DNA from: Pseudomonas sp. KU43P
Lineage (GTDB): Bacteria > Pseudomonadota > Gammaproteobacteria > Pseudomonadales > Pseudomonadaceae
Assembly (NCBI RefSeq): GCF_033095865.1
Contig: NZ_AP019365.1
Coordinates: 5,739,501-5,803,500 of the forward strand
Length of the DNA: 64,000 nucleotides
Reading direction: 5' to 3'
The notes under the pieces were generated by a model that worked only from the letters and a program-made list of their open reading frames with translations, did no database searches and had not been told where the DNA came from. A program made the position numbers and the translations under genes. Positions 1-64,000 of this stretch are shown piece by piece; position 1 is the first letter of the stretch; each line of letters starts with the position of its first letter.

Positions 1-71
1 TGCAACGTATCAAGGATGTTTTCCGCGCCCAGTTGCTGCGGGTTGCCCCTGAGCTGCAACTGCCGTTCTGA
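1..71 (+). CDS. algC: AlgC, C-terminal end (phosphomannomutase/phosphoglucomutase), partial
   Basis: An open frame runs in from the left edge and stops at TGA 69-71. The visible tail is about 22 residues and ends LQLPF. Identification rests mainly on position: algC directly precedes argB in Pseudomonas, and the tail fits a hexose-phosphate mutase end. AlgC interconverts mannose-6-P/mannose-1-P and glucose-6-P/glucose-1-P for alginate, LPS and rhamnolipid precursors. Too little is present to see catalytic motifs. Confidence 0.7.
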   Translation, partial: QRIKDVFRAQLLRVAPELQLPF

Positions 72-89
72 CCGATTATCTGTTCCTGA

Positions 90-1007
<918 letters not shown>

Positions 1008-1019
1008 TCCGTCTGCACT

Positions 1020-1096
1020 GGCCCTATCGCCGGCAAGCCGGCTCCCACGAGGATCGCACCGAACCCTGTGGGAGCCGGCTTGGCGGCGACAGGGCC
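1020..1096. repeat. REP pair 1 (inverted)
   Basis: Two inverted copies of the window's REP unit (core GCCGGCAAGCCGGCTCCCAC) lie head to head between argB and its terminator. The outer bases GGCCCTATCGCC and GGCGACAGGGCC can also pair. The right copy has one change (TTGGCGGCG). Confidence 0.85.
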
Positions 1097-1110
1097 GGTA
1101 AAGGCAACAC

Positions 1111-1150
1111 AAACAAGAAAGGCGACCCGCAAAGGTCGCCTTTCTTGTTT
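1111..1150. terminator. Bidirectional terminator between argB and pyrE
   Basis: A perfect 17-bp inverted repeat (arms 1111-1127 and 1134-1150) encloses the loop CGCAAA. The outer arms are A-rich on the left and T-rich on the right, so each strand reads a GC stem followed by a T-rich tract. It sits between the convergent ends of argB (+) and pyrE (-) and should serve both. Confidence 0.85.
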
Positions 1151-1162
1151 ACCAGGCCAGGA

Positions 1163-1804
1163 TCAGATCCCGTACTGCGCCCGGTACGCCTCCACAGCCG
1201 GCAGATGCTGCTTGAGCTGAGGATCATCGGCCAGGAACTCCAGCACCTGGGTCAGCGAAACGATGCTGACCACCGGAATACCGAAGTCACGTTCCACTTC
1301 CTGGATCGCAGACAGCTCGCCATTGCCGCGCTCTTCGCGGTTCAGCGCGATCAGCACGCCAGCGGCCTTGGCCTGCTGGGCGTTGATGATCTGCATGACC
1401 TCGCGGATGGCGGTACCAGCAGTGATCACGTCATCGATGATCAATACATCACCGGCCAACGGCGCGCCGACCAGGCTACCGCCTTCGCCGTGGTCCTTGG
1501 CCTCTTTGCGGTTGAAGCACCACGGCACGTCGAGCTGATGCTGCTCTGCCAGGGCCACGGCGGTGGCCGCCGCCAAGGGGATACCCTTGTAGGCCGGGCC
1601 GAACAGCACATCGAACGGGATCTTGCTGTCGACGATGGCCGCCGCATAGCAACGACCCAGCTGCGCCAGGGCGGAGCCGGTGTTGAACAGGCCGGCATTG
1701 AAGAAATACGGGCTGGTACGCCCCGATTTCAAAGTGAACTCACCGAACCGCAGAACCCCGCGATCGATGGCAAAACGAATGAAGTCGCGCTGATACGGCT
1801 GCAT
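1163..1804 (-). CDS. pyrE: Orotate phosphoribosyltransferase
   Basis: Transfers ribose-5-phosphate from PRPP to orotate, giving OMP in pyrimidine synthesis. The 213-residue length matches the family. The PRPP-binding loop is at about residues 120-132 ([13 protein letters not shown]), and the [10 protein letters not shown] stretch near residues 28-37 is typical of OPRTases. It is divergent from crc with an 80-bp gap, the arrangement found throughout Pseudomonas. ATG at 1804. Confidence 0.97.
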
Positions 1805-1827
1805 GGAAAGTCCCGGACACCACGGAT

Positions 1828-1857
1828 TTAGCTAAATGGGTTGAGCTCGGGTATCAT
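1828..1857 (+). promoter_or_regulatory. Possible sigma-70 promoter of crc
   Basis: TTAGCT (1828-1833) and TATCAT (1852-1857) are separated by 18 bp in the short pyrE-crc gap. The -35 is a poor match. This is the best hexamer pair I see upstream of crc, not a firm call. Confidence 0.3.
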
Positions 1858-1884
1858 ACACGCACGAGATTTTTGGGGCCATTT

Positions 1885-2664
1885 ATGCGGATCATCAGTG
1901 TGAACGTGAATGGCATTCAGGCTGCGGCCGAGCGAGGATTGCTCAGCTGGCTGCAAGCCCAGAATGCCGACGTCATCTGCCTTCAGGATACCCGCGCCTC
2001 GGCCTTTGAACTCGACGACCCAGCTTTCCAGCTCGATGGCTATTTCCTTTATGCCTGCGATGCGGAGGTACCCGCCCAAGGTGGCGTGGCACTTTACTCG
2101 CGCATGCAACCCAAGGCAGTCATCACCGGCCTGGGCTTCGAGACAGCCGACCGCTACGGGCGTTATCTGCAAGCAGATTTCGACAAAGTCAGTATTGCCA
2201 GCCTGCTGCTGCCTTCGGGCATGAACGGCGACGAAGACTTGAACCAGAAATTCAAGTTGATGGACGACTTCGCCAAGTACCTGGACAAACAGCGTCGCAA
2301 GCGTCGCGAATACATCTATTGCGGCTCGTTCTACGTGGCGCAGCAGAAGCTCGACATCAAGAACTGGCGCGACAGCCAGCAGTCCCCGGGCTTCCTGCCG
2401 CCAGAGCGTGCCTGGATGGATGCGATCACGGGCGACATGGGTTATGTGGATGCCCTGCGCGAAGTCAGCCGCGAAGGCGACCAGTACAGCTGGTGGCCGG
2501 ACAACGAACAGGCCGAGATGCTCAACCTGGGCTACCGGTTCGACTACCAGATCCTTACCCCAGGCCTGCGCCGCTTCGTGCGCAACGCTCGCCTGCCGCG
2601 TCAGCCGCGCTTCTCCCAGCATGCGCCGCTGATCGTCGACTATGACTGGACGTTGACCATCTGA
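1885..2664 (+). CDS. crc: Catabolite repression control protein Crc
   Basis: Crc works with Hfq to repress translation of mRNAs carrying A-rich catabolite motifs (AANAANAA), setting carbon-source preference. The 259-residue protein has the exonuclease-endonuclease-phosphatase fold, beginning MRIISVNVNGIQ, with QDTR near residue 35 and the SQHAPLIVDY end. Crc proteins keep the fold but have lost nuclease activity and bind RNA through Hfq. I start at ATG 1885 rather than an in-frame TTG 12 bases upstream, because this gives the known length. A candidate Crc/Hfq motif lies in this window at 50151-50158. Confidence 0.97.
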   Translation: MRIISVNVNGIQAAAERGLLSWLQAQNADVICLQDTRASAFELDDPAFQLDGYFLYACDAEVPAQGGVALYSRMQPKAVITGLGFETADRYGRYLQADFDKVSIASLLLPSGMNGDEDLNQKFKLMDDFAKYLDKQRRKRREYIYCGSFYVAQQKLDIKNWRDSQQSPGFLPPERAWMDAITGDMGYVDALREVSREGDQYSWWPDNEQAEMLNLGYRFDYQILTPGLRRFVRNARLPRQPRFSQHAPLIVDYDWTLTI

Positions 2665-2686
2665 ACCCCTGGGGCTGCTTTGCAGC

Positions 2687-2775
2687 CCAATCGCCGGCAA
2701 GCCGGCTCCCACAAGTAAAGCGCAGGCCTCAAGGCCAGTGGAGTACCTGTGGGAGCCGGCTTGCCGGCGATTGGG
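2687..2775. repeat. REP pair 2 (inverted)
   Basis: Near-perfect head-to-head copies (CCCAATCGCCGGCAAGCC... and ...GGCTTGCCGGCGATTGGG) between the convergent ends of crc and the DUF4870 gene. No separate terminator is seen here, so the long palindrome may serve for both genes. Confidence 0.88.
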
Positions 2776-2786
2776 GACACAGAAAA

Positions 2787-3155
2787 TTACTTGATCGGCC
2801 GCCAGATCAAGGGGTACCGATAAGGCTGCCCTTCATTGGCCCTGACCGCCGCAATGACGATCAGAATCAGCACCGCCACCATCAGCATGGCGAACAGCAC
2901 CAGCCCGATGAACACGAACATCAGCAAAAAACAGACGAACCCGGCAACGGTCACGCTGATCTGAAAGTTCAGCGCCTCTTTGCCCTGGGCATCGATGAAA
3001 GGATCTTGCTCGCGCTTGAGGTGCCACAGCACCAGCGGGCCCAGCAGATGCCCGAGGGGCACCACCAGGCCAAGTAGCGCGCTGAGGTGACAGAACATCG
3101 CCCATTGCCGCACATCGGCATTGGGCGGGGTGACCGACAGTTGAGGATCGCTCAT
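2787..3155 (-). CDS. DUF4870 (Tic20-like) small membrane protein
   Basis: A 122-residue inner-membrane protein of unknown function. After a short N-terminus with RQWAMFCHLSALLG it has hydrophobic segments at roughly residues 23-45 and two between 65 and 105, and an ALNFQI motif in between; this pattern is characteristic of DUF4870. I start at ATG 3155, eight bases after AGGGAGG, rather than at a GTG three codons upstream. The stop of rph lies further upstream by about 23 bp on the same strand, and the two may be cotranscribed. No known partner or substrate. Confidence 0.85.
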   Translation of the reverse strand: MSDPQLSVTPPNADVRQWAMFCHLSALLGLVVPLGHLLGPLVLWHLKREQDPFIDAQGKEALNFQISVTVAGFVCFLLMFVFIGLVLFAMLMVAVLILIVIAAVRANEGQPYRYPLIWRPIK

Positions 3156-3178
3156 GCCCCGCACCTCCCTGTTTGGCT

Positions 3179-3901
3179 TTAGTCGGCCAGCGCGGCCTTC
3201 TGCAGCTCGAAGAGCTCGTCCATGCCTTTTTGCGCCAGCGCCAGCATGGCGTTGAAGTCTTCAGGCTGGAACGGCTTGCCCTCGGCAGTGCCCTGAACTT
3301 CGATGAAACCACCGGCGCTGGTCATGACCACGTTCAGGTCGGTCTCGGCAGCGGAGTCTTCGAGGTAGTCCAGATCGAGCACCGCTTCGCCCTGGTACAT
3401 GCCCACCGATACTGCGGCAATCATGTGCTTGAGCGGGTTGCCGGCCTTCAGGCCGCCACGCTTCTTGATCACCGCCAAGGCGTCGCACAGGGCGACCATG
3501 GCACCGGTGATCGAGGCAGTGCGGGTACCGCCATCGGCCTGGATCACGTCGCAGTCGATGTACAGGGTGATGTCACCCAGCTTGTTCATATCGAGTGCGG
3601 CGCGCAGTGAGCGGCCGATCAGGCGCTGGATTTCCAGGGTACGGCCACCCTGTTTGCCACGGCTGGCTTCGCGCTGGTTACGCTCGCCAGTGGAGCGCGG
3701 CAGCATGCCGTATTCGGCAGTCAGCCAGCCTTGGCCCTGGCCTTTGAGGAAGCGGGGAACACCATTCTCGACGCTGACCGTGCAGACGACCTTGGTGTCG
3801 CCAAACTCGACCAGTACCGACCCCTCGGCGTGCTTGGTGTAGTTGCGGGTGATGCGGATCGAGCGGAGCTGATCGGCGGCGCGACCACTTGGACGTTTCA
3901 T
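3179..3901 (-). CDS. rph: Ribonuclease PH
   Basis: A phosphate-dependent 3'-5' exoribonuclease that trims tRNA and other RNA 3' ends. From [13 protein letters not shown] at 3901 the protein is 240 residues, the usual family length, with RNase PH signatures [23 protein letters not shown], the substrate-binding segment [10 protein letters not shown] and [19 protein letters not shown]. An in-frame start 22 codons upstream gives a non-homologous extension and is rejected. Divergent from yicC across 226 bp, as in other pseudomonads. Confidence 0.97.
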
Positions 3902-4127
3902 CTGGGATACCTGTACCGGGACTTTGAATCTGCCAGCATTATAGAGCCCGCCGCCCGGCGAGGACACGCCTATTGTCGCGCCCCGGACAGCCTGTCACCT
4001 TTTCCCACCTTTTCACCCCGCCTCTGTAACATGGGCGGATTGGGCGCCGAAGCCTCACTGCGCTACAATCCTGCGCCTTGCAGCCGAAAGGCTTCCCCGT
4101 TCACCCCATCTACGCGAGGTACTTCCC

Positions 4128-5625
<1,498 letters not shown>

Positions 5626-5650
5626 TAGACCGAGAGGGGCTGCTTCGCAG

Positions 5651-5712
5651 CCCAATCGCCGGCAAGCCGGCTCCCACAGGATCTGTAGGAGCTGGCTTGC
5701 CGGCGATTGGGC
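5651..5712. repeat. REP pair 3 (inverted, short spacer)
   Basis: Two inverted copies with a spacer of only about a dozen bases, between the convergent ends of gmk and the APC permease gene. The right copy reads GAGCTGGCTTGCCGGCG, a single-base variant also seen in pairs 4, 9, 10 and 12. Confidence 0.85.
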
Positions 5713-5730
5713 CGCCAAGCGGCCCCTTAA

Positions 5731-7269
5731 TTATTCCTGCAGCTGCAAGGTCGCCTGCTGACGCAGGGTAGCCCCCAGGAAGTAAGCCGGCGCACGCATC
5801 CGCGACAGCATCATCAGCACGATACCCAGTGCCGAGATGATCGCCGCAATCACGAACACCAGGCCCACCCCACCCACGTGCGAGCCGCTGCCAAAGTCCG
5901 GCGAGGCACTGTCGATCGCCGTGCGCACGAAGATCACCGAAAGAATCACCCCACCCACCAGCGGGCACAGGCCCCGCATGAAGAAGTGGCGCAGGCTGGA
6001 GAACAGGCTGTCGCGGAAGTACCAGACGCAGGCAAACGCCGTCAGCGAATAGTAGAAGCAGATCATCATCCCCAGCGCAGTGATCGTGTCAGCCAGCACG
6101 TTCTCGCTCAGGGTGCGCATGGTCACGTAGAACAGGCCCGCGGCAATGCCTGCGCAGATGGTCGCGTAGCGCGGGGTTTGCGAGCGCGGGCAGACCGTGG
6201 CGAAACGCTGTGGCACGGCGCCGTAGTAACCCATGGCCAGCAAGGTGCGCGCTGGCGACACGAAGGTCGACTGCAGCGAAGCGGCGGTGCTCGCCAGCAC
6301 GGCAACCGACATCAGGATCGCCAGTGGCCCCATCACCGGACCGGCAAGGTGGGCGAAGACGTTCTCCTGGATGCGCGGATTGTTCAGGCCCAGGCCGAAC
6401 TCGCTGATCCCGGCGAACTGCAGGGTGGCAATGGCGGTGAGCAGGTACAAGCCGAGGATCAGCAGCACCGTCCAGGTTGCCGCCTTGCCAGGCACTTCGT
6501 CACTGCCGATCGACTCTTCGCTGACGGTCAGGCACACGTCCCAGCCCCAGAAGATGAAGATCGACAGCGACAGGCCAGCGGCAAAGGCCGAGAACGACTC
6601 GACCCCGAACGGGTTGAACCAGGCAAAGTCGAATTCCAGCGGTGGTGGCGCGGTGGTGCCACCGAACGCAGCGAAGGCGAAGCCGATCAACACCAGCAGC
6701 TGCAAGGCAACCAATCCGTACTGCACGGTCATGGTGGTAGTCATGCCCCTGCAGCAGATCCACACCGCCAGGGCGATGAACACGCAACAGGTGGTGATGT
6801 TGATCAACAGGTTGTCCGCCAGGCCCGCCAATTCATGCTTGCCGGTGATCTGGCCAAGGAACAGGTAGAAGAAATCGACGGCGACGCCCGCCAGGTTGGA
6901 CAGCACGATGGTGGTGGCAACGACCAGCCCCCACCCCCCGATCCAGCCGATCATCGGGCCGAAGGCGCGGGCAGACCAAGTAAAGGAAGTACCGCTGTCA
7001 GGCTCTGCCGCGTTCAGCTCACGATAGCCGAGGGCGACCAGCAGCATGGGCAGGAAACCAACGATGAACACGGCTGGAAGGTGAGCACCGACCTCCCGCA
7101 CGGTGGGGCCGAGGGCGCCGGTCAGGGTATAGACCGGGGCAATGGTGGAAATGCCCAGCACCACGCTGGCCAACAGGCCAAGACGGCCTTTGGCCAGGCC
7201 TTTGCTGCGTTGAGTGCTGCCCAAGTCGGCCGCGTCGGGTGGGCGGCCGGCTTCTGTGTAATTGCTCAT
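5731..7269 (-). CDS. APC superfamily amino acid/polyamine permease
   Basis: A 512-residue inner-membrane transporter with about 12-13 hydrophobic segments. The N-terminal cytoplasmic stretch (about 30 residues) is followed by GISTIAPVYTLTGALGPT, typical of APC family TM1, and EPDSGTSFTWSARAFGP near residue 90 (TM3 region). It lies 115 bp downstream of the PuuD-like gene in the same direction, so its substrate is probably the compound processed by that pair, for example putrescine, another amine or a gamma-glutamyl derivative. The specificity is inferred from context only. Confidence 0.85.
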   Translation of the reverse strand: MSNYTEAGRPPDAADLGSTQRSKGLAKGRLGLLASVVLGISTIAPVYTLTGALGPTVREVGAHLPAVFIVGFLPMLLVALGYRELNAAEPDSGTSFTWSARAFGPMIGWIGGWGLVVATTIVLSNLAGVAVDFFYLFLGQITGKHELAGLADNLLINITTCCVFIALAVWICCRGMTTTMTVQYGLVALQLLVLIGFAFAAFGGTTAPPPLEFDFAWFNPFGVESFSAFAAGLSLSIFIFWGWDVCLTVSEESIGSDEVPGKAATWTVLLILGLYLLTAIATLQFAGISEFGLGLNNPRIQENVFAHLAGPVMGPLAILMSVAVLASTAASLQSTFVSPARTLLAMGYYGAVPQRFATVCPRSQTPRYATICAGIAAGLFYVTMRTLSENVLADTITALGMMICFYYSLTAFACVWYFRDSLFSSLRHFFMRGLCPLVGGVILSVIFVRTAIDSASPDFGSGSHVGGVGLVFVIAAIISALGIVLMMLSRMRAPAYFLGATLRQQATLQLQE

Positions 7270-7384
7270 GAGAAAATGCCGTAACTATTGGAATTGTTGT
7301 CACAGGCCTTGCAAGCAAGGCGCTTTCACTCATTGAAAGCTTGCGAGTCGGAGTTGGTCATCCCAGACCTTCGGGTAATGTTCC

Positions 7385-8134
7385 CTACCGTGCAGCGTGG
7401 GCAATGCAAGCCTCGCGGAACGCCTGGAAAAGTGTCCGCGAGACCGGGTTTTCGGCATAACGCCATTCCGGGTGCCACTGCACCCCGAGCACGAAGCCCG
7501 GCGCGTCAGGCATCGACACCGCTTCGATCAGGCCATCGGGCGCCCGTGCCTCGACCCGCAGGCCGGGGGCCAGGCGATCGATGCCCTGGCTGTGCAGCGA
7601 ATTGACCTCGAACTGCGCGGCCAGGCCCAGGCGCTCGAACACCCCGCCAGGTGCAACGCTGACAGGGTGACGAGGGCCGTATTGCACCTCCAGGGGTGCA
7701 TCCTCAGGTTCGCGGTGATCCAGGTAGCCCGGCAGCTCCTGCACGCGTTGGTGCAGGCTGCCGCCCAGGGCCACGTTCAGTTCCTGGAAGCCACGGCAAA
7801 TGCAGAATACCGGCACGCCGGCAGCAATCGCAGCCTGCAGCAACGGCAAGGTCAGCCGATCACGCGCTAGGTCGTGCCGGGTGCCTTCCGCGCTGGGGGC
7901 GCCATTGTAATGATGCGGCTCGACATTTGAAGGCGAGCCGGTAAAAAGAATGCCATCGAGCCGAGCCAACAGCGCCTGGGTGTCGCTGCCCCCATCGCGC
8001 GCCGGCAGAATCAGCGGCAGCCCGGCAAAGCCCGCCGCCTCTACGTACTTGTCGCCCACGGTGTGCGACGAGTTCTTCCCAACCTGCTGGCGGCAGGCGC
8101 TGACACCGATCAAGGGGACCGCATTTGCGCTCAT
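7385..8134 (-). CDS. Gamma-glutamyl-GABA hydrolase family (PuuD-like class I glutamine amidotransferase)
   Basis: A 249-residue class I amidotransferase-fold hydrolase. FCICRGFQELN (about residues 110-120) contains the nucleophile Cys, and VQWHPEW near residue 220 supplies the His-Glu of the triad. LFTGSPSNVEPHHY matches the PuuD group, which cleaves gamma-glutamyl-GABA to glutamate and GABA. The start MSANAVPLIGVS (ATG 8134) lies 4 bases after the stop of the glutamine-synthetase-like gene, so the two are in one operon. This pairing (ligase plus hydrolase) is the basis for assigning a gamma-glutamylated amine pathway. Confidence 0.88.
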   Translation of the reverse strand: MSANAVPLIGVSACRQQVGKNSSHTVGDKYVEAAGFAGLPLILPARDGGSDTQALLARLDGILFTGSPSNVEPHHYNGAPSAEGTRHDLARDRLTLPLLQAAIAAGVPVFCICRGFQELNVALGGSLHQRVQELPGYLDHREPEDAPLEVQYGPRHPVSVAPGGVFERLGLAAQFEVNSLHSQGIDRLAPGLRVEARAPDGLIEAVSMPDAPGFVLGVQWHPEWRYAENPVSRTLFQAFREACIAHAAR

Positions 8135-8138
8135 GGGC

Positions 8139-9521
8139 TTACACCGTGTGCAGGTACCAGTTGTACTCAAGGTCGGAGATCGACACTTCGAACTCGGCCA
8201 GCTCGCTTTCCTTGCAAGCCACGAAGATATCGATGTAGTCGGGGCTGATGTACTGGTTGAGCACTTCGCTGTCGTCCAGCGCGCGCAGGGCATCACGCAG
8301 GTTGTTTGGCAGGCTTTGCTCCAACTGCTCGTAGGAGTTGCCTTCGATCGGCGCTCCCGGCTCGACCTTGCTGGTCAGGCCGTGGTGAATGCCGGCGAGG
8401 ATGGCCGCAAGCATCAGGTACGGGTTGGCATCGGCGCCGGCTACGCGGTGTTCGATGCGCACGTTCTCGCTGCTGTCGGTCGGCACGCGAACCGCCACCG
8501 TGCGGTTGTCCAAGCCCCAGCTCGGCGCATTGGGCACGTAGAACTGCGCGCCGAAACGGCGGTAGGAGTTGATGTTCGGGCAGAGGAAGGCCATCGACGC
8601 CGGCATGGTTTCCAGCACACCGCCAATAGCGTGGCGCAGGGCATCGCTCTGCAGCGGGTCTTCGCTGGTGAAGATGTTCTTGCCGGTTTTCTTGTCCAGC
8701 AGCGAGATATGCACGTGCAGGCCGTTGCCTGCCTGGCCCGGATACGGCTTGGCCATGAAGGTGGTGTCCATTTCATGGTCGTAGGCGACGTTCTTGATCA
8801 ACCGCTTGAGCAGGATCGCGTAGTCGCAGGCCTTGAGTGGGTCGGCCACGTGGTGCAGGTTGACTTCGAACTGCGCCGGGGCGCTTTCCTTGACGATGGC
8901 ATCGGCCGGCAGGCCTTGCTCCTTGGCCGCTTCCAGCATGTCCTGCAGGCAGTCGGCATATTCGTCGAGGTCGTCGATGAGGTAGACCTGGGTCGACTGC
9001 GGGCGTTTGCCGGAGATCGGCGAACGCGGCGGCTGCGGGCGTCCGTTGAGGTTGTCCTGGTCGATCAGGTAGAACTCCAGCTCGAACGCGGCGCAGATGT
9101 CCAGGCCCAGGTCGTCGAACTTGCTCACCACCTGGCGCAGTACTTCACGCGGGTCGGCGAAGAACGGCGCGCCGTCCAGTTCGTGCATGGTCATCAGCAA
9201 CTGGGCGGTCGGGCGCTTCTGCCACGGCTCGTCGGACAGCGTGCCAGGGATCGGGAAGCAGATACGGTCGGCATCGCCGATGTCCAGGCCCAGCCCGGTG
9301 CTCTCGACCGTCGAACCGTTGATGTCCAGGGCGAACAGCGACGCCGGCAGGTTGATACCTTTCTCGTACACCTTGTGCAGGCTGGCCCGCTCGATGCGCT
9401 TGCCACGTACCACGCCATTCATGTCGGAGATCAGCAGATCGACGTACTGAGTGTCCGGATGGGCCTGGAGGAAGTCTTTCATCTCGCTGGAAGAACTGGC
9501 GCACGGGGTGACCGACGTCAT
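8139..9521 (-). CDS. Glutamine synthetase family ligase, probably gamma-glutamylpolyamine synthetase (PuuA/SpuI type)
   Basis: A 460-residue GS-fold enzyme that probably joins glutamate to an amine using ATP. Visible GS motifs include DMNGVVRGKRI in the beta-grasp domain, NGLHVHISL (metal/glutamate-binding), the PNINSYRRFG stretch and EHRVAGADANPY. It lacks the C-terminal adenylylation-site region of GlnA, as expected for PuuA-like paralogues. ATG 9521 is chosen because AAAGGA lies eight bases upstream; an ATG at 9530 has no room for a ribosome site. First gene of the operon with the PuuD-like hydrolase and the permease. The exact amine cannot be read from sequence. Confidence 0.87.
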   Translation of the reverse strand: MTSVTPCASSSSEMKDFLQAHPDTQYVDLLISDMNGVVRGKRIERASLHKVYEKGINLPASLFALDINGSTVESTGLGLDIGDADRICFPIPGTLSDEPWQKRPTAQLLMTMHELDGAPFFADPREVLRQVVSKFDDLGLDICAAFELEFYLIDQDNLNGRPQPPRSPISGKRPQSTQVYLIDDLDEYADCLQDMLEAAKEQGLPADAIVKESAPAQFEVNLHHVADPLKACDYAILLKRLIKNVAYDHEMDTTFMAKPYPGQAGNGLHVHISLLDKKTGKNIFTSEDPLQSDALRHAIGGVLETMPASMAFLCPNINSYRRFGAQFYVPNAPSWGLDNRTVAVRVPTDSSENVRIEHRVAGADANPYLMLAAILAGIHHGLTSKVEPGAPIEGNSYEQLEQSLPNNLRDALRALDDSEVLNQYISPDYIDIFVACKESELAEFEVSISDLEYNWYLHTV

Positions 9522-9646
9522 GGTGTACATCCTTTGATGTGCTGCGGCGATGTGGGGATACGGCTGGCGCCACACGGGCGACGATGGTTGCAGCTGTTGT
9601 TCTTTTCACTTTCCCATCGTGGGGATTGATTACCCGACCGGGCGCA

Positions 9647-9675
9647 TTGATTCCCAGGGGCGGTTCCACTATAAA
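9647..9675 (+). promoter_or_regulatory. Predicted sigma-70 promoter of the LysR gene
   Basis: TTGATT (9647-9652) and TATAAA (9670-9675) are separated by exactly 17 bp, about 50 bp before the LysR start at 9727. The 205-bp divergent region must also hold the promoter for the ligase operon on the other strand, which I cannot place. Confidence 0.55.
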
Positions 9676-9726
9676 ATGGCCTCAACGCAACAGACATTGG
9701 CAATTCAGCAAGCAGAGCGTGCATCA

Positions 9727-10599
9727 ATGCAATATCAGATAACCCACGCCGACCTCTCCCTGGTCCTGGCTCTGGAACGCGGCCGCTCGCTGGCCAAAGC
9801 CGCCGAGCTGCTGAAAGTCGACGTTTCCACGGTGTTCCGTTCGATCCGTCGCCTCGAATCGGCGCTGGGTACCGCACTCTTCGTCAAGAGCCGCAAAGGC
9901 TACCTGCCAACCGATACCGCGCAGGCCCTTGCCGAGCAGGCCGAACGCGCCGAGCAAGCGCTGGATGCTGCGCGCATCGCCATGAGCAGCGGTGAGCAGG
10001 TGGTCAGCGGCACCGTGCGCCTGACTTGTACCGAAGCCGTGATGCACAGCCTACTGCTGCCGGCACTGGCGGACTTCATGCCGAACTACCCGGCGCTGTC
10101 GCTGGAGATGGGCACCTCCAATACCTTCGCCAACCTCAGCCGGCGCGATGCCGACATCGCCTTGCGGCTGACCAATACGCCGCCGGAGCATCTGGTCGGA
10201 CGCTGCCTGGGCTCCACATCTTATGTGATCTGCGGCCAGCCTCAGTGGCGCGAGCGCCTCACCGAGGCGGCTGGCAGTGTGCCGTGGATCGCACCGGATG
10301 ACTCGATGCAGGATCACCCCACGGTGGTCTGGCGCAACCAGCAGTACCCTGGGCTCAGCCCGCGTTATCAATGCAGCAGCATGTCGACCATCGCCCAGCT
10401 TGTAAGCACCGGGCTGGGCGTGGCGGCACTGCCCGACTACATGGTGGATGCACTGCCAGGTGTCGACGCGCTGAGCGGGCCACTGCCCGGTTGCGACACC
10501 CAGTTGTGGTTGCTGACGCGGCCGGATTGTCGGGCATTGCGCTCGGTGCAGACATTGTTCGAGGAACTGACACCGCGGTTGCGAGACGCAATGCTCTGA
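9727..10599 (+). CDS. LysR family transcriptional regulator
   Basis: A 290-residue regulator with an N-terminal winged HTH (about residues 4-63; SLAKAAELLKVDVSTVFRSIRRLE) and a periplasmic-binding-protein-like effector domain from about residue 90. It is divergent from the ligase-hydrolase-permease operon and is therefore its likely regulator, responding to an amine or its glutamyl derivative; the effector is inferred. The frame is open upstream to 9550, but MQYQITHADLSL fits the family start. The ribosome site (AGCAGAG) is weak. Confidence 0.88.
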   Translation: MQYQITHADLSLVLALERGRSLAKAAELLKVDVSTVFRSIRRLESALGTALFVKSRKGYLPTDTAQALAEQAERAEQALDAARIAMSSGEQVVSGTVRLTCTEAVMHSLLLPALADFMPNYPALSLEMGTSNTFANLSRRDADIALRLTNTPPEHLVGRCLGSTSYVICGQPQWRERLTEAAGSVPWIAPDDSMQDHPTVVWRNQQYPGLSPRYQCSSMSTIAQLVSTGLGVAALPDYMVDALPGVDALSGPLPGCDTQLWLLTRPDCRALRSVQTLFEELTPRLRDAML

Positions 10600-10638
10600 G
10601 GGTATCGTCAAGCTCATGTAGCCGAGCCGTCTGTTCCG

Positions 10639-10716
10639 GCCCTTTCGCCGGCAAGCCGGCTCCCACAGGGAGGGCGGTGTTCTCGGCAACGGTGGAAGCT
10701 GGCTTGCCAGCGATGC
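10639..10716. repeat. REP pair 4 (inverted, diverged)
   Basis: The left copy is CCTTTCGCCGGCAAGCCGGCTCCCACAGG in pieces; the right copy is GAAGCTGGCTTGCCAGCG with two changes. It lies between the LysR gene and rpoZ. Confidence 0.75.
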
Positions 10717-10837
10717 AGCCACCGCAGGTCCATCGGGTAAAACAGCGCTTCCCTATTGGCTGGTGATTTTTTAAACTATCGAGTCCGCCTGCCCATCTTG
10801 GGCTGCACGCCTACCGCATTTGCTACTGAGGAAGACC

Positions 10838-11101
10838 ATGGCCCGCGTAACTGTTGAAGACTGCCTGGAACACGTGGATAACCGTTTTGAGCTGGTCATG
10901 CTCTCGACCAAGCGCGCCCGTCAGCTGGCTACCGGCGGCAAAGAGCCGCGCGTAGCGTGGGAAAACGACAAACCAACCGTGGTCGCCCTGCGCGAGATCG
11001 CCGAAGGTATCGTCACCCCTGAGTTCATCGCCGCCGAAGAGATCGTCACCGAGGATCCGGTCTTCGCCGCGTTCGAGGACGAGTCCAACGAGGCTGTCTG
11101 A
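10838..11101 (+). CDS. rpoZ: RNA polymerase omega subunit
   Basis: An 87-residue omega subunit beginning [20 protein letters not shown] with the conserved ALREIAEG segment. It assists assembly of beta-prime into the RNA polymerase core and, in proteobacteria, forms part of a ppGpp-binding site. ATG 10838 follows GAGGAAGACC; an upstream in-frame start would add six unrelated residues. spoT follows by 59 bp, linking the ppGpp-responsive subunit with the ppGpp hydrolase/synthetase. Confidence 0.97.
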
Positions 11102-11160
11102 TCCATGCCTGGTCGACGTCGCGCGGCACAAGGCCCTCTTCCTCGGCAAGAGGTGAAATC

Positions 11161-13269
11161 ATGCCGGGCATAGAAGCCTTAGCCGAACGGCTGTCGACCT
11201 ATCTGGGCCCCGAACAGGTCAACCTGGTTCGCCGGGCCTACTTCTACGCCGAACAGGCGCACGATGGGCAACGCCGCCGCAGCGGCGAGCCCTACGTGAC
11301 CCATCCGCTGGCCGTGGCCAGCATCCTCGCCGACATGCACATGGACCATCAGAGCTTGATGGCAGCCATGCTGCACGACGTGATCGAAGACACCGGCATC
11401 GCCAAGGAAGCCCTCAGCCAGCAGTTTGGCGAGACGGTGGCCGAACTGGTCGACGGGGTCAGCAAGCTGACCCAGATGAACTTCGAGACCAAGGCCGAGG
11501 CGCAAGCCGAAAACTTCCAGAAGATGGCCATGGCCATGGCCCGCGATATCCGCGTGATCCTGGTCAAGCTGGCTGACCGCCTGCACAACATGCGCACACT
11601 GGAAGTGCTGTCGGGCGAGAAACGCCGGCGCATCGCCAAGGAAACCCTGGAAATCTACGCCCCCATCGCCAACCGCCTGGGCATGCACACCGTGCGCGTG
11701 GAATTCGAGGACCTCGGCTTCAAGGCCATGCACCCGATGCGCTCGTCGCTGATCCACCGGGCGGTCAAGAGCGCGCGCGGCAACCGCAAGGAAATCGTCG
11801 CAAAGATCGAACATTCGCTGGCCAACTGCCTGGCAGCCGATGGCATCCAGGGCGAGGTCAGCGGCCGGCAGAAACACCTCTATGGCATCTACAAGAAGAT
11901 GCGTGGCAAGCGCCGCGCCTTCAACGAGATCATGGACGTATATGCCTTCCGCATCATCGTCGACAAGGTCGACACCTGCTACCGCGTGCTCGGCGCCGTG
12001 CACAACCTGTACAAGCCGCTGCCCGGGCGCTTCAAGGATTACATCGCAATCCCCAAGGCCAACGGCTACCAGTCGCTGCACACCACTCTGTTCGGCATGC
12101 ATGGGGTACCCATCGAGATCCAGATTCGCACCCGCGAAATGGAAGAGATGGCCAACAACGGCATCGCCGCGCACTGGCTGTACAAGTCCAACGACGATGA
12201 GCAGCCCAAGGGCAGCCATGCCCGCGCCCGCCAATGGGTCAAGGGCATCCTCGAGCTGCAGCAGCGTGCCGGCAACTCGCTGGAATTCATCGAGAGCGTG
12301 AAGATCGACCTGTTTCCGGACGAGGTCTACGTGTTCACCCCTAAAGGGCGGATCATGGAGCTGCCCAAAGGCTCCACCGCTGTCGACTTTGCCTACGCGG
12401 TGCACACCGACGTCGGCAACAGCTGCATTGCCTGCCGTATCAACCGGCGCCTGGCACCCCTGTCGGAGCCGTTGCAGAGTGGTTCCACGGTGGAAATCGT
12501 CAGTGCCCCCGGCGCACGGCCCAACCCTGCCTGGCTCAACTTCGTGGTCACCGGCAAGGCGCGCACGCACATACGCCACGCGCTCAAGCAGCAGCGCCGT
12601 TCCGAGTCGATCAGCCTGGGCGAGCGCCTGCTGAACAAGGTGCTGACCGGTTTCGACAGCAGCCTGGAACAGATCCCGCAGGAACGCATCCAGGGCATCC
12701 TGGCGGAATACCGCCTGGAACTGATCGAAGACCTGCTCGAAGACATCGGCCTGGGCAACCGCATGGCCTACGTGGTCGCCCGCCGCCTGCTGTCGGCAGA
12801 AGGCGAACCGCTACCGGCGCCGGAAGGCCCGCTGGCGATTCGCGGCACCGAAGGCCTGGTGCTGAGCTATGCCAAGTGCTGTACGCCGATCCCGGGCGAC
12901 CCGATCGTCGGCCACCTGTCGGCGGGCAAGGGCATGGTCGTGCACCTGGAGAACTGCCGCAACATCAGTGAAATCCGCCATAACCCGGAGAAGTGCGTGC
13001 AACTCTCCTGGGCCAAGGACATCACCGGCGAATTCAACGTCGAGCTGCGTGTCGAGCTCGAGCACCAGCGCGGCCTGATCGCCCTGCTGGCCAGCAGTGT
13101 CAATGCCGCCGACGGCAACATCGAGAAGATCAGCATGGACGAACGCGACGGCCGTATCAGCGTTGTCCAACTGGTGGTCAGCGTGCACGACCGCGTGCAC
13201 CTGGCTCGTGTGATCAAGAAGCTGCGTACGCTGACCGGCGTGGTTCGCATCACCCGCATGCGTACGTAG
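11161..13269 (+). CDS. spoT: Bifunctional (p)ppGpp synthetase/hydrolase SpoT
   Basis: A 702-residue RSH protein: HD hydrolase domain (residues ~25-195, with [13 protein letters not shown] motif, His72-Asp73), nucleotidyltransferase synthetase domain (~200-350, [15 protein letters not shown]), TGS domain (~385-447, [14 protein letters not shown]), the Cys-containing [11 protein letters not shown] segment and a C-terminal ACT domain (~625-702). The intact HD box indicates ppGpp hydrolysis, the essential SpoT role in pseudomonads. GAGGTG lies before the ATG. ridA follows 23 bp downstream. Confidence 0.97.
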
Positions 13270-13292
13270 TCCGCCAACCGCAAGGAGTCATC

Positions 13293-13673
13293 ATGAGCAA
13301 GACCGTCATCAACAGCGACAAGGCCCCTGCCGCCATCGGTACCTACTCGCAAGCGATCAAGGCCGGCAATACCGTGTACATGTCGGGCCAGATCCCACTG
13401 GACCCGAAAACCATGGAACTGGTCGAAGGCTTCGAAGCCCAGACCGTGCAGGTGTTCGAGAACCTCAAGTCCGTTGCCGAAGCCGCTGGCGGCTCCTTCA
13501 AGGACATCGTCAAGCTGAACATCTTCCTCACCGACCTGAGCCACTTCGCCAAGGTCAACGAGATCATGGGCCGTTACTTCGAGCAGCCCTACCCAGCCCG
13601 CGCCGCCATTGGCGTTGCCGCGCTGCCCAAAGGCGCCCAGGTCGAAATGGACGCCATCCTGGTCATCGAGTGA
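13293..13673 (+). CDS. ridA: RidA family enamine/imine deaminase
   Basis: A 126-residue YjgF/YER057c/UK114-family protein that hydrolyses reactive 2-aminoacrylate-type enamines formed by PLP enzymes such as threonine/serine dehydratase. The conserved catalytic Arg is Arg103 in [27 protein letters not shown] and the [10 protein letters not shown] end are typical. AAGGAG lies before ATG 13293. Downstream of spoT in the same direction; the pair is conserved in Pseudomonas. Confidence 0.96.
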
Positions 13674-13680
13674 TGCCGCT

Positions 13681-13705
13681 GGTGACGGGCGCCCTGCCCG
13701 TCACC
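13681..13705 (+). terminator. Hairpin after ridA
   Basis: A 10-bp perfect stem (GGTGACGGGC / GCCCGTCACC) with loop GCCCT begins about 8 bp after the ridA stop. It is followed by TTCCAGTTC rather than a real T run, so it may be a weak terminator or an mRNA 3' stabiliser ahead of the lipoprotein gene. Confidence 0.5.
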
Positions 13706-13728
13706 TTCCAGTTCAAGGTTACCCCATC

Positions 13729-14454
13729 ATGCGTCAAGCACTGCCCCTCGCGCTGGCAGCTCTGCTTCTGAGCGGCTGCGCCAGCCACAAACCCGAAGAT
13801 TTCAACGGCACCTGGATCAACCAGGCCGCCATCGAGGCCGCCGTCAAAGGTGGCAACCTGCGTCAGGCCCTGAACGAACATGGCCCGGTCTTCGAGTGGA
13901 AGCTCGATGTGGCCAACCAGCAGGCCAGTTACAGCAACGGCTTCGAAGCCGCCGACGGCCAGCTGACCGCCAACGACAAGCAGTGGCAGGCCAGCTTCCA
14001 GGGTGGCCAGACCGAACAGCTGGCGCTGGATGGCGACGAGCTGAAAACCACCGACGCCTCGGGGGCCGAGCAGACGTTCGAGCGCGCCAAGCAACCCGGC
14101 AATGCGCCTCTAGGTGGCAGCTTCGAGAAAGCGCTTTACCAGGCGTACCTGGGCGGTGAATGGAAGATCATCGAAGGCCAGGGCACCGGTGGCGTGGTGC
14201 ACTTCACCGACAACGGCAACGTGACCGGCCTCCCGGGCCCGGACCGCTATGCCCTGTGCCTGGCCGGCGACTGCGCCAGCATGGGCGGTAGCAACGACAG
14301 CCTGTGGCTGGAACGCAACCAGCGTGGCGCGCCGTTCATCTTCAAGCGTGAGGGTGACAAGCTGGAAATATTCCAGGCGGTAAACAGTGCGCAGCCGGAT
14401 GAGATGCCGCAGTTGGCGGCAGGTAAACGTCAGTGGGTGCTAGAGCGCGACTGA
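13729..14454 (+). CDS. Putative lipoprotein of unknown function
   Basis: A 241-residue protein with a lipoprotein signal peptide: MRQALPLALAALLLSGC, lipobox LSGC with Cys17. The mature part is mostly polar and beta-rich-looking, with FNGTWINQ near residue 25 and a later FTDNGNVTGLPGPDRYALCLAGDCASM stretch containing two Cys that could form a disulfide. No Asp at the position after Cys17 (Ala follows), so outer-membrane sorting is expected by the usual rule. I do not recognise the family. Start chosen for the signal peptide; the frame is open further upstream into ridA. Confidence 0.75.
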   Translation: MRQALPLALAALLLSGCASHKPEDFNGTWINQAAIEAAVKGGNLRQALNEHGPVFEWKLDVANQQASYSNGFEAADGQLTANDKQWQASFQGGQTEQLALDGDELKTTDASGAEQTFERAKQPGNAPLGGSFEKALYQAYLGGEWKIIEGQGTGGVVHFTDNGNVTGLPGPDRYALCLAGDCASMGGSNDSLWLERNQRGAPFIFKREGDKLEIFQAVNSAQPDEMPQLAAGKRQWVLERD

Positions 14455-14461
14455 CTTCAAA

Positions 14462-14555
14462 GGCCCTATCGCCGGCAAGTCGGCTCCCACAAGATTCGCG
14501 CAGCCCTTGAGGGCTGTGGTGTACCTGTGGGAGCCGGCTTGCCGGCGATAGGGCC
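14462..14555. repeat. REP pair 5 (inverted)
   Basis: The left copy has one change (GGCAAGTCGGCTCCCAC); the right copy is canonical (GGGAGCCGGCTTGCCGGCG). Located between the convergent ends of the lipoprotein gene and the SDR-like gene. Confidence 0.85.
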
Positions 14556-14562
14556 GTCAGCC

Positions 14563-15420
14563 TCAACCATTGCCCTGCAAGATCGCCGCATACCCCTCTT
14601 TGTAGCTCGGATACGCGGGCTCCCACCCCAACGCCCGCACCCGTGCATTGCTGCAGCGCTTGCTGCCAGTACGCCGCACGCGTTGCTCATCCGACCATTC
14701 GGTAACGCCCATGTACGCCCGCAACCACGCCACCACATCGGCCAGCGGCGCTGGGTCGTCATCGACTCCGATATAGCAATCGTCCAGCGCTACGCCATCG
14801 GCATCCGCCCGCAGCAGGAAGGCCAGCAGGCTTGCGGCATCTTCAGCATGAATGCGGTTGCCATATAGCGGCGGCTCTTGCGCCACGCGATAACCTTGGC
14901 GCACCTGGCTCAACAACCACTCGCGACCGGGCCCATAGATCCCGGTCAAACGCACGACACTGGCCGGGATGCCACTGCCCAGCGCCAGCCGCTCGGCTTC
15001 AAGCATCACTCGCCCGGAATAGCCCTGCGGCTCGGTGGCCGCCGTCTCGTCGATCAACTCCCCGTCCTTTTGCGCGAACACGCTGCTGCTGGAGACGAAC
15101 AGCAAGCGCCGCGGGCGCTGGCCACGCGCCGCCAGCCACGCCAGTACATGGCGCAAACCGTCGACATAGGCCGCTTGATAACCCGCCTCGTCGTGCTGGC
15201 TGGCCGCTACGCAATACACCAGGTAATCCGGCGAATGCTGTGGCCAGGCCTGGGGCATGCGCGCATCCGACAGATCGGCGGCTATGGGTGAAACGCCTTG
15301 CGGAAGGTGCTCGACCGAACGCCGCAGGCCGCTCACTGCCCAGCCAGAGGCCAGCAGTTGCTTGGCCAGGCGACTGCCTACATCACCACAACCCACAATC
15401 ACAGCGGAAAGGTCTGACAT
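14563..15420 (-). CDS. NAD(P)-binding SDR-like protein (YeeZ type)
   Basis: A 285-residue Rossmann-fold protein of the extended/atypical SDR group. The nucleotide-binding motif is VGCGDVGSRLA near residue 10, and LLFVSSSSVFAQ (about 106-117) resembles the catalytic Ser strand. The usual YxxxK is replaced by YSGRVMLE, so oxidoreductase activity is doubtful; VVRLTGIYGPGRE is shared with epimerase-like members. AAAGGA precedes ATG 15420. Substrate unknown. Confidence 0.82.
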   Translation of the reverse strand: MSDLSAVIVGCGDVGSRLAKQLLASGWAVSGLRRSVEHLPQGVSPIAADLSDARMPQAWPQHSPDYLVYCVAASQHDEAGYQAAYVDGLRHVLAWLAARGQRPRRLLFVSSSSVFAQKDGELIDETAATEPQGYSGRVMLEAERLALGSGIPASVVRLTGIYGPGREWLLSQVRQGYRVAQEPPLYGNRIHAEDAASLLAFLLRADADGVALDDCYIGVDDDPAPLADVVAWLRAYMGVTEWSDEQRVRRTGSKRCSNARVRALGWEPAYPSYKEGYAAILQGNG

Positions 15421-15508
15421 CGAAATAGTCCTTTTCCCAAAGGATCAGACTATATGGATTACGCGATGAGCGGCTAGACCATGGTTGAAAAAAGCAACAT
15501 GATTACTT

Positions 15509-15537
15509 TTGTTAACAAGAATTACTTGCAATAATGG
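15509..15537 (+). promoter_or_regulatory. Possible exbB promoter in an AT-rich stretch
   Basis: TTGTTA (15509-15514) and TAATGG (15532-15537) are spaced by 17 bp in the most AT-rich part of the 191-bp gap upstream of exbB. An imperfect dyad (CAAG...CTTG) lies between. exbBD-tonB genes are often Fur-controlled, but I do not see a convincing 19-bp Fur box here. Confidence 0.3.
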
Positions 15538-15611
15538 CACCCCTATCTGTTCTCGGCCTATCTCGAGGCCTTGGAGAACGTTCACATTTTTCTTCATCAG
15601 GTCCGGCCAGC

Positions 15612-16571
15612 ATGACACGTACTCAACCTTCCGCTTCGCCAACCCCGTCGCGCGCCTGGCGCGCCATCGCCGCGCTGATGTTCAGCCTGATGCTGGCCCC
15701 GGTGGCCATGGCCGATGAGCCAACCACCGCTGCCAACGCGCCAGCCGCCGCCGCCGCGCCAGCTGCCCCGGCCACCGAAGGCCAGGCACCTGCAGCCGAC
15801 GCTCAGGCCGTTGTGCCGGCAGCGGTAGATCCGACTACCGAAGCGCTGGTTGAGGACACGTCCCTGGGCATGGCCCACGACCTTTCGCCATGGGGCATGT
15901 ACAAGAACGCCGACGTGGTGGTGAAGGCCGTGATGATCGGCCTGGCCATCGCCTCGATCATCACCTGGACCATCTGGATCGCCAAAGGCTTCGAGCTGCT
16001 GGGCGCCAAGCGACGCCTGCGCGGCGAGATCGCCCTGCTGAAGAAGTCGGCCAGCCTCAAGGAGGCCAGCGACGTCTCCAACAAAGAAGGCACCCTGGCC
16101 CACACCCTGGTCCACGACGCCCTCGAGGAAATGCGCCTGTCGGCCAATGCACGCGAGAAAGAAGGCATCAAAGAGCGCGTCAGCTTCCGCCTGGAGCGCC
16201 TGGTGCACGCCAGCGGCCGTAACATGAGCAGCGGCACCGGCGTGCTGGCCACCATCGGCTCCACTGCACCGTTCGTCGGTCTTTTCGGTACCGTATGGGG
16301 CATCATGAACAGCTTCATCGGCATTGCCAAAACCCAGACCACCAACCTGGCCGTGGTTGCCCCAGGTATTGCTGAAGCCCTGCTGGCCACCGCCCTGGGC
16401 CTGGTTGCCGCGATCCCGGCCGTGGTCATCTACAACGTCTTCGCCCGCTCCATCGCCGGTTACAAGGCGCAGGTTTCCGACGCCTCGGCACAGGTACTGC
16501 TGCTGGTCAGCCGTGACCTGGACCACCAGGGTGGCGAGCGCGCTGCCCCGCACATGGTGAAAGTGGGGTAA
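15612..16571 (+). CDS. exbB: TonB-system energizing protein ExbB
   Basis: A 319-residue ExbB with a signal-peptide-like N-terminus (hydrophobic about residues 17-35, ending PVAMADEP) and an Ala/Pro-rich stretch (about 36-85), then TM segments at ~105-125 and two in the C-terminal third (TIGSTAPFVGLFGTVWG; EALLATALGLVAAIPAVV). ExbB forms the proton-driven pore that, with ExbD, energises TonB-dependent outer-membrane receptors. The long periplasmic N-terminal extension is typical of Pseudomonas ExbB and absent from E. coli. First gene of exbB-exbD-tonB. Confidence 0.95.
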   Translation: MTRTQPSASPTPSRAWRAIAALMFSLMLAPVAMADEPTTAANAPAAAAAPAAPATEGQAPAADAQAVVPAAVDPTTEALVEDTSLGMAHDLSPWGMYKNADVVVKAVMIGLAIASIITWTIWIAKGFELLGAKRRLRGEIALLKKSASLKEASDVSNKEGTLAHTLVHDALEEMRLSANAREKEGIKERVSFRLERLVHASGRNMSSGTGVLATIGSTAPFVGLFGTVWGIMNSFIGIAKTQTTNLAVVAPGIAEALLATALGLVAAIPAVVIYNVFARSIAGYKAQVSDASAQVLLLVSRDLDHQGGERAAPHMVKVG

Positions 16572-16574
16572 GCC

Positions 16575-17003
16575 ATGGGCCTGCATCTCAACGAAGGTGG
16601 CGACGACCTCGCCGAAAACCACGAAATCAACGTCACGCCGTTCATCGACGTGATGCTGGTACTGCTGATCATCTTCATGGTTGCCGCTCCCCTGGCCACG
16701 GTCGACATCAAGGTCGACCTGCCGGCCTCGACTGCCAAACCGGCACCGAGGCCCGAGAAACCGGTGTTCGTCAGCGTCAAGGCCGATCAGAAGCTGTACG
16801 TCGGCGACGATCAGGTACCTGCCCCCGAACAGCTTGGCGCGATGCTCGATGCCAAGACCAAGGGCGACAAGGAAACCACCATCTTCTTCCAGGCCGACAA
16901 GGGCGTGGATTACGGTGACCTGATGGAAGTGATGAACAACATGCGCGCGGCCGGCTACCTCAAGGTCGGTCTGGTAGGTCTCGAGACGGCAGCCAAGAAA
17001 TGA
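16575..17003 (+). CDS. exbD: TonB-system protein ExbD
   Basis: A 142-residue inner-membrane protein with one TM helix (about residues 23-43, containing the conserved Asp of FIDVMLVLLIIFMV) and a periplasmic domain. The TM Asp is the proton-carrying residue in this family. It starts 3 bp after exbB and its last codons overlap tonB by 4 bp (ATGA), so all three are translated as one operon. Confidence 0.96.
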   Translation: MGLHLNEGGDDLAENHEINVTPFIDVMLVLLIIFMVAAPLATVDIKVDLPASTAKPAPRPEKPVFVSVKADQKLYVGDDQVPAPEQLGAMLDAKTKGDKETTIFFQADKGVDYGDLMEVMNNMRAAGYLKVGLVGLETAAKK

Positions 17004-17734
17004 CGAAAACGCGCTCAAACATGGCGCGCTACGGCGGCAGCCTGGCGATCGTGCTGGGCGTGCACGTAGTCGCTGTGCTGCTGACGCTCAACTGGTCGGT
17101 GCCCCAGGCCATCGAGCTGCCCCCTGCAGCCATGATGGTCGAACTCGCACCGCTGCCCGAGCCCGCACCGCCACCACCCCCCAAGGCCGCCCCACAGCCG
17201 CCGGCACCGGTCGAAGAACCGCCGCTGCCCAAGCTGGTCGAGGCGCCGAAACCAAAAATCGCCATCGCCAAGCCGCCAAAGCCGAAGCCAAAGCCCCAGC
17301 CGCCCAAGCCTGAGAAAAAGCCTGAGCCGCCGAAGGATGAGCCACCGGCCAAAGAAGAGGTAGCGGACACGCCGCCGAGCAACACGCCCCCGCAGAAGTC
17401 GGCGGCACCGGCACCAAGCATTGCCTCCAACAGCCAAGCGTTGCCGACCTGGCAGAGCGACCTGCTGCGCCACCTGGCGAAGTACAAGCGCTACCCGGAA
17501 GACGCGCGCCGTCGCGGCCTGCAAGGCATCAACCGGCTGCGTTTCGTGGTCGACGCCGAAGGCAAAGTGGTTTCGTACTCGATGGCAGGCGGTTCCGGCA
17601 GCGCAGCGCTGGACCGAGCGACCCTGGAGATGATCCGCCGTGCCGGCACGGTGCCGAAACCACCACCGGAGCTGCTGAACAATGGCACGATCGAAGTCGT
17701 GGCGCCGTTCGTCTACTCGCTGGACCGTCGCTGA
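17000..17734 (+). CDS. tonB: TonB energy transducer
   Basis: A 244-residue protein: a single N-terminal TM anchor (about residues 14-33), a long Pro/Lys/Glu-rich periplasmic spacer (about 50-145) and the TonB C-terminal domain (about 150-244; KYKRYPEDARRRGLQG and FVVDAEGKVVSYSM). It transmits the force generated by ExbBD to outer-membrane siderophore and vitamin receptors. The ATG overlaps the exbD stop. Confidence 0.96.
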   Translation: MTKTRSNMARYGGSLAIVLGVHVVAVLLTLNWSVPQAIELPPAAMMVELAPLPEPAPPPPPKAAPQPPAPVEEPPLPKLVEAPKPKIAIAKPPKPKPKPQPPKPEKKPEPPKDEPPAKEEVADTPPSNTPPQKSAAPAPSIASNSQALPTWQSDLLRHLAKYKRYPEDARRRGLQGINRLRFVVDAEGKVVSYSMAGGSGSAALDRATLEMIRRAGTVPKPPPELLNNGTIEVVAPFVYSLDRR

Positions 17735-17828
17735 TACTTTTGTTTCTGTCACAAATCAGCAAGTCTGATAACGTGCGTCTATCGATTGCAGCCGCTATGC
17801 TGGGCCCGCAACTTCATGGACGCACGTT

Positions 17829-18755
17829 ATGACCCTCACAGAACTTCGCTACATCGTCACCCTCGCCCAAGAGCAGCATTTCGGCCACGCCGCCGAACGC
17901 TGCCATGTCAGCCAGCCGACCTTGTCGGTGGGCGTGAAAAAGCTTGAGGACGAGCTTGGTGTGCTGATCTTCGAGCGCAGCAAGAGCGCGGTACGCCTGA
18001 CTCCGGTCGGCGAGAGCATCGTCGCCCAGGCGCAGAAGGTCCTCGAGCAGGCCCAGGGCATCCGCGAACTGGCCCAGGCCGGCAAGAACCAGCTGACCGC
18101 CCCGCTGAAGGTCGGTGCCATCTACACCGTCGGCCCCTACCTGTTCCCGCACTTGATCCCGCAGCTACACCGCGTGGCGCCGCAGATGCCGCTGTATATC
18201 GAAGAAAACTTCACCCACGTGCTGCGCGAAAAACTGCGCAACGGCGAACTGGACGCGGTGATCATCGCCCTGCCGTTCAACGAAGCCGACGTGCTGACCC
18301 TGCCGCTGTACGACGAACCGTTCTGTGCCCTGATGCCCGCCGACCACCCGTGGACGGCGAAAAAGACCATCGACACCGCCATGCTCAACGACAAGAGCCT
18401 GCTGCTGCTCGGCGAGGGTCACTGCTTCCGTGACCAGGTCCTGGAAGCTTGCCCGACACTGAACAAGGGCGGTGACGGCGCCAAGCACACCACGGTCGAG
18501 TCCAGCTCGCTGGAAACCATCCGCCATATGGTCGCCTCAGGCCTGGGCGTATCGATCCTGCCGCTGTCGGCAGTGCACAGCCACCATTACGCGCCGGGGG
18601 TGATCGAAGTACGCCCGCTAACCGCGCCAGCACCGTTCCGTACCGTGGCCATCGCCTGGCGCGCCAGCTTCCCGAGGCCGAAGGCCATCGAGATCCTTGC
18701 CGACTCGATCCGCCTTTGCTCGGTGGCCAAGCCATCTGTGGAACAGCCGGCCTGA
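17829..18755 (+). CDS. oxyR: Hydrogen peroxide sensor/regulator OxyR
   Basis: A 308-residue LysR-family regulator. HTH residues ~4-60 (EQHFGHAAERCHVSQPTLS). The redox cysteines are exactly at Cys199 and Cys208 (GHCFRDQVLEAC), as in E. coli OxyR, where peroxide drives their disulfide and gene activation. recG starts 3 bp after its stop and is probably cotranscribed, an arrangement known in Pseudomonas that ties oxidative stress response to DNA repair. Confidence 0.97.
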   Translation: MTLTELRYIVTLAQEQHFGHAAERCHVSQPTLSVGVKKLEDELGVLIFERSKSAVRLTPVGESIVAQAQKVLEQAQGIRELAQAGKNQLTAPLKVGAIYTVGPYLFPHLIPQLHRVAPQMPLYIEENFTHVLREKLRNGELDAVIIALPFNEADVLTLPLYDEPFCALMPADHPWTAKKTIDTAMLNDKSLLLLGEGHCFRDQVLEACPTLNKGGDGAKHTTVESSSLETIRHMVASGLGVSILPLSAVHSHHYAPGVIEVRPLTAPAPFRTVAIAWRASFPRPKAIEILADSIRLCSVAKPSVEQPA

Positions 18756-18758
18756 TCC

Positions 18759-20837
18759 ATGACTGAGTTGTCGAAGGTCTCGGTCACCGCGCTCAAGGGT
18801 GTTGGCGAAGCCATGGCGGAAAAGCTCGCCAAGGTCGGCCTGGAGAATCTGCAGGACCTACTGTTCCACCTGCCCCTGCGCTACCAGGACCGCACCCGCG
18901 TGGTGCCAATCGGCCAGCTGCGCCCCGGGCAGGATGCCGTCATCGAAGGCGTAGTCAGCGGCGCTGACGTGACCATGGGCAAGCGCCGCAGCCTGGTGGT
19001 GCGCCTGGGTGATGGCAGCGGTGTGCTGAGCCTGCGCTTCTACCACTTCAGCAATGCGCAGAAGGAGGGCCTCAAACGCGGCACCCACTTGCGCTGCTAC
19101 GGCGAGGCCCGCCCCGGGGCTTCGGGTCTGGAGATCTACCACCCCGAGTACCGCGCGCTCAATGGCGACGAGCCAGCGCCACCGGTCGAGCAGACCCTGA
19201 CGCCGATCTACCCGTCCACCGAAGGGCTCACCCAGCAGCGCCTGCGCCTGCTTTGCCAGCAGAGCCTGGGCATGCTCGGCCCGCGCAGCTTGCCGGACTG
19301 GCTGCCCGACGAGCTGGCCCGCGACTACCAGTTGGCGCCACTGGACGATGCCATCCGTTACCTGCACAACCCGCCGGCCGATGCCGACCTCGACGAACTC
19401 GCCGAGGGCCAGCACTGGGCCCAGCATCGCCTGGCGTTCGAAGAGCTGCTGACTCACCAACTGTCGCAGCAGCGCCTGCGCGAGAGCCTGCGCAGCCTGC
19501 GTGCACCGGTGCTGCCCAAGGCCAAGCGCCTGCAGGCGCAGTACCTGGCCAACCTGGGTTTCCAGCCGACCGGCGCACAACAACGGGTGGCCAACGAGAT
19601 CGCCTACGACCTGAGCCAGGCCGAGCCGATGATGCGCCTGGTGCAAGGTGATGTCGGCGCCGGCAAAACTGTGGTCGCCGCCCTCGCCGCATTGCAGGCC
19701 CTGGAAGCGGGCTACCAGGTGGCGCTGATGGCGCCCACCGAGATTCTCGCCGAACAGCACTACATCACCTTCAAGCGCTGGCTCGAACCGCTGGGCCTCG
19801 AAGTCGCCTGGCTGGCCGGCAAGCTCAAGGGCAAGGCCCGCGCCAGCGCTCTGGAGCAGATTGCCGGCGGGGCGCCGATGGTAGTCGGCACCCATGCGCT
19901 GTTCCAGGAAGAGGTGCAATTCAAGCACCTGGCCCTGGCGATCATCGACGAACAGCACCGTTTTGGCGTGCAACAGCGCCTGGCCCTGCGCAAGAAAGGC
20001 GTGGCCGGCGAGCTGTGCCCGCACCAGCTGATCATGACCGCCACGCCCATCCCGCGCACCCTGGCCATGAGCGCCTACGCCGACCTCGACACTTCGGTGC
20101 TCGACGAACTGCCGCCAGGCCGTACGCCGGTGAATACCGTGCTGGTCGCCGACAGCCGCCGCTTCGAAGTGGTCGAGCGGGTACGCGCCGCCTGCGCCGA
20201 AGGCCGTCAGGCCTATTGGGTATGCACCTTGATCGAAGAATCCGAAGAACTTACCTGCCAGGCGGCCGAGAGCACTTATGAAGAGCTCGGAAGCGCCTTG
20301 GGCGAGCTGCGTGTGGGCCTGATCCACGGGCGCATGAAGCCTGCCGAAAAAGCGGCGGTGATGGCTGAGTTCAAGCAAGGCAACCTGCAATTGCTGGTTG
20401 CCACCACGGTGATCGAAGTAGGTGTGGACGTACCCAACGCCAGCCTGATGATCATCGAGAACCCCGAGCGCCTGGGCCTGGCCCAGCTCCACCAATTGCG
20501 CGGCCGGGTGGGCCGGGGCAGTGCGGTGAGCCACTGTGTGCTGCTGTATCACCCGCCCCTGTCGCAGATCGGCCGCGAACGCCTGGGGATCATGCGCGAA
20601 ACCAACGATGGTTTCGTCATTGCCGAAAAGGACCTGGAGCTGCGCGGCCCTGGCGAGATGCTCGGAACACGCCAGACCGGCCTGCTACAGTTCAAGGTCG
20701 CCGACCTGATGCGCGACGCCGACCTGCTGCCGGCCGTGCGCGACGCCGCCCAGGCACTGCTGGCGCGCTGGCCGGAACATGTCAGCCCACTGCTCGACCG
20801 CTGGCTGCGCCACGGCCAGCAATATGGCCAGGTGTGA
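18759..20837 (+). CDS. recG: ATP-dependent DNA helicase RecG
   Basis: A 692-residue superfamily-2 helicase that remodels stalled forks and branched DNA. N-terminal wedge/OB domain (about 1-230), Walker A GDVGAGKT near residues 296-303, DEQH box near 396 (IIDEQHRFG), TATPIPRTLAMS motif III and the C-terminal TRG region (RGPGEMLGTRQTGLLQFKVAD). Length is normal for the family. It lies directly behind oxyR. Confidence 0.97.
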   Translation: MTELSKVSVTALKGVGEAMAEKLAKVGLENLQDLLFHLPLRYQDRTRVVPIGQLRPGQDAVIEGVVSGADVTMGKRRSLVVRLGDGSGVLSLRFYHFSNAQKEGLKRGTHLRCYGEARPGASGLEIYHPEYRALNGDEPAPPVEQTLTPIYPSTEGLTQQRLRLLCQQSLGMLGPRSLPDWLPDELARDYQLAPLDDAIRYLHNPPADADLDELAEGQHWAQHRLAFEELLTHQLSQQRLRESLRSLRAPVLPKAKRLQAQYLANLGFQPTGAQQRVANEIAYDLSQAEPMMRLVQGDVGAGKTVVAALAALQALEAGYQVALMAPTEILAEQHYITFKRWLEPLGLEVAWLAGKLKGKARASALEQIAGGAPMVVGTHALFQEEVQFKHLALAIIDEQHRFGVQQRLALRKKGVAGELCPHQLIMTATPIPRTLAMSAYADLDTSVLDELPPGRTPVNTVLVADSRRFEVVERVRAACAEGRQAYWVCTLIEESEELTCQAAESTYEELGSALGELRVGLIHGRMKPAEKAAVMAEFKQGNLQLLVATTVIEVGVDVPNASLMIIENPERLGLAQLHQLRGRVGRGSAVSHCVLLYHPPLSQIGRERLGIMRETNDGFVIAEKDLELRGPGEMLGTRQTGLLQFKVADLMRDADLLPAVRDAAQALLARWPEHVSPLLDRWLRHGQQYGQV

Positions 20838-20914
20838 CGCCCGTCCCAGAATGGATCCAGCTTTGCGATCAGGCTGGTTATACTTCGCGTTTAAAGAATT
20901 AATGGATACAGACC

Positions 20915-22318
20915 ATGACTGAAGTTGCCCTGGACACCGCAACCCCGCACGCCCCGTCTGTCATCCGGCTGTTGCTCGAAAAAGTGGGCGTGGCCTACCG
21001 CGAGGTGCCGGAGCATCCGCACCTGCCCGCCACCTCGCGCGTGCAGGCGATTCTGCTCGATGACGAGATCGGCGCCTTGATGGTGCTCTTCCCACAGAGC
21101 AAGCTGCTCGACCTCAATCGGCTGGAAGAACTGACCGGTCGCAAGCTCAAGGCCGTACCCGTCGCACGTCTCAAGCAGATGCTCGACAAGCACCAGCTCA
21201 AGGCCCTGCCAGCCATTCCCGCACTGACCAGCTCGCCATGCCTCTATGAAGGCAAGCTGCTCGAAGTGGATCACCTGCTGATCCAGTCGGGTGAGGCGGG
21301 CCTGTTGCTGGAGGTCAAGCGCGACGATTTCAAGCGCATGCTGGCCAAGGCTAGTGCCGGCAGTTTCGGGCAACCGGTCAGGGACATTCGCCCCAACCTC
21401 GACCGACCAGACGACGACTCCAAGGAAATCACCCAGGCCGTACAGGCCTTCACGGCCCGCCGCATCCAGAAGCGCCTGGAAGAAACCATCGAGATCCCAC
21501 CGCTGGCCGACACGGCGCAGAAGATCATCAAGCTGCGCGTCGACCCCAACGCCAGCATCGACGACATCACCGGCGTGGTGGAAACTGACCCGGCGCTGGC
21601 TGCCCAAGTGGTCAGCTGGGCGGCATCGCCCTACTACGCCTCACCCGGCAAGATCCGCTCGGTGGAAGACGCCATCGTTCGCGTGCTGGGCTTCGACCTG
21701 GTGATCAACCTGGCCCTGGGCCTGGCGCTGGGCAAGACGTTGAGCCTGCCCAAGGACCATCCGCAGCAAGCGACGCCCTATTGGCAACAGTCGATCTACA
21801 CCGCAGCGATCATCGAGGGCCTGACCCGCGCCATGCCGCGCGCCGAACGCCCGGAGGCCGGCCTGACCTACCTGGCCGGGTTGCTGCACAATTTCGGCTA
21901 TCTGCTGCTGGCACACGTGTTCCCGCCACACTTCTCGCTGATATGCCGGCACCTGGAGGTCAACCCACACCTGTGCCACACCTTTGTCGAACAGCATTTG
22001 CTGGGTATCAGCCGCGAGCAGATCGGCGCCTGGCTCATGAAGCTGTGGGACATGCCGGAAGAGCTGTCCACCGCGCTGCGCTTCCAGCATGATCCTTCGT
22101 ACGAGGGTGAATACGCCGCGTATCCGAACCTGGTATGCCTGGCGACTCGCCTGTTGCGCGCACGTGGCATTGGCTCGGGGCCGCAGGAGGAGATTCCCGA
22201 TGAGTTGCTGGAGCGACTTGGGATTACTCGGGAGAAAGCCGAGGATGTGGTGAACAAGGTGCTCGAGGCCGAGACCTTGTTGCGGGAACTGGCTTCGCAG
22301 TTCAACGCGCCGCATTGA
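20915..22318 (+). CDS. YbaK/ProX-like domain fused to an HDOD domain
   Basis: A 467-residue two-domain protein. Residues ~14-155 resemble the YbaK/aminoacyl-tRNA-deacylase fold (SVIRLLLEKVGVAYREVPEHPH...; KLLDLNRLEELTGRKL). Residues ~185-390 are an HDOD domain (PPLADTAQKIIKL, VVETDPALAAQVVSWA, ...GLLHNFGYLLLAHVFPP). HDOD domains are HD-superfamily relatives, often without enzyme activity, found in signalling proteins. Whether the deacylase half edits tRNA cannot be told from sequence; the fusion suggests a regulatory role. Own promoter likely in the 77-bp gap after recG. Confidence 0.8.
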   Translation: MTEVALDTATPHAPSVIRLLLEKVGVAYREVPEHPHLPATSRVQAILLDDEIGALMVLFPQSKLLDLNRLEELTGRKLKAVPVARLKQMLDKHQLKALPAIPALTSSPCLYEGKLLEVDHLLIQSGEAGLLLEVKRDDFKRMLAKASAGSFGQPVRDIRPNLDRPDDDSKEITQAVQAFTARRIQKRLEETIEIPPLADTAQKIIKLRVDPNASIDDITGVVETDPALAAQVVSWAASPYYASPGKIRSVEDAIVRVLGFDLVINLALGLALGKTLSLPKDHPQQATPYWQQSIYTAAIIEGLTRAMPRAERPEAGLTYLAGLLHNFGYLLLAHVFPPHFSLICRHLEVNPHLCHTFVEQHLLGISREQIGAWLMKLWDMPEELSTALRFQHDPSYEGEYAAYPNLVCLATRLLRARGIGSGPQEEIPDELLERLGITREKAEDVVNKVLEAETLLRELASQFNAPH

Positions 22319-22339
22319 TGTACCTGGGGCCGCTGTGCG

Positions 22340-22417
22340 GCCCATCGCCGGCAAGCCGGCTCCCACAGGTACAGCGGTGACCTTTCTTTGAGGGAGCCGG
22401 CTTGCCGGCGATGGGCT
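22340..22417. repeat. REP pair 6 (inverted)
   Basis: Head-to-head copies between convergent genes; GCGGCCCATCGCC on the left and GGCGATGGGCTGCG on the right extend the palindrome beyond the REP cores. Confidence 0.87.
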
Positions 22418-22437
22418 GCGCAGCAGCCCCAACGAAT

Positions 22438-22812
22438 TCAGCCTTTCTTCTTCGGCGTCAGGTACTTCATCAACCCCTGAAACCACATCACCAGCGCCGG
22501 ATTGCCCTTGATCTGGATGCTCTTATCCTGAATACCCTGCATGAACGCCAACTGCTTGTTGCTCGCCTGCATCGTGGCGAAGCCATAGGCGGCGTCCTTG
22601 AAAGCGATGGCAAAGGCCGGCTGCGGATGCATACCGCCTTTGCTGCTGATGCGCTCATCACGGACGATGAAGTGCCGGGCAGCCTTGCCGTCCAGCGTCT
22701 GCATCTGGAACACCAGGTCCTTGTCCTTGAGTTGCTGCTGGAACGCCGGGTTGTTGCGGCTAGCCCTTGCCATGAGTAATCCCATGGCCCAGAGAAGAAA
22801 GCGGAACTTCAT
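22438..22812 (-). CDS. Small SCP2-like (sterol-carrier-type) domain protein
   Basis: A 124-residue protein. A short hydrophobic N-terminus (MKFRFLLWAMGLLMA) precedes a single domain with FQMQTLDGKAARHF and the C-terminal IQIKGNPALVMWFQGLMKYL, which resembles the end of SCP2 lipid-binding domains. No catalytic residues are evident. I start at ATG 22812; a TTG one codon upstream is less likely. Role unknown, possibly lipid or hydrophobic ligand binding. Confidence 0.68.
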   Translation of the reverse strand: MKFRFLLWAMGLLMARASRNNPAFQQQLKDKDLVFQMQTLDGKAARHFIVRDERISSKGGMHPQPAFAIAFKDAAYGFATMQASNKQLAFMQGIQDKSIQIKGNPALVMWFQGLMKYLTPKKKG

Positions 22813-22899
22813 CAACGCGCCTCGAATGAAATATGACTGAAGCGCGCAGTTTATCCTTTTCTTGAACTATTAATGCAATTTCGCTGCATGTTAGCCGCA

Positions 22900-22928
22900 G
22901 AAAGCACAACGGGCGCCCGGAGGCGCCC
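22900..22928 (-). terminator. Terminator of the HU gene
   Basis: On the minus strand GGGCGCC and GGCGCCC pair around a 4-base loop (22911-22928), followed by GTTGTGCTTTCTG. It lies about 30 bp after the hup stop. Confidence 0.65.
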
Positions 22929-22960
22929 GCTGAACCGACACTGGGGATGTCAGGAATCGA

Positions 22961-23263
22961 TCACTTTGCTTTCTTGGCTGACTTGGCAGGCGGCGTGTTG
23001 ACACTGTCGCGCAAGTTCTTGCCAGGCTTGAACGCAACCGTGTTGCTGGCCTTGATTTTTACCGGCTGGCCGGTTTGCGGGTTTTTCCCGGTGCGGGCAC
23101 CACGATGACGTTTTTCGAAGGTACCGAAACCGACCAGGGTGACGGTGTCCTTGTCCAGGGCACCGGTAATGCTGTCGAGAATCGCGTTCAGCACCTGGTT
23201 GGCCTTTTCCTTGGTCAGATCGGCCTTTTCGGCGATGACGGCGGCGAGTTCTGGTTTACGCAT
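22961..23263 (-). CDS. hupA: DNA-binding protein HU (alpha type)
   Basis: A 100-residue HU: dimerisation helices (MRKPELAAVIAEKADLTKEKANQVL), the beta saddle (GFGTFEKRHRGARTGKNPQTGQ) and DNA-contacting arms. The core is the usual 90 residues, followed by a Lys/Ala/Pro tail (NTPPAKSAKKAK) that adds positive charge. HU bends and compacts DNA. It is placed where P. putida carries hupA; the choice among hupA/B/N paralogues is by position, from memory. Confidence 0.9.
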   Translation of the reverse strand: MRKPELAAVIAEKADLTKEKANQVLNAILDSITGALDKDTVTLVGFGTFEKRHRGARTGKNPQTGQPVKIKASNTVAFKPGKNLRDSVNTPPAKSAKKAK

Positions 23264-23284
23264 AGTGAAGCCTCTTTGACGGAA

Positions 23285-23295
23285 TTCTTGTTGTT
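23285..23295 (-). promoter_or_regulatory. A-rich AANAANAANAA motif in the HU leader
   Basis: On the minus strand the leader reads AACAACAAGAA, 22-32 bases upstream of the hup ATG. It fits three and a half repeats of the Hfq/Crc catabolite motif AAN. Its distance from the start is a little longer than in the best known targets. Confidence 0.4.
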
Positions 23296-23449
23296 ATGCC
23301 GTGCTGCCATTGAAGCAGCGTTCAAGGCACCGCAGGCTCTAATCTGCGGCAGACGGAAGTGAGGATGGCACGCCCACCGAGGCCGCGCCAGTATCAGGGC
23401 GGCCATTGTGCGGGCAAGAACAGGATAAATCCGACAGAACGCCAGCTAT

Positions 23450-24598
23450 TTACGCCATAAGGGCGGGTAACTGCCTATTGAGCGCCAGCTTTTCCATCAC
23501 AGCGCTGCCCGTCAGGGCGTAACCGAGTAGCTGGCCGTCAGCAGCGTAGCAGAGCACTTTCAGGTCACTGCCCTGCCCCTCCACCTGCCAGGTGCCATCA
23601 CGACCTTGGGGTACAGGCGAAACCACCAACGGGCAAGCCGGTGTTTTCACGGTGATTGGCATCGGCCCATAGCTGACCTGCGTCGGGTTGCCGGCCAGGG
23701 TCTGGGCCAAGGCACGGGCGCAGGCCATCAGCGGCATGACGTAGAGCAGGTTGATGCCTTCGACTTCGGCACAATCGCCCAGCGCGAAGATGTTGCCGTG
23801 AGAGGTTCGCAGGTGACGATCCGCCACCACGCCGCGATTGGTCTGCAAGCCGGCCGCCGCAGCCAGGTCGATACGCGGGCGCAGGCCGACGGCCGAGACC
23901 ACCAGGTCGCAGCCGATCACGGTGCCATCGGACAGATGCGCCTCCAGCCCATCGACCACCCGTTCCAGGCGCGTGAGCACCGGGCCCAGGTGAAAACGCA
24001 CGCCAAGGCCTTGCAGGCCGGCCTGTACAGCTGAGGCCGCCGCAGGGTGCAGCAGGGTCGGCATGACTTGCTCGCACGGCGCCACCACATCGACCTGGAA
24101 GCCGCCCAGGCTCATGTCGTTGGCAAACTCACAGCCAATCAGGCCGGCCCCCAGAATCAGCACGCGCTGCTTGCCAGCGGCCGCAGCGCGGAAGCGTGCG
24201 TAGTCTTCCAGATCGTTGATCGGGTATACCTGATCAGCACCGTTGCCTTCGACCGGCACCTGCACGGTCTGCGCGCCCCAGGCCAGCACGAGGTCGCGGT
24301 ACTCGACGGCCTCCTCGCCGATCCACAAGCGCTTGTGGCCCGGGTCGATGCCGCTGATACGGGTGTGGGTGCGAATCTCGGCCTTGAGTTGCTCGGCCAT
24401 CGCGCCCGGCTCGGCCATGCACAGGCCATCGGCATCCTTTTGCTTGGCGAAGCCGGTGGAGAGCATGGGCTTGGAGTAGGAGCGACCGTCATCGGCGGTG
24501 ATCAGCAGCAGCGGCGTCTCGCCATCGAGCTTGCGAAATTCACGGGCCAGGTTGTAGCCCGCAAGGCCGGTACCGATGATTACCACAGGGGACGTCAT
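23450..24598 (-). CDS. rubB: Rubredoxin-NAD+ reductase
   Basis: A 382-residue FAD/NAD-dependent reductase that passes electrons from NADH to rubredoxin. FAD motif [15 protein letters not shown] (~5-19), NAD motif [15 protein letters not shown] (~147-161) and the FAD-binding [12 protein letters not shown] (~275). The rubredoxin gene is 34 bp upstream in the same operon. No alkane hydroxylase is nearby; in Pseudomonas this pair is chromosomal and housekeeping. Confidence 0.93.
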
Positions 24599-24632
24599 GT
24601 CGTGCTTACCTCTCTTTGCAACGGGGGTGGGA

Positions 24633-24800
24633 TCAGCCGATGGCGATCATTTCGAAGTCGCTCTTGCCGACGCCGCAGTCGGGGCACAGCCAGTCTTCCG
24701 GCACGTCTTCCCAGCGGGTGCCGGGCGCGATGCCGTCGTCCGGCCAGCCCTCGGCCTCGTCGTAGATCAGGCCGCAGACAATACACTGCCACTTCTTCAT
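24633..24800 (-). CDS. rubA: Rubredoxin
   Basis: A 55-residue one-iron redox protein. Four cysteine ligands are in two CxxC knuckles, Cys6/Cys9 (CIVC) and Cys39/Cys42 (CPDC). Normal family length; ATG 24800. It is upstream of the reductase that reduces it. Confidence 0.96.
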
Positions 24801-24911
24801 GGTTCGTAGTTCCTCGGTACAGGTCAGGCTTTGTAATGCGGGCATTATGCAAGCAGTCGGGGCAATCATGCTAAGCTCGCCGCCTCTCTGGCTGTAACAA
24901 AGCATACCGAC

Positions 24912-25469
24912 GTGTCGTACGAATCCCCGCAAGCAGCCGCTGTCGCGTGGCTGCCGTATTCACAGCTGGCGACCGATATCGACCAGCCTACCCTCGACTG
25001 GCTGTTCGACGAAGGCTCCCTGACGCGCCGCCTGACGCGCCTGTCCCACGACCACTTCAGCGTGACCCCATTGTTCGAGGGCTGGCAGCCCCTGCGCGAT
25101 GACGAGTGCCAGGCGCTGGGCATCGCCCCAGGCTCCGAAGGCTGGGTACGCGAGGTGTACCTGCGCGGCCATGGCCAACCTTGGGTTTTCGCCCGCAGCG
25201 TGGCCAGCCGCAGTGCACTGGAGCGCGGCGGTCTGAACCTGGAAACCCTGGGCAGCCGTTCGCTGGGCGAGTTGCTATTCTGCGACCAGGCGTTTGTCCG
25301 TCACCCCATCGAAGTGTGCACTTACCCACGGGCCTGGCTGCCTGACCAAGCCGCCAATGAGGGCTTGTGGGGCCGACGCTCGCGCTTCGCCCGCGACGGC
25401 CTCGAGCTGCTGGTGGCCGAGGTGTTCCTGCCGACCCTGTGGCAAGCGGCCAAGGAGGAAACCCGCTGA
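24912..25469 (+). CDS. ubiC: Chorismate lyase
   Basis: Splits chorismate into 4-hydroxybenzoate and pyruvate, the first committed step of ubiquinone synthesis. 185 residues with the family features [21 protein letters not shown] and the C-terminal ...[12 protein letters not shown]. The start is GTG 24912. The stop overlaps the ubiA start by one base (TGATG), so translation is coupled. Confidence 0.94.
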
Positions 25470-26359
25470 TGTACCTGCAACTGCTCAAGTCGCTCAACCG
25501 CGTACACCCGCGCGCCTGGGACTTCGTCCAGCTCAGCCGCATGGACCGCCCGATCGGCATCTACCTGCTGCTGTGGCCCACCCTGACCGCCGTATGGATC
25601 GCCGGCCAAGGTTCACCAACGCTGGCCAACGTGCTGATCTTCGGCCTCGGCGTGGTACTGATGCGTGCCGCTGGTTGCTGCATCAACGACTTTGCCGACC
25701 GCAAGGTCGATGGCCACGTCAAGCGCACGGCCGACCGCCCGTTGGCCAGCGGCCGGGTCCTGCCCCGCGAAGCACTGGCGCTGTGTGCCGTTCTGGTCGC
25801 GGTGAGTTTCCTGCTGGTGCTGTGCACCAACAGCCAGACCGTATGGCTGTCCTTCGGCGCAGTGGCCCTGGCGTTCTGCTACCCGTTCATGAAGCGCTAT
25901 ACCTACTACCCGCAAGTGGTACTGGGCGCAGCGTATTCCTGGGGCATTCCCATGGCGTTCACGGCCGCCGGCGGCGAGCTGCCGGCCAGCGCCTGGCTGC
26001 TGTACATCGCCAACCTGCTGTGGACGGTGGGCTATGACACCTACTACGCCATGGTCGATCGCGACGACGACCTGAAGATTGGTGTGAAGTCCACGGCGAT
26101 CCTGTTCGGCGAATCTGACCGGGTGATTATCCTGACCCTGCAACTGCTGTCGCTGGGCTGCCTGCTACTGGCCGGCAGCCGCTTCGAGTTGGGGGGCTGG
26201 TTCCACCTGGGGCTGCTGGGGGCGGTGCTGTGCTTTGCCTGGGAATTCTGGTCGACGCGCAAGCTCGACCGGGAGTCGTGCTTCAAGGCATTTCTGCACA
26301 ATCACTGGGCGGGGTTGCTGATCTTCGTTGGCGTGGTGCTGGACTACACCCTGCGCTGA
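25469..26359 (+). CDS. ubiA: 4-hydroxybenzoate octaprenyltransferase
   Basis: A 296-residue membrane prenyltransferase that attaches the polyprenyl chain to 4-hydroxybenzoate supplied by UbiC. The two Asp-rich prenyl-diphosphate motifs are NDFADRKVD (~68-76) and DRDDDLKIG (~192-200). About eight TM segments. ATG 25469 overlaps the ubiC stop. Confidence 0.96.
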
Positions 26360-26360
26360 A

Positions 26361-26450
26361 TCCATCGCCGGCAAGCCGGCTCCCACATGTCCACCACAGC
26401 CTCAAGATCGGCGCTGTACCTGTGGGAGCCGGCTTGCCGGCGATTGGGCC
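26361..26450. repeat. REP pair 7 (inverted)
   Basis: Copies starting two bases after the ubiA stop; ATCGCCGGCAAGCC on the left and GGCTTGCCGGCGAT on the right, between convergent genes. The right side continues GGGCCGCAACGCGGCCC, a small extra hairpin. Confidence 0.87.
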
Positions 26451-26470
26451 GCAACGCGGCCCCTGCATTC

Positions 26471-26839
26471 TCAAGGCTTGGCGACGTGCCAGACGTCCTT
26501 CATGCCGTCACCGGTCATGTCACCGGCCTTCTTGTCCTTGACGAAGGTATACAGCGGCTTGCCGTCATAGGCCCACTGCATCTTGCCGTCATCGCGTTTG
26601 ATCTTCGTCCACTTGCCTTCGGCCTTTTCACTTGTCTCGGCCATCAATGGCGGCCAGTTCATCGCACAATCACCATTGCACACCGACTTGCCGCCCGCAT
26701 CCTTGTCAAAGGTATACAACGTCATGCCCTTCTGATCGACGAGCATGCCATCCTTCTCCATCGCATGGTGGGCAGACGCCACCCCCGGGAGCGCCAGTGC
26801 AGCGAAAAGGGCCATCCAGCTCAGCGTATGTCGTGTCAT
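26471..26839 (-). CDS. Small secreted repeat protein (COG4315 / Lipoprotein_15 type)
   Basis: A 122-residue exported protein. The signal peptide runs MTRHTLSWMALFAALALPGVASA, cleaved before HHAM. The mature part has two repeats typical of COG4315: GMLVDQKGMTLYTFDKD...CNGDCAMNWPP and MQWAYDGKPLYTFVKDKKAGD. The CNGDC pair may form a disulfide. Function of the family is unknown. An ATG four codons upstream (26851) is also possible; neither has a strong ribosome site. Confidence 0.8.
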   Translation of the reverse strand: MTRHTLSWMALFAALALPGVASAHHAMEKDGMLVDQKGMTLYTFDKDAGGKSVCNGDCAMNWPPLMAETSEKAEGKWTKIKRDDGKMQWAYDGKPLYTFVKDKKAGDMTGDGMKDVWHVAKP

Positions 26840-26942
26840 TGGAATCACCATTCATTCGGGGGTGGAATAGGTTACGTAGGCCGCCGCAGCGGCCCTTTCT
26901 AGCCTAGCCCAGCCATGCAATGTCGCCACAACGGCCAACGCC

Positions 26943-26974
26943 CTGTCACACAGCTGCAATAATTCCGTTATCTA
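26943..26974 (+). promoter_or_regulatory. Pho box and -10 of phoB
   Basis: CTGTCAC (26943-26949), spacer ACAG, CTGCAAT (26954-26960): two 7-bp direct repeats with a 4-bp spacer as in the PhoB consensus. TATCTA (26969-26974) lies 8 bp further and can serve as -10, replacing a -35 as in PhoB-activated promoters. It supports autoregulation of phoBR. Confidence 0.75.
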
Positions 26975-27013
26975 ATGCGGGCCAGACACGATTATCCGGG
27001 AGAGGTTTTGAGC

Positions 27014-27703
27014 ATGGTTGGCAGGAACATTCTGATCGTCGACGACGAAGCGCCTATTCGCGAGATGATCGCCGTTGCATTGGAAATGGCCGGCTATGAC
27101 TGCCTGGAAGCCGAGAACTCCCAACAGGCCCACGCGATCATCGTTGACCGCAAGCCGGACCTGATCCTGCTCGACTGGATGCTGCCAGGCACCTCCGGCA
27201 TCGAGCTGGCTCGCCGCCTCAAGCGTGACGAGCTGACCGGTGATATTCCGATCATCATGCTCACCGCCAAGGGCGAAGAAGACAACAAGATCCAGGGCCT
27301 GGAAGTAGGCGCCGACGACTACATCACCAAGCCGTTTTCCCCTCGCGAGCTGGTAGCGCGCCTGAAGGCCGTGCTGCGTCGCACCGGCCCGAGCGACAGC
27401 GAAGCGCCGATCGAAGTCGGCGGCCTGCTGCTCGACCCGATCAGCCACCGCGTGACCATCGACGGCAAACCCGCCGAAATGGGCCCCACCGAATATCGCC
27501 TGTTGCAGTTCTTCATGACCCACCAGGAACGCGCCTACACCCGTGGGCAATTGCTCGACCAGGTCTGGGGCGGCAACGTGTATGTCGAAGAGCGCACCGT
27601 CGACGTACACATCCGGCGTTTGCGCAAGGCGCTGGGTGAAGCCTACGAAAATCTGGTACAAACCGTGCGCGGCACTGGCTACCGCTTCTCGACCAAAAGC
27701 TGA
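27014..27703 (+). CDS. phoB: Phosphate regulon response regulator PhoB
   Basis: A 229-residue OmpR-type regulator: receiver domain (1-120) with acidic pair Asp10/Asp11, phosphoacceptor Asp54 (ILLDWMLPG) and the conserved Lys of DYITKPFSP; winged-helix DNA-binding domain (about 130-228). It binds Pho boxes and activates phosphate-starvation genes. The start [12 protein letters not shown] is taken at 27014; the frame is open upstream but starts inside the promoter. phoR follows 47 bp downstream. Confidence 0.97.
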
Positions 27704-27750
27704 TCGAGCCCCAAGCGCCAAGCTGCACGTCGTTGTACAAGGACCGTCAA

Positions 27751-29058
27751 TTGAACCAGAACTGGCACGCGACCCTGATTCGCCACCTGCTGCTGCTCAT
27801 CACCGTCTGCCTGATCGGCGGCCTGGTCAGTGGCTATTACGGCTGGAGCCTGGCCATCGGCCTGGCGCTCTACTTGGGCTGGACCCTCAAGCAGCTGCTG
27901 CGCCTGCATGACTGGCTGCGCAACCACCAGCCCGACGAAGCACCGCCCGATGGCTACGGCCTGTGGGGCGAAGTGTTCGACAGCATCTACCACCTGCAAC
28001 GCCGCGACCAGCGTGTGCGTGGGCGCCTGCAGGCGGTGATCGATCGCGTGCAGGAGTCCACCGCCGCCCTGCGCGACGCGGTGATCATGCTCGACAGCGA
28101 CGGCAACCTGGAATGGTGGAACCGCGCCGCGGAAACCCTGCTCGGCTTCAAGACCCCGCAAGACGGCGGCCAGCCGGTAACCAACCTGGTGCGCCACCCG
28201 CGCTTCAAGGAATACTTCGAGTCGGAAAACTACGCGGAACCGTTGGAAATTCCCTCGCCGATCAACGACCGCATGCGTGTCCAACTGCACCTGACCCGCT
28301 ACGGCAACAACGAACACCTGATGCTGGTGCGTGACGTCACACGCATTCACCAACTCGAACAGATGCGCAAGGACTTCGTGGCCAACGTTTCCCACGAGCT
28401 GCGCACACCGCTGACCGTCATCACCGGCTACCTGGAAACCCTGCTGGACAACGTCGAAGACGTGAACCCGCGCTGGGGCCGGGCCTTGCAGCAGATGAAC
28501 CAGCAAGGCTCGCGTATGCAGACCTTGCTCAACGACCTGCTGTTGCTGGCCAAGCTGGAAGCCACCGACTACCCCTCCGACAACCAGCCAGTCGCTGTCG
28601 ATGGCCTGCTGCAATCGATCTACAGCGATGCCCAAGCGCTGTCCGGGCCACGCAACCAGCGCATCACCCTGGAAGCTACGCCGGGTATCAAGCTCAAGGG
28701 CAGTGAGTCGGAACTGCGCAGTGCCTTCTCCAACCTGGTATTCAACGCGGTCAAGTACACCCAGGACGAAGGCAGCATCCGCATCCGCTGGTGGGCCGAC
28801 GCCCAGGGTGCACACCTGTCGGTGCAGGACTCGGGGGTCGGCATCGATGCCAAACACCTGCCGCGCCTGACCGAACGCTTCTACCGGGTCGATTCCAGCC
28901 GCGCGTCCAACACCGGCGGCACGGGCCTGGGCCTGGCGATCGTCAAGCATGTGCTGATGCGCCACCGGGGCAAGCTGGAAATCAGCAGTGTGCCGGGGCA
29001 CGGCAGTACCTTCACCTGCCACTTTGCGCCCACACAACTGGCCAGCGGCAAGGGTTGA
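27751..29058 (+). CDS. phoR: Phosphate regulon sensor kinase PhoR
   Basis: A 435-residue membrane histidine kinase: two N-terminal TM helices (about 10-45), a PAS domain (about 100-195), HisKA with the phosphorylated His215 (FVANVSHELRTP) and HATPase_c (N box FNAVKY, GTGLGLAI). It phosphorylates PhoB when the Pst/PhoU complex signals low phosphate. I start at TTG 27751, since AAGGA lies seven bases before it and the length matches; a TTG at 27733 has no ribosome site. Confidence 0.95.
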   Translation: MNQNWHATLIRHLLLLITVCLIGGLVSGYYGWSLAIGLALYLGWTLKQLLRLHDWLRNHQPDEAPPDGYGLWGEVFDSIYHLQRRDQRVRGRLQAVIDRVQESTAALRDAVIMLDSDGNLEWWNRAAETLLGFKTPQDGGQPVTNLVRHPRFKEYFESENYAEPLEIPSPINDRMRVQLHLTRYGNNEHLMLVRDVTRIHQLEQMRKDFVANVSHELRTPLTVITGYLETLLDNVEDVNPRWGRALQQMNQQGSRMQTLLNDLLLLAKLEATDYPSDNQPVAVDGLLQSIYSDAQALSGPRNQRITLEATPGIKLKGSESELRSAFSNLVFNAVKYTQDEGSIRIRWWADAQGAHLSVQDSGVGIDAKHLPRLTERFYRVDSSRASNTGGTGLGLAIVKHVLMRHRGKLEISSVPGHGSTFTCHFAPTQLASGKG

Positions 29059-29108
29059 GCAAAGGGTTACTTTGCTTTTGCGGCCTCAGCCGCTACATTG
29101 GATCCCCT

Positions 29109-29136
29109 GTGCCAGCCAACGCTGGCACTTTATTTT
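29109..29136 (+). terminator. Terminator of phoBR
   Basis: GTGCCAGC / GCTGGCAC, 8-bp perfect stem with 4-base loop, followed by TTTATTTT. About 50 bp after the phoR stop. Confidence 0.85.
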
Positions 29137-29174
29137 CAACCTTTCTCGAAGACGGACCCCGTAAAAACTCCATC

Positions 29175-30515
29175 ATGGACCCTTCCCCTGGTATCAGCCT
29201 CACCTCGTTATTCGCCGATTTCGGCATGATTCTCTTTGCCTTATTCCTGGTGCTGCTCAACGGCTTCTTCGTTGCTGCCGAGTTCGCCATGGTCAAGCTG
29301 CGCTCCACTCGCGTCGAGTCCATCGCCGAGCTGCACGGCTGGCGTGGCAGCATCCTGCGCAAGGTTCACAATCAGCTCGACGCCTACCTGTCGGCCTGCC
29401 AGCTGGGCATCACCCTCGCCTCGCTGGGCCTGGGCTGGGTCGGTGAGCCGGCCTTCGCCCACCTGCTCGAACCGCTGCTGGCCTACCTGGGCGTGGACAC
29501 GCCCGAGCTGATCAAGGCCGTGTCGTTCTTCGTCGCCTTCTTCGTCATCTCGTACCTGCACATCGTGGTCGGCGAACTCGCACCCAAGTCCTGGGCGATC
29601 CGCAAGCCCGAGCTGCTGTCGCTGTGGACGGCCGTGCCGCTGTACCTGTTCTATTGGGCAATGTACCCGGCCATCTACCTGCTCAACGCCAGCGCCAACA
29701 CCATCCTGCGTATCGCAGGGCAAGGAGAGCCTGGCCCTCATCATGAACACCACTACAGCCGCGAAGAGCTCAAGCTGATCCTGCACTCCAGCCGTGGCCA
29801 GGACCCGAGCGACCAGGGTATGCGCGTGCTGGCCTCGGCCGTGGAGATGGGCGAGCTGGAAGTGGTCGACTGGGCCAACTCGCGGGAAGACATGGTCAGC
29901 ATCGACGCCCACGCACCACTCAAGGAAATCCTTGCCCTGGTGCGTCGTCACAAGTTCAGCCGCTATCCGCTGTACGACGCCGATCGCGAAGAATTCACCG
30001 GCCTGCTGCACATCAAGGACTTGCTGCTGGAGCTGGCCGAGCTTGAACACCTGCCGGAAACCGTCGACCTCGAAGACCTCGCCCGGCCGCTGGAGCGCGT
30101 TTCCCGGCACATGCCGCTGGCGCAGCTGCTGGAGCAGTTCCGCAAGGGCGGAGCGCACTTCGTGCTGGTGGAGGAAGCCGACGGCAAGGTGATCGGTTAC
30201 CTGACCATGGAAGACGTGCTGGAAGTGCTGGTGGGCGATATCCAGGACGAGCACCGCAAGACCGAACGCGGCATCCTGGCCTACCAGCCCGGCAAGCTGC
30301 TGGTGCGCGGCGACACACCGCTGTTCAAGGTGGAACGCCTGCTCGGCATCGACCTGGACCACATCGAGGCGGAAACCCTCGCCGGGTTGATCTACGAGAC
30401 GCTCAAACGCGTGCCTGAAGAAGAGGAAGTACTGGAGGTAGAAGGCCTGCGCATCATCATCAAGAAGATGAAAGGGCCGAAGATCGTGCTGGCCAAGGTG
30501 CTCAAGCTCGATTGA
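29175..30515 (+). CDS. CNNM/CorC-like hemolysin family membrane protein
   Basis: A 446-residue protein: DUF21/CNNM membrane domain (about 15-200; LVLLNGFFVAAEFAMVKLR), two CBS domains (about 215-335; IDAHAPLKEILALVRRHKFSRYPLYD), and a CorC_HlyC C-terminal domain (about 355-440; DTPLFKVERLLGIDL). Such proteins are linked to Mg2+ or Co2+ efflux; substrate here is inferred. ATG 29175 is chosen; an upstream in-frame start at 28791 would overlap phoR with unrelated sequence. It lies behind phoBR but after a terminator. Confidence 0.88.
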   Translation: MDPSPGISLTSLFADFGMILFALFLVLLNGFFVAAEFAMVKLRSTRVESIAELHGWRGSILRKVHNQLDAYLSACQLGITLASLGLGWVGEPAFAHLLEPLLAYLGVDTPELIKAVSFFVAFFVISYLHIVVGELAPKSWAIRKPELLSLWTAVPLYLFYWAMYPAIYLLNASANTILRIAGQGEPGPHHEHHYSREELKLILHSSRGQDPSDQGMRVLASAVEMGELEVVDWANSREDMVSIDAHAPLKEILALVRRHKFSRYPLYDADREEFTGLLHIKDLLLELAELEHLPETVDLEDLARPLERVSRHMPLAQLLEQFRKGGAHFVLVEEADGKVIGYLTMEDVLEVLVGDIQDEHRKTERGILAYQPGKLLVRGDTPLFKVERLLGIDLDHIEAETLAGLIYETLKRVPEEEEVLEVEGLRIIIKKMKGPKIVLAKVLKLD

Positions 30516-30521
30516 CCTGCG

Positions 30522-31424
30522 TTAAGGGTTGCCGGCAGTGAAGTCCGGCAACCCGCCGATCGGCCGGTCGAACTGGAAAGGAATCGACTCCAGCGCCAGC
30601 CCGACGTTGCGCTGCACCACGAAGTGCAGGTGCGGGCCGGTGCTATTGCCGGTATTGCCCGACTTGGCCAGCGCCTGCCCCAGCGCCACCTGCTGCCCCT
30701 CCGCCACCACCACAGAGCCGCGCATCAGGTGCAGGTACACGCCCATGGTGCCGTCCGGGTGCAGGATGCGCACGAAGTTGCCCGAGGGGTTGGTCCCTCG
30801 CCCGCTCTGGTTGTTCTCGACCTTCACCACCACACCACCACGCGCCGCGATGATCGGTGTGCCCTCGGGCATGGCGATGTCCATGGCATAGCGTCCCTTG
30901 GGGCCGAAATGGCTGAAGCGGCCGTTAGGGCCCTGGGTCAGGCGAAATGGCCCGCCTTTCCACGGAAAGGGATAGCGATAGCCTTGGGAGCGCTGGCCGG
31001 GGTCACCCATGGCGTACTGAAAATTGCTGGCATATTGCAGCTTGCCGCCGGGCGCCGCCAGCACCGAGCTCAATACCCTGGTTGAACGCGGCCCGACCAC
31101 CGCCCGTATGAGCCGCGGCTTGTTGCCACCAAAGGCATTGGCCAACTGGTCGATGCGCAGTTCGACCTGCATCGGCACATACAGCTCGTTACGTACCAAG
31201 AAACGCACGCCACCGGGGAAAGTCTCGGCCTGCAGGCGTACCTGGCCATCGATGCGTTCGAGCATCGGTTCACGCAGCTCGAAGGATTTCGCCCCTGGGC
31301 TGGGGCTATCGGAATAAGTGGCCACGCCGAAGTTGTCGGTGGTCTTGTAGATGGTCATGCCCATGCTCGACACCGAGGCCGAAAGCAAGGCACAGAACAG
31401 CAGCAGGCGGGCGGCGGCGGGCAT
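30522..31424 (-). CDS. Secreted M23 (LytM-type) peptidase with DUF4124-like N-terminus
   Basis: A 300-residue exported protein. Signal peptide about 1-22. IYKTTDNFGVATYSDSPS (about 25-42) resembles a DUF4124 segment. The M23 domain (about 160-285) keeps zinc ligands: His in SHFGPKGRYAMD with the Asp of AMDIAMPEG, and the HLHF motif (TGPHLHFVV). M23 enzymes cut peptidoglycan cross-bridges, so it is probably a cell-wall endopeptidase. Its stop lies 6 bp from the stop of the convergent CorC-like gene. Confidence 0.9.
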   Translation of the reverse strand: MPAAARLLLFCALLSASVSSMGMTIYKTTDNFGVATYSDSPSPGAKSFELREPMLERIDGQVRLQAETFPGGVRFLVRNELYVPMQVELRIDQLANAFGGNKPRLIRAVVGPRSTRVLSSVLAAPGGKLQYASNFQYAMGDPGQRSQGYRYPFPWKGGPFRLTQGPNGRFSHFGPKGRYAMDIAMPEGTPIIAARGGVVVKVENNQSGRGTNPSGNFVRILHPDGTMGVYLHLMRGSVVVAEGQQVALGQALAKSGNTGNSTGPHLHFVVQRNVGLALESIPFQFDRPIGGLPDFTAGNP

Positions 31425-31514
31425 GATAGTGGCTTTTTGACAGGAGTGTTCTGTCGAAGCCTAGCAGCGGGGTGCCGGGAGCGTTATGACAGCTGGTCGG
31501 ATGATTGTATGCAG

Positions 31515-31590
31515 GGCCAATCGCCGGCGAGCCGGCTCCCACAGGGGTCAGTGCAGCACCTGTGTGAACCGGTTTGCCGGCGATGAGGCC
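31515..31590. repeat. REP pair 8 (inverted, diverged right copy)
   Basis: Left copy CCAATCGCCGGCGAGCCGG; right copy reads GAACCGGTTTGCCGGCG, with changes that still pair in part. It follows the response-regulator stop. Confidence 0.78.
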
Positions 31591-31593
31591 AGC

Positions 31594-32484
31594 TCAGGCG
31601 CCCGGGGTGAAATGCTTCTGGGCCGTACCGCGGGCAATCAGCCGCGACAGGTAGTCGAGTTTCTGCGCATCCTGGTCGACGAACTTGAAGGTCAGTTGCA
31701 ACCAGTCGCTTTCCGGTTTCGGCTCCAATGCCGCCACGGCATGCAGGTAGCCGTTCAAGCGCGCCACTTCAGCGTTCTCGCCTTGCTCCAGGTCCAGCAC
31801 TGCCCCTTCGAGCACCTGCGGCAGTGCCGCGCTGCGACGCACCACCAACAGTGCTTCCTTGAGGCTCAGGGCCTTGATCACGCAGGGCTGGATACCGCTG
31901 GACAGGCGCAACTGGCCTTGGCCGCGCCCGGACTGTGCGGCAGAGGCGGCGGCGGATTGCGGTACTGGCGCGCTGATCAACGGCTTGGCGGGGGCTGCCA
32001 CCTTGGCCGCTTCTACCTTGCCCCCAGTCAGGGCGCTGAGCGAGTCGTTGGCGAACGCCGAGTTCATCCGCGCGGGTGCGCTGGCTACCAGGCTCTCCAG
32101 CTTGCCGATCTTGGTCAGGGCCTTCTTCACCTTGGTCAAGAGCTGTTCGTTGGTGAACGGTTTGCCGACGAAGTCGGAAACCCCGGCCTGGATGGCCTGG
32201 ATCACGTTCTCCTTGTCACCGCGGCTGGTGACCATGATGAACTGCAGCGCTTTCATCTCTGGCTGCTGGCGGCACCAGGTTAGCAGCTCCAGGCCGGACA
32301 TTTCCGGCATTTCCCAGTCGCACAAGACTAGATCGAATGTTTCCTTGGCCAGCATGGCCATGGCCTTGCGGCCGTTCACCGCATCTTCGATGACCATGCC
32401 CGGAAAGGCATTGCGCAGGCACTTCCTGACCAGGTCACGGATGAATGGAGCATCATCCACGACCAGCACATTCACTTTACTCAT
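31594..32484 (-). CDS. Response regulator with C-terminal PilZ-like domain
   Basis: A 296-residue protein. Receiver domain (1-122) with Asp10/Asp11, phosphoacceptor Asp56 (LVLCDWEMPEMSG) and Lys in FVGKPFTNEQ. A low-complexity linker (about 130-185; Ala-rich) leads to a C-terminal domain (about 190-290; IQPCVIKALSLKEALLV...) that looks like a degenerate PilZ domain, but I do not see the RxxxR and D/NxSxxG c-di-GMP motifs. Output is therefore unknown. AAGAGGAG precedes ATG 32484. It is near pho genes, yet separated from phoU by a terminator. Confidence 0.8.
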   Translation of the reverse strand: MSKVNVLVVDDAPFIRDLVRKCLRNAFPGMVIEDAVNGRKAMAMLAKETFDLVLCDWEMPEMSGLELLTWCRQQPEMKALQFIMVTSRGDKENVIQAIQAGVSDFVGKPFTNEQLLTKVKKALTKIGKLESLVASAPARMNSAFANDSLSALTGGKVEAAKVAAPAKPLISAPVPQSAAASAAQSGRGQGQLRLSSGIQPCVIKALSLKEALLVVRRSAALPQVLEGAVLDLEQGENAEVARLNGYLHAVAALEPKPESDWLQLTFKFVDQDAQKLDYLSRLIARGTAQKHFTPGA

Positions 32485-32604
32485 CGATACTCCTCTTGAA
32501 TCCCGACTAGCCTACCGCTGCGTGGTGGCCGTTTGCCAATCTTTGCGTCACGCCGGGACTTCTTCGCATCAAACGCGGGTGCCTGCCGGCTGCTCGAGCA
32601 GAAA

Positions 32605-32632
32605 CGAAAACGCCCGGCCAAGGCCGGGCGTC
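32605..32632 (-). terminator. Terminator of the pst-phoU operon
   Basis: ACGCCCGGCC / GGCCGGGCGT, a 10-bp perfect stem with a 2-base loop region, followed on the minus strand by TTTCGTTT. It lies about 18 bp after the phoU stop. Confidence 0.85.
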
Positions 32633-32649
32633 GGTGCTCGGGAGCAATC

Positions 32650-33420
32650 TTATTTATCGTCCGGTTCAGCCGGAACATTAGCGATTTCAGCCTCCACGCC
32701 AGCATTGCCTTCGACTTCCGCCTTCATGCGCTTGAGGCCCATGTGGCGCACGTCGGTGCCGCGTACCAGGTAAATCACCAGCTCCGAGATGTTGCGCGCG
32801 TGGTCGCCGATACGCTCCAGCGAACGCAGGGCCCAGATCACGCTCAGTACCCGCGAGATCGAGCGCGGGTCTTCCATCATGTAGGTCACCAGCTCACGCA
32901 GGGCGGTCTTGTACTCGCGGTCGATGGTCTTGTCGTACTGGGCCACCGACAATGCCAGGTCGGCATCGAAGCGGGCGAAGGCATCGAGCGCATCGCGCAC
33001 CATGTTGCGCACCTGGTCGCCGATATGGCGCACCTCGACGTAGCCACGTGGCGACTCGCCTTCCTCGCACAGCTGGATGGCACGGCGGGCGATCTTGGTC
33101 GATTCATCACCAATACGCTCCAGGTCGATCACCGACTTGGAGATGCTGATGATCAGGCGCAGGTCGGAGGCTGCCGGCTGCCGGCGAGCGAGGATGCGCA
33201 CGCACTCCTCGTCAATGTTGCGCTCCATCTGGTTGATTTGCTCATCGACCTCACGCACCTGCTGGGCAAGGCCCGAGTCGGCCTCGATCAGCGCGGTGAC
33301 CGCGTCGTTGACCTGCTTTTCGACCAGGCCGCCCATGGCCAGGAGGTGGCTGCGCACCTCTTCGAGTTCGGCGTTGAACTGCTGGGAAATGTGGTGCGTA
33401 AGGCTTTCTTTGTTGATCAT
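32650..33420 (-). CDS. phoU: Phosphate signalling protein PhoU
   Basis: A 256-residue all-helical protein made of two PhoU repeats (about 20-110 and 125-215), with the metal-binding E/DxxxD-type stretches (RIGDESTKIARRA, RIGDHARNISELV). It couples the Pst transporter to PhoR and keeps the Pho response off in high phosphate. ATG 33420 (MINKESLTHHISQQF) is chosen over an upstream in-frame start. Last gene of the pst operon. Confidence 0.96.
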   Translation of the reverse strand: MINKESLTHHISQQFNAELEEVRSHLLAMGGLVEKQVNDAVTALIEADSGLAQQVREVDEQINQMERNIDEECVRILARRQPAASDLRLIISISKSVIDLERIGDESTKIARRAIQLCEEGESPRGYVEVRHIGDQVRNMVRDALDAFARFDADLALSVAQYDKTIDREYKTALRELVTYMMEDPRSISRVLSVIWALRSLERIGDHARNISELVIYLVRGTDVRHMGLKRMKAEVEGNAGVEAEIANVPAEPDDK

Positions 33421-33483
33421 CGTCTGGCTCCGCGAAGCAGCTGCAAGCTTCAAGTGGTTCGTGTCGTTCCCTGGCAGTGCTGC

Positions 33484-34317
33484 TTAGCCGTAGCGACCGG
33501 TAATGTAGTCTTCGGTCTGCTTCTTCGCCGGGTTGGTGAACAGGGTGTCGGTATCACCGAATTCGACCAGTTTGCCCATGTACATGAAGGCGGTGTAGTC
33601 GGACACGCGCGCGGCCTGCTGCATGTTGTGGGTGACGATGACGATGGTGTACTTGGATTTCAACTCGTAGATCAGTTCTTCGACCTTGAGGGTCGAGATC
33701 GGGTCCAGTGCCGAGCAGGGTTCGTCGAGCAGCAGCACTTCAGGCTCCACCGCGATGGTACGGGCGATCACCAGGCGCTGCTGCTGGCCACCAGACAGGC
33801 CCAGTGCCGAATCATGCAGACGGTCCTTGACCTCGTCCCAGAGCGCTGCGCCTTTCAGCGCCCACTCGACCGCTTCGTCGAGTACGCGCTTCTTGTTGAT
33901 GCCCTGGATGCGCAGGCCATACACCACGTTCTCATAGATGGTCTTGGGGAACGGGTTAGGCTTCTGGAACACCATGCCCACACGGCGACGCAACTCGGCA
34001 ACGTCTTCGCCCTTGCGGTAGATGTTGTTGCCATAGAGGTTGATGGCGCCTTCAACACGGCAGCCATCAACCAGGTCGTTCATGCGGTTGAAGGTGCGCA
34101 GCAGTGTCGACTTGCCGCAACCGGACGGGCCGATGAAGGCGGTCACGCGCTGCTTGGGGATGTTCATGCTGACGTCGAACAACGCCTGCTTTTCGCCGTA
34201 GTACAGGCTCAGGCCCGGAACTTCGATGGCCACGGTCTCTTCGGCCAGGCGCAGGCTCTGCTTGTCGCGACCCAGGGCAGACATGTCGATGCCGTGGGTG
34301 TGGGATTCTTGCTGCAT
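33484..34317 (-). CDS. pstB: Phosphate ABC transporter ATPase PstB
   Basis: A 277-residue ABC ATPase: Walker [10 protein letters not shown] (~66-74), Q-loop, signature LSGGQQQR and Walker B VLLLDEP. It powers PstAC-mediated phosphate import. ATG 34317 is preceded by GGAG with six-base spacing. A hairpin in the pstA-pstB gap may adjust its expression. Confidence 0.97.
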
Positions 34318-34352
34318 GGTCAACTCCATACGCTATCAATTCGTTTCAAAGG

Positions 34353-34373
34353 GCCGCCCGGCATCCGGGCGGC
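34353..34373 (-). terminator. Intercistronic hairpin between pstA and pstB
   Basis: GCCGCCCGG / CCGGGCGGC, perfect 9-bp stem with a CAT/ATG loop, in the 72-bp pstA-pstB gap; the minus strand continues CCTTTGAAACG, so there is no strong T run. More likely an mRNA stability or partial-attenuation element than a full stop. Confidence 0.55.
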
Positions 34374-34389
34374 ACGCTTGCAATCAGGT

Positions 34390-36060
34390 TCAGCTGTCGA
34401 GCGCCTTGTACTTCTCGCGCAGGTGGTTACGGATCCACACCGCCGAGAGGTTGAGGGTGGCGATCACCATCACCAGCAGCAGCGCAGTGGCATAGACCAG
34501 CGGCCGCGCGGCCTCGACGTTGGGGCTCTGGAAGCCGACGTCATAGATGTGGAAGCCCAGGTGCATGATCTTCTGGTCAAGGTGCAGGTACGGGTAGTTG
34601 CCATCCACCGGCAGCGACGGCGCCAGCTTGACCACACCCACCAGCATCAGCGGCGCCACTTCGCCAGCGGCGCGGGCCACGGCGAGGATCATGCCGGTCA
34701 TCATGGCCGGACTGGCCATCGGCAGGACGATCTTCCACAGGGTCTCGGCCTTGGTCGCGCCGAGTGCCAGCGAGCCTTCACGCACGGTGCGCGGAATACG
34801 CGCCAGGCCTTCCTCGGTGGCAACGATCACCACCGGCACCGCCAGCAGCGCCAGAGTCAGCGAAGCCCACAGCAGGCCTGGGGTACCCAGGGTCGGTGCC
34901 GGCAACGCCTCAGGGAAGAACAGGCGGTCGATCGAGCCACCCAGCACGTAGACGAAGAAGCCCAGGCCGAACACGCCGTAGACGATCGCCGGAACGCCCG
35001 CCAGGTTGTTCACGGCGATGCGGATTAGGCGCGTCACCGGGCCCTGCTTGGCGTATTCACGCAGGTACACGGCCGCCAGCACGCCGAACGGGGTGACGAT
35101 CACGGCCATGATCAGGGTCATCATCACGGTGCCGAAGATGGCCGGGAAAATACCGCCCTCGGTGTTGGCTTCACGCGGGTCGTCGCTGAGGAACTCCCAG
35201 ACCTTGGCGAAGTACGTGCCCATCTTGGTGAAGCCGGACATGGCGTTCGGCTGGATGGCGTGCACCACTTTGCTCAGGTTGATTTCCACTTCGCGGCCAT
35301 TGCCGTCACGGGCAACCAGGCTGTCGCGGGCGAAGGCCTGGTGCAGGCCGCTGAGGCGCTCTTCGATGGCCTTGTAGCGGCTATTCAGCTCGGCGCGCTC
35401 GGCTTCCATGTCGGCCTGGGCGGTAGCGTCCAGCTTGCCGTCCAGCTCTAGCTTGCGGCTGTGCAGGCGCAGGCGTTCGAGGCCATGGTTGATGGCACCG
35501 ATGTCTTTCTTCTCCAGGCTCTGCAGCTCGCTGTTGAGCTGGTTGGCACGCTTGAGGCGGGCCTGCAGCTCGTTCCAGGCGGCTGGGCCTTCGGCGACCA
35601 CACGCCCTTCTTCCTTGACGCTGACCAGGTAGCCGTAGAAGTTGCCCCACTCTCGGCGCTCCAGGGCAATCAGATCGGCCGGACGCTGCTCGTCCACCAG
35701 CCACTCGCCGACCACCCACGTGAAGTCGTTGCCGTTGAGGTCGCGGTTACCCACCTTGATCAGCTCACGGGTCATGAACTCCGGGCCTTCGTCCGGTACC
35801 GGCAGGCCGGCACCCTTGAGGCGCGCACGAGGCACCTCTTCCTTCTGTACCACTTCGCCGATGACGATATGATCTGCCTGGCCCGGCACCTTGTAGGTGG
35901 CCTGGACCAGGTCGGCCGGCCAGAAGTGGCCGAGGCCGCGCACGGCGATCACCGCCAGCAGGCCGATGGTCATGATCACCGCCATGGCGACCGCGCCACC
36001 GCTGATCCAGACGCCTGGGGCGCCGCTCTTGAACCAGCCTTTGAGGGAATCCTTTTTCAC
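34390..36060 (-). CDS. pstA: Phosphate ABC transporter permease PstA (large form)
   Basis: A 556-residue permease, almost twice the size of E. coli PstA (296). TM1 is about residues 16-40; then an extracytoplasmic domain of about 260 residues containing a strongly charged helical stretch (162-245) predicted to be coiled coil; the permease core with the EAA-type loop follows from about 307 (TVREGSLALGATKAETLWKIVLP). Start is GTG 36060, after AAAGGTAGAG. It lies 17 bp from pstC, so the two are cotranscribed. Confidence 0.93.
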   Translation of the reverse strand: MKKDSLKGWFKSGAPGVWISGGAVAMAVIMTIGLLAVIAVRGLGHFWPADLVQATYKVPGQADHIVIGEVVQKEEVPRARLKGAGLPVPDEGPEFMTRELIKVGNRDLNGNDFTWVVGEWLVDEQRPADLIALERREWGNFYGYLVSVKEEGRVVAEGPAAWNELQARLKRANQLNSELQSLEKKDIGAINHGLERLRLHSRKLELDGKLDATAQADMEAERAELNSRYKAIEERLSGLHQAFARDSLVARDGNGREVEINLSKVVHAIQPNAMSGFTKMGTYFAKVWEFLSDDPREANTEGGIFPAIFGTVMMTLIMAVIVTPFGVLAAVYLREYAKQGPVTRLIRIAVNNLAGVPAIVYGVFGLGFFVYVLGGSIDRLFFPEALPAPTLGTPGLLWASLTLALLAVPVVIVATEEGLARIPRTVREGSLALGATKAETLWKIVLPMASPAMMTGMILAVARAAGEVAPLMLVGVVKLAPSLPVDGNYPYLHLDQKIMHLGFHIYDVGFQSPNVEAARPLVYATALLLVMVIATLNLSAVWIRNHLREKYKALDS

Positions 36061-36077
36061 GGATCTCTACCTTTCTA

Positions 36078-38366
36078 TCAAAGCGACGAGTATTTCTTGC
36101 GCAGACGCTGGCGAATCAGCTCGGCCAAGGTGTTCATGATGAAGGTGAACATCAGCAGCACGAGGGCGGCGAGGAACAGCACACGATAGTGGCTGCCGCC
36201 GACTTCCGATTCCGGCATCTCCACCGCAACGTTGGCGGCCAGGGTACGCATGCCTTCGAACAGGTTCAGCTCCATCACCGGGGTGTTACCGGTGGCCATG
36301 AGCACGATCATGGTTTCGCCCACCGCACGGCCCATGCCGATCATCAACGCCGAGAAGATACCCGGGCTGGCGGTGAGGATGACCACTCGAGTCAGGGTCT
36401 GCCACGGCGTCGCACCCAGGGCCAGGGAGCCCAGGGTCAGGCTGCGCGGCACGCTGAACACGGCGTCTTCGGCAATCGAGTAGATGTTCGGGATGACTGC
36501 AAAGCCCATGGCGATACCGACCACCAGTGCATTGCGCTGGTCGTAGGTGATGCCCAGGTCGTTGGTGATCCACAGGCGCATGTCACCGCCGAAGAACCAG
36601 GTCTCCATGAACGGGCTCATGTACAGGGCGAACCAACCGATGAACAGGATCACCGGGATCAGGATCGCAGCCTCCCAGCCATCCGGAATGCGCAGGCGGA
36701 TCGACTCCGGCAGGCGGCTCCAGGCAAACCCAGCGGCCAGGATGCCGATCGGCAGAATCAGCAGCAGGCTGAACACGCCCGGCAGGTGGCCTTCCAGATA
36801 CGGGGCAAGGAACAGGCCGGCGAAGAAGCCGAGGATCACCGTCGGCATCGCTTCCATCAATTCGATCACCGGCTTGACCTTGCGGCGCATGCCCGGGGCC
36901 ATGAAGTAGGCGGTGTAGATAGCGGCGGCAATGGCCAGCGGCGCTGCCAGGATCATCGCGTAGAACGCTGCCTTCAGGGTGCCGAAGGTCAGGGGCGACA
37001 GGCTCAGCTTGGGTTCGAAGTCGGTGTTCGAAGCAGTCGACTGCCAGACGTACTTGGGCTCATCGTAGTTTTCGTACCAGACCTTGCCCCATAGCGCGCT
37101 GAAGGACACTTCAGGGTGCGGGTTCTTCAGGCTCAGCGGAAGCAGCTTGCCACCTTCTTCGATGATGATGCGGTTGGCACGCGGCGACAGGGCCAGCACG
37201 CCAGCACCTTCAGCTGCCTGTTCGACCAGCAGGGTGCGGTGCGCGGTGCTGTGGAACACGCCGAGCTTGCCTTCGGCGTCCAGGGCGATGAAGCCCTTGC
37301 GGCGCTCTTCGGCATCGATCTGCACGACCGGGGCCTTGCCCAGCTGGAAGGTACGGATCTGCTTGAAGCGCTGCTCGCCATCCGGGTCGCGGGCCATGAA
37401 CCACTGGGCCAGGCCGCCTTTGGAGTCACCGATGATCAGCGAAATACCGCCGACCAGTTGGGCCGTTGCGGTGATTTCGGTGTCGGCGCTGTCGGACAGC
37501 TTGTAGCGACCATTGAGGCTCTTGTCGCGCAGGCTGAACACATCGGCGGTGGCGCGACCGTTGATCACGTACAGCCACTGCTGACGCGGGTCGATGAAGA
37601 TGTTCTTCACCACTTCGGTCATCTGCGGCAGTTCGATGCGGTTCTGCTCGGTGGTGACCTCGTCGGTCATCATGTTCTCGGTGCGCGTCAGCTCGATCAC
37701 CTGCAGGTGCGCGCCGGTAGAGCCGGCCAGCAGCAGAGTGTCGCCATTGACGTTGACGCTGACGTGCTCCAGCGCACGGCCCTCGTCATCGAGCACGAAC
37801 GGCTCCTGGCCATAGGGATAGTCGATGCCAGGGGTGATGGTTTTCTTATTGTCCGGGTAGGTGATCTTATAGGTGTGGTGGAACACCAGTGCCTTACCGT
37901 CGGACAGGCCAAGTACTACCAGCGGGCTACCCGGCTGGTCGGTGCTGATCGAGGACACCTGGGTGCCTGCCGGCAGCGGCAGGTCGACGCGGCTGATTTC
38001 CTTGCCGGTCTTGGTATCGAAGAACAGTGCCTGCCCCTTGTCCGAAACGCGCATGCCCACCAGGTTCTGCTCTTCCAGGGCAATCATCAGTGGCTTGCCG
38101 GCATCCTGCTGCAGCCAGGTCGGCTCCAGAGCCTTCTTGCTGGTCAGTTCGGCGCCCTGGAACAGCGGCAGCACCACGTAGGCCAGGTAGAAGAAGATCA
38201 GGGTGATGGCTGCCAGCACGGCAAGCCCGCCCACTAGCACGTACCAGCGGGTCAGGCGGTCCTTGAGGGCGCGCATGCGGCGCTTGCGTTGCAACTCGGG
38301 CGTATTGAAATCAATCCGCACGGGAAGGGAATTTTGGGTCATTGTGGAGTTGGCCAGATCATTCAT
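36078..38366 (-). CDS. pstC: Phosphate ABC transporter permease PstC (large form)
   Basis: A 762-residue permease; E. coli PstC has 319. TM1 is about residues 42-67; then an extracytoplasmic region of about 385 residues with repeated beta-strand blades (for example FIDPRQQWLYVINGRATADVFSL in pieces) suggestive of a beta-propeller; the permease core starts near residue 457 with six TM segments and the EAA-type loop (RSLTLGSLALGATPWQTL). ATG 38366 follows AGGG; a Pho box and -10 lie immediately upstream, so the RNA may start at or next to the ATG. Confidence 0.93.
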   Translation of the reverse strand: MNDLANSTMTQNSLPVRIDFNTPELQRKRRMRALKDRLTRWYVLVGGLAVLAAITLIFFYLAYVVLPLFQGAELTSKKALEPTWLQQDAGKPLMIALEEQNLVGMRVSDKGQALFFDTKTGKEISRVDLPLPAGTQVSSISTDQPGSPLVVLGLSDGKALVFHHTYKITYPDNKKTITPGIDYPYGQEPFVLDDEGRALEHVSVNVNGDTLLLAGSTGAHLQVIELTRTENMMTDEVTTEQNRIELPQMTEVVKNIFIDPRQQWLYVINGRATADVFSLRDKSLNGRYKLSDSADTEITATAQLVGGISLIIGDSKGGLAQWFMARDPDGEQRFKQIRTFQLGKAPVVQIDAEERRKGFIALDAEGKLGVFHSTAHRTLLVEQAAEGAGVLALSPRANRIIIEEGGKLLPLSLKNPHPEVSFSALWGKVWYENYDEPKYVWQSTASNTDFEPKLSLSPLTFGTLKAAFYAMILAAPLAIAAAIYTAYFMAPGMRRKVKPVIELMEAMPTVILGFFAGLFLAPYLEGHLPGVFSLLLILPIGILAAGFAWSRLPESIRLRIPDGWEAAILIPVILFIGWFALYMSPFMETWFFGGDMRLWITNDLGITYDQRNALVVGIAMGFAVIPNIYSIAEDAVFSVPRSLTLGSLALGATPWQTLTRVVILTASPGIFSALMIGMGRAVGETMIVLMATGNTPVMELNLFEGMRTLAANVAVEMPESEVGGSHYRVLFLAALVLLMFTFIMNTLAELIRQRLRKKYSSL

Positions 38367-38372
38367 GCGCAC

Positions 38373-38406
38373 ACCCTAGCGGTCCCGTATGACAAAAACA
38401 TGACAG
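38373..38406 (-). promoter_or_regulatory. Pho box and -10 of pstC
   Basis: On the minus strand CTGTCAT (38406-38400), spacer GTTT, TTGTCAT (38395-38389), a near-consensus Pho box. Ten bases further is TAGGGT (38378-38373), the same geometry as at pstS. The -10 is poor by sequence. Only six bases separate it from the pstC ATG. Confidence 0.65.
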
Positions 38407-38417
38407 TGCGTTGACGC

Positions 38418-38498
38418 AAAAAAGCCCGCCGCTCAGGAACCCTGGCTTCGGACCAAGAATGCTAGGAAGAGGCCGGGCATCCGCACCGGCCTCTTCCT
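38418..38498 (-). terminator. Terminator region between pstS and pstC
   Basis: A perfect 13-bp hairpin (arms 38464-38476 and 38486-38498) begins about 8 bp after the pstS stop. Further down the minus strand a GC-rich segment ends in six T (38423-38418). The first hairpin lacks a T run and may protect the abundant pstS mRNA; the second part could stop transcription before the pstC promoter. Confidence 0.6.
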
Positions 38499-38505
38499 CA
38501 GTTAG

Positions 38506-39504
38506 TTACTTCTTTGCAACATTGTCCGTGTGGGACAGGCCCAGGTCAGCCAGGGTCTTGTCGACCACTTTGGCCGGCAGCGGGATGTAGCCATCCTTCA
38601 CCACGACCTGCTGGCCAGCCTGCGACAGCACCAGCTTGACGAACTCGGCTTCCAGCGGGGCCAGAGGCTTGTTCGGCGCCTTGTTGACGTAGACGTACAG
38701 GAAGCGCGACAGCGGGTACGAGCCGTTCAGGGCGTTGGCCTCGTTGTCTTCGATGAACTCGCCGCCTTCTTTCTTGGCCAGGGCGACAGTCTTGACGCTG
38801 GCGGTCTTGTAGCCGATGCCCGAGTAGCCGATGCCGTTCAGCGAGGAGCTGATCGACTGCACGACCGAAGCCGAGCCAGGCTGTTCGTTGACGTTAGGCT
38901 TGAAGTCGCCTTTGCACAGGGCTTCTTCCTTGAAGTAGCCGTAGGTGCCCGATACCGAGTTACGGCCGAACAGCTGCACGGGCTTGTTGGCCAGGTCGCC
39001 GGTCACGCCCAGGTCGCCCCAGGTCTTGACGTCGGCCTTGCCACCGCACAGGCGGGTGGAGGAGAAGATGGCATCGACCTGGGCCATGGTCAGGCCTTTG
39101 ATCGGGTTGTCCTTGTGTACGAACACGGCCAGGGCGTCGACGGCGACCGGGATGGCGGTCGGCTTGTAGCCGTACTTCTGCTCGAAGGCCTGCAGCTCGA
39201 CATCCTTCATCTTGCGGCTCATCGGGCCGAGGTTGGCGGTGCCTTCGGTGAGCGCGGGTGGCGCGGTGGAGGAGCCGGCTGCCTGGATCTGGATGTTTAC
39301 GTTCGGATATTCCTTCTTGTAGGCCTCGGCCCACAGAGTCATCAGGTTCGCGAGGGTGTCGGAACCGACGCTGGAGAGGTTGCCCGAAACACCGGTGGTC
39401 TTGGTGTAGGTCGGGATCGCAGGGTCGACGGCGGCTACCGCGTTGGCGGTCGCAACGCCAGCGGCGGCAAAGGTGAGGGCCGCCATCAAACGCTTCAGTT
39501 TCAT
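38506..39504 (-). CDS. pstS: Phosphate-binding periplasmic protein PstS
   Basis: A 332-residue phosphate-binding protein. Signal peptide [25 protein letters not shown] (written here in parts of the 25-residue leader), mature start near VDPAIP. Phosphate-contact motifs include GSDTL near the N-terminus, the GSSTAPPAL loop and FGRNSVSGT. It delivers phosphate to PstCA. It has its own strong Pho promoter and downstream hairpin, consistent with much higher expression than the rest of the operon. Confidence 0.95.
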
Positions 39505-39552
39505 GCCTTGCTCCTAGCAGGAATATTGGGGGTGTTGGCTGGATCGGGGCCC

Positions 39553-39597
39553 AGTATCTGCAGGCCGCATGAAGACGATATGACTTCAATGTGACAA
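39553..39597 (-). promoter_or_regulatory. Three-repeat Pho box and -10 of pstS
   Basis: On the minus strand three 7-mers with 4-bp spacers: TTGTCAC (39597-39591), AAGTCAT (39586-39580), TCTTCAT (39575-39569). GATACT (39558-39553) lies ten bases after the last repeat as -10. The extra repeat should raise PhoB binding and fits the need for strong pstS expression. Confidence 0.78.
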
Positions 39598-39661
39598 TTG
39601 GATGAAAGGCCATCACTGGAAACCCAGGATGGCCTTTCAAAATGTTGCAGGGCAGGTCAGG

Positions 39662-39730
39662 CGCCATCGCTGGCAAGCCAGCTCCTACAGGGTTCGGCGT
39701 CGTTCCTGTGGGAGCTGGCTTGCAGCAAGG
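39662..39730. repeat. REP pair 9 (variant)
   Basis: CATCGCTGGCAAGCCAGCTCCTACAGG on the left (in pieces) and GGAGCTGGCTTGCAGC on the right; both arms carry the same compensating C-to-T/G-to-A change (CTGGCAAGCCAG), which keeps the inner hairpin. The right copy is truncated. Confidence 0.75.
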
Positions 39731-39738
39731 TCGATGCC

Positions 39739-41028
39739 TCAGCGCTTATTGGCGAGCAGGTAGACGCCCACGATCAGACCGACGGCGCACAAGCCAGCGA
39801 CGTAATACGCCGGTGCCATCGGGCTCACCTTGAGCAGCGCAGTCACCACCATCGGCGTCAAACCGCCGAAGATCGCGTAAGCCATGTTGTAGGAGAACGA
39901 CAGGCCGGTAAAACGCACCACCGCCGGGAACGCCTTGACCATAACGTAAGGTACCGCACCGATTACGCCCACGCACAGGCCGGTCACGGCATACAGCGGG
40001 AATAGCAGTTCCGGGTGAGTCGCCAGGCTGTGGTAGAAGGTCCAGGAACTCACCAGCAGCATCAGGCTGCCGATCACGAACACCCGGCCGGCGCCAAAAC
40101 GGTCGGCCAGGCTGCCAGAGGCCACGCAGCCAAGGCTGAGCAGCACGATGGCCAGGCTGTTGGCCTTGAGCGAGTCGGTCGGGCTGATGTGGTAGATGCT
40201 CTGCAACAGTGCCGGGGTCATCAGGATGACCACGACGATGCCTGCCGACAGCAGCCAGGTCAGCAACATCGACAAGATGATCGGGCCACGGTGGTCACGC
40301 AGTACCGCGCGCAGCGGCAGCTCCTCGGCAAGCGCCTTGCGCTGCTGCATCTCGGCGAAAACCGGCGTTTCATGCAGCCAGCGGCGCAGGTACACGGCAA
40401 AAAGCCCGAACACACCCCCCAGCAGGAACGGAACACGCCAGGCGTAATCAGCCACCTCTTCAGGGGTGTAGATGCTGTTGATCAGCGTCGCCACCAGCGA
40501 ACCCAACAGAATACCCGCCGTCAGGCCTGCGGTCAGGGTGCCGCAGGCATAACCCGTATTGCGCGCAGGCACGTGCTCGGAGACGAACACCCAGGCCCCC
40601 GGCACCTCGCCCCCGATCGCCGCGCCCTGGATCACGCGCATCAGCAGCAACAGGATCGGCGCCCACAGGCCTATCTGCGCATAGGTCGGCAAAAGCCCCA
40701 TGATCAGAGTCGGCACGGCCATCATGAAGATGCTCAGGGTGAACATTTTCTTGCGGCCCAACAGGTCACCGAAGTGGGCCATGACGATGCCGCCCAGCGG
40801 CCGCGCCAGGTAACCGGCGGCGAAGATGCCAAAGGTCTGCATCAGGCGTAGCCATTCGGGCATGTCGGCCGGGAAGAACAGCTTGCCGACCACTGTGGCG
40901 AAGAATACGAAGATGATGAAGTCGTAGAACTCCAGCGCGCCGCCCAGGGCGGACAGTGAGAGGGTTTTGTAGTCACTGCGGGTAAGCGGCCGCGAAGGCT
41001 GCTCGATACTGCTCGGCACGGAGGTCAT
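39739..41028 (-). CDS. MFS metabolite:H+ symporter (MHS family)
   Basis: A 429-residue transporter with 12 TM segments. MHS/MFS features include SALGGALEFYDFIIFVFFA in TM1, the ARPLGGIVMAHFGDLLGRKKM loop 2-3 motif and RVIQGAAIGGEVPGAWVFVSEH in TM4-5. The family takes up carboxylates, betaines and similar compounds with protons; the substrate here is not evident. It stands alone between pstS and the thioesterase gene. ATG 41028. Confidence 0.9.
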   Translation of the reverse strand: MTSVPSSIEQPSRPLTRSDYKTLSLSALGGALEFYDFIIFVFFATVVGKLFFPADMPEWLRLMQTFGIFAAGYLARPLGGIVMAHFGDLLGRKKMFTLSIFMMAVPTLIMGLLPTYAQIGLWAPILLLLMRVIQGAAIGGEVPGAWVFVSEHVPARNTGYACGTLTAGLTAGILLGSLVATLINSIYTPEEVADYAWRVPFLLGGVFGLFAVYLRRWLHETPVFAEMQQRKALAEELPLRAVLRDHRGPIILSMLLTWLLSAGIVVVILMTPALLQSIYHISPTDSLKANSLAIVLLSLGCVASGSLADRFGAGRVFVIGSLMLLVSSWTFYHSLATHPELLFPLYAVTGLCVGVIGAVPYVMVKAFPAVVRFTGLSFSYNMAYAIFGGLTPMVVTALLKVSPMAPAYYVAGLCAVGLIVGVYLLANKR

Positions 41029-41380
41029 CGCTGGTTGTTCTCTTGTAGGTCATGCAGGCCGCTTGCAACGCGGCTTCTGGATTGGGCGGACAGGCGAAGA
41101 TAGCAAATTGCCGAGCCACGCCGAAAGCGACACAAAATCCATACAGATATTCATGAATACGCGGTCGTCGCTTGCCGTTTGGCTATATATACTGCCCGTT
41201 CGTAGGAAAAGGTTGCGCTTACTGTGGGATGTTGTGCGAAAACGCCGGTCTTGATGTCAGACGGTTTCGCAGAGTTTCCCTATGGCCGTCCAGCGAAGCG
41301 ATATGGGCGTAGTATGTTTTACGCAGGTTCGTTTCCCTCGCCACACCAACGAAAGCGTCACGGGTCAGAGGCCCCACCGC
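41029..41380. other. Intergenic region, MHS transporter / thioesterase (352 bp)
   Basis: The largest gene-free stretch in the window. It must hold two divergent promoters. An AT-rich block around 41181-41195 (TATATATACT) offers a -10 for rightward transcription without a clear -35. The leader of the transporter on the other strand has AACAACCAG next to its start, one base short of a Crc/Hfq motif. No RNA gene or hairpin terminator is visible. Confidence 0.5.
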
Positions 41381-41779
41381 ATGATCGAACTCGAACAAGA
41401 AGACCCCATCCCGCAAGGCGACCTGGCCTTGCAGATCACCGCATTGCCACGCGAGACCAATGGTTTTGGCGACATCTTCGGCGGTTGGCTGGTCGCCCAG
41501 ATGGACCTTGCCGGCACTGCCATGGCCAGCCGTGTCGCGGGTGGCCGAGTGGCCACGGTAGCCATCGACCGCATGGCCTTCCTGGTGCCCGTGGCCGTGG
41601 GTGCGCAACTGTCGTTCTACACCCAGACCCTGGAAATCGGCCGCAGCTCGATCCAGATGATGGTGGAAGTGTGGAGCGACGACCCGCTGTCCAGCGAATG
41701 GCGCAAGGTCACCGAGGCGGTGTTCGTGTTCGTGGCCATCGACGGTAGCGGCCGCACCCGTTCCGTGCCTCGTCGCTGA
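41381..41779 (+). CDS. YciA-like acyl-CoA thioesterase
   Basis: A 132-residue hot-dog-fold enzyme that hydrolyses acyl-CoA. NGFGDIFGGWLVAQMD (about 23-38) contains the Asn and Asp active-site residues, followed by AGTAMASRVAGGRVATVAID. Start MIELEQEDPIPQGD at 41381 fits family length; the frame is open upstream to 41282 but without family similarity. Confidence 0.9.
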   Translation: MIELEQEDPIPQGDLALQITALPRETNGFGDIFGGWLVAQMDLAGTAMASRVAGGRVATVAIDRMAFLVPVAVGAQLSFYTQTLEIGRSSIQMMVEVWSDDPLSSEWRKVTEAVFVFVAIDGSGRTRSVPRR

Positions 41780-41850
41780 GCCATGCGGGCGTTAAACTCA
41801 TTGCAGGTCATCGGGTCGAAGACCCACAGGCAATCAATGAGAACAGCGCA

Positions 41851-42747
41851 ATGGCTACCTTCAAGGTCGAAACCGAGCAACACGGCGAACTCAACTGCTG
41901 GCGCATCAGCAGCGACCGCGCCGAACTACTGATCGCCCAGCAGGGTGCGCAGATCCTCAGCTACCAGCGTGTTGGCGAGCCACCGCTGTTGTGGCTGAGT
42001 GACCAGGCCATCTTCCGCCAAGGCAAGTCGGTGCGCGCCGGTGTGCCGGTGTGCTGGCCGTGGTTCGGCAACTTGCAGCGCAACCCGCAATCGGTTCAGG
42101 CCATGTATCAGGGTGAACAAGCTCCGGCTCATGGACTGGCGCGCACACGTGACTGGCAGTTGTTGGGTATCGAGGAAGCCGGCAGCGCCCTGCGCATAGC
42201 GTTCGGCCTACCCGAGGCACAGGGCAACCTGCCCGGTTGGCCACATGACGTCGAGCTGAAGCTGCTGGTGGTGCTGGGTGATGAGCTGGAACTGAGCTTG
42301 AGCAGCCGTAACATGGGCAACACGCCTGTGACTATCAGCCAGGCCCTGCACAGTTACTTCGCGGTCAGCGACGTGCGCCAGGCACGGGTCGAGGGTATCG
42401 AAGGGCTCGCCTATATCGAGACCCTGGCCGACTGGGAGCAGCGCCAGCAACAGGGCGCGCTGAACTTTGCCGGCGAGACGGACCGCATCTACCTGAATAC
42501 CCCTTCCACGCTGAGCATCGTCGACCCGCACTGGAGCCGGCGTATTACCTTGACCAGCAGTGGCTCGCGTTCGGCAGTGATCTGGAACCCGTGGACCGAA
42601 CGGGCCAAGGAACTGGCGGACATGGCTGATGATGGCTGGCAGCGGATGCTGTGCATCGAGACGGCGAATGTGTGGGATGACGTGGTGGAGTTGCGGCCTG
42701 GGGCCAGTCATGCATTGCGGGTCAGGATAAGCAGCGCGGCGGCCTGA
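41851..42747 (+). CDS. D-hexose-6-phosphate mutarotase (YeaD-like)
   Basis: A 298-residue aldose-1-epimerase-fold protein interconverting alpha and beta anomers of hexose 6-phosphates. Substrate-contact segments include the RAGVPVCWPWFG loop (~60), the catalytic-His region APAHGLARTRDW (~95) and ETANVWDD near the C-terminus. It lies 71 bp after the thioesterase gene. It could help feed glucose-6-phosphate to Zwf, whose gene lies later in the window, but there is no close linkage. Confidence 0.9.
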   Translation: MATFKVETEQHGELNCWRISSDRAELLIAQQGAQILSYQRVGEPPLLWLSDQAIFRQGKSVRAGVPVCWPWFGNLQRNPQSVQAMYQGEQAPAHGLARTRDWQLLGIEEAGSALRIAFGLPEAQGNLPGWPHDVELKLLVVLGDELELSLSSRNMGNTPVTISQALHSYFAVSDVRQARVEGIEGLAYIETLADWEQRQQQGALNFAGETDRIYLNTPSTLSIVDPHWSRRITLTSSGSRSAVIWNPWTERAKELADMADDGWQRMLCIETANVWDDVVELRPGASHALRVRISSAAA

Positions 42748-42766
42748 ACACTTTGCTGACTTTACC

Positions 42767-42860
42767 GGCCTCATCGCCGGCAAGCCGGCTCCCACAGGTA
42801 CTCCACAGGCTTCAAGTGCGGTGGTATCTCTGCGGGAGCTGGCTTGCCAGCGATAGGGCC
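42767..42860. repeat. REP pair 10 (inverted)
   Basis: Left copy canonical; right copy GGGAGCTGGCTTGCCAGCG with two changes. Between the convergent mutarotase and DUF3299 genes. Confidence 0.83.
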
Positions 42861-42872
42861 AGTGGAGGCACC

Positions 42873-43406
42873 CTACAGGTCAGCGTCTTCCACCACCCTC
42901 ACCTTCCCCGCATCCAGCGCATAGGCCGCATCGGCCAGGTCATTGCTGACCTTCTCCACCTTCAACGTCCCGCTCACCCACAGCGGCGTGTAGATATCGT
43001 CGATCTTCAAGCCTTTCGGATACCGCACCAGCACCAGCTGGTTCGGCGGCGGTGGCGGCACGTGAATGCAGGCGCCTGGGTACGGCACCAGGAAGAACAG
43101 CGTGCTGTTGCCCTTGGCATCACTTTCCAGCGGCACCGGGTAGCCGCCCAGGCGGATATCCCTGCCATTCATGGCCGCTACTGTCTTGGTCGAATACATC
43201 ACCGCCGGCAGGCCTTTGCTCTGCTTGAGGCCCCCCTTGTCGGTGAAGGTGCCCATGGCTTCCGGCGAGTTGTGGTCGATCTCGGGCATCTGCTCCAGCG
43301 CCTTCTGGTCCGACTTGGGCATCAGCTCCAACCAGTCGGTTTCAGGCAGCTCGGCACGGGCCAGGGTGCTGGCAAGCAGCAAGGGGATGAGAAAAAACAC
43401 ACGCAT
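42873..43406 (-). CDS. DUF3299 family exported protein
   Basis: A 177-residue exported protein, signal peptide MRVFFLIPLLLASTLARA. The mature domain contains FFLVPYPGACIHVPPPPPNQLVLV, the hallmark of DUF3299, with a conserved Cys near a run of prolines. The function of the family is unknown. ATG 43406 is used; the frame extends 12 codons upstream without a signal peptide start. Confidence 0.85.
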   Translation of the reverse strand: MRVFFLIPLLLASTLARAELPETDWLELMPKSDQKALEQMPEIDHNSPEAMGTFTDKGGLKQSKGLPAVMYSTKTVAAMNGRDIRLGGYPVPLESDAKGNSTLFFLVPYPGACIHVPPPPPNQLVLVRYPKGLKIDDIYTPLWVSGTLKVEKVSNDLADAAYALDAGKVRVVEDADL

Positions 43407-43454
43407 GGGAATGCTCGGCAACTCGGATGAATTGCCGGGCATTCTAACCAGTAT

Positions 43455-43700
43455 TCAGCGCTTCTTGATGAATCCGTAGATCACCAGAACGATCACGGCA
43501 CCCACCAGCGCACCGAAGAAGCCTGCAGCCTGACCAGCCTGGTAAATCCCCAGGGCCTGGCCACCATAGGTGGCGAGCAAGGAGCCGGCGATGCCCAGCA
43601 GGATGGTCATGATCCAGCCCATGCTGTCGTCGCCCGGCTTGATGAAGCGGGCCAGCAGGCCAACGATGAGGCCGATGAAGATGGTTCCAATGATGCCCAT
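43455..43700 (-). CDS. GlsB/YeaQ/YmgE family stress membrane protein
   Basis: An 81-residue protein with three hydrophobic helices (about 2-20, 28-45, 55-78) and the family motif GLLARFIKPGDDSMGWIMTILLGIAGS. Members are small glycine-rich inner-membrane proteins induced by stress; their molecular role is unclear. ATG 43700 chosen on family length. Confidence 0.9.
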   Translation of the reverse strand: MGIIGTIFIGLIVGLLARFIKPGDDSMGWIMTILLGIAGSLLATYGGQALGIYQAGQAAGFFGALVGAVIVLVIYGFIKKR

Positions 43701-43797
43701 GGCAATCCCTCTGCAGTGAAGATGGAACAAGCCAAAGCCTAGACAGCGCTTTGGCTTGTTGCCATGTTCAGAGGGCAGGCCGCAGGTAGAAGTTCGA

Positions 43798-44880
43798 TCA
43801 GTTGCTGATCAGCGCCTCTACTTCAGCGATCTTGGCGCGCAGGGTGGCCATGTCCTGGCAACGCAGGGTGGCGTGACCGACCTTGCGCCCGACCTTGAAG
43901 GCCTTGCCATAGTGGTGCAGGTGGCAGTCGTCGATGGCAACGACCTTTTCCACCGCAGGCACTTCACCGATGAAGTTGAGCATGGCGCTCTCGCCGACCT
44001 TGGCGGTCGAGCCCAGCGGGATGCCGGCAACGGCACGCAGGTGGTTCTCGAACTGGCTGCACTCGGCACCTTCGATGGTCCAGTGGCCGGAGTTGTGTAC
44101 ACGCGGGGCGATTTCGTTGGCCTTGAGGCCACCGTCGACCTCGAAGAACTCGAAAGCCATTACGCCAACGTAGTCGAGCTGCTTGAGCACGCGGCCGACG
44201 TAGTCTTCGGCCAGCGCCTGCAGCGGGTGCGCCTGGCTGGCAACCGACAGGCGCAGGATGCCGCTTTCGTGGGTGTTGTGCACCAGCGGATAGAAGCGGG
44301 TTTCACCATCGCGGGCACGCACGGCCACCAGCGACACTTCGCCCGTGAACGGTACGAAGCCTTCCAGCAGGCAGGGCACGCTGCCCAGTTCGGCGAAGGT
44401 ATCGACTACATCTTCAGGGGTGCGCAGCACCTTCTGACCCTTGCCGTCGTAGCCCAGGGTACGGGTCTTGAGCACGGCCGGCAGGCCGATGCTGGCCACC
44501 GCGGCATCCAGGTCCTGTTGCGAAAGGATGTCGGCGAAGGCCGGGGTAGGAATACCCAGATCGCGGAACATGCTCTTTTCGAACAGACGGTCGCGTGCGA
44601 TGCGCAGCGCCTCGGCGCTCGGGTAGACCGGGACAAACTGCGAAAGGAACGCCACGGTCTCGGCCGGGACGCTTTCGAACTCGAAGGTCACCAGGTCGAC
44701 TTCGTCAGCCAGCTGGCGCAGGTGATCCTGGTCGCTGTAGTCGGCCCGCAGGTGTTCACCCAGGGGCGCGGCACAGGCGTCTGGCGCCGGGTCGAGGAAG
44801 GCGAAATTCATGCCCAGCGGGGTACCTGCCAGGGCCAGCATACGGCCGAGCTGGCCGCCACCGATAACACCGATCTTCAT
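43798..44880 (-). CDS. purK: N5-carboxyaminoimidazole ribonucleotide synthase
   Basis: A 360-residue ATP-grasp enzyme that carboxylates AIR with bicarbonate and ATP, giving N5-CAIR in purine synthesis. Begins MKIGVIGGGQLGRMLA; ATP-grasp segments KTRTLGYDGKGQ (~145), EVSLVAVR and the FFEVDGGLKANEIAPRVHNSGH metal-site region. It starts 10 bp after purE, so purE-purK form an operon. Confidence 0.97.
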   Translation of the reverse strand: MKIGVIGGGQLGRMLALAGTPLGMNFAFLDPAPDACAAPLGEHLRADYSDQDHLRQLADEVDLVTFEFESVPAETVAFLSQFVPVYPSAEALRIARDRLFEKSMFRDLGIPTPAFADILSQQDLDAAVASIGLPAVLKTRTLGYDGKGQKVLRTPEDVVDTFAELGSVPCLLEGFVPFTGEVSLVAVRARDGETRFYPLVHNTHESGILRLSVASQAHPLQALAEDYVGRVLKQLDYVGVMAFEFFEVDGGLKANEIAPRVHNSGHWTIEGAECSQFENHLRAVAGIPLGSTAKVGESAMLNFIGEVPAVEKVVAIDDCHLHHYGKAFKVGRKVGHATLRCQDMATLRAKIAEVEALISN

Positions 44881-44890
44881 GGGTTCAGCC

Positions 44891-45382
44891 TCAAGCCTGG
44901 CGTGGATCTGGGTTGTCCAGCACGGTGTCGGTCTGCTCTGTGCGGAACTGCTTGAGCGCGGCATGGTACTGCGGGTATTTGGCGCCGAGGATGCTCGCCG
45001 ACAGCAGTGCAGCGTTGACCGCACCCGCGCGGCCGATGGCCAGCGTGGCGACCGGCACGCCGGCCGGCATCTGCACGATCGACAGCAGCGAGTCGACACC
45101 CGACAGCATCGACGACTGCACCGGCACGCCCAGCACCGGCAGGTGGGTCTTGGCGGCGCACATGCCTGGCAGGTGGGCTGCACCACCGGCACCGGCAATG
45201 ATCACCTCGATGCCACGCCCTTCTGCCTCTTCGGCATACTGGAACAGCAAGTCCGGGGTGCGGTGGGCAGAAACCACCTTCACTTCGTAGGGAATGCCGA
45301 GTTTTTCCAGCATATCGGCGGTGTGGCTAAGGGTGGACCAATCGGACTTGGAGCCCATGATCACGCCAACCAGTGCACTCAT
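44891..45382 (-). CDS. purE: N5-carboxyaminoimidazole ribonucleotide mutase
   Basis: A 163-residue class I PurE that moves the carboxyl group of N5-CAIR to give CAIR. Active-site motifs MGSKSDW (~9-15), SAHRTP (~38-43) and [22 protein letters not shown] lies before ATG 45382. First gene of purEK, with a leader hairpin 37 bp upstream. Confidence 0.97.
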
Positions 45383-45418
45383 CGTCGAGCCTCTCCTGCA
45401 AGCGCCTTCTGGCGCGCT

Positions 45419-45457
45419 AAAAGCAACAAGCCACGCAGGTGGACCGGCGTGGCTTGT
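45419..45457 (-). promoter_or_regulatory. Leader hairpin of purEK (possible attenuator)
   Basis: On the minus strand ACAAGCCACGC and GCGTGGCTTGT form a perfect 11-bp stem around a 10-base loop (45426-45457), followed by TGCTTTT. It has the look of an intrinsic terminator, but no minus-strand gene lies upstream: the next gene is on the plus strand. It therefore probably sits in the purE 5' leader. Alternatively it could end antisense or pervasive transcription. Confidence 0.5.
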
Positions 45458-45651
45458 CATACGGATTCTGAATCGACCGGGTCGGTCGAAGGCGCGGGAT
45501 TGTAGCGTATTTCGCAGCGAATCGCCCACCCCCATAAGCACATGTCGGATCAAAGGGCAAGCTGTCTCGCGGGACAACTTTTCCAGTTTCATGTGCGGTG
45601 GCCAAACCTCGGACCATGTGCGGCCCAAAACCCGATCGCAGAGGAACACGC

Positions 45652-46278
45652 ATGTTTCGACACTCCCGTGCAGCGCTTGTATTCGGCCTGTCATGCACCC
45701 TGCAAATACCAGCCGCCCTGGCGGCAAAATCGCTGGTGGTGACCGTCTACCCGCATGACGAACTGGTCGAGATCAGCGACGAGCAGCTGAACACCGATTA
45801 CTTCCAGCATTGGCTCGATGAGATGCGCAGCTTCACCGACCATCCCATCGAAATCGTGTTTCGACGCAACGTGGAGGGCATCACCAATATCGATTATGCG
45901 AACATGGCCTCCAGCCAAATTCTGGACACCTTCACTCAAGCGATCGTCGAGCTGCAATCGTCCCATCCCTTCTCGTTCCTCAACAAGCACCTGCTGATGA
46001 CGCGCGACAGCTACGATCACAGCGGTGCGAACTACAATGCCGGCCTGGCCTACTTCAAGCAGAACACGGCTATCGCATCGCTGGCAGCGTACAACGGCCC
46101 CGCCCATGAGATCGGCCACATGCTTTCCACTACCCATGAGGATGCGGAGCTGAAGTTCAACGGCTGGATCTGTGAAACCTACACCCACCCGCGCAGCCCG
46201 GCGCGCTCCAATTGCTATCGCTACAGCGACAAGAACCGGGCGAACATCTCCGAGTACCTCAAGTACAACTCAAACTGA
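45652..46278 (+). CDS. Secreted zincin-like protein with HExxHxxxxxH motif
   Basis: A 208-residue exported protein of unrecognised family. Signal peptide about 1-25 ([10 protein letters not shown]...AALAA). The motif [11 protein letters not shown] at residues 152-162 (ligands His152, His156, His162; Glu153 as base) is followed by Glu163; this is the metzincin zinc signature except that Ser replaces the usual Gly. No Met follows the motif, so a classical Met-turn is absent. Cys174 and Cys188 may form a disulfide; the end is [18 protein letters not shown]. Hand-counted GC of 45841-46080 is 54%, well below neighbours. AGAGGA precedes ATG 45652. Its last nine bases overlap the convergent LysR gene. 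Confidence 0.78.
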
Positions 46279-47187
46279 CGGCTCGCCTTGGGCGCCGGCC
46301 GACTCCAGCTTGCGCCACAGCAGGCGCACATTGGCCTTGCGCACCAGGGCGCAGCGATACAGGCGGATTTCCAGAGGCACATGCCATTGGCTGCCGCCAC
46401 AGATGGCCAGCTCACCCCGCTCCAGTTCGCCGCGCATGGACAGGTGCGGCACCCAGGCAATGCCCATGCCTTCCAGTGCCATGCTCTTGAGACTGTCAGC
46501 CATGGCCGTTTCGTAGACCGTTGTGTAGCGCAAGCTGCGCTGACGCAACAGGAGGTTGACCGAGCGGCCGAGGAACGCACCAGCACTGTAGGCCAGCAAC
46601 GGCACGCTGCTGTCGCTTTCAAGGTCGAACAGTGGCTTGCCGTCGGCACCCACCGCGCACACCGGCAGCATCTCGGTGTTGCCCATGTGCAGCCATGGGA
46701 AGATCTCGGCATCCATCTGCAGTGCAGCATCAGGGTCGTAGAACGCCAGCATGAGGTCACAGCCACCCTCACGCAAAGCATGCACGGCATCTCCGACGTT
46801 AGTCGCAACCAGCCGGGTGGCGATGTTCAAGCCATCGTTGCGCAACTGGGCGACCCATCGAGGGAAAAAGCCCGATGCCAGGGAGTGCGCAGCCGCCACC
46901 TGAACCACCTCGCCCTGCCCGCCTTCAAGGTGATGGAGATGGCGCAGAACTTCGCCCAACTGGTCGACGACAGTGCGCGCGGTTACCAGAAACAACTGCC
47001 CTGCCTCGGTCAGTTCTATCGGGGTGCGGGAACGATTCACCAGGGTCAACCCAAGTGCCGCTTCCAGGCTGCGGATACGCCGGCTGAAGGCCGGCTGAGT
47101 CACGAAGCGACGCTCCGCCGCCTGGGAAAAACTGCGGGTAGAGGCCAGGGCACTGAAGTCCTCCAGCCACTTGCTTTCAAGGTTCAT
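46270..47187 (-). CDS. LysR family regulator divergent from aspA
   Basis: A 305-residue LysR regulator: HTH residues ~4-60 (SFSQAAERRFVTQPAFSRRIRSLE), effector domain from ~90. MNLESKWLEDFSAL is a common start of LysR proteins next to amino-acid genes. It is divergent from aspA over 182 bp containing a T-N11-A dyad, so aspA is the likely target; effector unknown. Its stop overlaps the stop of the zincin-like gene. Confidence 0.88.
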   Translation of the reverse strand: MNLESKWLEDFSALASTRSFSQAAERRFVTQPAFSRRIRSLEAALGLTLVNRSRTPIELTEAGQLFLVTARTVVDQLGEVLRHLHHLEGGQGEVVQVAAAHSLASGFFPRWVAQLRNDGLNIATRLVATNVGDAVHALREGGCDLMLAFYDPDAALQMDAEIFPWLHMGNTEMLPVCAVGADGKPLFDLESDSSVPLLAYSAGAFLGRSVNLLLRQRSLRYTTVYETAMADSLKSMALEGMGIAWVPHLSMRGELERGELAICGGSQWHVPLEIRLYRCALVRKANVRLLWRKLESAGAQGEPSV

Positions 47188-47254
47188 GAAGCAGATCTCC
47201 CGGCATGCACCAAAATGGAACACGCTCGATTGTCAATTGGCGTCACACGAAACA

Positions 47255-47273
47255 CTATGCCGTTTGTGCATAG
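47255..47273. promoter_or_regulatory. Predicted LysR operator between the LysR gene and aspA
   Basis: CTATGC, 7 bases, GCATAG: a perfect 6-bp dyad including T-N11-A (T at 47258, A at 47270), the classical LysR-type binding motif, midway in the divergent gap. Confidence 0.55.
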
Positions 47274-47369
47274 GTTAGCGTGCAACAGCATTGGCCGCAA
47301 AATCCCCTTAAGGCCTAGGATTGGCGCCATTCCGGCATGTGCCGGGTCAAATTCGAGATGATATCCATC

Positions 47370-48794
47370 ATGTCCTCCGCTGCATCGTTCCGCGTCGAAA
47401 AAGATCTGCTTGGTACCCTTGAAGTCCCTGCCGATGCCTACTACGGCATCCAGACTCTGCGCGCTGCCAACAACTTCCACCTCTCCGGTGTTCCACTGTC
47501 GCACTACCCGAAACTGGTAGTCGGCCTGGCGATGGTCAAGCAGGCCGCTGCCGACGCCAACCGTGAGCTGGGGCACCTGAGCGATGCCAAACATGCTGCG
47601 ATCAGCGCAGCATGCGCACGACTGATCAAAGGCGACTACCACGAGCAGTTTGTGGTCGACATGATCCAGGGCGGTGCTGGTACTTCTACCAACATGAACG
47701 CCAACGAAGTCATTGCCAACATCGCGCTGGAGGCCATGGGCCACCAGAAGGGTGAGTACCAGTACCTGCACCCGAACAACGATGTGAACATGGCGCAGTC
47801 GACCAACGACGCCTACCCGACCGCCATCCGTCTGGGCCTGCTGCTGGGCCACGACGCACTGCTGGCCAGCCTCGACAGCCTGATCCAGGCCTTCGCTGCC
47901 AAGGGTAAAGAGTTCGACCACGTACTGAAGATGGGCCGTACCCAGCTGCAGGACGCCGTACCGATGACCCTGGGCCAGGAATTCCGCGCCTTCGCCACCA
48001 CCATGACCGAAGACCTGCAGCGCCTGCGCTCGCTGGCTCCGGAACTGCTGACCGAGATCAACCTGGGCGGCACCGCCATCGGCACCGGCATCAACGCCGA
48101 CCCGGGCTACCAGGCCCTGGCCGTACAGCGTCTGGCAACCATCAGCGGCCAGCCGCTGGTACCTGCTGCCGACCTGATCGAAGCCACCTCCGACATGGGC
48201 GCCTTCGTGCTGTTCTCGGGCATGCTCAAGCGTACTGCGGTCAAGCTGTCGAAGATCTGCAACGACCTGCGCCTGCTGTCCAGCGGCCCGCGCACCGGCA
48301 TCAACGAAATCAACCTGCCAGCGCGCCAGCCAGGCAGCTCGATCATGCCAGGCAAGGTCAACCCGGTAATCCCGGAAGCGGTCAACCAAGTGGCTTTCGC
48401 CATCATGGGCAACGACCTGGCCCTGACCGTCGCCGCCGAAGGTGGCCAGCTGCAGTTGAACGTGATGGAGCCGCTGATCGCCTACAAGATCTTCGACTCG
48501 ATCCGCCTGCTGCAACGCGCCATGGACATGCTGCGCGAACACTGCATCGTCGGCATCACCGCCAACGAACAGCGCTGCCGTGAACTGGTCGAGCACTCGA
48601 TCGGCCTGGTCACCGCCCTGAACCCGTACATCGGCTACGAAAACGCCACCCGTATCGCCCGCGTCGCCTTGGAAACCGGCCGCGGCGTGCTGGAACTGGT
48701 GCGCGAGGAGAAGCTGCTGGACGAAGCGATGCTCAACGACATCCTGCGTCCTGAAAACATGATCGCTCCACGTCTGGTTCCGCTGAAGGCGTAA
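47370..48794 (+). CDS. aspA: Aspartate ammonia-lyase
   Basis: Deaminates L-aspartate to fumarate and ammonia. From ATG 47370 it has 474 residues. The fumarase/aspartase signature GSSIMPGKVNPVIPE is at about residue 315, and other active-site regions are TSTNMNANEV (~100) and HPNNDVNMAQSTND (~140). Alternative starts at 47358 (478 residues) and 47337 exist; 47370 has GAG about 11 bases upstream. Followed by a strong terminator. Confidence 0.95.
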   Translation: MSSAASFRVEKDLLGTLEVPADAYYGIQTLRAANNFHLSGVPLSHYPKLVVGLAMVKQAAADANRELGHLSDAKHAAISAACARLIKGDYHEQFVVDMIQGGAGTSTNMNANEVIANIALEAMGHQKGEYQYLHPNNDVNMAQSTNDAYPTAIRLGLLLGHDALLASLDSLIQAFAAKGKEFDHVLKMGRTQLQDAVPMTLGQEFRAFATTMTEDLQRLRSLAPELLTEINLGGTAIGTGINADPGYQALAVQRLATISGQPLVPAADLIEATSDMGAFVLFSGMLKRTAVKLSKICNDLRLLSSGPRTGINEINLPARQPGSSIMPGKVNPVIPEAVNQVAFAIMGNDLALTVAAEGGQLQLNVMEPLIAYKIFDSIRLLQRAMDMLREHCIVGITANEQRCRELVEHSIGLVTALNPYIGYENATRIARVALETGRGVLELVREEKLLDEAMLNDILRPENMIAPRLVPLKA

Positions 48795-48852
48795 CCCGAC
48801 CGCTGCAAACTGTCTCACCAGGTCGAGGGACTAGACACCTCTCAACCTTTCA

Positions 48853-48885
48853 AGGGCCCGAGCGCACGCTCCGGGCCCTTTTTTT
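48853..48885 (+). terminator. Terminator of aspA
   Basis: GC-rich hairpin (AGGGCCCGAGCG / CGCTC-CGGGCCCT with one bulge) followed by seven T. About 58 bp after the aspA stop. Confidence 0.92.
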
Positions 48886-48951
48886 GTGCCCGACGCAGTC
48901 CGGCACACAACTTGCTCCATAATGCCTCCCAGGCAAACGGGATTATCGAGC

Positions 48952-49944
48952 ATGCTGCACAGCCACCTGACCACCCTGAATGCGGTTTCGCTGATCCTCA
49001 ACCTGTTCCTGGAAGACGGTTGCGAGGCGACGGAGCTGCTCGCCGGTAGTGGCATAGGCCCGGCAGACCTGGTGCATGCCGATGCGCGCATCACCACCCA
49101 GCAAGAGCTGCAGGTGTGCGCCAATGCCGTCGCACGGCGCGAAGACATCGGCCTTGAACTGGGCCGGCGCATGCATGTGTCGTGCTACGGCATGCTTGGT
49201 TACGCGCTGCTCTCCAGTGCCACTTTGGGTGACGCCTTGCGCCTGGCACTGCAGTATCCGGCACTGCTGGGAACAGTCTTCCAACTGCGCCTGATCGACG
49301 ATGGCCAACGGGTCTGGTTCAGCGCCAGCGACTATCACGACAGCCCTGCCCTGGCCGCCTTCAATGCCGAGTTCTGCCTGGTATCCCTGAAAGTCATCTG
49401 TGACGATCTGCTCGGTCGTTCACTGCCCCTGCTCGGCGCTCGCTTCGAACATGCCCGGCCCGGGTACGACGCGCTCTACACCCGAGCATTCCAATGCCCC
49501 TTGAGCTTCGCCGATGAAGACAATGCCTTCGCCTTCGAGCGATGCTGGCTCGACACCCCGTTGCCGCTGGCCGATCCGATCACCCACAAGGCCATGAGCG
49601 AACGCTGCCGGCGTCTGAACCTTGAGTTCACCGGGCGCCAGGCCTGGCTGGGCAGGATCCGCCAGCTATTGCTGCAGCAATTGGACGCCGCGCCGGGCCT
49701 TGAAGGCCTGGCGCGGCAGATGAACTGCTCGTCGCGGACCTTGCGCCGGCATTTACAGGCGCTCGGAAGCAGCTATCAGCAACTGCTCGATGAGCTCCGC
49801 TTCGAAAGAGCCAAGCAGTTGCTGGCTGATGAACAGATACCGATCTACCGGATTGCCGAGACATTGGGTTTCAGTGAAACCGCCAGTTTTCGGCATGCGT
49901 TTCAGCGTTGGAGCGGGGTTGCACCGAGCCATTTTCGTGGCTGA
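48952..49944 (+). CDS. AraC family transcriptional regulator
   Basis: A 330-residue regulator with an N-terminal arabinose-binding-type domain (PF12625-like, about 15-200; ISTQQEL-like RITTQQELQVCANAV) and a C-terminal double HTH (about 230-328; MNCSSRTLRRHLQALG and IPIYRIAETLGFSETASFRHAFQRW). It precedes the acetylpolyamine amidohydrolase-binding protein operon in the same direction, with a REP pair between them, and may regulate it; the inducer is unknown. Confidence 0.88.
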   Translation: MLHSHLTTLNAVSLILNLFLEDGCEATELLAGSGIGPADLVHADARITTQQELQVCANAVARREDIGLELGRRMHVSCYGMLGYALLSSATLGDALRLALQYPALLGTVFQLRLIDDGQRVWFSASDYHDSPALAAFNAEFCLVSLKVICDDLLGRSLPLLGARFEHARPGYDALYTRAFQCPLSFADEDNAFAFERCWLDTPLPLADPITHKAMSERCRRLNLEFTGRQAWLGRIRQLLLQQLDAAPGLEGLARQMNCSSRTLRRHLQALGSSYQQLLDELRFERAKQLLADEQIPIYRIAETLGFSETASFRHAFQRWSGVAPSHFRG

Positions 49945-49951
49945 CTGAACT

Positions 49952-50045
49952 GGCCCTATCGCCGGCAAGCCGGCTCCCACAGATACCCCACCAGCCTCAA
50001 GAGCGGTGCGGTCTCTGTGGGAGCCGGCTTGCCGGCGATAGGGCC
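49952..50045. repeat. REP pair 11 (inverted)
   Basis: Two near-identical copies, GGCCCTATCGCCGGCAAGCC and GGCTTGCCGGCGATAGGGCC, separated by about 50 bp; the outer arms are fully complementary. Confidence 0.9.
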
Positions 50046-50146
50046 GGTACAGGCCAGCGACCTTGGCCACATCGATCCCCTTTTGGCCGTTTGCGTCGTT
50101 CTCCCCCCGCAGGCTGCCCATGAGAATGGGCCCACGTCTGTCCCCC

Positions 50147-50158
50147 GGAGAACAACAA
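50147..50158 (+). promoter_or_regulatory. Shine-Dalgarno and Crc/Hfq-type motif before the acetylpolyamine amidohydrolase gene
   Basis: GGAG (50147-50150) is followed at once by AACAACAA (50151-50158), one base before the ATG. The octamer is an exact match to the AANAANAA catabolite motif, placed where Hfq-Crc binding would block ribosome access. Confidence 0.6.
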
Positions 50159-50159
50159 G

Positions 50160-51202
<1,043 letters not shown>

Positions 51203-51203
<1 letters not shown>

Positions 51204-52306
51204 TGGTCCGACTCAAGCGTCTGCTCGCCCCGTTCATCGCTGCCACCCTGTTCACCGGTGCCCTGCAGGCCCAGGCCGAACAGCGCACCCTGCGTGTGTA
51301 CAACTGGTTCGACTACATCACACCGCAGACCTTGAGCGACTTCCAGAAGGACAGCGGCGTCAAGCTCATCTACGACATCTTCGACACCAACGAGGCATTG
51401 GAAGCCAAGCTGCTTACCGGCAACTCCGGCTACGACGTGGTAGTGCCGTCCAACGTGTTCCTGGCCAAGCAGATCGAGGCCGGGGTGTTCCAACCGCTGG
51501 ACCGCAGCAAGTTACCGAACTGGCAGCACCTGGACCCGGCACTGATGAAGTTGATCGAGGCCAACGACCCCGGCAACAAGTACGCCGTGCCCTACATGTA
51601 CGGCACCGTGCTGATCGGCTTCAATCCGGACAAGGTCAAGGCAGTGCTCGGCGACAACGCGCCGGTGGACAGCTGGGACCTGATCTTCAAGGAAGAGAAC
51701 ATCGCCAAGCTCAAGCAATGCGGCGTGGCGCTGCTCGACTCACCCTCGGAGATCTTGCCACTGGCGTTGAAGTACCTGGGCCTGGACCCCAACAGTGGCA
51801 AGCCGGACGATTACAAGAAAGCCGAAGCGCTATTGCTGAAGATTCGCCCCCACGTCACTTATTTCCACTCCTCGAAGTACATGGCGGATATTGCCAACGG
51901 TGACATCTGCGTTGCCGTCGGGTATTCCGGCAGTTTCTCCCAGGCCGCCAACCGGGCGCGGGACGCGAAAAATGGTGTGGTGGTGGACATGCGCTTACCC
52001 AAGGAAGGTGCACCGATCTGGTTCGACATGTTGGCGATTCCGAAGAAAGCCGCCAACCCGGAAGATGCCCATGCCTTCATCAACTACCTGCTGCGCCCGG
52101 AAGTGATCGCACCGATCAGCGACTTTGTCGGCTACCCCAACCCGAACAAGGATGCGACCGACAAGGTCAGCCCGGCTATTCGCAACAACCCGAACCTGTA
52201 TCCGACTGCCGAGGCGATGACCAAGCTGTACACGCTCAAGCCCTTGTCGCGTGAGGCAGAGCGGGCACGGACGCGGGCCTGGACCAAGATCAAGTCAGGG
52301 ACATGA
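51203..52306 (+). CDS. Periplasmic polyamine-binding protein (PotF/SpuD-like)
   Basis: A 367-residue ABC-transporter substrate-binding protein. Signal peptide about 1-27 ([19 protein letters not shown]). The mature start [17 protein letters not shown] is characteristic of PotF/SpuD/SpuE. Conserved Trp/Asp/Tyr positions ([24 protein letters not shown]) line the amine site in the family. No permease or ATPase genes follow, so it must use components encoded elsewhere. Likely ligand: acetylpolyamine or polyamine, in view of the upstream gene. Confidence 0.92.
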
Positions 52307-52319
52307 TTACTTGAGTATC

Positions 52320-52344
52320 GCCTCTGCCCTTCAGGGGCAGAGGC
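52320..52344. terminator. Hairpin between convergent genes
   Basis: GCCTCTGCCC, loop TTCA, GGGGCAGAGGC; near-perfect 10-bp stem 13 bp after the binding-protein stop. There is no T run, so terminator strength is uncertain. Confidence 0.6.
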
Positions 52345-52441
52345 ATCGCGGGGGCTTTGACGTCCAAGAACCTACGTCAGCAGAAATCCAGCCAATACTG
52401 GCAGTTTTATCAGTGTGAAGCCCCTGCAAGTCGCTCAAACC

Positions 52442-53968
52442 TCAGTGCCAAGCATCTCGAAGCCGGGCAACGGCTTGCTGTATTTCCTGTTCCGGGACGG
52501 CAGCAAAACCCAGTACCAATCCTGAACGTAAGCCATCGTTCCCTGGTGAATCCGCGAGCCAATAACTGCTCAAGGCACTTAGCTCAACCCCCACCGCTTC
52601 GGCCTGTTCGATCAACTCCCTTTCGCGAGCGATCCCCTCTACTGGCAGCGTCAGGTGCAGGCCAGCAGCAACCACCGGCATCGCACCGACGCCGGGAATA
52701 TCGCTTGGCCATGCCTTGAGCAAGGCATCGCGCCGAGCCAGGGCCGCCCGCCGCATTCGACGGATGTGCTGCTGGAAATAGCCCTTGATCATGAACTGTG
52801 CCATCACCTGCTGGGTTGAGACCTCCGAATGCCGGACACTCAGTGCCCGAGCCCAGGAAAAGGCCTCCATCAGCGGCCGTGGCAATACCAGGTAGCCAAG
52901 CCGCAGGGCAGGGAAAGCGACCTTGCCGAACGTTCCGACATAAATCACCCGCCCTCCCCGATCCAGCGCCGCCAAAGGCGCCAATGGGGCTCCGCTGTAG
53001 CGGTACTCGCCATCGTAGTCGTCCTCGATCACCCAGCCCTGATTGCGCTGCGCCCAATCCAGCAATGCCAACCGGCGCGGCAGGCTCATGGTGACGCCGG
53101 TGGGGTATTGATGGGCTGGAGTGACATAGGCCAGTCGACAGTGCCTGATCGTGTCGAGCACGGCGCAGTCCAAGCCCTCGTTATCCACAGGCACACCCAC
53201 CACTTGAGCGCCCGCCAGGGCAAATGCATGGCCTGCCGCACGATAGCCGGGGTTTTCCACAGCCACACAGCTGCCCTTCTCCAGCAGCAACTGTGCACAA
53301 AGGCTGATTGCTTGCTGCGCGCCATGGGTGATCACAATTTGCTCAGCACTGCACGTCAACCCACGCGACCTTCGCAGATACGCGGCAATGAGTTCACGCA
53401 ATTCAAGCTCACCGGCTGGATCGCCATAGCCAAGTTTCGACGGATCGGGATTTCGCCAGAAAGCCGCCTGGAGCTTGCCCCAGACGTCGAAAGGGAACAG
53501 ATCGAATGCAGGAATACCCACGCGAAATGCGCGCGGCGCACCCGTTCTGGGTGGCGGCAAATGGTTGGATTTCAGCCGCTCAAGCGACTCGCCGCCTGCT
53601 GCTTCGCTGGATAAATCATCAGTATTCTTGGATGAAAATGTGGATAAAGCTGTTGATAACCCAAGGGATAACCCTGTGGATACTTTTGTGGATAGTTTTT
53701 CCAGTTGGGTGACGTAAGTGCCGTCTCCCACCCGACTCTCGATGAAGCCTTCCGCATAGAGCTGATCGTAGGCCCGCACCACGGTATTGCGAGACAACAC
53801 GAGTACCCGTGCCAGGTCTCGGCTGGCAGGCAGCCGTGTGCCGCTACTGAGCCGACCATCCAGAATCCGCGCTCGCATGGCCTGATAAAGCTGCTGGCTA
53901 AGGCCCCTAGCGGGGTCGAGCGCAATTCCCGAGGGGTCGAAAGGCAGTACGACGGGGCGTTCGCTCAT
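52442..53968 (-). CDS. MocR family (GntR-HTH plus aminotransferase-like) regulator
   Basis: A 508-residue regulator. GntR winged HTH residues ~15-80 (SSGTRLPASRDLARVLVLSRNTVVRAYDQL in parts), a linker (~85-145) with six 4-residue repeats of the form LST-x, and a fold-type-I aminotransferase domain (~150-508) with the PLP Lys in TFGKVAFPALRLGYLV. MocR proteins use PLP plus an amino compound as effector. Divergent from paiB, which is a likely target. The linker DNA is an array of DnaA-box-like 9-mers with a 12-bp period. Confidence 0.9.
   Translation of the reverse strand: MSERPVVLPFDPSGIALDPARGLSQQLYQAMRARILDGRLSSGTRLPASRDLARVLVLSRNTVVRAYDQLYAEGFIESRVGDGTYVTQLEKLSTKVSTGLSLGLSTALSTFSSKNTDDLSSEAAGGESLERLKSNHLPPPRTGAPRAFRVGIPAFDLFPFDVWGKLQAAFWRNPDPSKLGYGDPAGELELRELIAAYLRRSRGLTCSAEQIVITHGAQQAISLCAQLLLEKGSCVAVENPGYRAAGHAFALAGAQVVGVPVDNEGLDCAVLDTIRHCRLAYVTPAHQYPTGVTMSLPRRLALLDWAQRNQGWVIEDDYDGEYRYSGAPLAPLAALDRGGRVIYVGTFGKVAFPALRLGYLVLPRPLMEAFSWARALSVRHSEVSTQQVMAQFMIKGYFQQHIRRMRRAALARRDALLKAWPSDIPGVGAMPVVAAGLHLTLPVEGIARERELIEQAEAVGVELSALSSYWLADSPGNDGLRSGLVLGFAAVPEQEIQQAVARLRDAWH
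53627..53695 (-). repeat. Six 12-bp tandem units with DnaA-box-like 9-mers
   Basis: Reading the minus strand, 9-mers at starts 53695, 53683, 53671, 53659, 53647 and 53635 are CTATCCACA, GTATCCACA, TTATCCCTT, TTATCAACA, TTATCCACA and TCATCCAAG, each separated by 3 bp. TTATCCACA is the DnaA-box consensus and two others differ by one base. Each 12-bp unit is also one 4-residue repeat of the MocR linker. A further TTATCCAGC is at 53614-53606. Confidence 0.75.
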
Positions 53969-54057
53969 GGCATTGGACCTATGAAATAAGCCTTGAATGG
54001 ATCTTACAAAGAGCCAATAGCCTGCCTAGGATGAAACCATTCGACAAGGAAAACGCC

Positions 54058-54687
54058 ATGTACAACAGCAAGCCCCATCAGGAACACGACCTGCGCCGTC
54101 TGCATCAGCACATGCTCGACACCCGCCTGGCCGTGCTGGTCAGCCACGGCGAGCAGGGCTTGCTGGCGACTCACCTACCGGTGCTGGTCGACACCGCCGA
54201 AGGCGAATTCGGTACCGTCTACGCTCACCTGGCACGCGCCAATCGCCAATGGCAAGACCTGGAACGCGCAAGTGAAGCAATGCTGGTGTTTCCCGGCCCC
54301 GACGCCTATGTCAGCCCCAGCTACTACCCCAGCAAGGCGGAGAATCCCAGGGTGGTACCGACCTGGAACTACCTGGCCGTGCACGCCTATGGCCCGGCCG
54401 AGGTGATTCACGAATCTGCGCCGCTGCTGGACATCGTCAGCCGGCTGACCGACCGCCATGAGCAAGGCCGCAGCCAGCCGTGGAAAGTGGACGACGCGCC
54501 CAGCGACTACCTTGAAGGCATGCTCCGCGCCATCGTCGGTATCCGCCTGCCAATCGCCCGCCTGCAAGGCGCCCGCAAGCTCAGCCAGAACCGTTCGGCG
54601 CAAGACATCGCCGGCGTTCGTGAAGGGTTGAGCAGCAGCCCCGATTACTTCGACAACCAACTCGCGGCGCAGATGCGCCAACTCTGA
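54058..54687 (+). CDS. PaiB-family FMN-binding regulator-like protein
   Basis: A 209-residue split-barrel flavin-binding protein like B. subtilis PaiB, annotated in many genomes as an FMN-binding negative transcriptional regulator. Motifs: ATHLPVLVD (~40), the ...FPGPDAYVSPSYYPSK segment (~80-95) and VVPTWNYLAVHAYG (~100-113). ATG 54058 (MYNSKPHQEHDLRRLH) fits the family. Divergent from the MocR gene and followed 12 bp later by an acetyltransferase gene; in B. subtilis, PaiA is a polyamine acetyltransferase encoded next to PaiB. Confidence 0.88.
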   Translation: MYNSKPHQEHDLRRLHQHMLDTRLAVLVSHGEQGLLATHLPVLVDTAEGEFGTVYAHLARANRQWQDLERASEAMLVFPGPDAYVSPSYYPSKAENPRVVPTWNYLAVHAYGPAEVIHESAPLLDIVSRLTDRHEQGRSQPWKVDDAPSDYLEGMLRAIVGIRLPIARLQGARKLSQNRSAQDIAGVREGLSSSPDYFDNQLAAQMRQL

Positions 54688-54699
54688 AGGAAAAGCCCC

Positions 54700-55146
54700 A
54701 TGCCCAGCGTTACCCTGCGCCCTGTCGGCGCCAACGACCATGCTGCCTGGCTCGCCCTGTGGCAGGCCTATCTGCGTTTCTATGAGACCGAGTTGCCCGA
54801 AGCCGTCAGCGCCAGCACCTGGCAGCGCCTGCTCGACCCCAGCGAGCCGACCTATTCGGCCCTGGCCTGGGTCGATGGCAAGGCGGTGGGCATGGTCAAC
54901 TGGATCTATCACCGATCCAACTGGAGCATCGAAAACTCGTGCTACCTGCAGGACCTGTATGTGGACAGCTCGCAACGTGGCATGGGTATCGGCCGCCAGT
55001 TGATCGAACACGTCTACGCCACGGCCAAGGCGGCCAAGTGCATCAAGGTGCATTGGCTGACCCACGAAACCAACGCCACCGCCATCAGCCTGTACGAACA
55101 GGTTGCCGAGCGGCCGGGCTTCATCCAGTTCCGCAAAGGGTTGTAA
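54700..55146 (+). CDS. GNAT family N-acetyltransferase
   Basis: A 148-residue GNAT protein. Acetyl-CoA-binding motif A is at about residues 85-105 (LQDLYVDSSQRGMGIGRQLIEH: RGMGIG P-loop). FYETELPEAVSASTW near the N-terminus and YEQVAERPGFIQFRKGL at the end resemble the HPA2-like subgroup. Substrate unknown; genes on both sides suggest an amine. It begins 12 bp after paiB. Confidence 0.88.
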   Translation: MPSVTLRPVGANDHAAWLALWQAYLRFYETELPEAVSASTWQRLLDPSEPTYSALAWVDGKAVGMVNWIYHRSNWSIENSCYLQDLYVDSSQRGMGIGRQLIEHVYATAKAAKCIKVHWLTHETNATAISLYEQVAERPGFIQFRKGL

Positions 55147-55152
55147 GCCGAC

Positions 55153-55824
55153 ATGACTGACGCACTGAACTGGAAACCAGCTGCCGCACCAATGGCAACG
55201 CCCCTTGAAGGCCGTTTCATACGCCTGGAGAAGCTTGACCCTGCACGTCACGCTGATGAGTTGTGGGAAGCACTGCAGGGCCCGGCTTCCGATCCGGTCT
55301 TGTGGGACTACCTGCCTTACGGCCCCTTCAGCGAGCGTGCCGCTTTCGACCGTTGGCTCGAAGGCAATGCCGCAGGCCACGACCCGCTGTACTACACCGT
55401 CATCGACCGCGTCAGCGGCCAGGCCCAGGGTGTGCTCACGCTGATGTCGATCGTGCCCGACCACGGCCGCATCGAAATCGGCCACATCGCCTTCGGCGCC
55501 CCTATGCAGCGCACCCCCAAGAGCACCGAGGCGGTGTACCTGCTGGGCAAATTGAGCTTCGAGCTGGGCAATCGCCGCCTGGAATGGAAATGCAACAACG
55601 CCAATGCCCGCTCCAAGCGTGCGGCGGAGCGGTTCGGCTTCCAGTTCGAAGGGGTGTTTCGCAAGCACCTGGTGGTCAAAGACCATAACCGGGATACGGC
55701 GTGGTACTCGATTACCGATGAGGAATGGCCGCAGGTAGCAGCGGGGTTCGAGCGATGGCTGAGTGAGGAGAACCAGGGGCCGGAGGGGCAGGTGCGGACG
55801 TTGGAGCAGTGTCGCGGAGGCTGA
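55153..55824 (+). CDS. GNAT acetyltransferase, RimJ/RimL-like
   Basis: A 223-residue GNAT protein of the RimJ/RimL group: LEGRFIRLEKLDPARHADELWEA at the N-terminus and the conserved RRLEWKCNNANARSKRAAERFGFQFEGVFRKHLVVK end. These enzymes acetylate N-termini or small molecules; the substrate is unknown. Six bases separate it from the upstream GNAT gene, so paiB and both acetyltransferases form one operon. Confidence 0.88.
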   Translation: MTDALNWKPAAAPMATPLEGRFIRLEKLDPARHADELWEALQGPASDPVLWDYLPYGPFSERAAFDRWLEGNAAGHDPLYYTVIDRVSGQAQGVLTLMSIVPDHGRIEIGHIAFGAPMQRTPKSTEAVYLLGKLSFELGNRRLEWKCNNANARSKRAAERFGFQFEGVFRKHLVVKDHNRDTAWYSITDEEWPQVAAGFERWLSEENQGPEGQVRTLEQCRGG

Positions 55825-55842
55825 GTTTTGCATCGGCTTTAC

Positions 55843-55938
55843 TGGCCCTATCGCCGGCAAGCCGGCTCCCACAGGCACCCCACAAGCCTCAAGGCCTGCG
55901 ATGTATCTGTGGGAGCTGGCTTGCCGGTGATAGGGCCA
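55843..55938. repeat. REP pair 12 (inverted)
   Basis: Left copy GGCCCTATCGCCGGCAAGCC; right copy GGGAGCTGGCTTGCCGGTGATAGGGCC with two changes, between convergent genes. Confidence 0.85.
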
Positions 55939-55951
55939 TTAAATGCAGCAC

Positions 55952-55976
55952 AAAAAAAGGGGAGCATCCGCTCCCC
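55952..55976 (-). terminator. Terminator of the pyruvate carboxylase operon
   Basis: On the minus strand GGGGAGC, 4-base loop, GCTCCCC, then seven T. About 33 bp after the pycB stop. Confidence 0.92.
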
Positions 55977-56008
55977 AGAGGTTAACCGCTTGTAGATGAA
56001 GGCTTCTG

Positions 56009-57817
56009 TCAGCCTTCGATCTCGATCAGAATTTCACCCGGCGTGACACGATCGCCCTTGGCTACATGGATGGCCACGATCTTGCCGGCGATGGCCGCCT
56101 GCACTTCGGTTTCCATCTTCATGGCCTCGGTGATCAGCAATGCCTGGCCAGCCTTCACCACATCGCCTTCCTTGACCAGCACATCGACGATGTTGCCCGG
56201 CATGGTGGTGCTGACGTGGCCCGGTGCGCTGGCCTGCTTGCGCTTGCTGCCACCGCCGCCGACGAACTCGTTAAGCGGCTCGAACACCACTTCTTCCGGC
56301 ATGCCATCGATCGACAGGTAGAAGTGGCGCTTACCTTCGGCCTTGACGCCCACACCGGTAATATCGACACGGTAAGTCTCGCCGTGCACGTCGATCACGA
56401 ACTCGGTCGGCACGCCTTCGCCACCATGGGCTACAGCGGCGCCAGCTTCCGGGATCGGCAGCAGGGCTTCAGGAGTCAGGGTGCCAGCTTCACGCTCTTC
56501 GAGGAACTTGCGGCCAATGTCCGGGAACATGGCGAAAGTCAGTACGTCTTCCTCGCAACGGGCCAGGGCACCGATGTCGGCACGCAGCTTGGCCATCTCC
56601 GGCTTGAGCAGGTCGGCTGGGCGCACATCGATCACTTCCTCGCTGCCGATCGCCTGGCGTCGCAGCTGTTCGTTGACCACGCCCGGAGCTTTGCCGTAAC
56701 CACCTTGCAGGTACAGCTTCACCTCGTTGGTGATGGTCTTGTAGCGCTCGCCGGCGAGCACGTTGAAGAACGCCTGGGTGCCGACGATCTGCGAGGTCGG
56801 GGTCACCAGCGGCGGGAAGCCGAGGTCTTCACGAACGCGCGGGATTTCTGCCAGCACCTCGTTCATGCGGTTGAGCGCGCCCTGCTCCTTGAGCTGGTTG
56901 GCCAGGTTGGAAATCATGCCGCCTGGCACCTGGTTGACCTGCACGCGGGTATCCACGGACGTGAACTCGCTTTCGAACTGGTGGTACTTCTTGCGCACGG
57001 CGTAGAAGTACAGCCCGATTTCCTGCAGCAGTTCCAGGTCCAGGCCGGTGTCGAATTCGCTGCCTTTGAGGGCGGCGACCATCGACTCGGTGCCAGGGTG
57101 GCTGGTGCCCCAGGCGAAGCTGGAGATGGCGGTGTCGATATGGTCAGCGCCGTTTTCCACAGCCTTGAGCTGGCACATGGCGGCCAGGCCGGCGGTGTCG
57201 TGCGAATGGATGAATACCGGCAGCGATTGCTCGGCCTTCAGCGCCTTGACCAACTCACCAGTGGCATAGGGGGTCAGCAGGCCGGCCATGTCCTTGATCG
57301 CCACCGAGTCGCAACCCATGGCTTCCATTTGCTTGGCCTGGTTCACGAAGGCTTCGATGGTGTGCACCGGGCTGGTGGTGTAGGCAATGGTGCCCTGGGC
57401 GTGCTTGCCAGCAGCTTTCACAGCCTCGATGGCCACGCGAAGGTTACGCACGTCGTTCATCGCATCGAAGATACGGAACACGTCGATGCCATTGACTGCA
57501 GCCTTGGCCACGAACGCCTTGACCACGTCATCGCTGTAGTGGCGGTAGCCCAGCAGGTTCTGGCCGCGCAGAAGCATCTGCAGGCGGGTGTTGGGCAAGG
57601 CATTGCGCAGCTTGCGCAGGCGCTCCCACGGATCTTCCTTGAGGAAGCGCACGCAGGCGTCGAAGGTGGCGCCACCCCAGACTTCCAGCGACCAGTAGCC
57701 GACCTTGTCGAGCTTGTCGCAGATCGGCAGCATGTCTTCGGTACGCATGCGGGTAGCCAGCAGGGACTGGTGGGCGTCGCGCAGGATTGTGTCGGTTACG
57801 TGAATTTTCTTGGACAT
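56009..57817 (-). CDS. pycB: Pyruvate carboxylase subunit B (carboxyltransferase plus biotin carrier)
   Basis: A 602-residue subunit that transfers CO2 from carboxybiotin to pyruvate, giving oxaloacetate. TIM-barrel HMGL-like domain (about 5-290; TDTILRDAHQSLLATRMRTEDM in parts), conserved carboxyltransferase domain (~300-470) and a C-terminal biotinyl domain with the EAMKMETE motif (biotin Lys567). Often annotated as oxaloacetate decarboxylase alpha, but there are no membrane beta/gamma subunits and it is paired with a biotin carboxylase, so anaplerotic pyruvate carboxylase is the right reading. ATG 57817, 11 bp after pycA. Confidence 0.94.
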   Translation of the reverse strand: MSKKIHVTDTILRDAHQSLLATRMRTEDMLPICDKLDKVGYWSLEVWGGATFDACVRFLKEDPWERLRKLRNALPNTRLQMLLRGQNLLGYRHYSDDVVKAFVAKAAVNGIDVFRIFDAMNDVRNLRVAIEAVKAAGKHAQGTIAYTTSPVHTIEAFVNQAKQMEAMGCDSVAIKDMAGLLTPYATGELVKALKAEQSLPVFIHSHDTAGLAAMCQLKAVENGADHIDTAISSFAWGTSHPGTESMVAALKGSEFDTGLDLELLQEIGLYFYAVRKKYHQFESEFTSVDTRVQVNQVPGGMISNLANQLKEQGALNRMNEVLAEIPRVREDLGFPPLVTPTSQIVGTQAFFNVLAGERYKTITNEVKLYLQGGYGKAPGVVNEQLRRQAIGSEEVIDVRPADLLKPEMAKLRADIGALARCEEDVLTFAMFPDIGRKFLEEREAGTLTPEALLPIPEAGAAVAHGGEGVPTEFVIDVHGETYRVDITGVGVKAEGKRHFYLSIDGMPEEVVFEPLNEFVGGGGSKRKQASAPGHVSTTMPGNIVDVLVKEGDVVKAGQALLITEAMKMETEVQAAIAGKIVAIHVAKGDRVTPGEILIEIEG

Positions 57818-57828
57818 TATAGGGTTCC

Positions 57829-59244
57829 TCACAGGCCTGCGTGGGCGGCGATGGCGGCGGCGATGGCCAGGGCCAGCTCTTCGGGTTTGCGCTTGATCGA
57901 GTAGTTGGTCAGTTCAGGGTGGCTTTCGACGAAGCTGGTGTTGAACTGGCCGCTACGGAATTCAGGATTGCGCAGGATTTCCTGGTAGTACGCGGCGGTG
58001 GTCTTCACCCCTTGCACGCGCATGTCGTCCAGGGCCCGCAGGCCGCGGTCCATGGCTTCTTCCCAGGTCAACGCCCATACCACCAGTTTCAGGCACATCG
58101 AATCGTAGAACGGTGGAATGGTGTAGCCGGTGTAGATCGCGGTGTCGGTACGCACGCCAGGGCCACCGGGGGCGTAGTAACGGGTGATCTTGCCGAAGCT
58201 TGGCAGGAAGTTGTTCTTCGGGTCTTCGGCGTTGATACGGAACTGCAACGCATAACCCCGGTGGTGGATGTCTTCCTGCTTGACCGACAGCGGCAGGCCC
58301 GAGGCAATACGGATCTGCTCCCGGACGATGTCGATACCGGTGATTTCCTCGGTGATGGTGTGTTCCACCTGCACCCGAGTGTTCATTTCCATGAAATACA
58401 CCTCGCCATCGGCGAGCAGGAACTCCACGGTACCGGCGTTCTCGTAGTTCACCGCCTTGGCTGCACGCACCGCCAGGTCGCCGATATAGGCGCGCTGCTC
58501 GGGGGTGAGCTGAGGGCTTGGGGCAATTTCGATGAGCTTCTGGTTACGGCGCTGGATCGAGCAGTCACGCTCGAACAGGTGGACCACGTTGCCGAAGCTG
58601 TCACCGAGAATCTGCGCCTCGATGTGCTTTGGATTGACGATGCACTTTTCCAGGAACACTTCGGCCGAGCCGAAGGCTTTGGTGGCCTCGGAAATGACCC
58701 GTGGGAAGTTCTGCTCCAGCTCTTCTCGACTGTTGCAACGGCGAATGCCGCGGCCGCCACCGCCCGAGGTAGCTTTGAGCATGACCGGATAACCGATGCG
58801 CTCGCCTTCGCTCAGGGCTTCATGGATATCGGCAACGTTGCCTTCGGTACCTGGGGTCACCGGCACACCGGCCTGGATCATGGTGCGACGCGCTTCGGTC
58901 TTGTCGCCCATGCGGCGAATGACGTCAGCGGCCGGGCCGATGAACTTGATTCCGCGCTCGGCGCAGATCTCTGCCAGCTCAGCATTTTCCGACAGGAAGC
59001 CGTAACCCGGGTGCAAGGCATCACAACCGGTTTCCACAGCAAGGTTGACCAGCTTGCGCGGGTTCAGGTAGCCGGCCAGTGGCTCGGCACCAATGCTGTA
59101 GGCCTCGTCTGCACGCTTGACGTGCAATGCATGACGGTCGGCGTCGGAATAGATCGCGACAGAGCGAATGCCCATCTCGGCGCAGGCACGCACGATCCGA
59201 ACTGCGATTTCACCCCGGTTGGCGATCAGGATTTTTTTTATCAC
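57829..59244 (-). CDS. pycA: Pyruvate carboxylase subunit A (biotin carboxylase)
   Basis: A 471-residue ATP-grasp enzyme that carboxylates the biotin on PycB. MIKKILIANRGEIAVRI, the Gly-rich loop GGGGRGIRR (~164), the catalytic MEMNTRVQVEH (~285) and the RINAEDP segment are present. The start is GTG 59244 after GGAAG. Codons 2-5 contain eight consecutive A. First gene of pycAB. Confidence 0.95.
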   Translation of the reverse strand: MIKKILIANRGEIAVRIVRACAEMGIRSVAIYSDADRHALHVKRADEAYSIGAEPLAGYLNPRKLVNLAVETGCDALHPGYGFLSENAELAEICAERGIKFIGPAADVIRRMGDKTEARRTMIQAGVPVTPGTEGNVADIHEALSEGERIGYPVMLKATSGGGGRGIRRCNSREELEQNFPRVISEATKAFGSAEVFLEKCIVNPKHIEAQILGDSFGNVVHLFERDCSIQRRNQKLIEIAPSPQLTPEQRAYIGDLAVRAAKAVNYENAGTVEFLLADGEVYFMEMNTRVQVEHTITEEITGIDIVREQIRIASGLPLSVKQEDIHHRGYALQFRINAEDPKNNFLPSFGKITRYYAPGGPGVRTDTAIYTGYTIPPFYDSMCLKLVVWALTWEEAMDRGLRALDDMRVQGVKTTAAYYQEILRNPEFRSGQFNTSFVESHPELTNYSIKRKPEELALAIAAAIAAHAGL

Positions 59245-59351
59245 TGGAGTCTTCCCAAAGCCGTAGGAACAAACGAGCCGGTTCTACCGGTCGGCGCGTG
59301 ACCAATCGTCGCTGGCCAGTCGCACATTCACCCTAGCGCTGTAGGTCGATA

Positions 59352-59371
59352 AACAAAAATCAATATTTGTT
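59352..59371. promoter_or_regulatory. Candidate operator between pycA and its LysR regulator
   Basis: AACAAA (59352-59357), 8 bases, TTTGTT (59366-59371), an AT-rich dyad in the 189-bp divergent gap; AGCAAA/TTTGCT, 59394-59398 versus about 59410-59417, forms a second, looser dyad. Location suggests PycR binding. Confidence 0.4.
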
Positions 59372-59433
59372 AGGGGCTGTATTAGCAAAGCCTTATAGTT
59401 CGGTAACAAGGTTTTGCTGGAGCCGAGATAAAA

Positions 59434-60396
59434 ATGCGTAAGTCCTTGATGCGGATGACTTTACGTCAGTTACAAATCTTCAACGAGGTGTGCGACCTAC
59501 GCTCCTACAGCCGCGCTGCGGAGGAGATGGCACTGACGCAACCCGCCGTTAGTCTACAGATCCGCCAGCTCGAAGAACTGGTGGGCCAGCCGCTGTTCGA
59601 GTACGTGGGCAAGAAGCTCTACCTGACCGAGGCGGCCGAGGCACTGCAGCGGGCCAGCCACGATATCTTCGGGCGTCTGGAAAGCCTCGACATGCAGTTG
59701 TCGGACATGCAGGGCTCACTCCAAGGTCAGCTCAAACTGGCCATCGAATCCAGCGCCAAGTACTTCGTGCCACACCTGTTCGCTGCCTTCAAGCAACGCC
59801 ACCCGGAGGTCAACCTGACCCTTACCGTGGTCAACCGTGCGCAGGCAATTCGGCGCCTTTCCGATAACCGTGACGACCTGATCATCATGTCCATGGTGCC
59901 CCAGGACATGGGCTTGGAGTTCCTGCCCTTCCTCAACAATCCGATCATTGCCGTGGCACCGCCGGATCACCCGTTAGGCAAGCTTGAGCAGCTGCGCCTG
60001 CAGGATCTGGAGCCGCATACCCTGCTGGTCCGTGAACAGGGTTCGGGCACCCGCAAGGCCTGCGAAGAGTACTTCAAGGACAAGCGCGTGCACTTCACCC
60101 AGACCCTGGAAGTCGCTTCGGCCGATGCCCAACGCGAATGCGTGATCGCTGGCCTCGGCATCGCGCTGCTGACCCGCCACGCGGTGAACATGGAACTCGC
60201 CACGGGCATGCTCAAGGAGTTGCCAATAGAGGAATTGCCGCTGTATCGAAGTTGGTGCGTGGTGCAGTCAAAAGCCAAGCGACAGTCGCCGGTAGCCCTG
60301 GCCTTTCTAGCATTCATCCGCAGCGAACGTGCGCTTATCAGCGGGCTTGTTGAGCGTTTTTCGGGGAAACTGCCGCCGACGCCTGCCACACGGTAA
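59434..60396 (+). CDS. pycR: LysR regulator of pyruvate carboxylase (PycR-like)
   Basis: A 320-residue LysR protein: HTH ~10-65 (RSYSRAAEEMALTQPAVSLQIRQLEELVG in parts), effector domain ~95-300, resembling the CbbR/CysB-type group. Position divergent from pycAB matches P. aeruginosa PycR, described as controlling pyruvate carboxylase and virulence traits. GAGCCGAGA lies upstream of ATG 59434; an ATG six codons later is possible. Its 3' end overlaps the convergent small gene by 59 bp. Confidence 0.87.
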   Translation: MRKSLMRMTLRQLQIFNEVCDLRSYSRAAEEMALTQPAVSLQIRQLEELVGQPLFEYVGKKLYLTEAAEALQRASHDIFGRLESLDMQLSDMQGSLQGQLKLAIESSAKYFVPHLFAAFKQRHPEVNLTLTVVNRAQAIRRLSDNRDDLIIMSMVPQDMGLEFLPFLNNPIIAVAPPDHPLGKLEQLRLQDLEPHTLLVREQGSGTRKACEEYFKDKRVHFTQTLEVASADAQRECVIAGLGIALLTRHAVNMELATGMLKELPIEELPLYRSWCVVQSKAKRQSPVALAFLAFIRSERALISGLVERFSGKLPPTPATR

Positions 60397-60556
60397 GGTC
60401 CTGGAACTCAGGGTAATCAGCGAGTTCGCGCAACAGCTGGCGTTGGTCGCAATAGCTTTCGATCGCACGGCGGTACTCCATGCGACGCTGATCTTTTTCC
60501 TGTTGTTTGCGAGCCTTGGCGCTGGGAAGGTAAGAGCCATCGAAATCACGAGCCAT
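60338..60556 (-). CDS. Small PA3496-like protein
   Basis: A 72-residue charged protein: MARDFDGSYLPSAKARKQQEKDQRRMEYRRAIESYCDQR (in parts), with a basic helical middle (QEKDQRRMEYRRAIE) found in the PA3496 family of putative envelope-integrity proteins. GGGAG precedes ATG 60556. The last 59 bp overlap the 3' end of pycR on the other strand, so the two mRNAs are complementary at their ends. Function unknown. Confidence 0.8.
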   Translation of the reverse strand: MARDFDGSYLPSAKARKQQEKDQRRMEYRRAIESYCDQRQLLRELADYPEFQDLTVWQASAAVSPKNAQQAR

Positions 60557-60704
60557 TTGCTGTCTCCCTGATCGAGTGCGGGGAGTTTCAGACTGGCTCT
60601 AGCGGTTTACCGTTTGGCTGTGGATCCGTGACAAAACCATGAAATTTGCTGCGACCCTTAGCGAAGCAAATCGGGTGGAAACGCAGCGCCGGCAGAGGAC
60701 GCTC

Positions 60705-61571
60705 TCAGTCGTCCATCGCCTTGATCGACTTCGGCGACAGGCGCAGGCTGCGCAAGCTGCGCTTGACGCTCTTGAGGTGGTTGACCAGGCTGGGCCCGCG
60801 CGCCATGGCCACGCCCATGGCCAGCACGTCGATCACCACCAGGTGGGCAATGCGTGAGGTCAGTGGTGTGTAGATCTCGGTGTCTTCGTGCACATCGATC
60901 GCCAGGTTGACAGTCGACAGCTCCGCCAACGGCGTCTGGCTCGGGCACAGCGTGATCAGGTTGGCACCGCTCTCCCGCACAAGGTTGGCGGTAATCAGCA
61001 AGTCCTTGGAGCGTCCGGACTGGGAAATGCACACCGCCACATCACCGGGCTTGAGGGTAACTGCGGACATCGCCTGCATGTGTGGGTCGGAATAAGCAGC
61101 AGCGTTGAGCAGCAGGCGGAAAAACTTGTGCTGGGCATCGGCGGCAACCGCACCAGAGGCACCAAAACCGTAGAACTCCACACGCTGCGCCTGGGCCATG
61201 GCGCTCACGGCCTGCTGCAACGCGTGTGGATCAAGTTGCTCGCGCACTTCCATCAAAGTGTGCAGGGTGGTGTCGAAGATCTTCAGGCTGTAGTCGGCGA
61301 CCGAGTCGTCTTCGTGGATGGCGAACTGACCAAAGCTCGCACCCGCCGCCAGACTTTGCGCCAGCTTCAGTTTGAGGTCCTGGAAGCCCGAGCAACCGAT
61401 CGCCCGGCAAAAGCGCACGATGGTCGGCTCGCTGATGCCCACGCTGTGCGCCAGATCGGCCATGGAGCTGTGCATGACGGCAGCCGGGTCGAGCAGCACG
61501 TGGTCCGCGACTTTGAGTTCCGATTTGCGCAGCAGGTGGCGCGATTGGGCGATATGTTGCAACAGATTCAC
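60705..61571 (-). CDS. rccR: RpiR family regulator of carbon metabolism (RccR-type)
   Basis: A 288-residue RpiR regulator: N-terminal HTH (1-77; VMHSSMADLAHSVGISEPTIVRFCRAIG in parts) and a SIS sugar-phosphate domain (~125-260; FYGFGASGAVAADAQHKFFRL, SQSGRSKDLL). It is a HexR paralogue. The position divergent from this zwf matches RccR (PA5438; PP_5350, from memory), which binds KDPG and controls pyruvate, glyoxylate-shunt and gluconeogenic genes. The operator between the two genes fits. Confidence 0.85.
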   Translation of the reverse strand: MNLLQHIAQSRHLLRKSELKVADHVLLDPAAVMHSSMADLAHSVGISEPTIVRFCRAIGCSGFQDLKLKLAQSLAAGASFGQFAIHEDDSVADYSLKIFDTTLHTLMEVREQLDPHALQQAVSAMAQAQRVEFYGFGASGAVAADAQHKFFRLLLNAAAYSDPHMQAMSAVTLKPGDVAVCISQSGRSKDLLITANLVRESGANLITLCPSQTPLAELSTVNLAIDVHEDTEIYTPLTSRIAHLVVIDVLAMGVAMARGPSLVNHLKSVKRSLRSLRLSPKSIKAMDD

Positions 61572-61615
61572 GGGCTGGACTCGGTTATGATCGGCTGGCC
61601 GGGATGTAGCTTTCT

Positions 61616-61630
61616 TGTAGTTATACTACA
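61616..61630. promoter_or_regulatory. RccR/HexR-type operator between rccR and zwf
   Basis: TGTAGT-TAT-ACTACA, a perfect 6-3-6 palindrome. This fits the TGTARTwwwAYTACA motif of HexR-like regulators. The inner TATACT (61622-61627) could also be the zwf -10, in which case a bound repressor would block RNA polymerase. Confidence 0.75.
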
Positions 61631-61674
61631 TGGACGCCAACCCGCCCAGTTAAACGAACGTGGAGAGTGGTGGT

Positions 61675-63117
61675 TTGACTATTCCTTGCGACATTCTGGT
61701 GTTCGGTGGCACCGGTGACCTGGCCTTGCACAAGTTGCTGCCGGCGCTTTATCACCTGTATCGCGAGGGGCGTCTGAACATTGCCGTGCGCATCATTGCC
61801 TTGGCCAGGCGCAACTTTTCGCGCGTTGAGTACCTCAAGCTCGCCGAGCGAAATTGCCGGGCCCAGATCGCCCGCAACGACTTCGAAGAAGAAGTGTGGC
61901 GGCGTTTTTCCGCGCGTCTCGACTACTTCCCCATGGACGCTTCTCAGAGCGCCGACTTCGGCCGCCTGGCGCGCTACATCGGCGAACCTGGCGGGCTCAC
62001 CCGCATCTACTACCTGGCTACAGCGCCGAACCTGTTCGTGCCGATCGCCAACCACCTGCGCATCGCCGGGCTGGCCGACAACGAAGCGCGCATCGTACTG
62101 GAAAAGCCGATTGGTCATTCGCTGGATTCGGCCACGGCCATCAATGAAGCAATTGGTCATGTATTCGAGGAGTGCCAGGTCTTTCGCATCGACCACTACC
62201 TGGGCAAGGAGACGGTTCAGAACCTCATGGCCCTTCGCTTCGCCAATGCGCTGCTTGAACCGGTATGGCGCAACAGCCAGGTCGACCATGTGCAGATCAG
62301 CGTCTGTGAAACACTTGGTGTAGAGAACCGCGGCGGGTATTACGACCGCGCCGGCGCCACCCGGGATATGCTGCAGAACCACCTGCTGCAGCTGTTGTGC
62401 CTGGTGGCCATGGAGCCTCCGGCGCAATTCGATGCCGAGGCCGTGCGCGACGAGAAAGTGAAGATTCTGCGCGCCCTGAAACCGATCAGCGGCCAGGACG
62501 TGCAGGACAAGACCGTGCGCGGCCAGTATGGCCCCGGACATATCGGCGGCCAGGAAGTACCGGCCTATTACTTCGAAAAGGACGTGGACAACGACAGCGA
62601 TACCGAAACTTTCGTCGCCGTCCAGGCGCACATCGACAACTGGCGCTGGGCCGGTGTGCCCTTCTACCTGCGCACTGGCAAGCGTATGGCGCGGCGCTCA
62701 TCGCAGATCGTCATCCAGTTCAAGCCCGTGCCACACGAGCTGTTCAGCGGCGGCCAGGTCAATCAGCTGCTGATTCAGCTACAACCGGACGAGCGCATCA
62801 GCCTGCGCATGATGACCAAGAGCCCTGGCAAGGGCATGCGACTGGAGCCAGTAGACCTGAACCTGAACCTGGCACAGGTATTCGGCCAGACCCGCCGCTG
62901 GGACGCTTACGAGCGGCTGTTGCTGGATGTACTGGAAGGTGATTCGACGCTGTTCATGCGCCGTGACGAAGTGGAAGCCGCGTGGGCGTGGATCGATCCG
63001 ATCATCAAAGGCTGGGAAGAGCATTTCCAGGCGCCACGCCACTATGCCGCTGGCAGCAACGGCCCGGAACAGGCCAATAGCCTGCTGCTGCACCTGGGAA
63101 GGCAGTGGCACAACTGA
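61675..63117 (+). CDS. zwf: Glucose-6-phosphate 1-dehydrogenase (zwf paralogue)
   Basis: A 480-residue enzyme oxidising glucose-6-phosphate to 6-phosphogluconolactone with NAD(P)+. Nucleotide motif FGGTGDLALHKLLPAL (~9-24) and the substrate/catalytic RIDHYLGKE (~176-184). Start TTG 61675 is chosen, since GGAGAG precedes it with proper spacing and MTIPCDIL fits. There is no pgl-eda behind it, unlike the main zwf operon; this is the extra isozyme present in P. putida (zwfC-type by position). Divergent from rccR. Confidence 0.94.
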   Translation: MTIPCDILVFGGTGDLALHKLLPALYHLYREGRLNIAVRIIALARRNFSRVEYLKLAERNCRAQIARNDFEEEVWRRFSARLDYFPMDASQSADFGRLARYIGEPGGLTRIYYLATAPNLFVPIANHLRIAGLADNEARIVLEKPIGHSLDSATAINEAIGHVFEECQVFRIDHYLGKETVQNLMALRFANALLEPVWRNSQVDHVQISVCETLGVENRGGYYDRAGATRDMLQNHLLQLLCLVAMEPPAQFDAEAVRDEKVKILRALKPISGQDVQDKTVRGQYGPGHIGGQEVPAYYFEKDVDNDSDTETFVAVQAHIDNWRWAGVPFYLRTGKRMARRSSQIVIQFKPVPHELFSGGQVNQLLIQLQPDERISLRMMTKSPGKGMRLEPVDLNLNLAQVFGQTRRWDAYERLLLDVLEGDSTLFMRRDEVEAAWAWIDPIIKGWEEHFQAPRHYAAGSNGPEQANSLLLHLGRQWHN

Positions 63118-63160
63118 AAGGCTTCACGCTGCATCAGCGAAATGAAGGCACCTAGGGTGG

Positions 63161-63184
63161 TGGCGCCAGCATGGGCTGGCGCCA
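63161..63184 (+). terminator. Hairpin between zwf and the downstream small gene
   Basis: TGGCGCCAGC, loop ATGG, GCTGGCGCCA: perfect 10-bp stem 44 bp after zwf. No T run follows, and it lies 20 bp before the next start; it may lower read-through or protect zwf mRNA. Confidence 0.5.
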
Positions 63185-63204
63185 ATCATCAAAGGGTATG
63201 AAAC

Positions 63205-63522
63205 ATGACTATCGAGAGCAAAGACTGGTACGCGCAAAACAACACCATGCCTGGTGATCAATTCTTCCGTGTCTACGGCAAGGTCACCGTCAACCACCCG
63301 GGGATCGAACCCGTCTTGGTGCCGTATGAAGGCCCTCAATTCCTGGACCTCGCCATGCGCCTGACGCTGAAACTGGTGGAGCACGAAGGCATCTTCCCTG
63401 CTGTCGTGTGCGAGAAAAATGTCAGCTTCAGTGCCGAGGCACTGACACAGAACGTTCCTTTCGTTGAAATCCGCCATGAAGGCAAGAGGCTGATTTCCAT
63501 GCAGGTCCAGCAAACCTGCTGA
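63205..63522 (+). CDS. Conserved hypothetical small protein
   Basis: A 105-residue soluble protein of unknown function. It begins MTIESKDWYAQNNTMPGDQFFRVYGKVTV and contains VTVNHPGIEPVLVPYEGPQ and a single internal Cys (VVCEKN) plus the C-terminal Cys. No TM segment or signal peptide. GGG-containing AAAGGGTATG lies upstream of ATG 63205. Between zwf and uvrD in the same direction; terminator follows. I do not recognise the family. Confidence 0.75.
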   Translation: MTIESKDWYAQNNTMPGDQFFRVYGKVTVNHPGIEPVLVPYEGPQFLDLAMRLTLKLVEHEGIFPAVVCEKNVSFSAEALTQNVPFVEIRHEGKRLISMQVQQTC

Positions 63523-63530
63523 CCGCGCAA

Positions 63531-63560
63531 GGGGCCTGGTTGCAGGCCCCTCCTTCTTTT
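63531..63560 (+). terminator. Terminator after the hypothetical gene
   Basis: GGGGCCTG, loop GTTG, CAGGCCCC, then TCCTTCTTTT: 8-bp perfect stem, nine bases after the stop. Confidence 0.88.
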
Positions 63561-63638
63561 ATCGGCACATCTCGAATCAGGTGAATATTTATACAGTAGA
63601 GATTTGCCCTCCCCCCTGCCTCCCCCTAGAATGGCCGG

Positions 63639-64000
63639 ATGCACACAGACGACCTCTCCCTCCTGCTCAATTCCCTCAACGATGCCCAACGTCAGGCTGT
63701 CGCGGCCACGCTCGGGCGCCAACTGGTGCTTGCGGGCGCCGGTTCCGGTAAAACCCGCGTGCTGGTGCACCGCATCGCCTGGCTGATCCAGGTGGAGCAG
63801 GCCTCGCCGCACTCGATCCTGTCGGTGACCTTCACCAACAAGGCTGCCGCCGAGATGCGCCAGCGGATCGAGCAACTGCTGGGCATCAACCCGGCAGGTA
63901 TGTGGGTCGGCACCTTCCACGGCCTGGCGCACCGCCTGTTGCGGGCGCACTGGCAGGAAGCCCGCCTGGTACAGAACTTCCAGATTCTCGACAGCGATGA
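63639..64000 (+). CDS. uvrD: DNA helicase II (UvrD), N-terminal part
   Basis: About 120 residues of a superfamily-1 helicase of mismatch and excision repair, cut by the window end. Starts MHTDDLSLLLNSLNDAQRQAV, with Walker A GAGSGKTRV (~33-41), TFTNKAAAEMRQRI (motif Ia) and GTFHGLAHRLLR. ATG 63639 is used; an ATG at 63631 is in another frame. Confidence 0.95.
   Translation, partial: MHTDDLSLLLNSLNDAQRQAVAATLGRQLVLAGAGSGKTRVLVHRIAWLIQVEQASPHSILSVTFTNKAAAEMRQRIEQLLGINPAGMWVGTFHGLAHRLLRAHWQEARLVQNFQILDSD

Follow-up and report, generated by a model that had tools for sequence, protein, structure and literature searches.

An array of DnaA boxes conserved as DNA inside a Pseudomonas mocR gene is a likely origin-proximal site of DnaA titration

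Outside Escherichia coli and Bacillus, little is known of how bacteria restrict replication to one initiation per cycle. In Bacillus subtilis, DnaA-box clusters (DBCs) close to oriC are proposed to titrate DnaA, and their function is reported to be reduced when they are moved to the terminus (PMC5010248). The E. coli datA locus is described as non-coding and as working with IHF (PMC12371093, PMC13036160); it is weaker near the terminus, where a second copy restores function (PMC5010248). Experimental support for titration in E. coli is described as only recent (PMC12371093). At a smaller scale, E. coli double DnaA boxes separated by a 2- or 3-bp gap are reported to bind DnaA cooperatively, and one added base pair greatly lowers the binding (PMC11317965).

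The window analysed here, a stretch of 64,000 nucleotides, covers bases 5,739,501-5,803,500 of a single-contig Pseudomonas genome of 5,869,691 bp (G000), and holds the features listed in Table 1. The host protein scored 432.9 bits against the NCBIfam model NF052282 (PdxR; cut-off 320) and contains both a GntR and an aminotransferase domain, as a MocR/PdxR-type regulator does. With dnaA at bases 116-1627 of this genome, the window coordinates place the array about 76.6 kb before dnaA, in agreement with the first-pass annotation, which had put the distance to the origin at less than about 100 kb. The 12-bp period leaves 3-bp gaps, a spacing within that of the E. coli double box; unlike the double box, the array comprises five to six successive units, mostly near-consensus, and is intragenic. 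Read in frame, it encodes LSTK-VSTG-LSLG-LSTA-LSTF-SSKN in the linker that joins these two domains of the host protein.

Table 1. Coordinates of the DnaA-box array, its host gene and neighbouring features in the window.
Feature	Coordinates	Strand	Evidence or remark
MocR-type regulator, host gene, 508 aa, GntR + aminotransferase fold	52442..53968	-	NF052282 match
PaiB-like FMN-binding protein (PF04299), divergent neighbour, context only	54031..54687	+	domain match
Tandem array of six DnaA-box-like 9-mers, 12-bp period, 3-bp gaps, one orientation	53627..53695	-	
Box CTATCCACA	53687..53695	-	sequence match
Box GTATCCACA	53675..53683	-	sequence match
Degenerate box TTATCCCTT	53663..53671	-	sequence match
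Box TTATCAACA	53651..53659	-	same variant just before dnaA, G000 5869583
Exact box TTATCCACA	53639..53647	-	sequence match
Degenerate box TCATCCAAG	53627..53635	-	sequence match
Further degenerate box TTATCCAGC, 21 bp off the array	53606..53614	-	
Exact TTATCCACA elsewhere in host gene	53181..53189	+	exact at this column in only 4/117 array-bearing orthologues

Every one of the 9-mers was found where the first-pass annotation had described it. The window contains two copies of the exact word TTATCCACA, each of them in mocR, against a shuffle expectation of 0.17, and at least two exact copies were reached in 1 of 100 window shuffles; the earlier chance figure of about 0.5 per 64 kb is thus an overestimate. 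Boxes with up to one mismatch number 11 in the window, compared with 4.9 expected, and 6 of the 11 lie in mocR. The exact plus-strand copy outside the array is present as annotated, but it is not generally conserved (Table 1).

Conservation of the array was analyzed in a sample of 149 Pseudomonas genomes, 140 of which gave a mocR match; 139 orthologues were read, since 5 of 181 genes (L185, L081, L082, L084 and L103) were dropped for an open frame shorter than 400 aa. Linkers were delimited by alignment-based extraction, and a match with up to one mismatch was counted as a box. The linker carries at least three boxes in 117 of the 139 orthologues and none in 22, with a density of 20.5 boxes per kb, compared with 0.58 per kb in the remainder of the gene. 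Nearly all linker boxes (532/534) share one orientation, along transcription, and 200 neighbouring pairs in the 117 linkers are spaced at 12 bp. The first-pass annotation had held that repeats varying between close strains, with the 9-mers lost, would speak against a function of the DNA; the linker comparison revealed the opposite, with the boxes retained.

Each of the 117 linkers was then recoded 100 times with random synonymous codons drawn from the usage of its own gene, keeping the peptide. The linkers contain 231 exact boxes, compared with a mean of 1.1 after recoding, and 534 near boxes, compared with a mean of 23.0, and the real number exceeded all 100 recodings in 117 of 117 genomes. 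Within boxes, Leu is encoded by TTA/CTA in 342 of 359 cases (6% elsewhere in the genes), Val by GTA in 60 of 60 (8%) and Thr by ACA in 410 of 414 (14%), counts that are partly circular because the boxes were chosen by sequence, a circularity from which the recoding test and the V-I-H counts given next are free. An additional box in another reading frame is found in 95 of the 117 array genomes (exact in 89 of the 95), mostly 46 bp past the preceding box, where it is read as V-I-H. The 91 V-I-H motifs in array linkers were located by peptide, independently of box sequence. Their Val is GTT in 91/91 (7% elsewhere in the genes), their Ile ATC in 91/91 (62%) and their His CAC in 90/91 (40%). The residue after the motif is not fixed (Ser, Asn, Arg, Thr, Lys or Gly), and its codon starts with A, the base completing the box, in 89/91. 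What LST-x and V-I-H have in common is a DNA word, not a peptide. By these sequence comparisons, the linker boxes are conserved as DNA far past the need of the protein, in two reading frames (L-S-T and V-I-H).

Outside the linker, two more columns of the gene, near residues 442 and 477 of the window protein, show recurrent exact boxes on the other strand, shared by 20 and 28 of the 117 array-bearing orthologues, respectively; the 22 array-less orthologues contain no exact boxes outside the linker. Three frame-broken mocR copies retain boxes at array-like steps: L180 (G034) has 2 exact boxes, L311 (G384) has 1 exact linker box, and L185 (G146) has near boxes only. These are consistent with selection on DNA, with assembly error as a possible source of the broken frames.

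A five-unit array pattern (up to 3 mismatches) was matched in 304 of 398 genomes of the genus, counted genome-wide inside or outside mocR, and its reversed counterpart in 0 of 398. A shorter exact tandem pair was found in 94 of 149 genomes, compared with 2 matches for the reversed pattern (again counted genome-wide). Sixteen more orthologues, mostly from genomes missed by the pattern despite having mocR, were read, and revealed 10 with 4-5 boxes and 6 with none, bringing all orthologues read to 155, with the array in 127 and no array in 28. A single clade (support 1.0) takes in 25 of the 28; its members are divergent, and their linkers are mostly Ala/Pro-rich. In that lineage the site is therefore dispensable, and since several of its members lie only 60-125 kb from dnaA, nearness alone is insufficient for the array. 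The remaining three array-less orthologues are those of G129, G264 and G274. In G008, a genome whose mocR lacks the array, an identical tandem pair TATCCACAGGCTTATCCACA occurs at C1:101152 and C1:1888623 (L291 and L290), the second about 35 kb from dnaA.

Distances to dnaA were obtained for 76 array genomes, read or pattern-positive, with mocR and dnaA on one contig of usable size; some of the coordinates are those of mocR, and genomes in which dnaA sits near base 1 of a contig of unstated size were left out. In this set the median distance is 88 kb, and 74 of the 76 arrays lie within 200 kb. The two beyond, in G094 (274 kb) and G029 (1,335 kb), both have the array. The G029 gene sits amid frequent TTATCCACAG sites; G029 therefore cannot separate the hypotheses, and it was set aside as a counter-example.

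Further exceptions were sought through misses of the array pattern, so that distant copies with intact arrays are under-sampled in the comparison that follows. Positions were listed for part of the pattern matches, and relocated copies with intact arrays may therefore have gone unnoticed. In G129, mocR (C3:47,462) and dnaA (C3:2,157,964) are separated by 2.11 Mb; in G264, a single contig of 7.0 Mb with dnaA at base 4, mocR lies at 2.32 Mb; in G274, the two genes are on different contigs, hence the distance is measured in only two distant genomes. No linker boxes remain in any of the three. Outside the linker, these proteins retain 90.5% (G129), 88.2% (G264) and 88.8% (G274) identity to 13 array-bearing sisters, which are 90.5% identical among themselves; the linkers are 64%, 54% and 54% identical, respectively, compared with 82% among the sisters. 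The neighbour order HDAC, SBP, mocR, paiB, GNAT, GNAT is retained in all three. In G264, TTATCCACAG is missing from 1.98 to 5.63 Mb, the zone containing mocR. The MocR tree suggests two separate losses (G129; G264 with G274), with low support, and was given no weight.

The converse case is provided by G043, in which no mocR was matched at 1e-150, yet the array pattern was. The locus retains oadA-GNAT2-GNAT1, and no paiB was detected across the 400 kb that were read. Within the 7-kb locus, the sole mocR match below E 0.01 covers residues 84-114, that is, the array itself (E 0.003). The stretch contains three boxes of at most one mismatch each, which follow one another by 12 and 36 bp, and 27 bp of it match the mocR gene of this window at 96%. 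It lies at 158,054 on contig C21, 53 kb from dnaA (C21:103,136-104,605). Across the 400 kb, TTATCCACA occurs exactly 26 times, compared with 0 for the reversed word; three boxes within 70 bp are found beside dnaA and at the array but nowhere else; and, besides the array, a single mocR hit reached E<=1e-10, from a distant paralogue (26% identity). Since the neighbours are shared, mocR was presumably lost from G043 rather than never present.

The array also belongs to a wider pattern. Exact TTATCCACA occurs 106 times in G000, compared with 13 for the reversed word, and the origin half contains 102 of the 106 copies (52 of 56 when copies within 5 kb are counted as one, p ~1e-11), with none between 1.05 and 3.52 Mb. 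Similarly, the word is absent from G015 between 2.06 and 4.11 Mb among the 100 listed of 133 sites. Further stretches of 1-3 kb in which 5-12 exact or near boxes cluster, mostly within open frames, were found at 0.619-0.621, 0.710, 5.201-5.203, 5.512-5.515 and 5.811-5.813 Mb (L161-L164 and L160), with more near dnaA. Because such clusters dot the origin side, the mocR array is one ordered member of a broader group of boxes there.

Nearest to dnaA, eight boxes with up to one mismatch, including TTATCAACA, occupy 5869437-5869651 (L159), about 0.25 kb just before the gene; this stretch is probably oriC. Another dense stretch of boxes lies at 5.862-5.867 Mb. Another tandem pair recurs about 27-34 kb past dnaA on the other side, with TTATCAACA or TTACCCACA followed by TTATCCACA at a 12-bp step (G000 27801-27821, L157; G015:C1:28829, L286; G003:C1:1483051, L287). 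In several further genomes, among them those of L294 and L295, the tandem pair was matched on the mocR contig, 80-140 kb away from the gene.

We propose that the mocR linker array, conserved as DNA and near dnaA in 74 of 76 genomes, binds and titrates DnaA, a reading to which we assign a probability of roughly two thirds. DnaA binding, and the sign and size of the effect on initiation, are what we infer from the sequence. In the proposed pathway, DnaA molecules would bind next to one another on neighbouring boxes, as on the double boxes of E. coli. Since the array would be copied soon after initiation, box number would double early, and the doubled boxes would draw DnaA away from oriC, or accelerate the turnover of ATP-DnaA in the manner of datA, damping premature re-initiation. 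With this early doubling lost far from the origin, the boxes would come under relaxed selection and decay. Boxes that are kept near the origin, missing far off and indifferent to their host gene fit such early-doubling titration.

The same box evidence would equally serve an array that binds DnaA and promotes initiation, by re-activating it from the ADP to the ATP form in the manner of DARS or by aiding orisome assembly remotely, and the sign of the effect is unreadable from sequence. E. coli DARS1 is reported to have little location preference, and DARS2 to function at many sites other than near terC (PMC5010248), whereas the array is strongly tied to the origin side, and we regard an initiation-promoting role as unlikely. 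It is similarly doubtful that DnaA is not the main ligand and that another protein, one that marks or organises the origin half, reads the same word. The spread of the word over the whole origin half, beyond the vicinity of oriC, would suit such a protein, but the word equals the DnaA consensus, the E. coli DnaA pair has the same 3-bp gap (PMC11317965), and eight boxes stand just before dnaA in G000.

DnaA is a known transcription regulator, and boxes placed inside mocR along transcription could, as the first-pass annotation had considered conceivable, allow it to control mocR or its divergent neighbour paiB; a roadblock within the gene would be one such mechanism. Such regulation is not favoured, and appears very improbable, because the array is gone from G129, G264 and G274 with synteny intact and is present in G043, whose 400 kb of sequence read revealed neither gene. 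The suggestion of simple repeat expansion, or of a selected LST-x peptide linker with the DNA pattern as a by-product, draws on a period equal to four codons, on LST-like units and on the tolerance of linkers for repeats, but is hardly tenable, with simple tandem-repeat expansion ruled out by the recoding test and the box in a second reading frame, the divergent and distant orthologues keeping the rest of the protein without LST repeats, and the G043 array persisting without the gene.

Taking the titration reading together with the genomic context, we judge it somewhat better than an even chance that much of Pseudomonas has a dedicated origin-proximal DnaA titration locus inside the coding sequence of an unrelated regulator, in which a DNA timer, rather than the protein, dictates the linker codons in two frames. 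This locus would decay away from the origin, outlive its gene and form one node of an origin-confined box landscape, and would be the first datA-type locus recognised in Pseudomonas. In the open-licence literature, covered in part through titles and the first lines of abstracts, we found neither a Pseudomonas DnaA titration locus or array nor a description of origin-side DnaA-box enrichment in the genus. The site is compact and conserved, and synonymous recoding could remove it with the protein intact, which would open the titration model to a direct test in Pseudomonas. It is, in addition, a remarkably clear example of how a DNA function tied to chromosomal position can shape a coding sequence, one for which relocated copies and a genome lacking the gene serve as natural controls.

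Among described systems, accumulation of DnaA boxes around oriC, with a proposed titration role, is also reported for E. coli and Salmonella (PMC12371093), in a paper whose main text does not contain the word Pseudomonas; unlike in that case, the exact word here is nearly confined to the origin half (102/106). The array resembles the B. subtilis DBCs in that several DnaA boxes are packed close to oriC (PMC5010248), and differs from them in being a strict 12-bp tandem that is coding and spans two reading frames, with titration presumed. As regards position, the comparison is an evolutionary one only, with no boxes in G129 and G264 (2.1 and 2.3 Mb) and boxes kept in G029 (1.33 Mb). With E. coli datA the array shares the character of an origin-side DnaA-box cluster (76.6 kb from dnaA here; median 88 kb over 76 genomes). 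Unlike datA, it is coding, within the mocR frame, and was found outside a mocR gene only in G043. The datA-like titration raised by the first-pass annotation is supported by the conservation as DNA, the nearness to dnaA, the absence beyond 2 Mb and the persistence without the gene, but not by the strict IHF consensus WATCAANNNNTTR, which occurs in 0 of 117 array linkers, a count of the strict form only, since degenerate IHF sites may occur. Membership in datA was not assigned to an array that is coding and whose 117 linkers do not contain the strict IHF consensus. By analogy with these systems, the array is likely an origin-proximal DnaA titration locus, like the DnaA-box clusters of B. subtilis or datA of E. 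coli, set inside a coding sequence.
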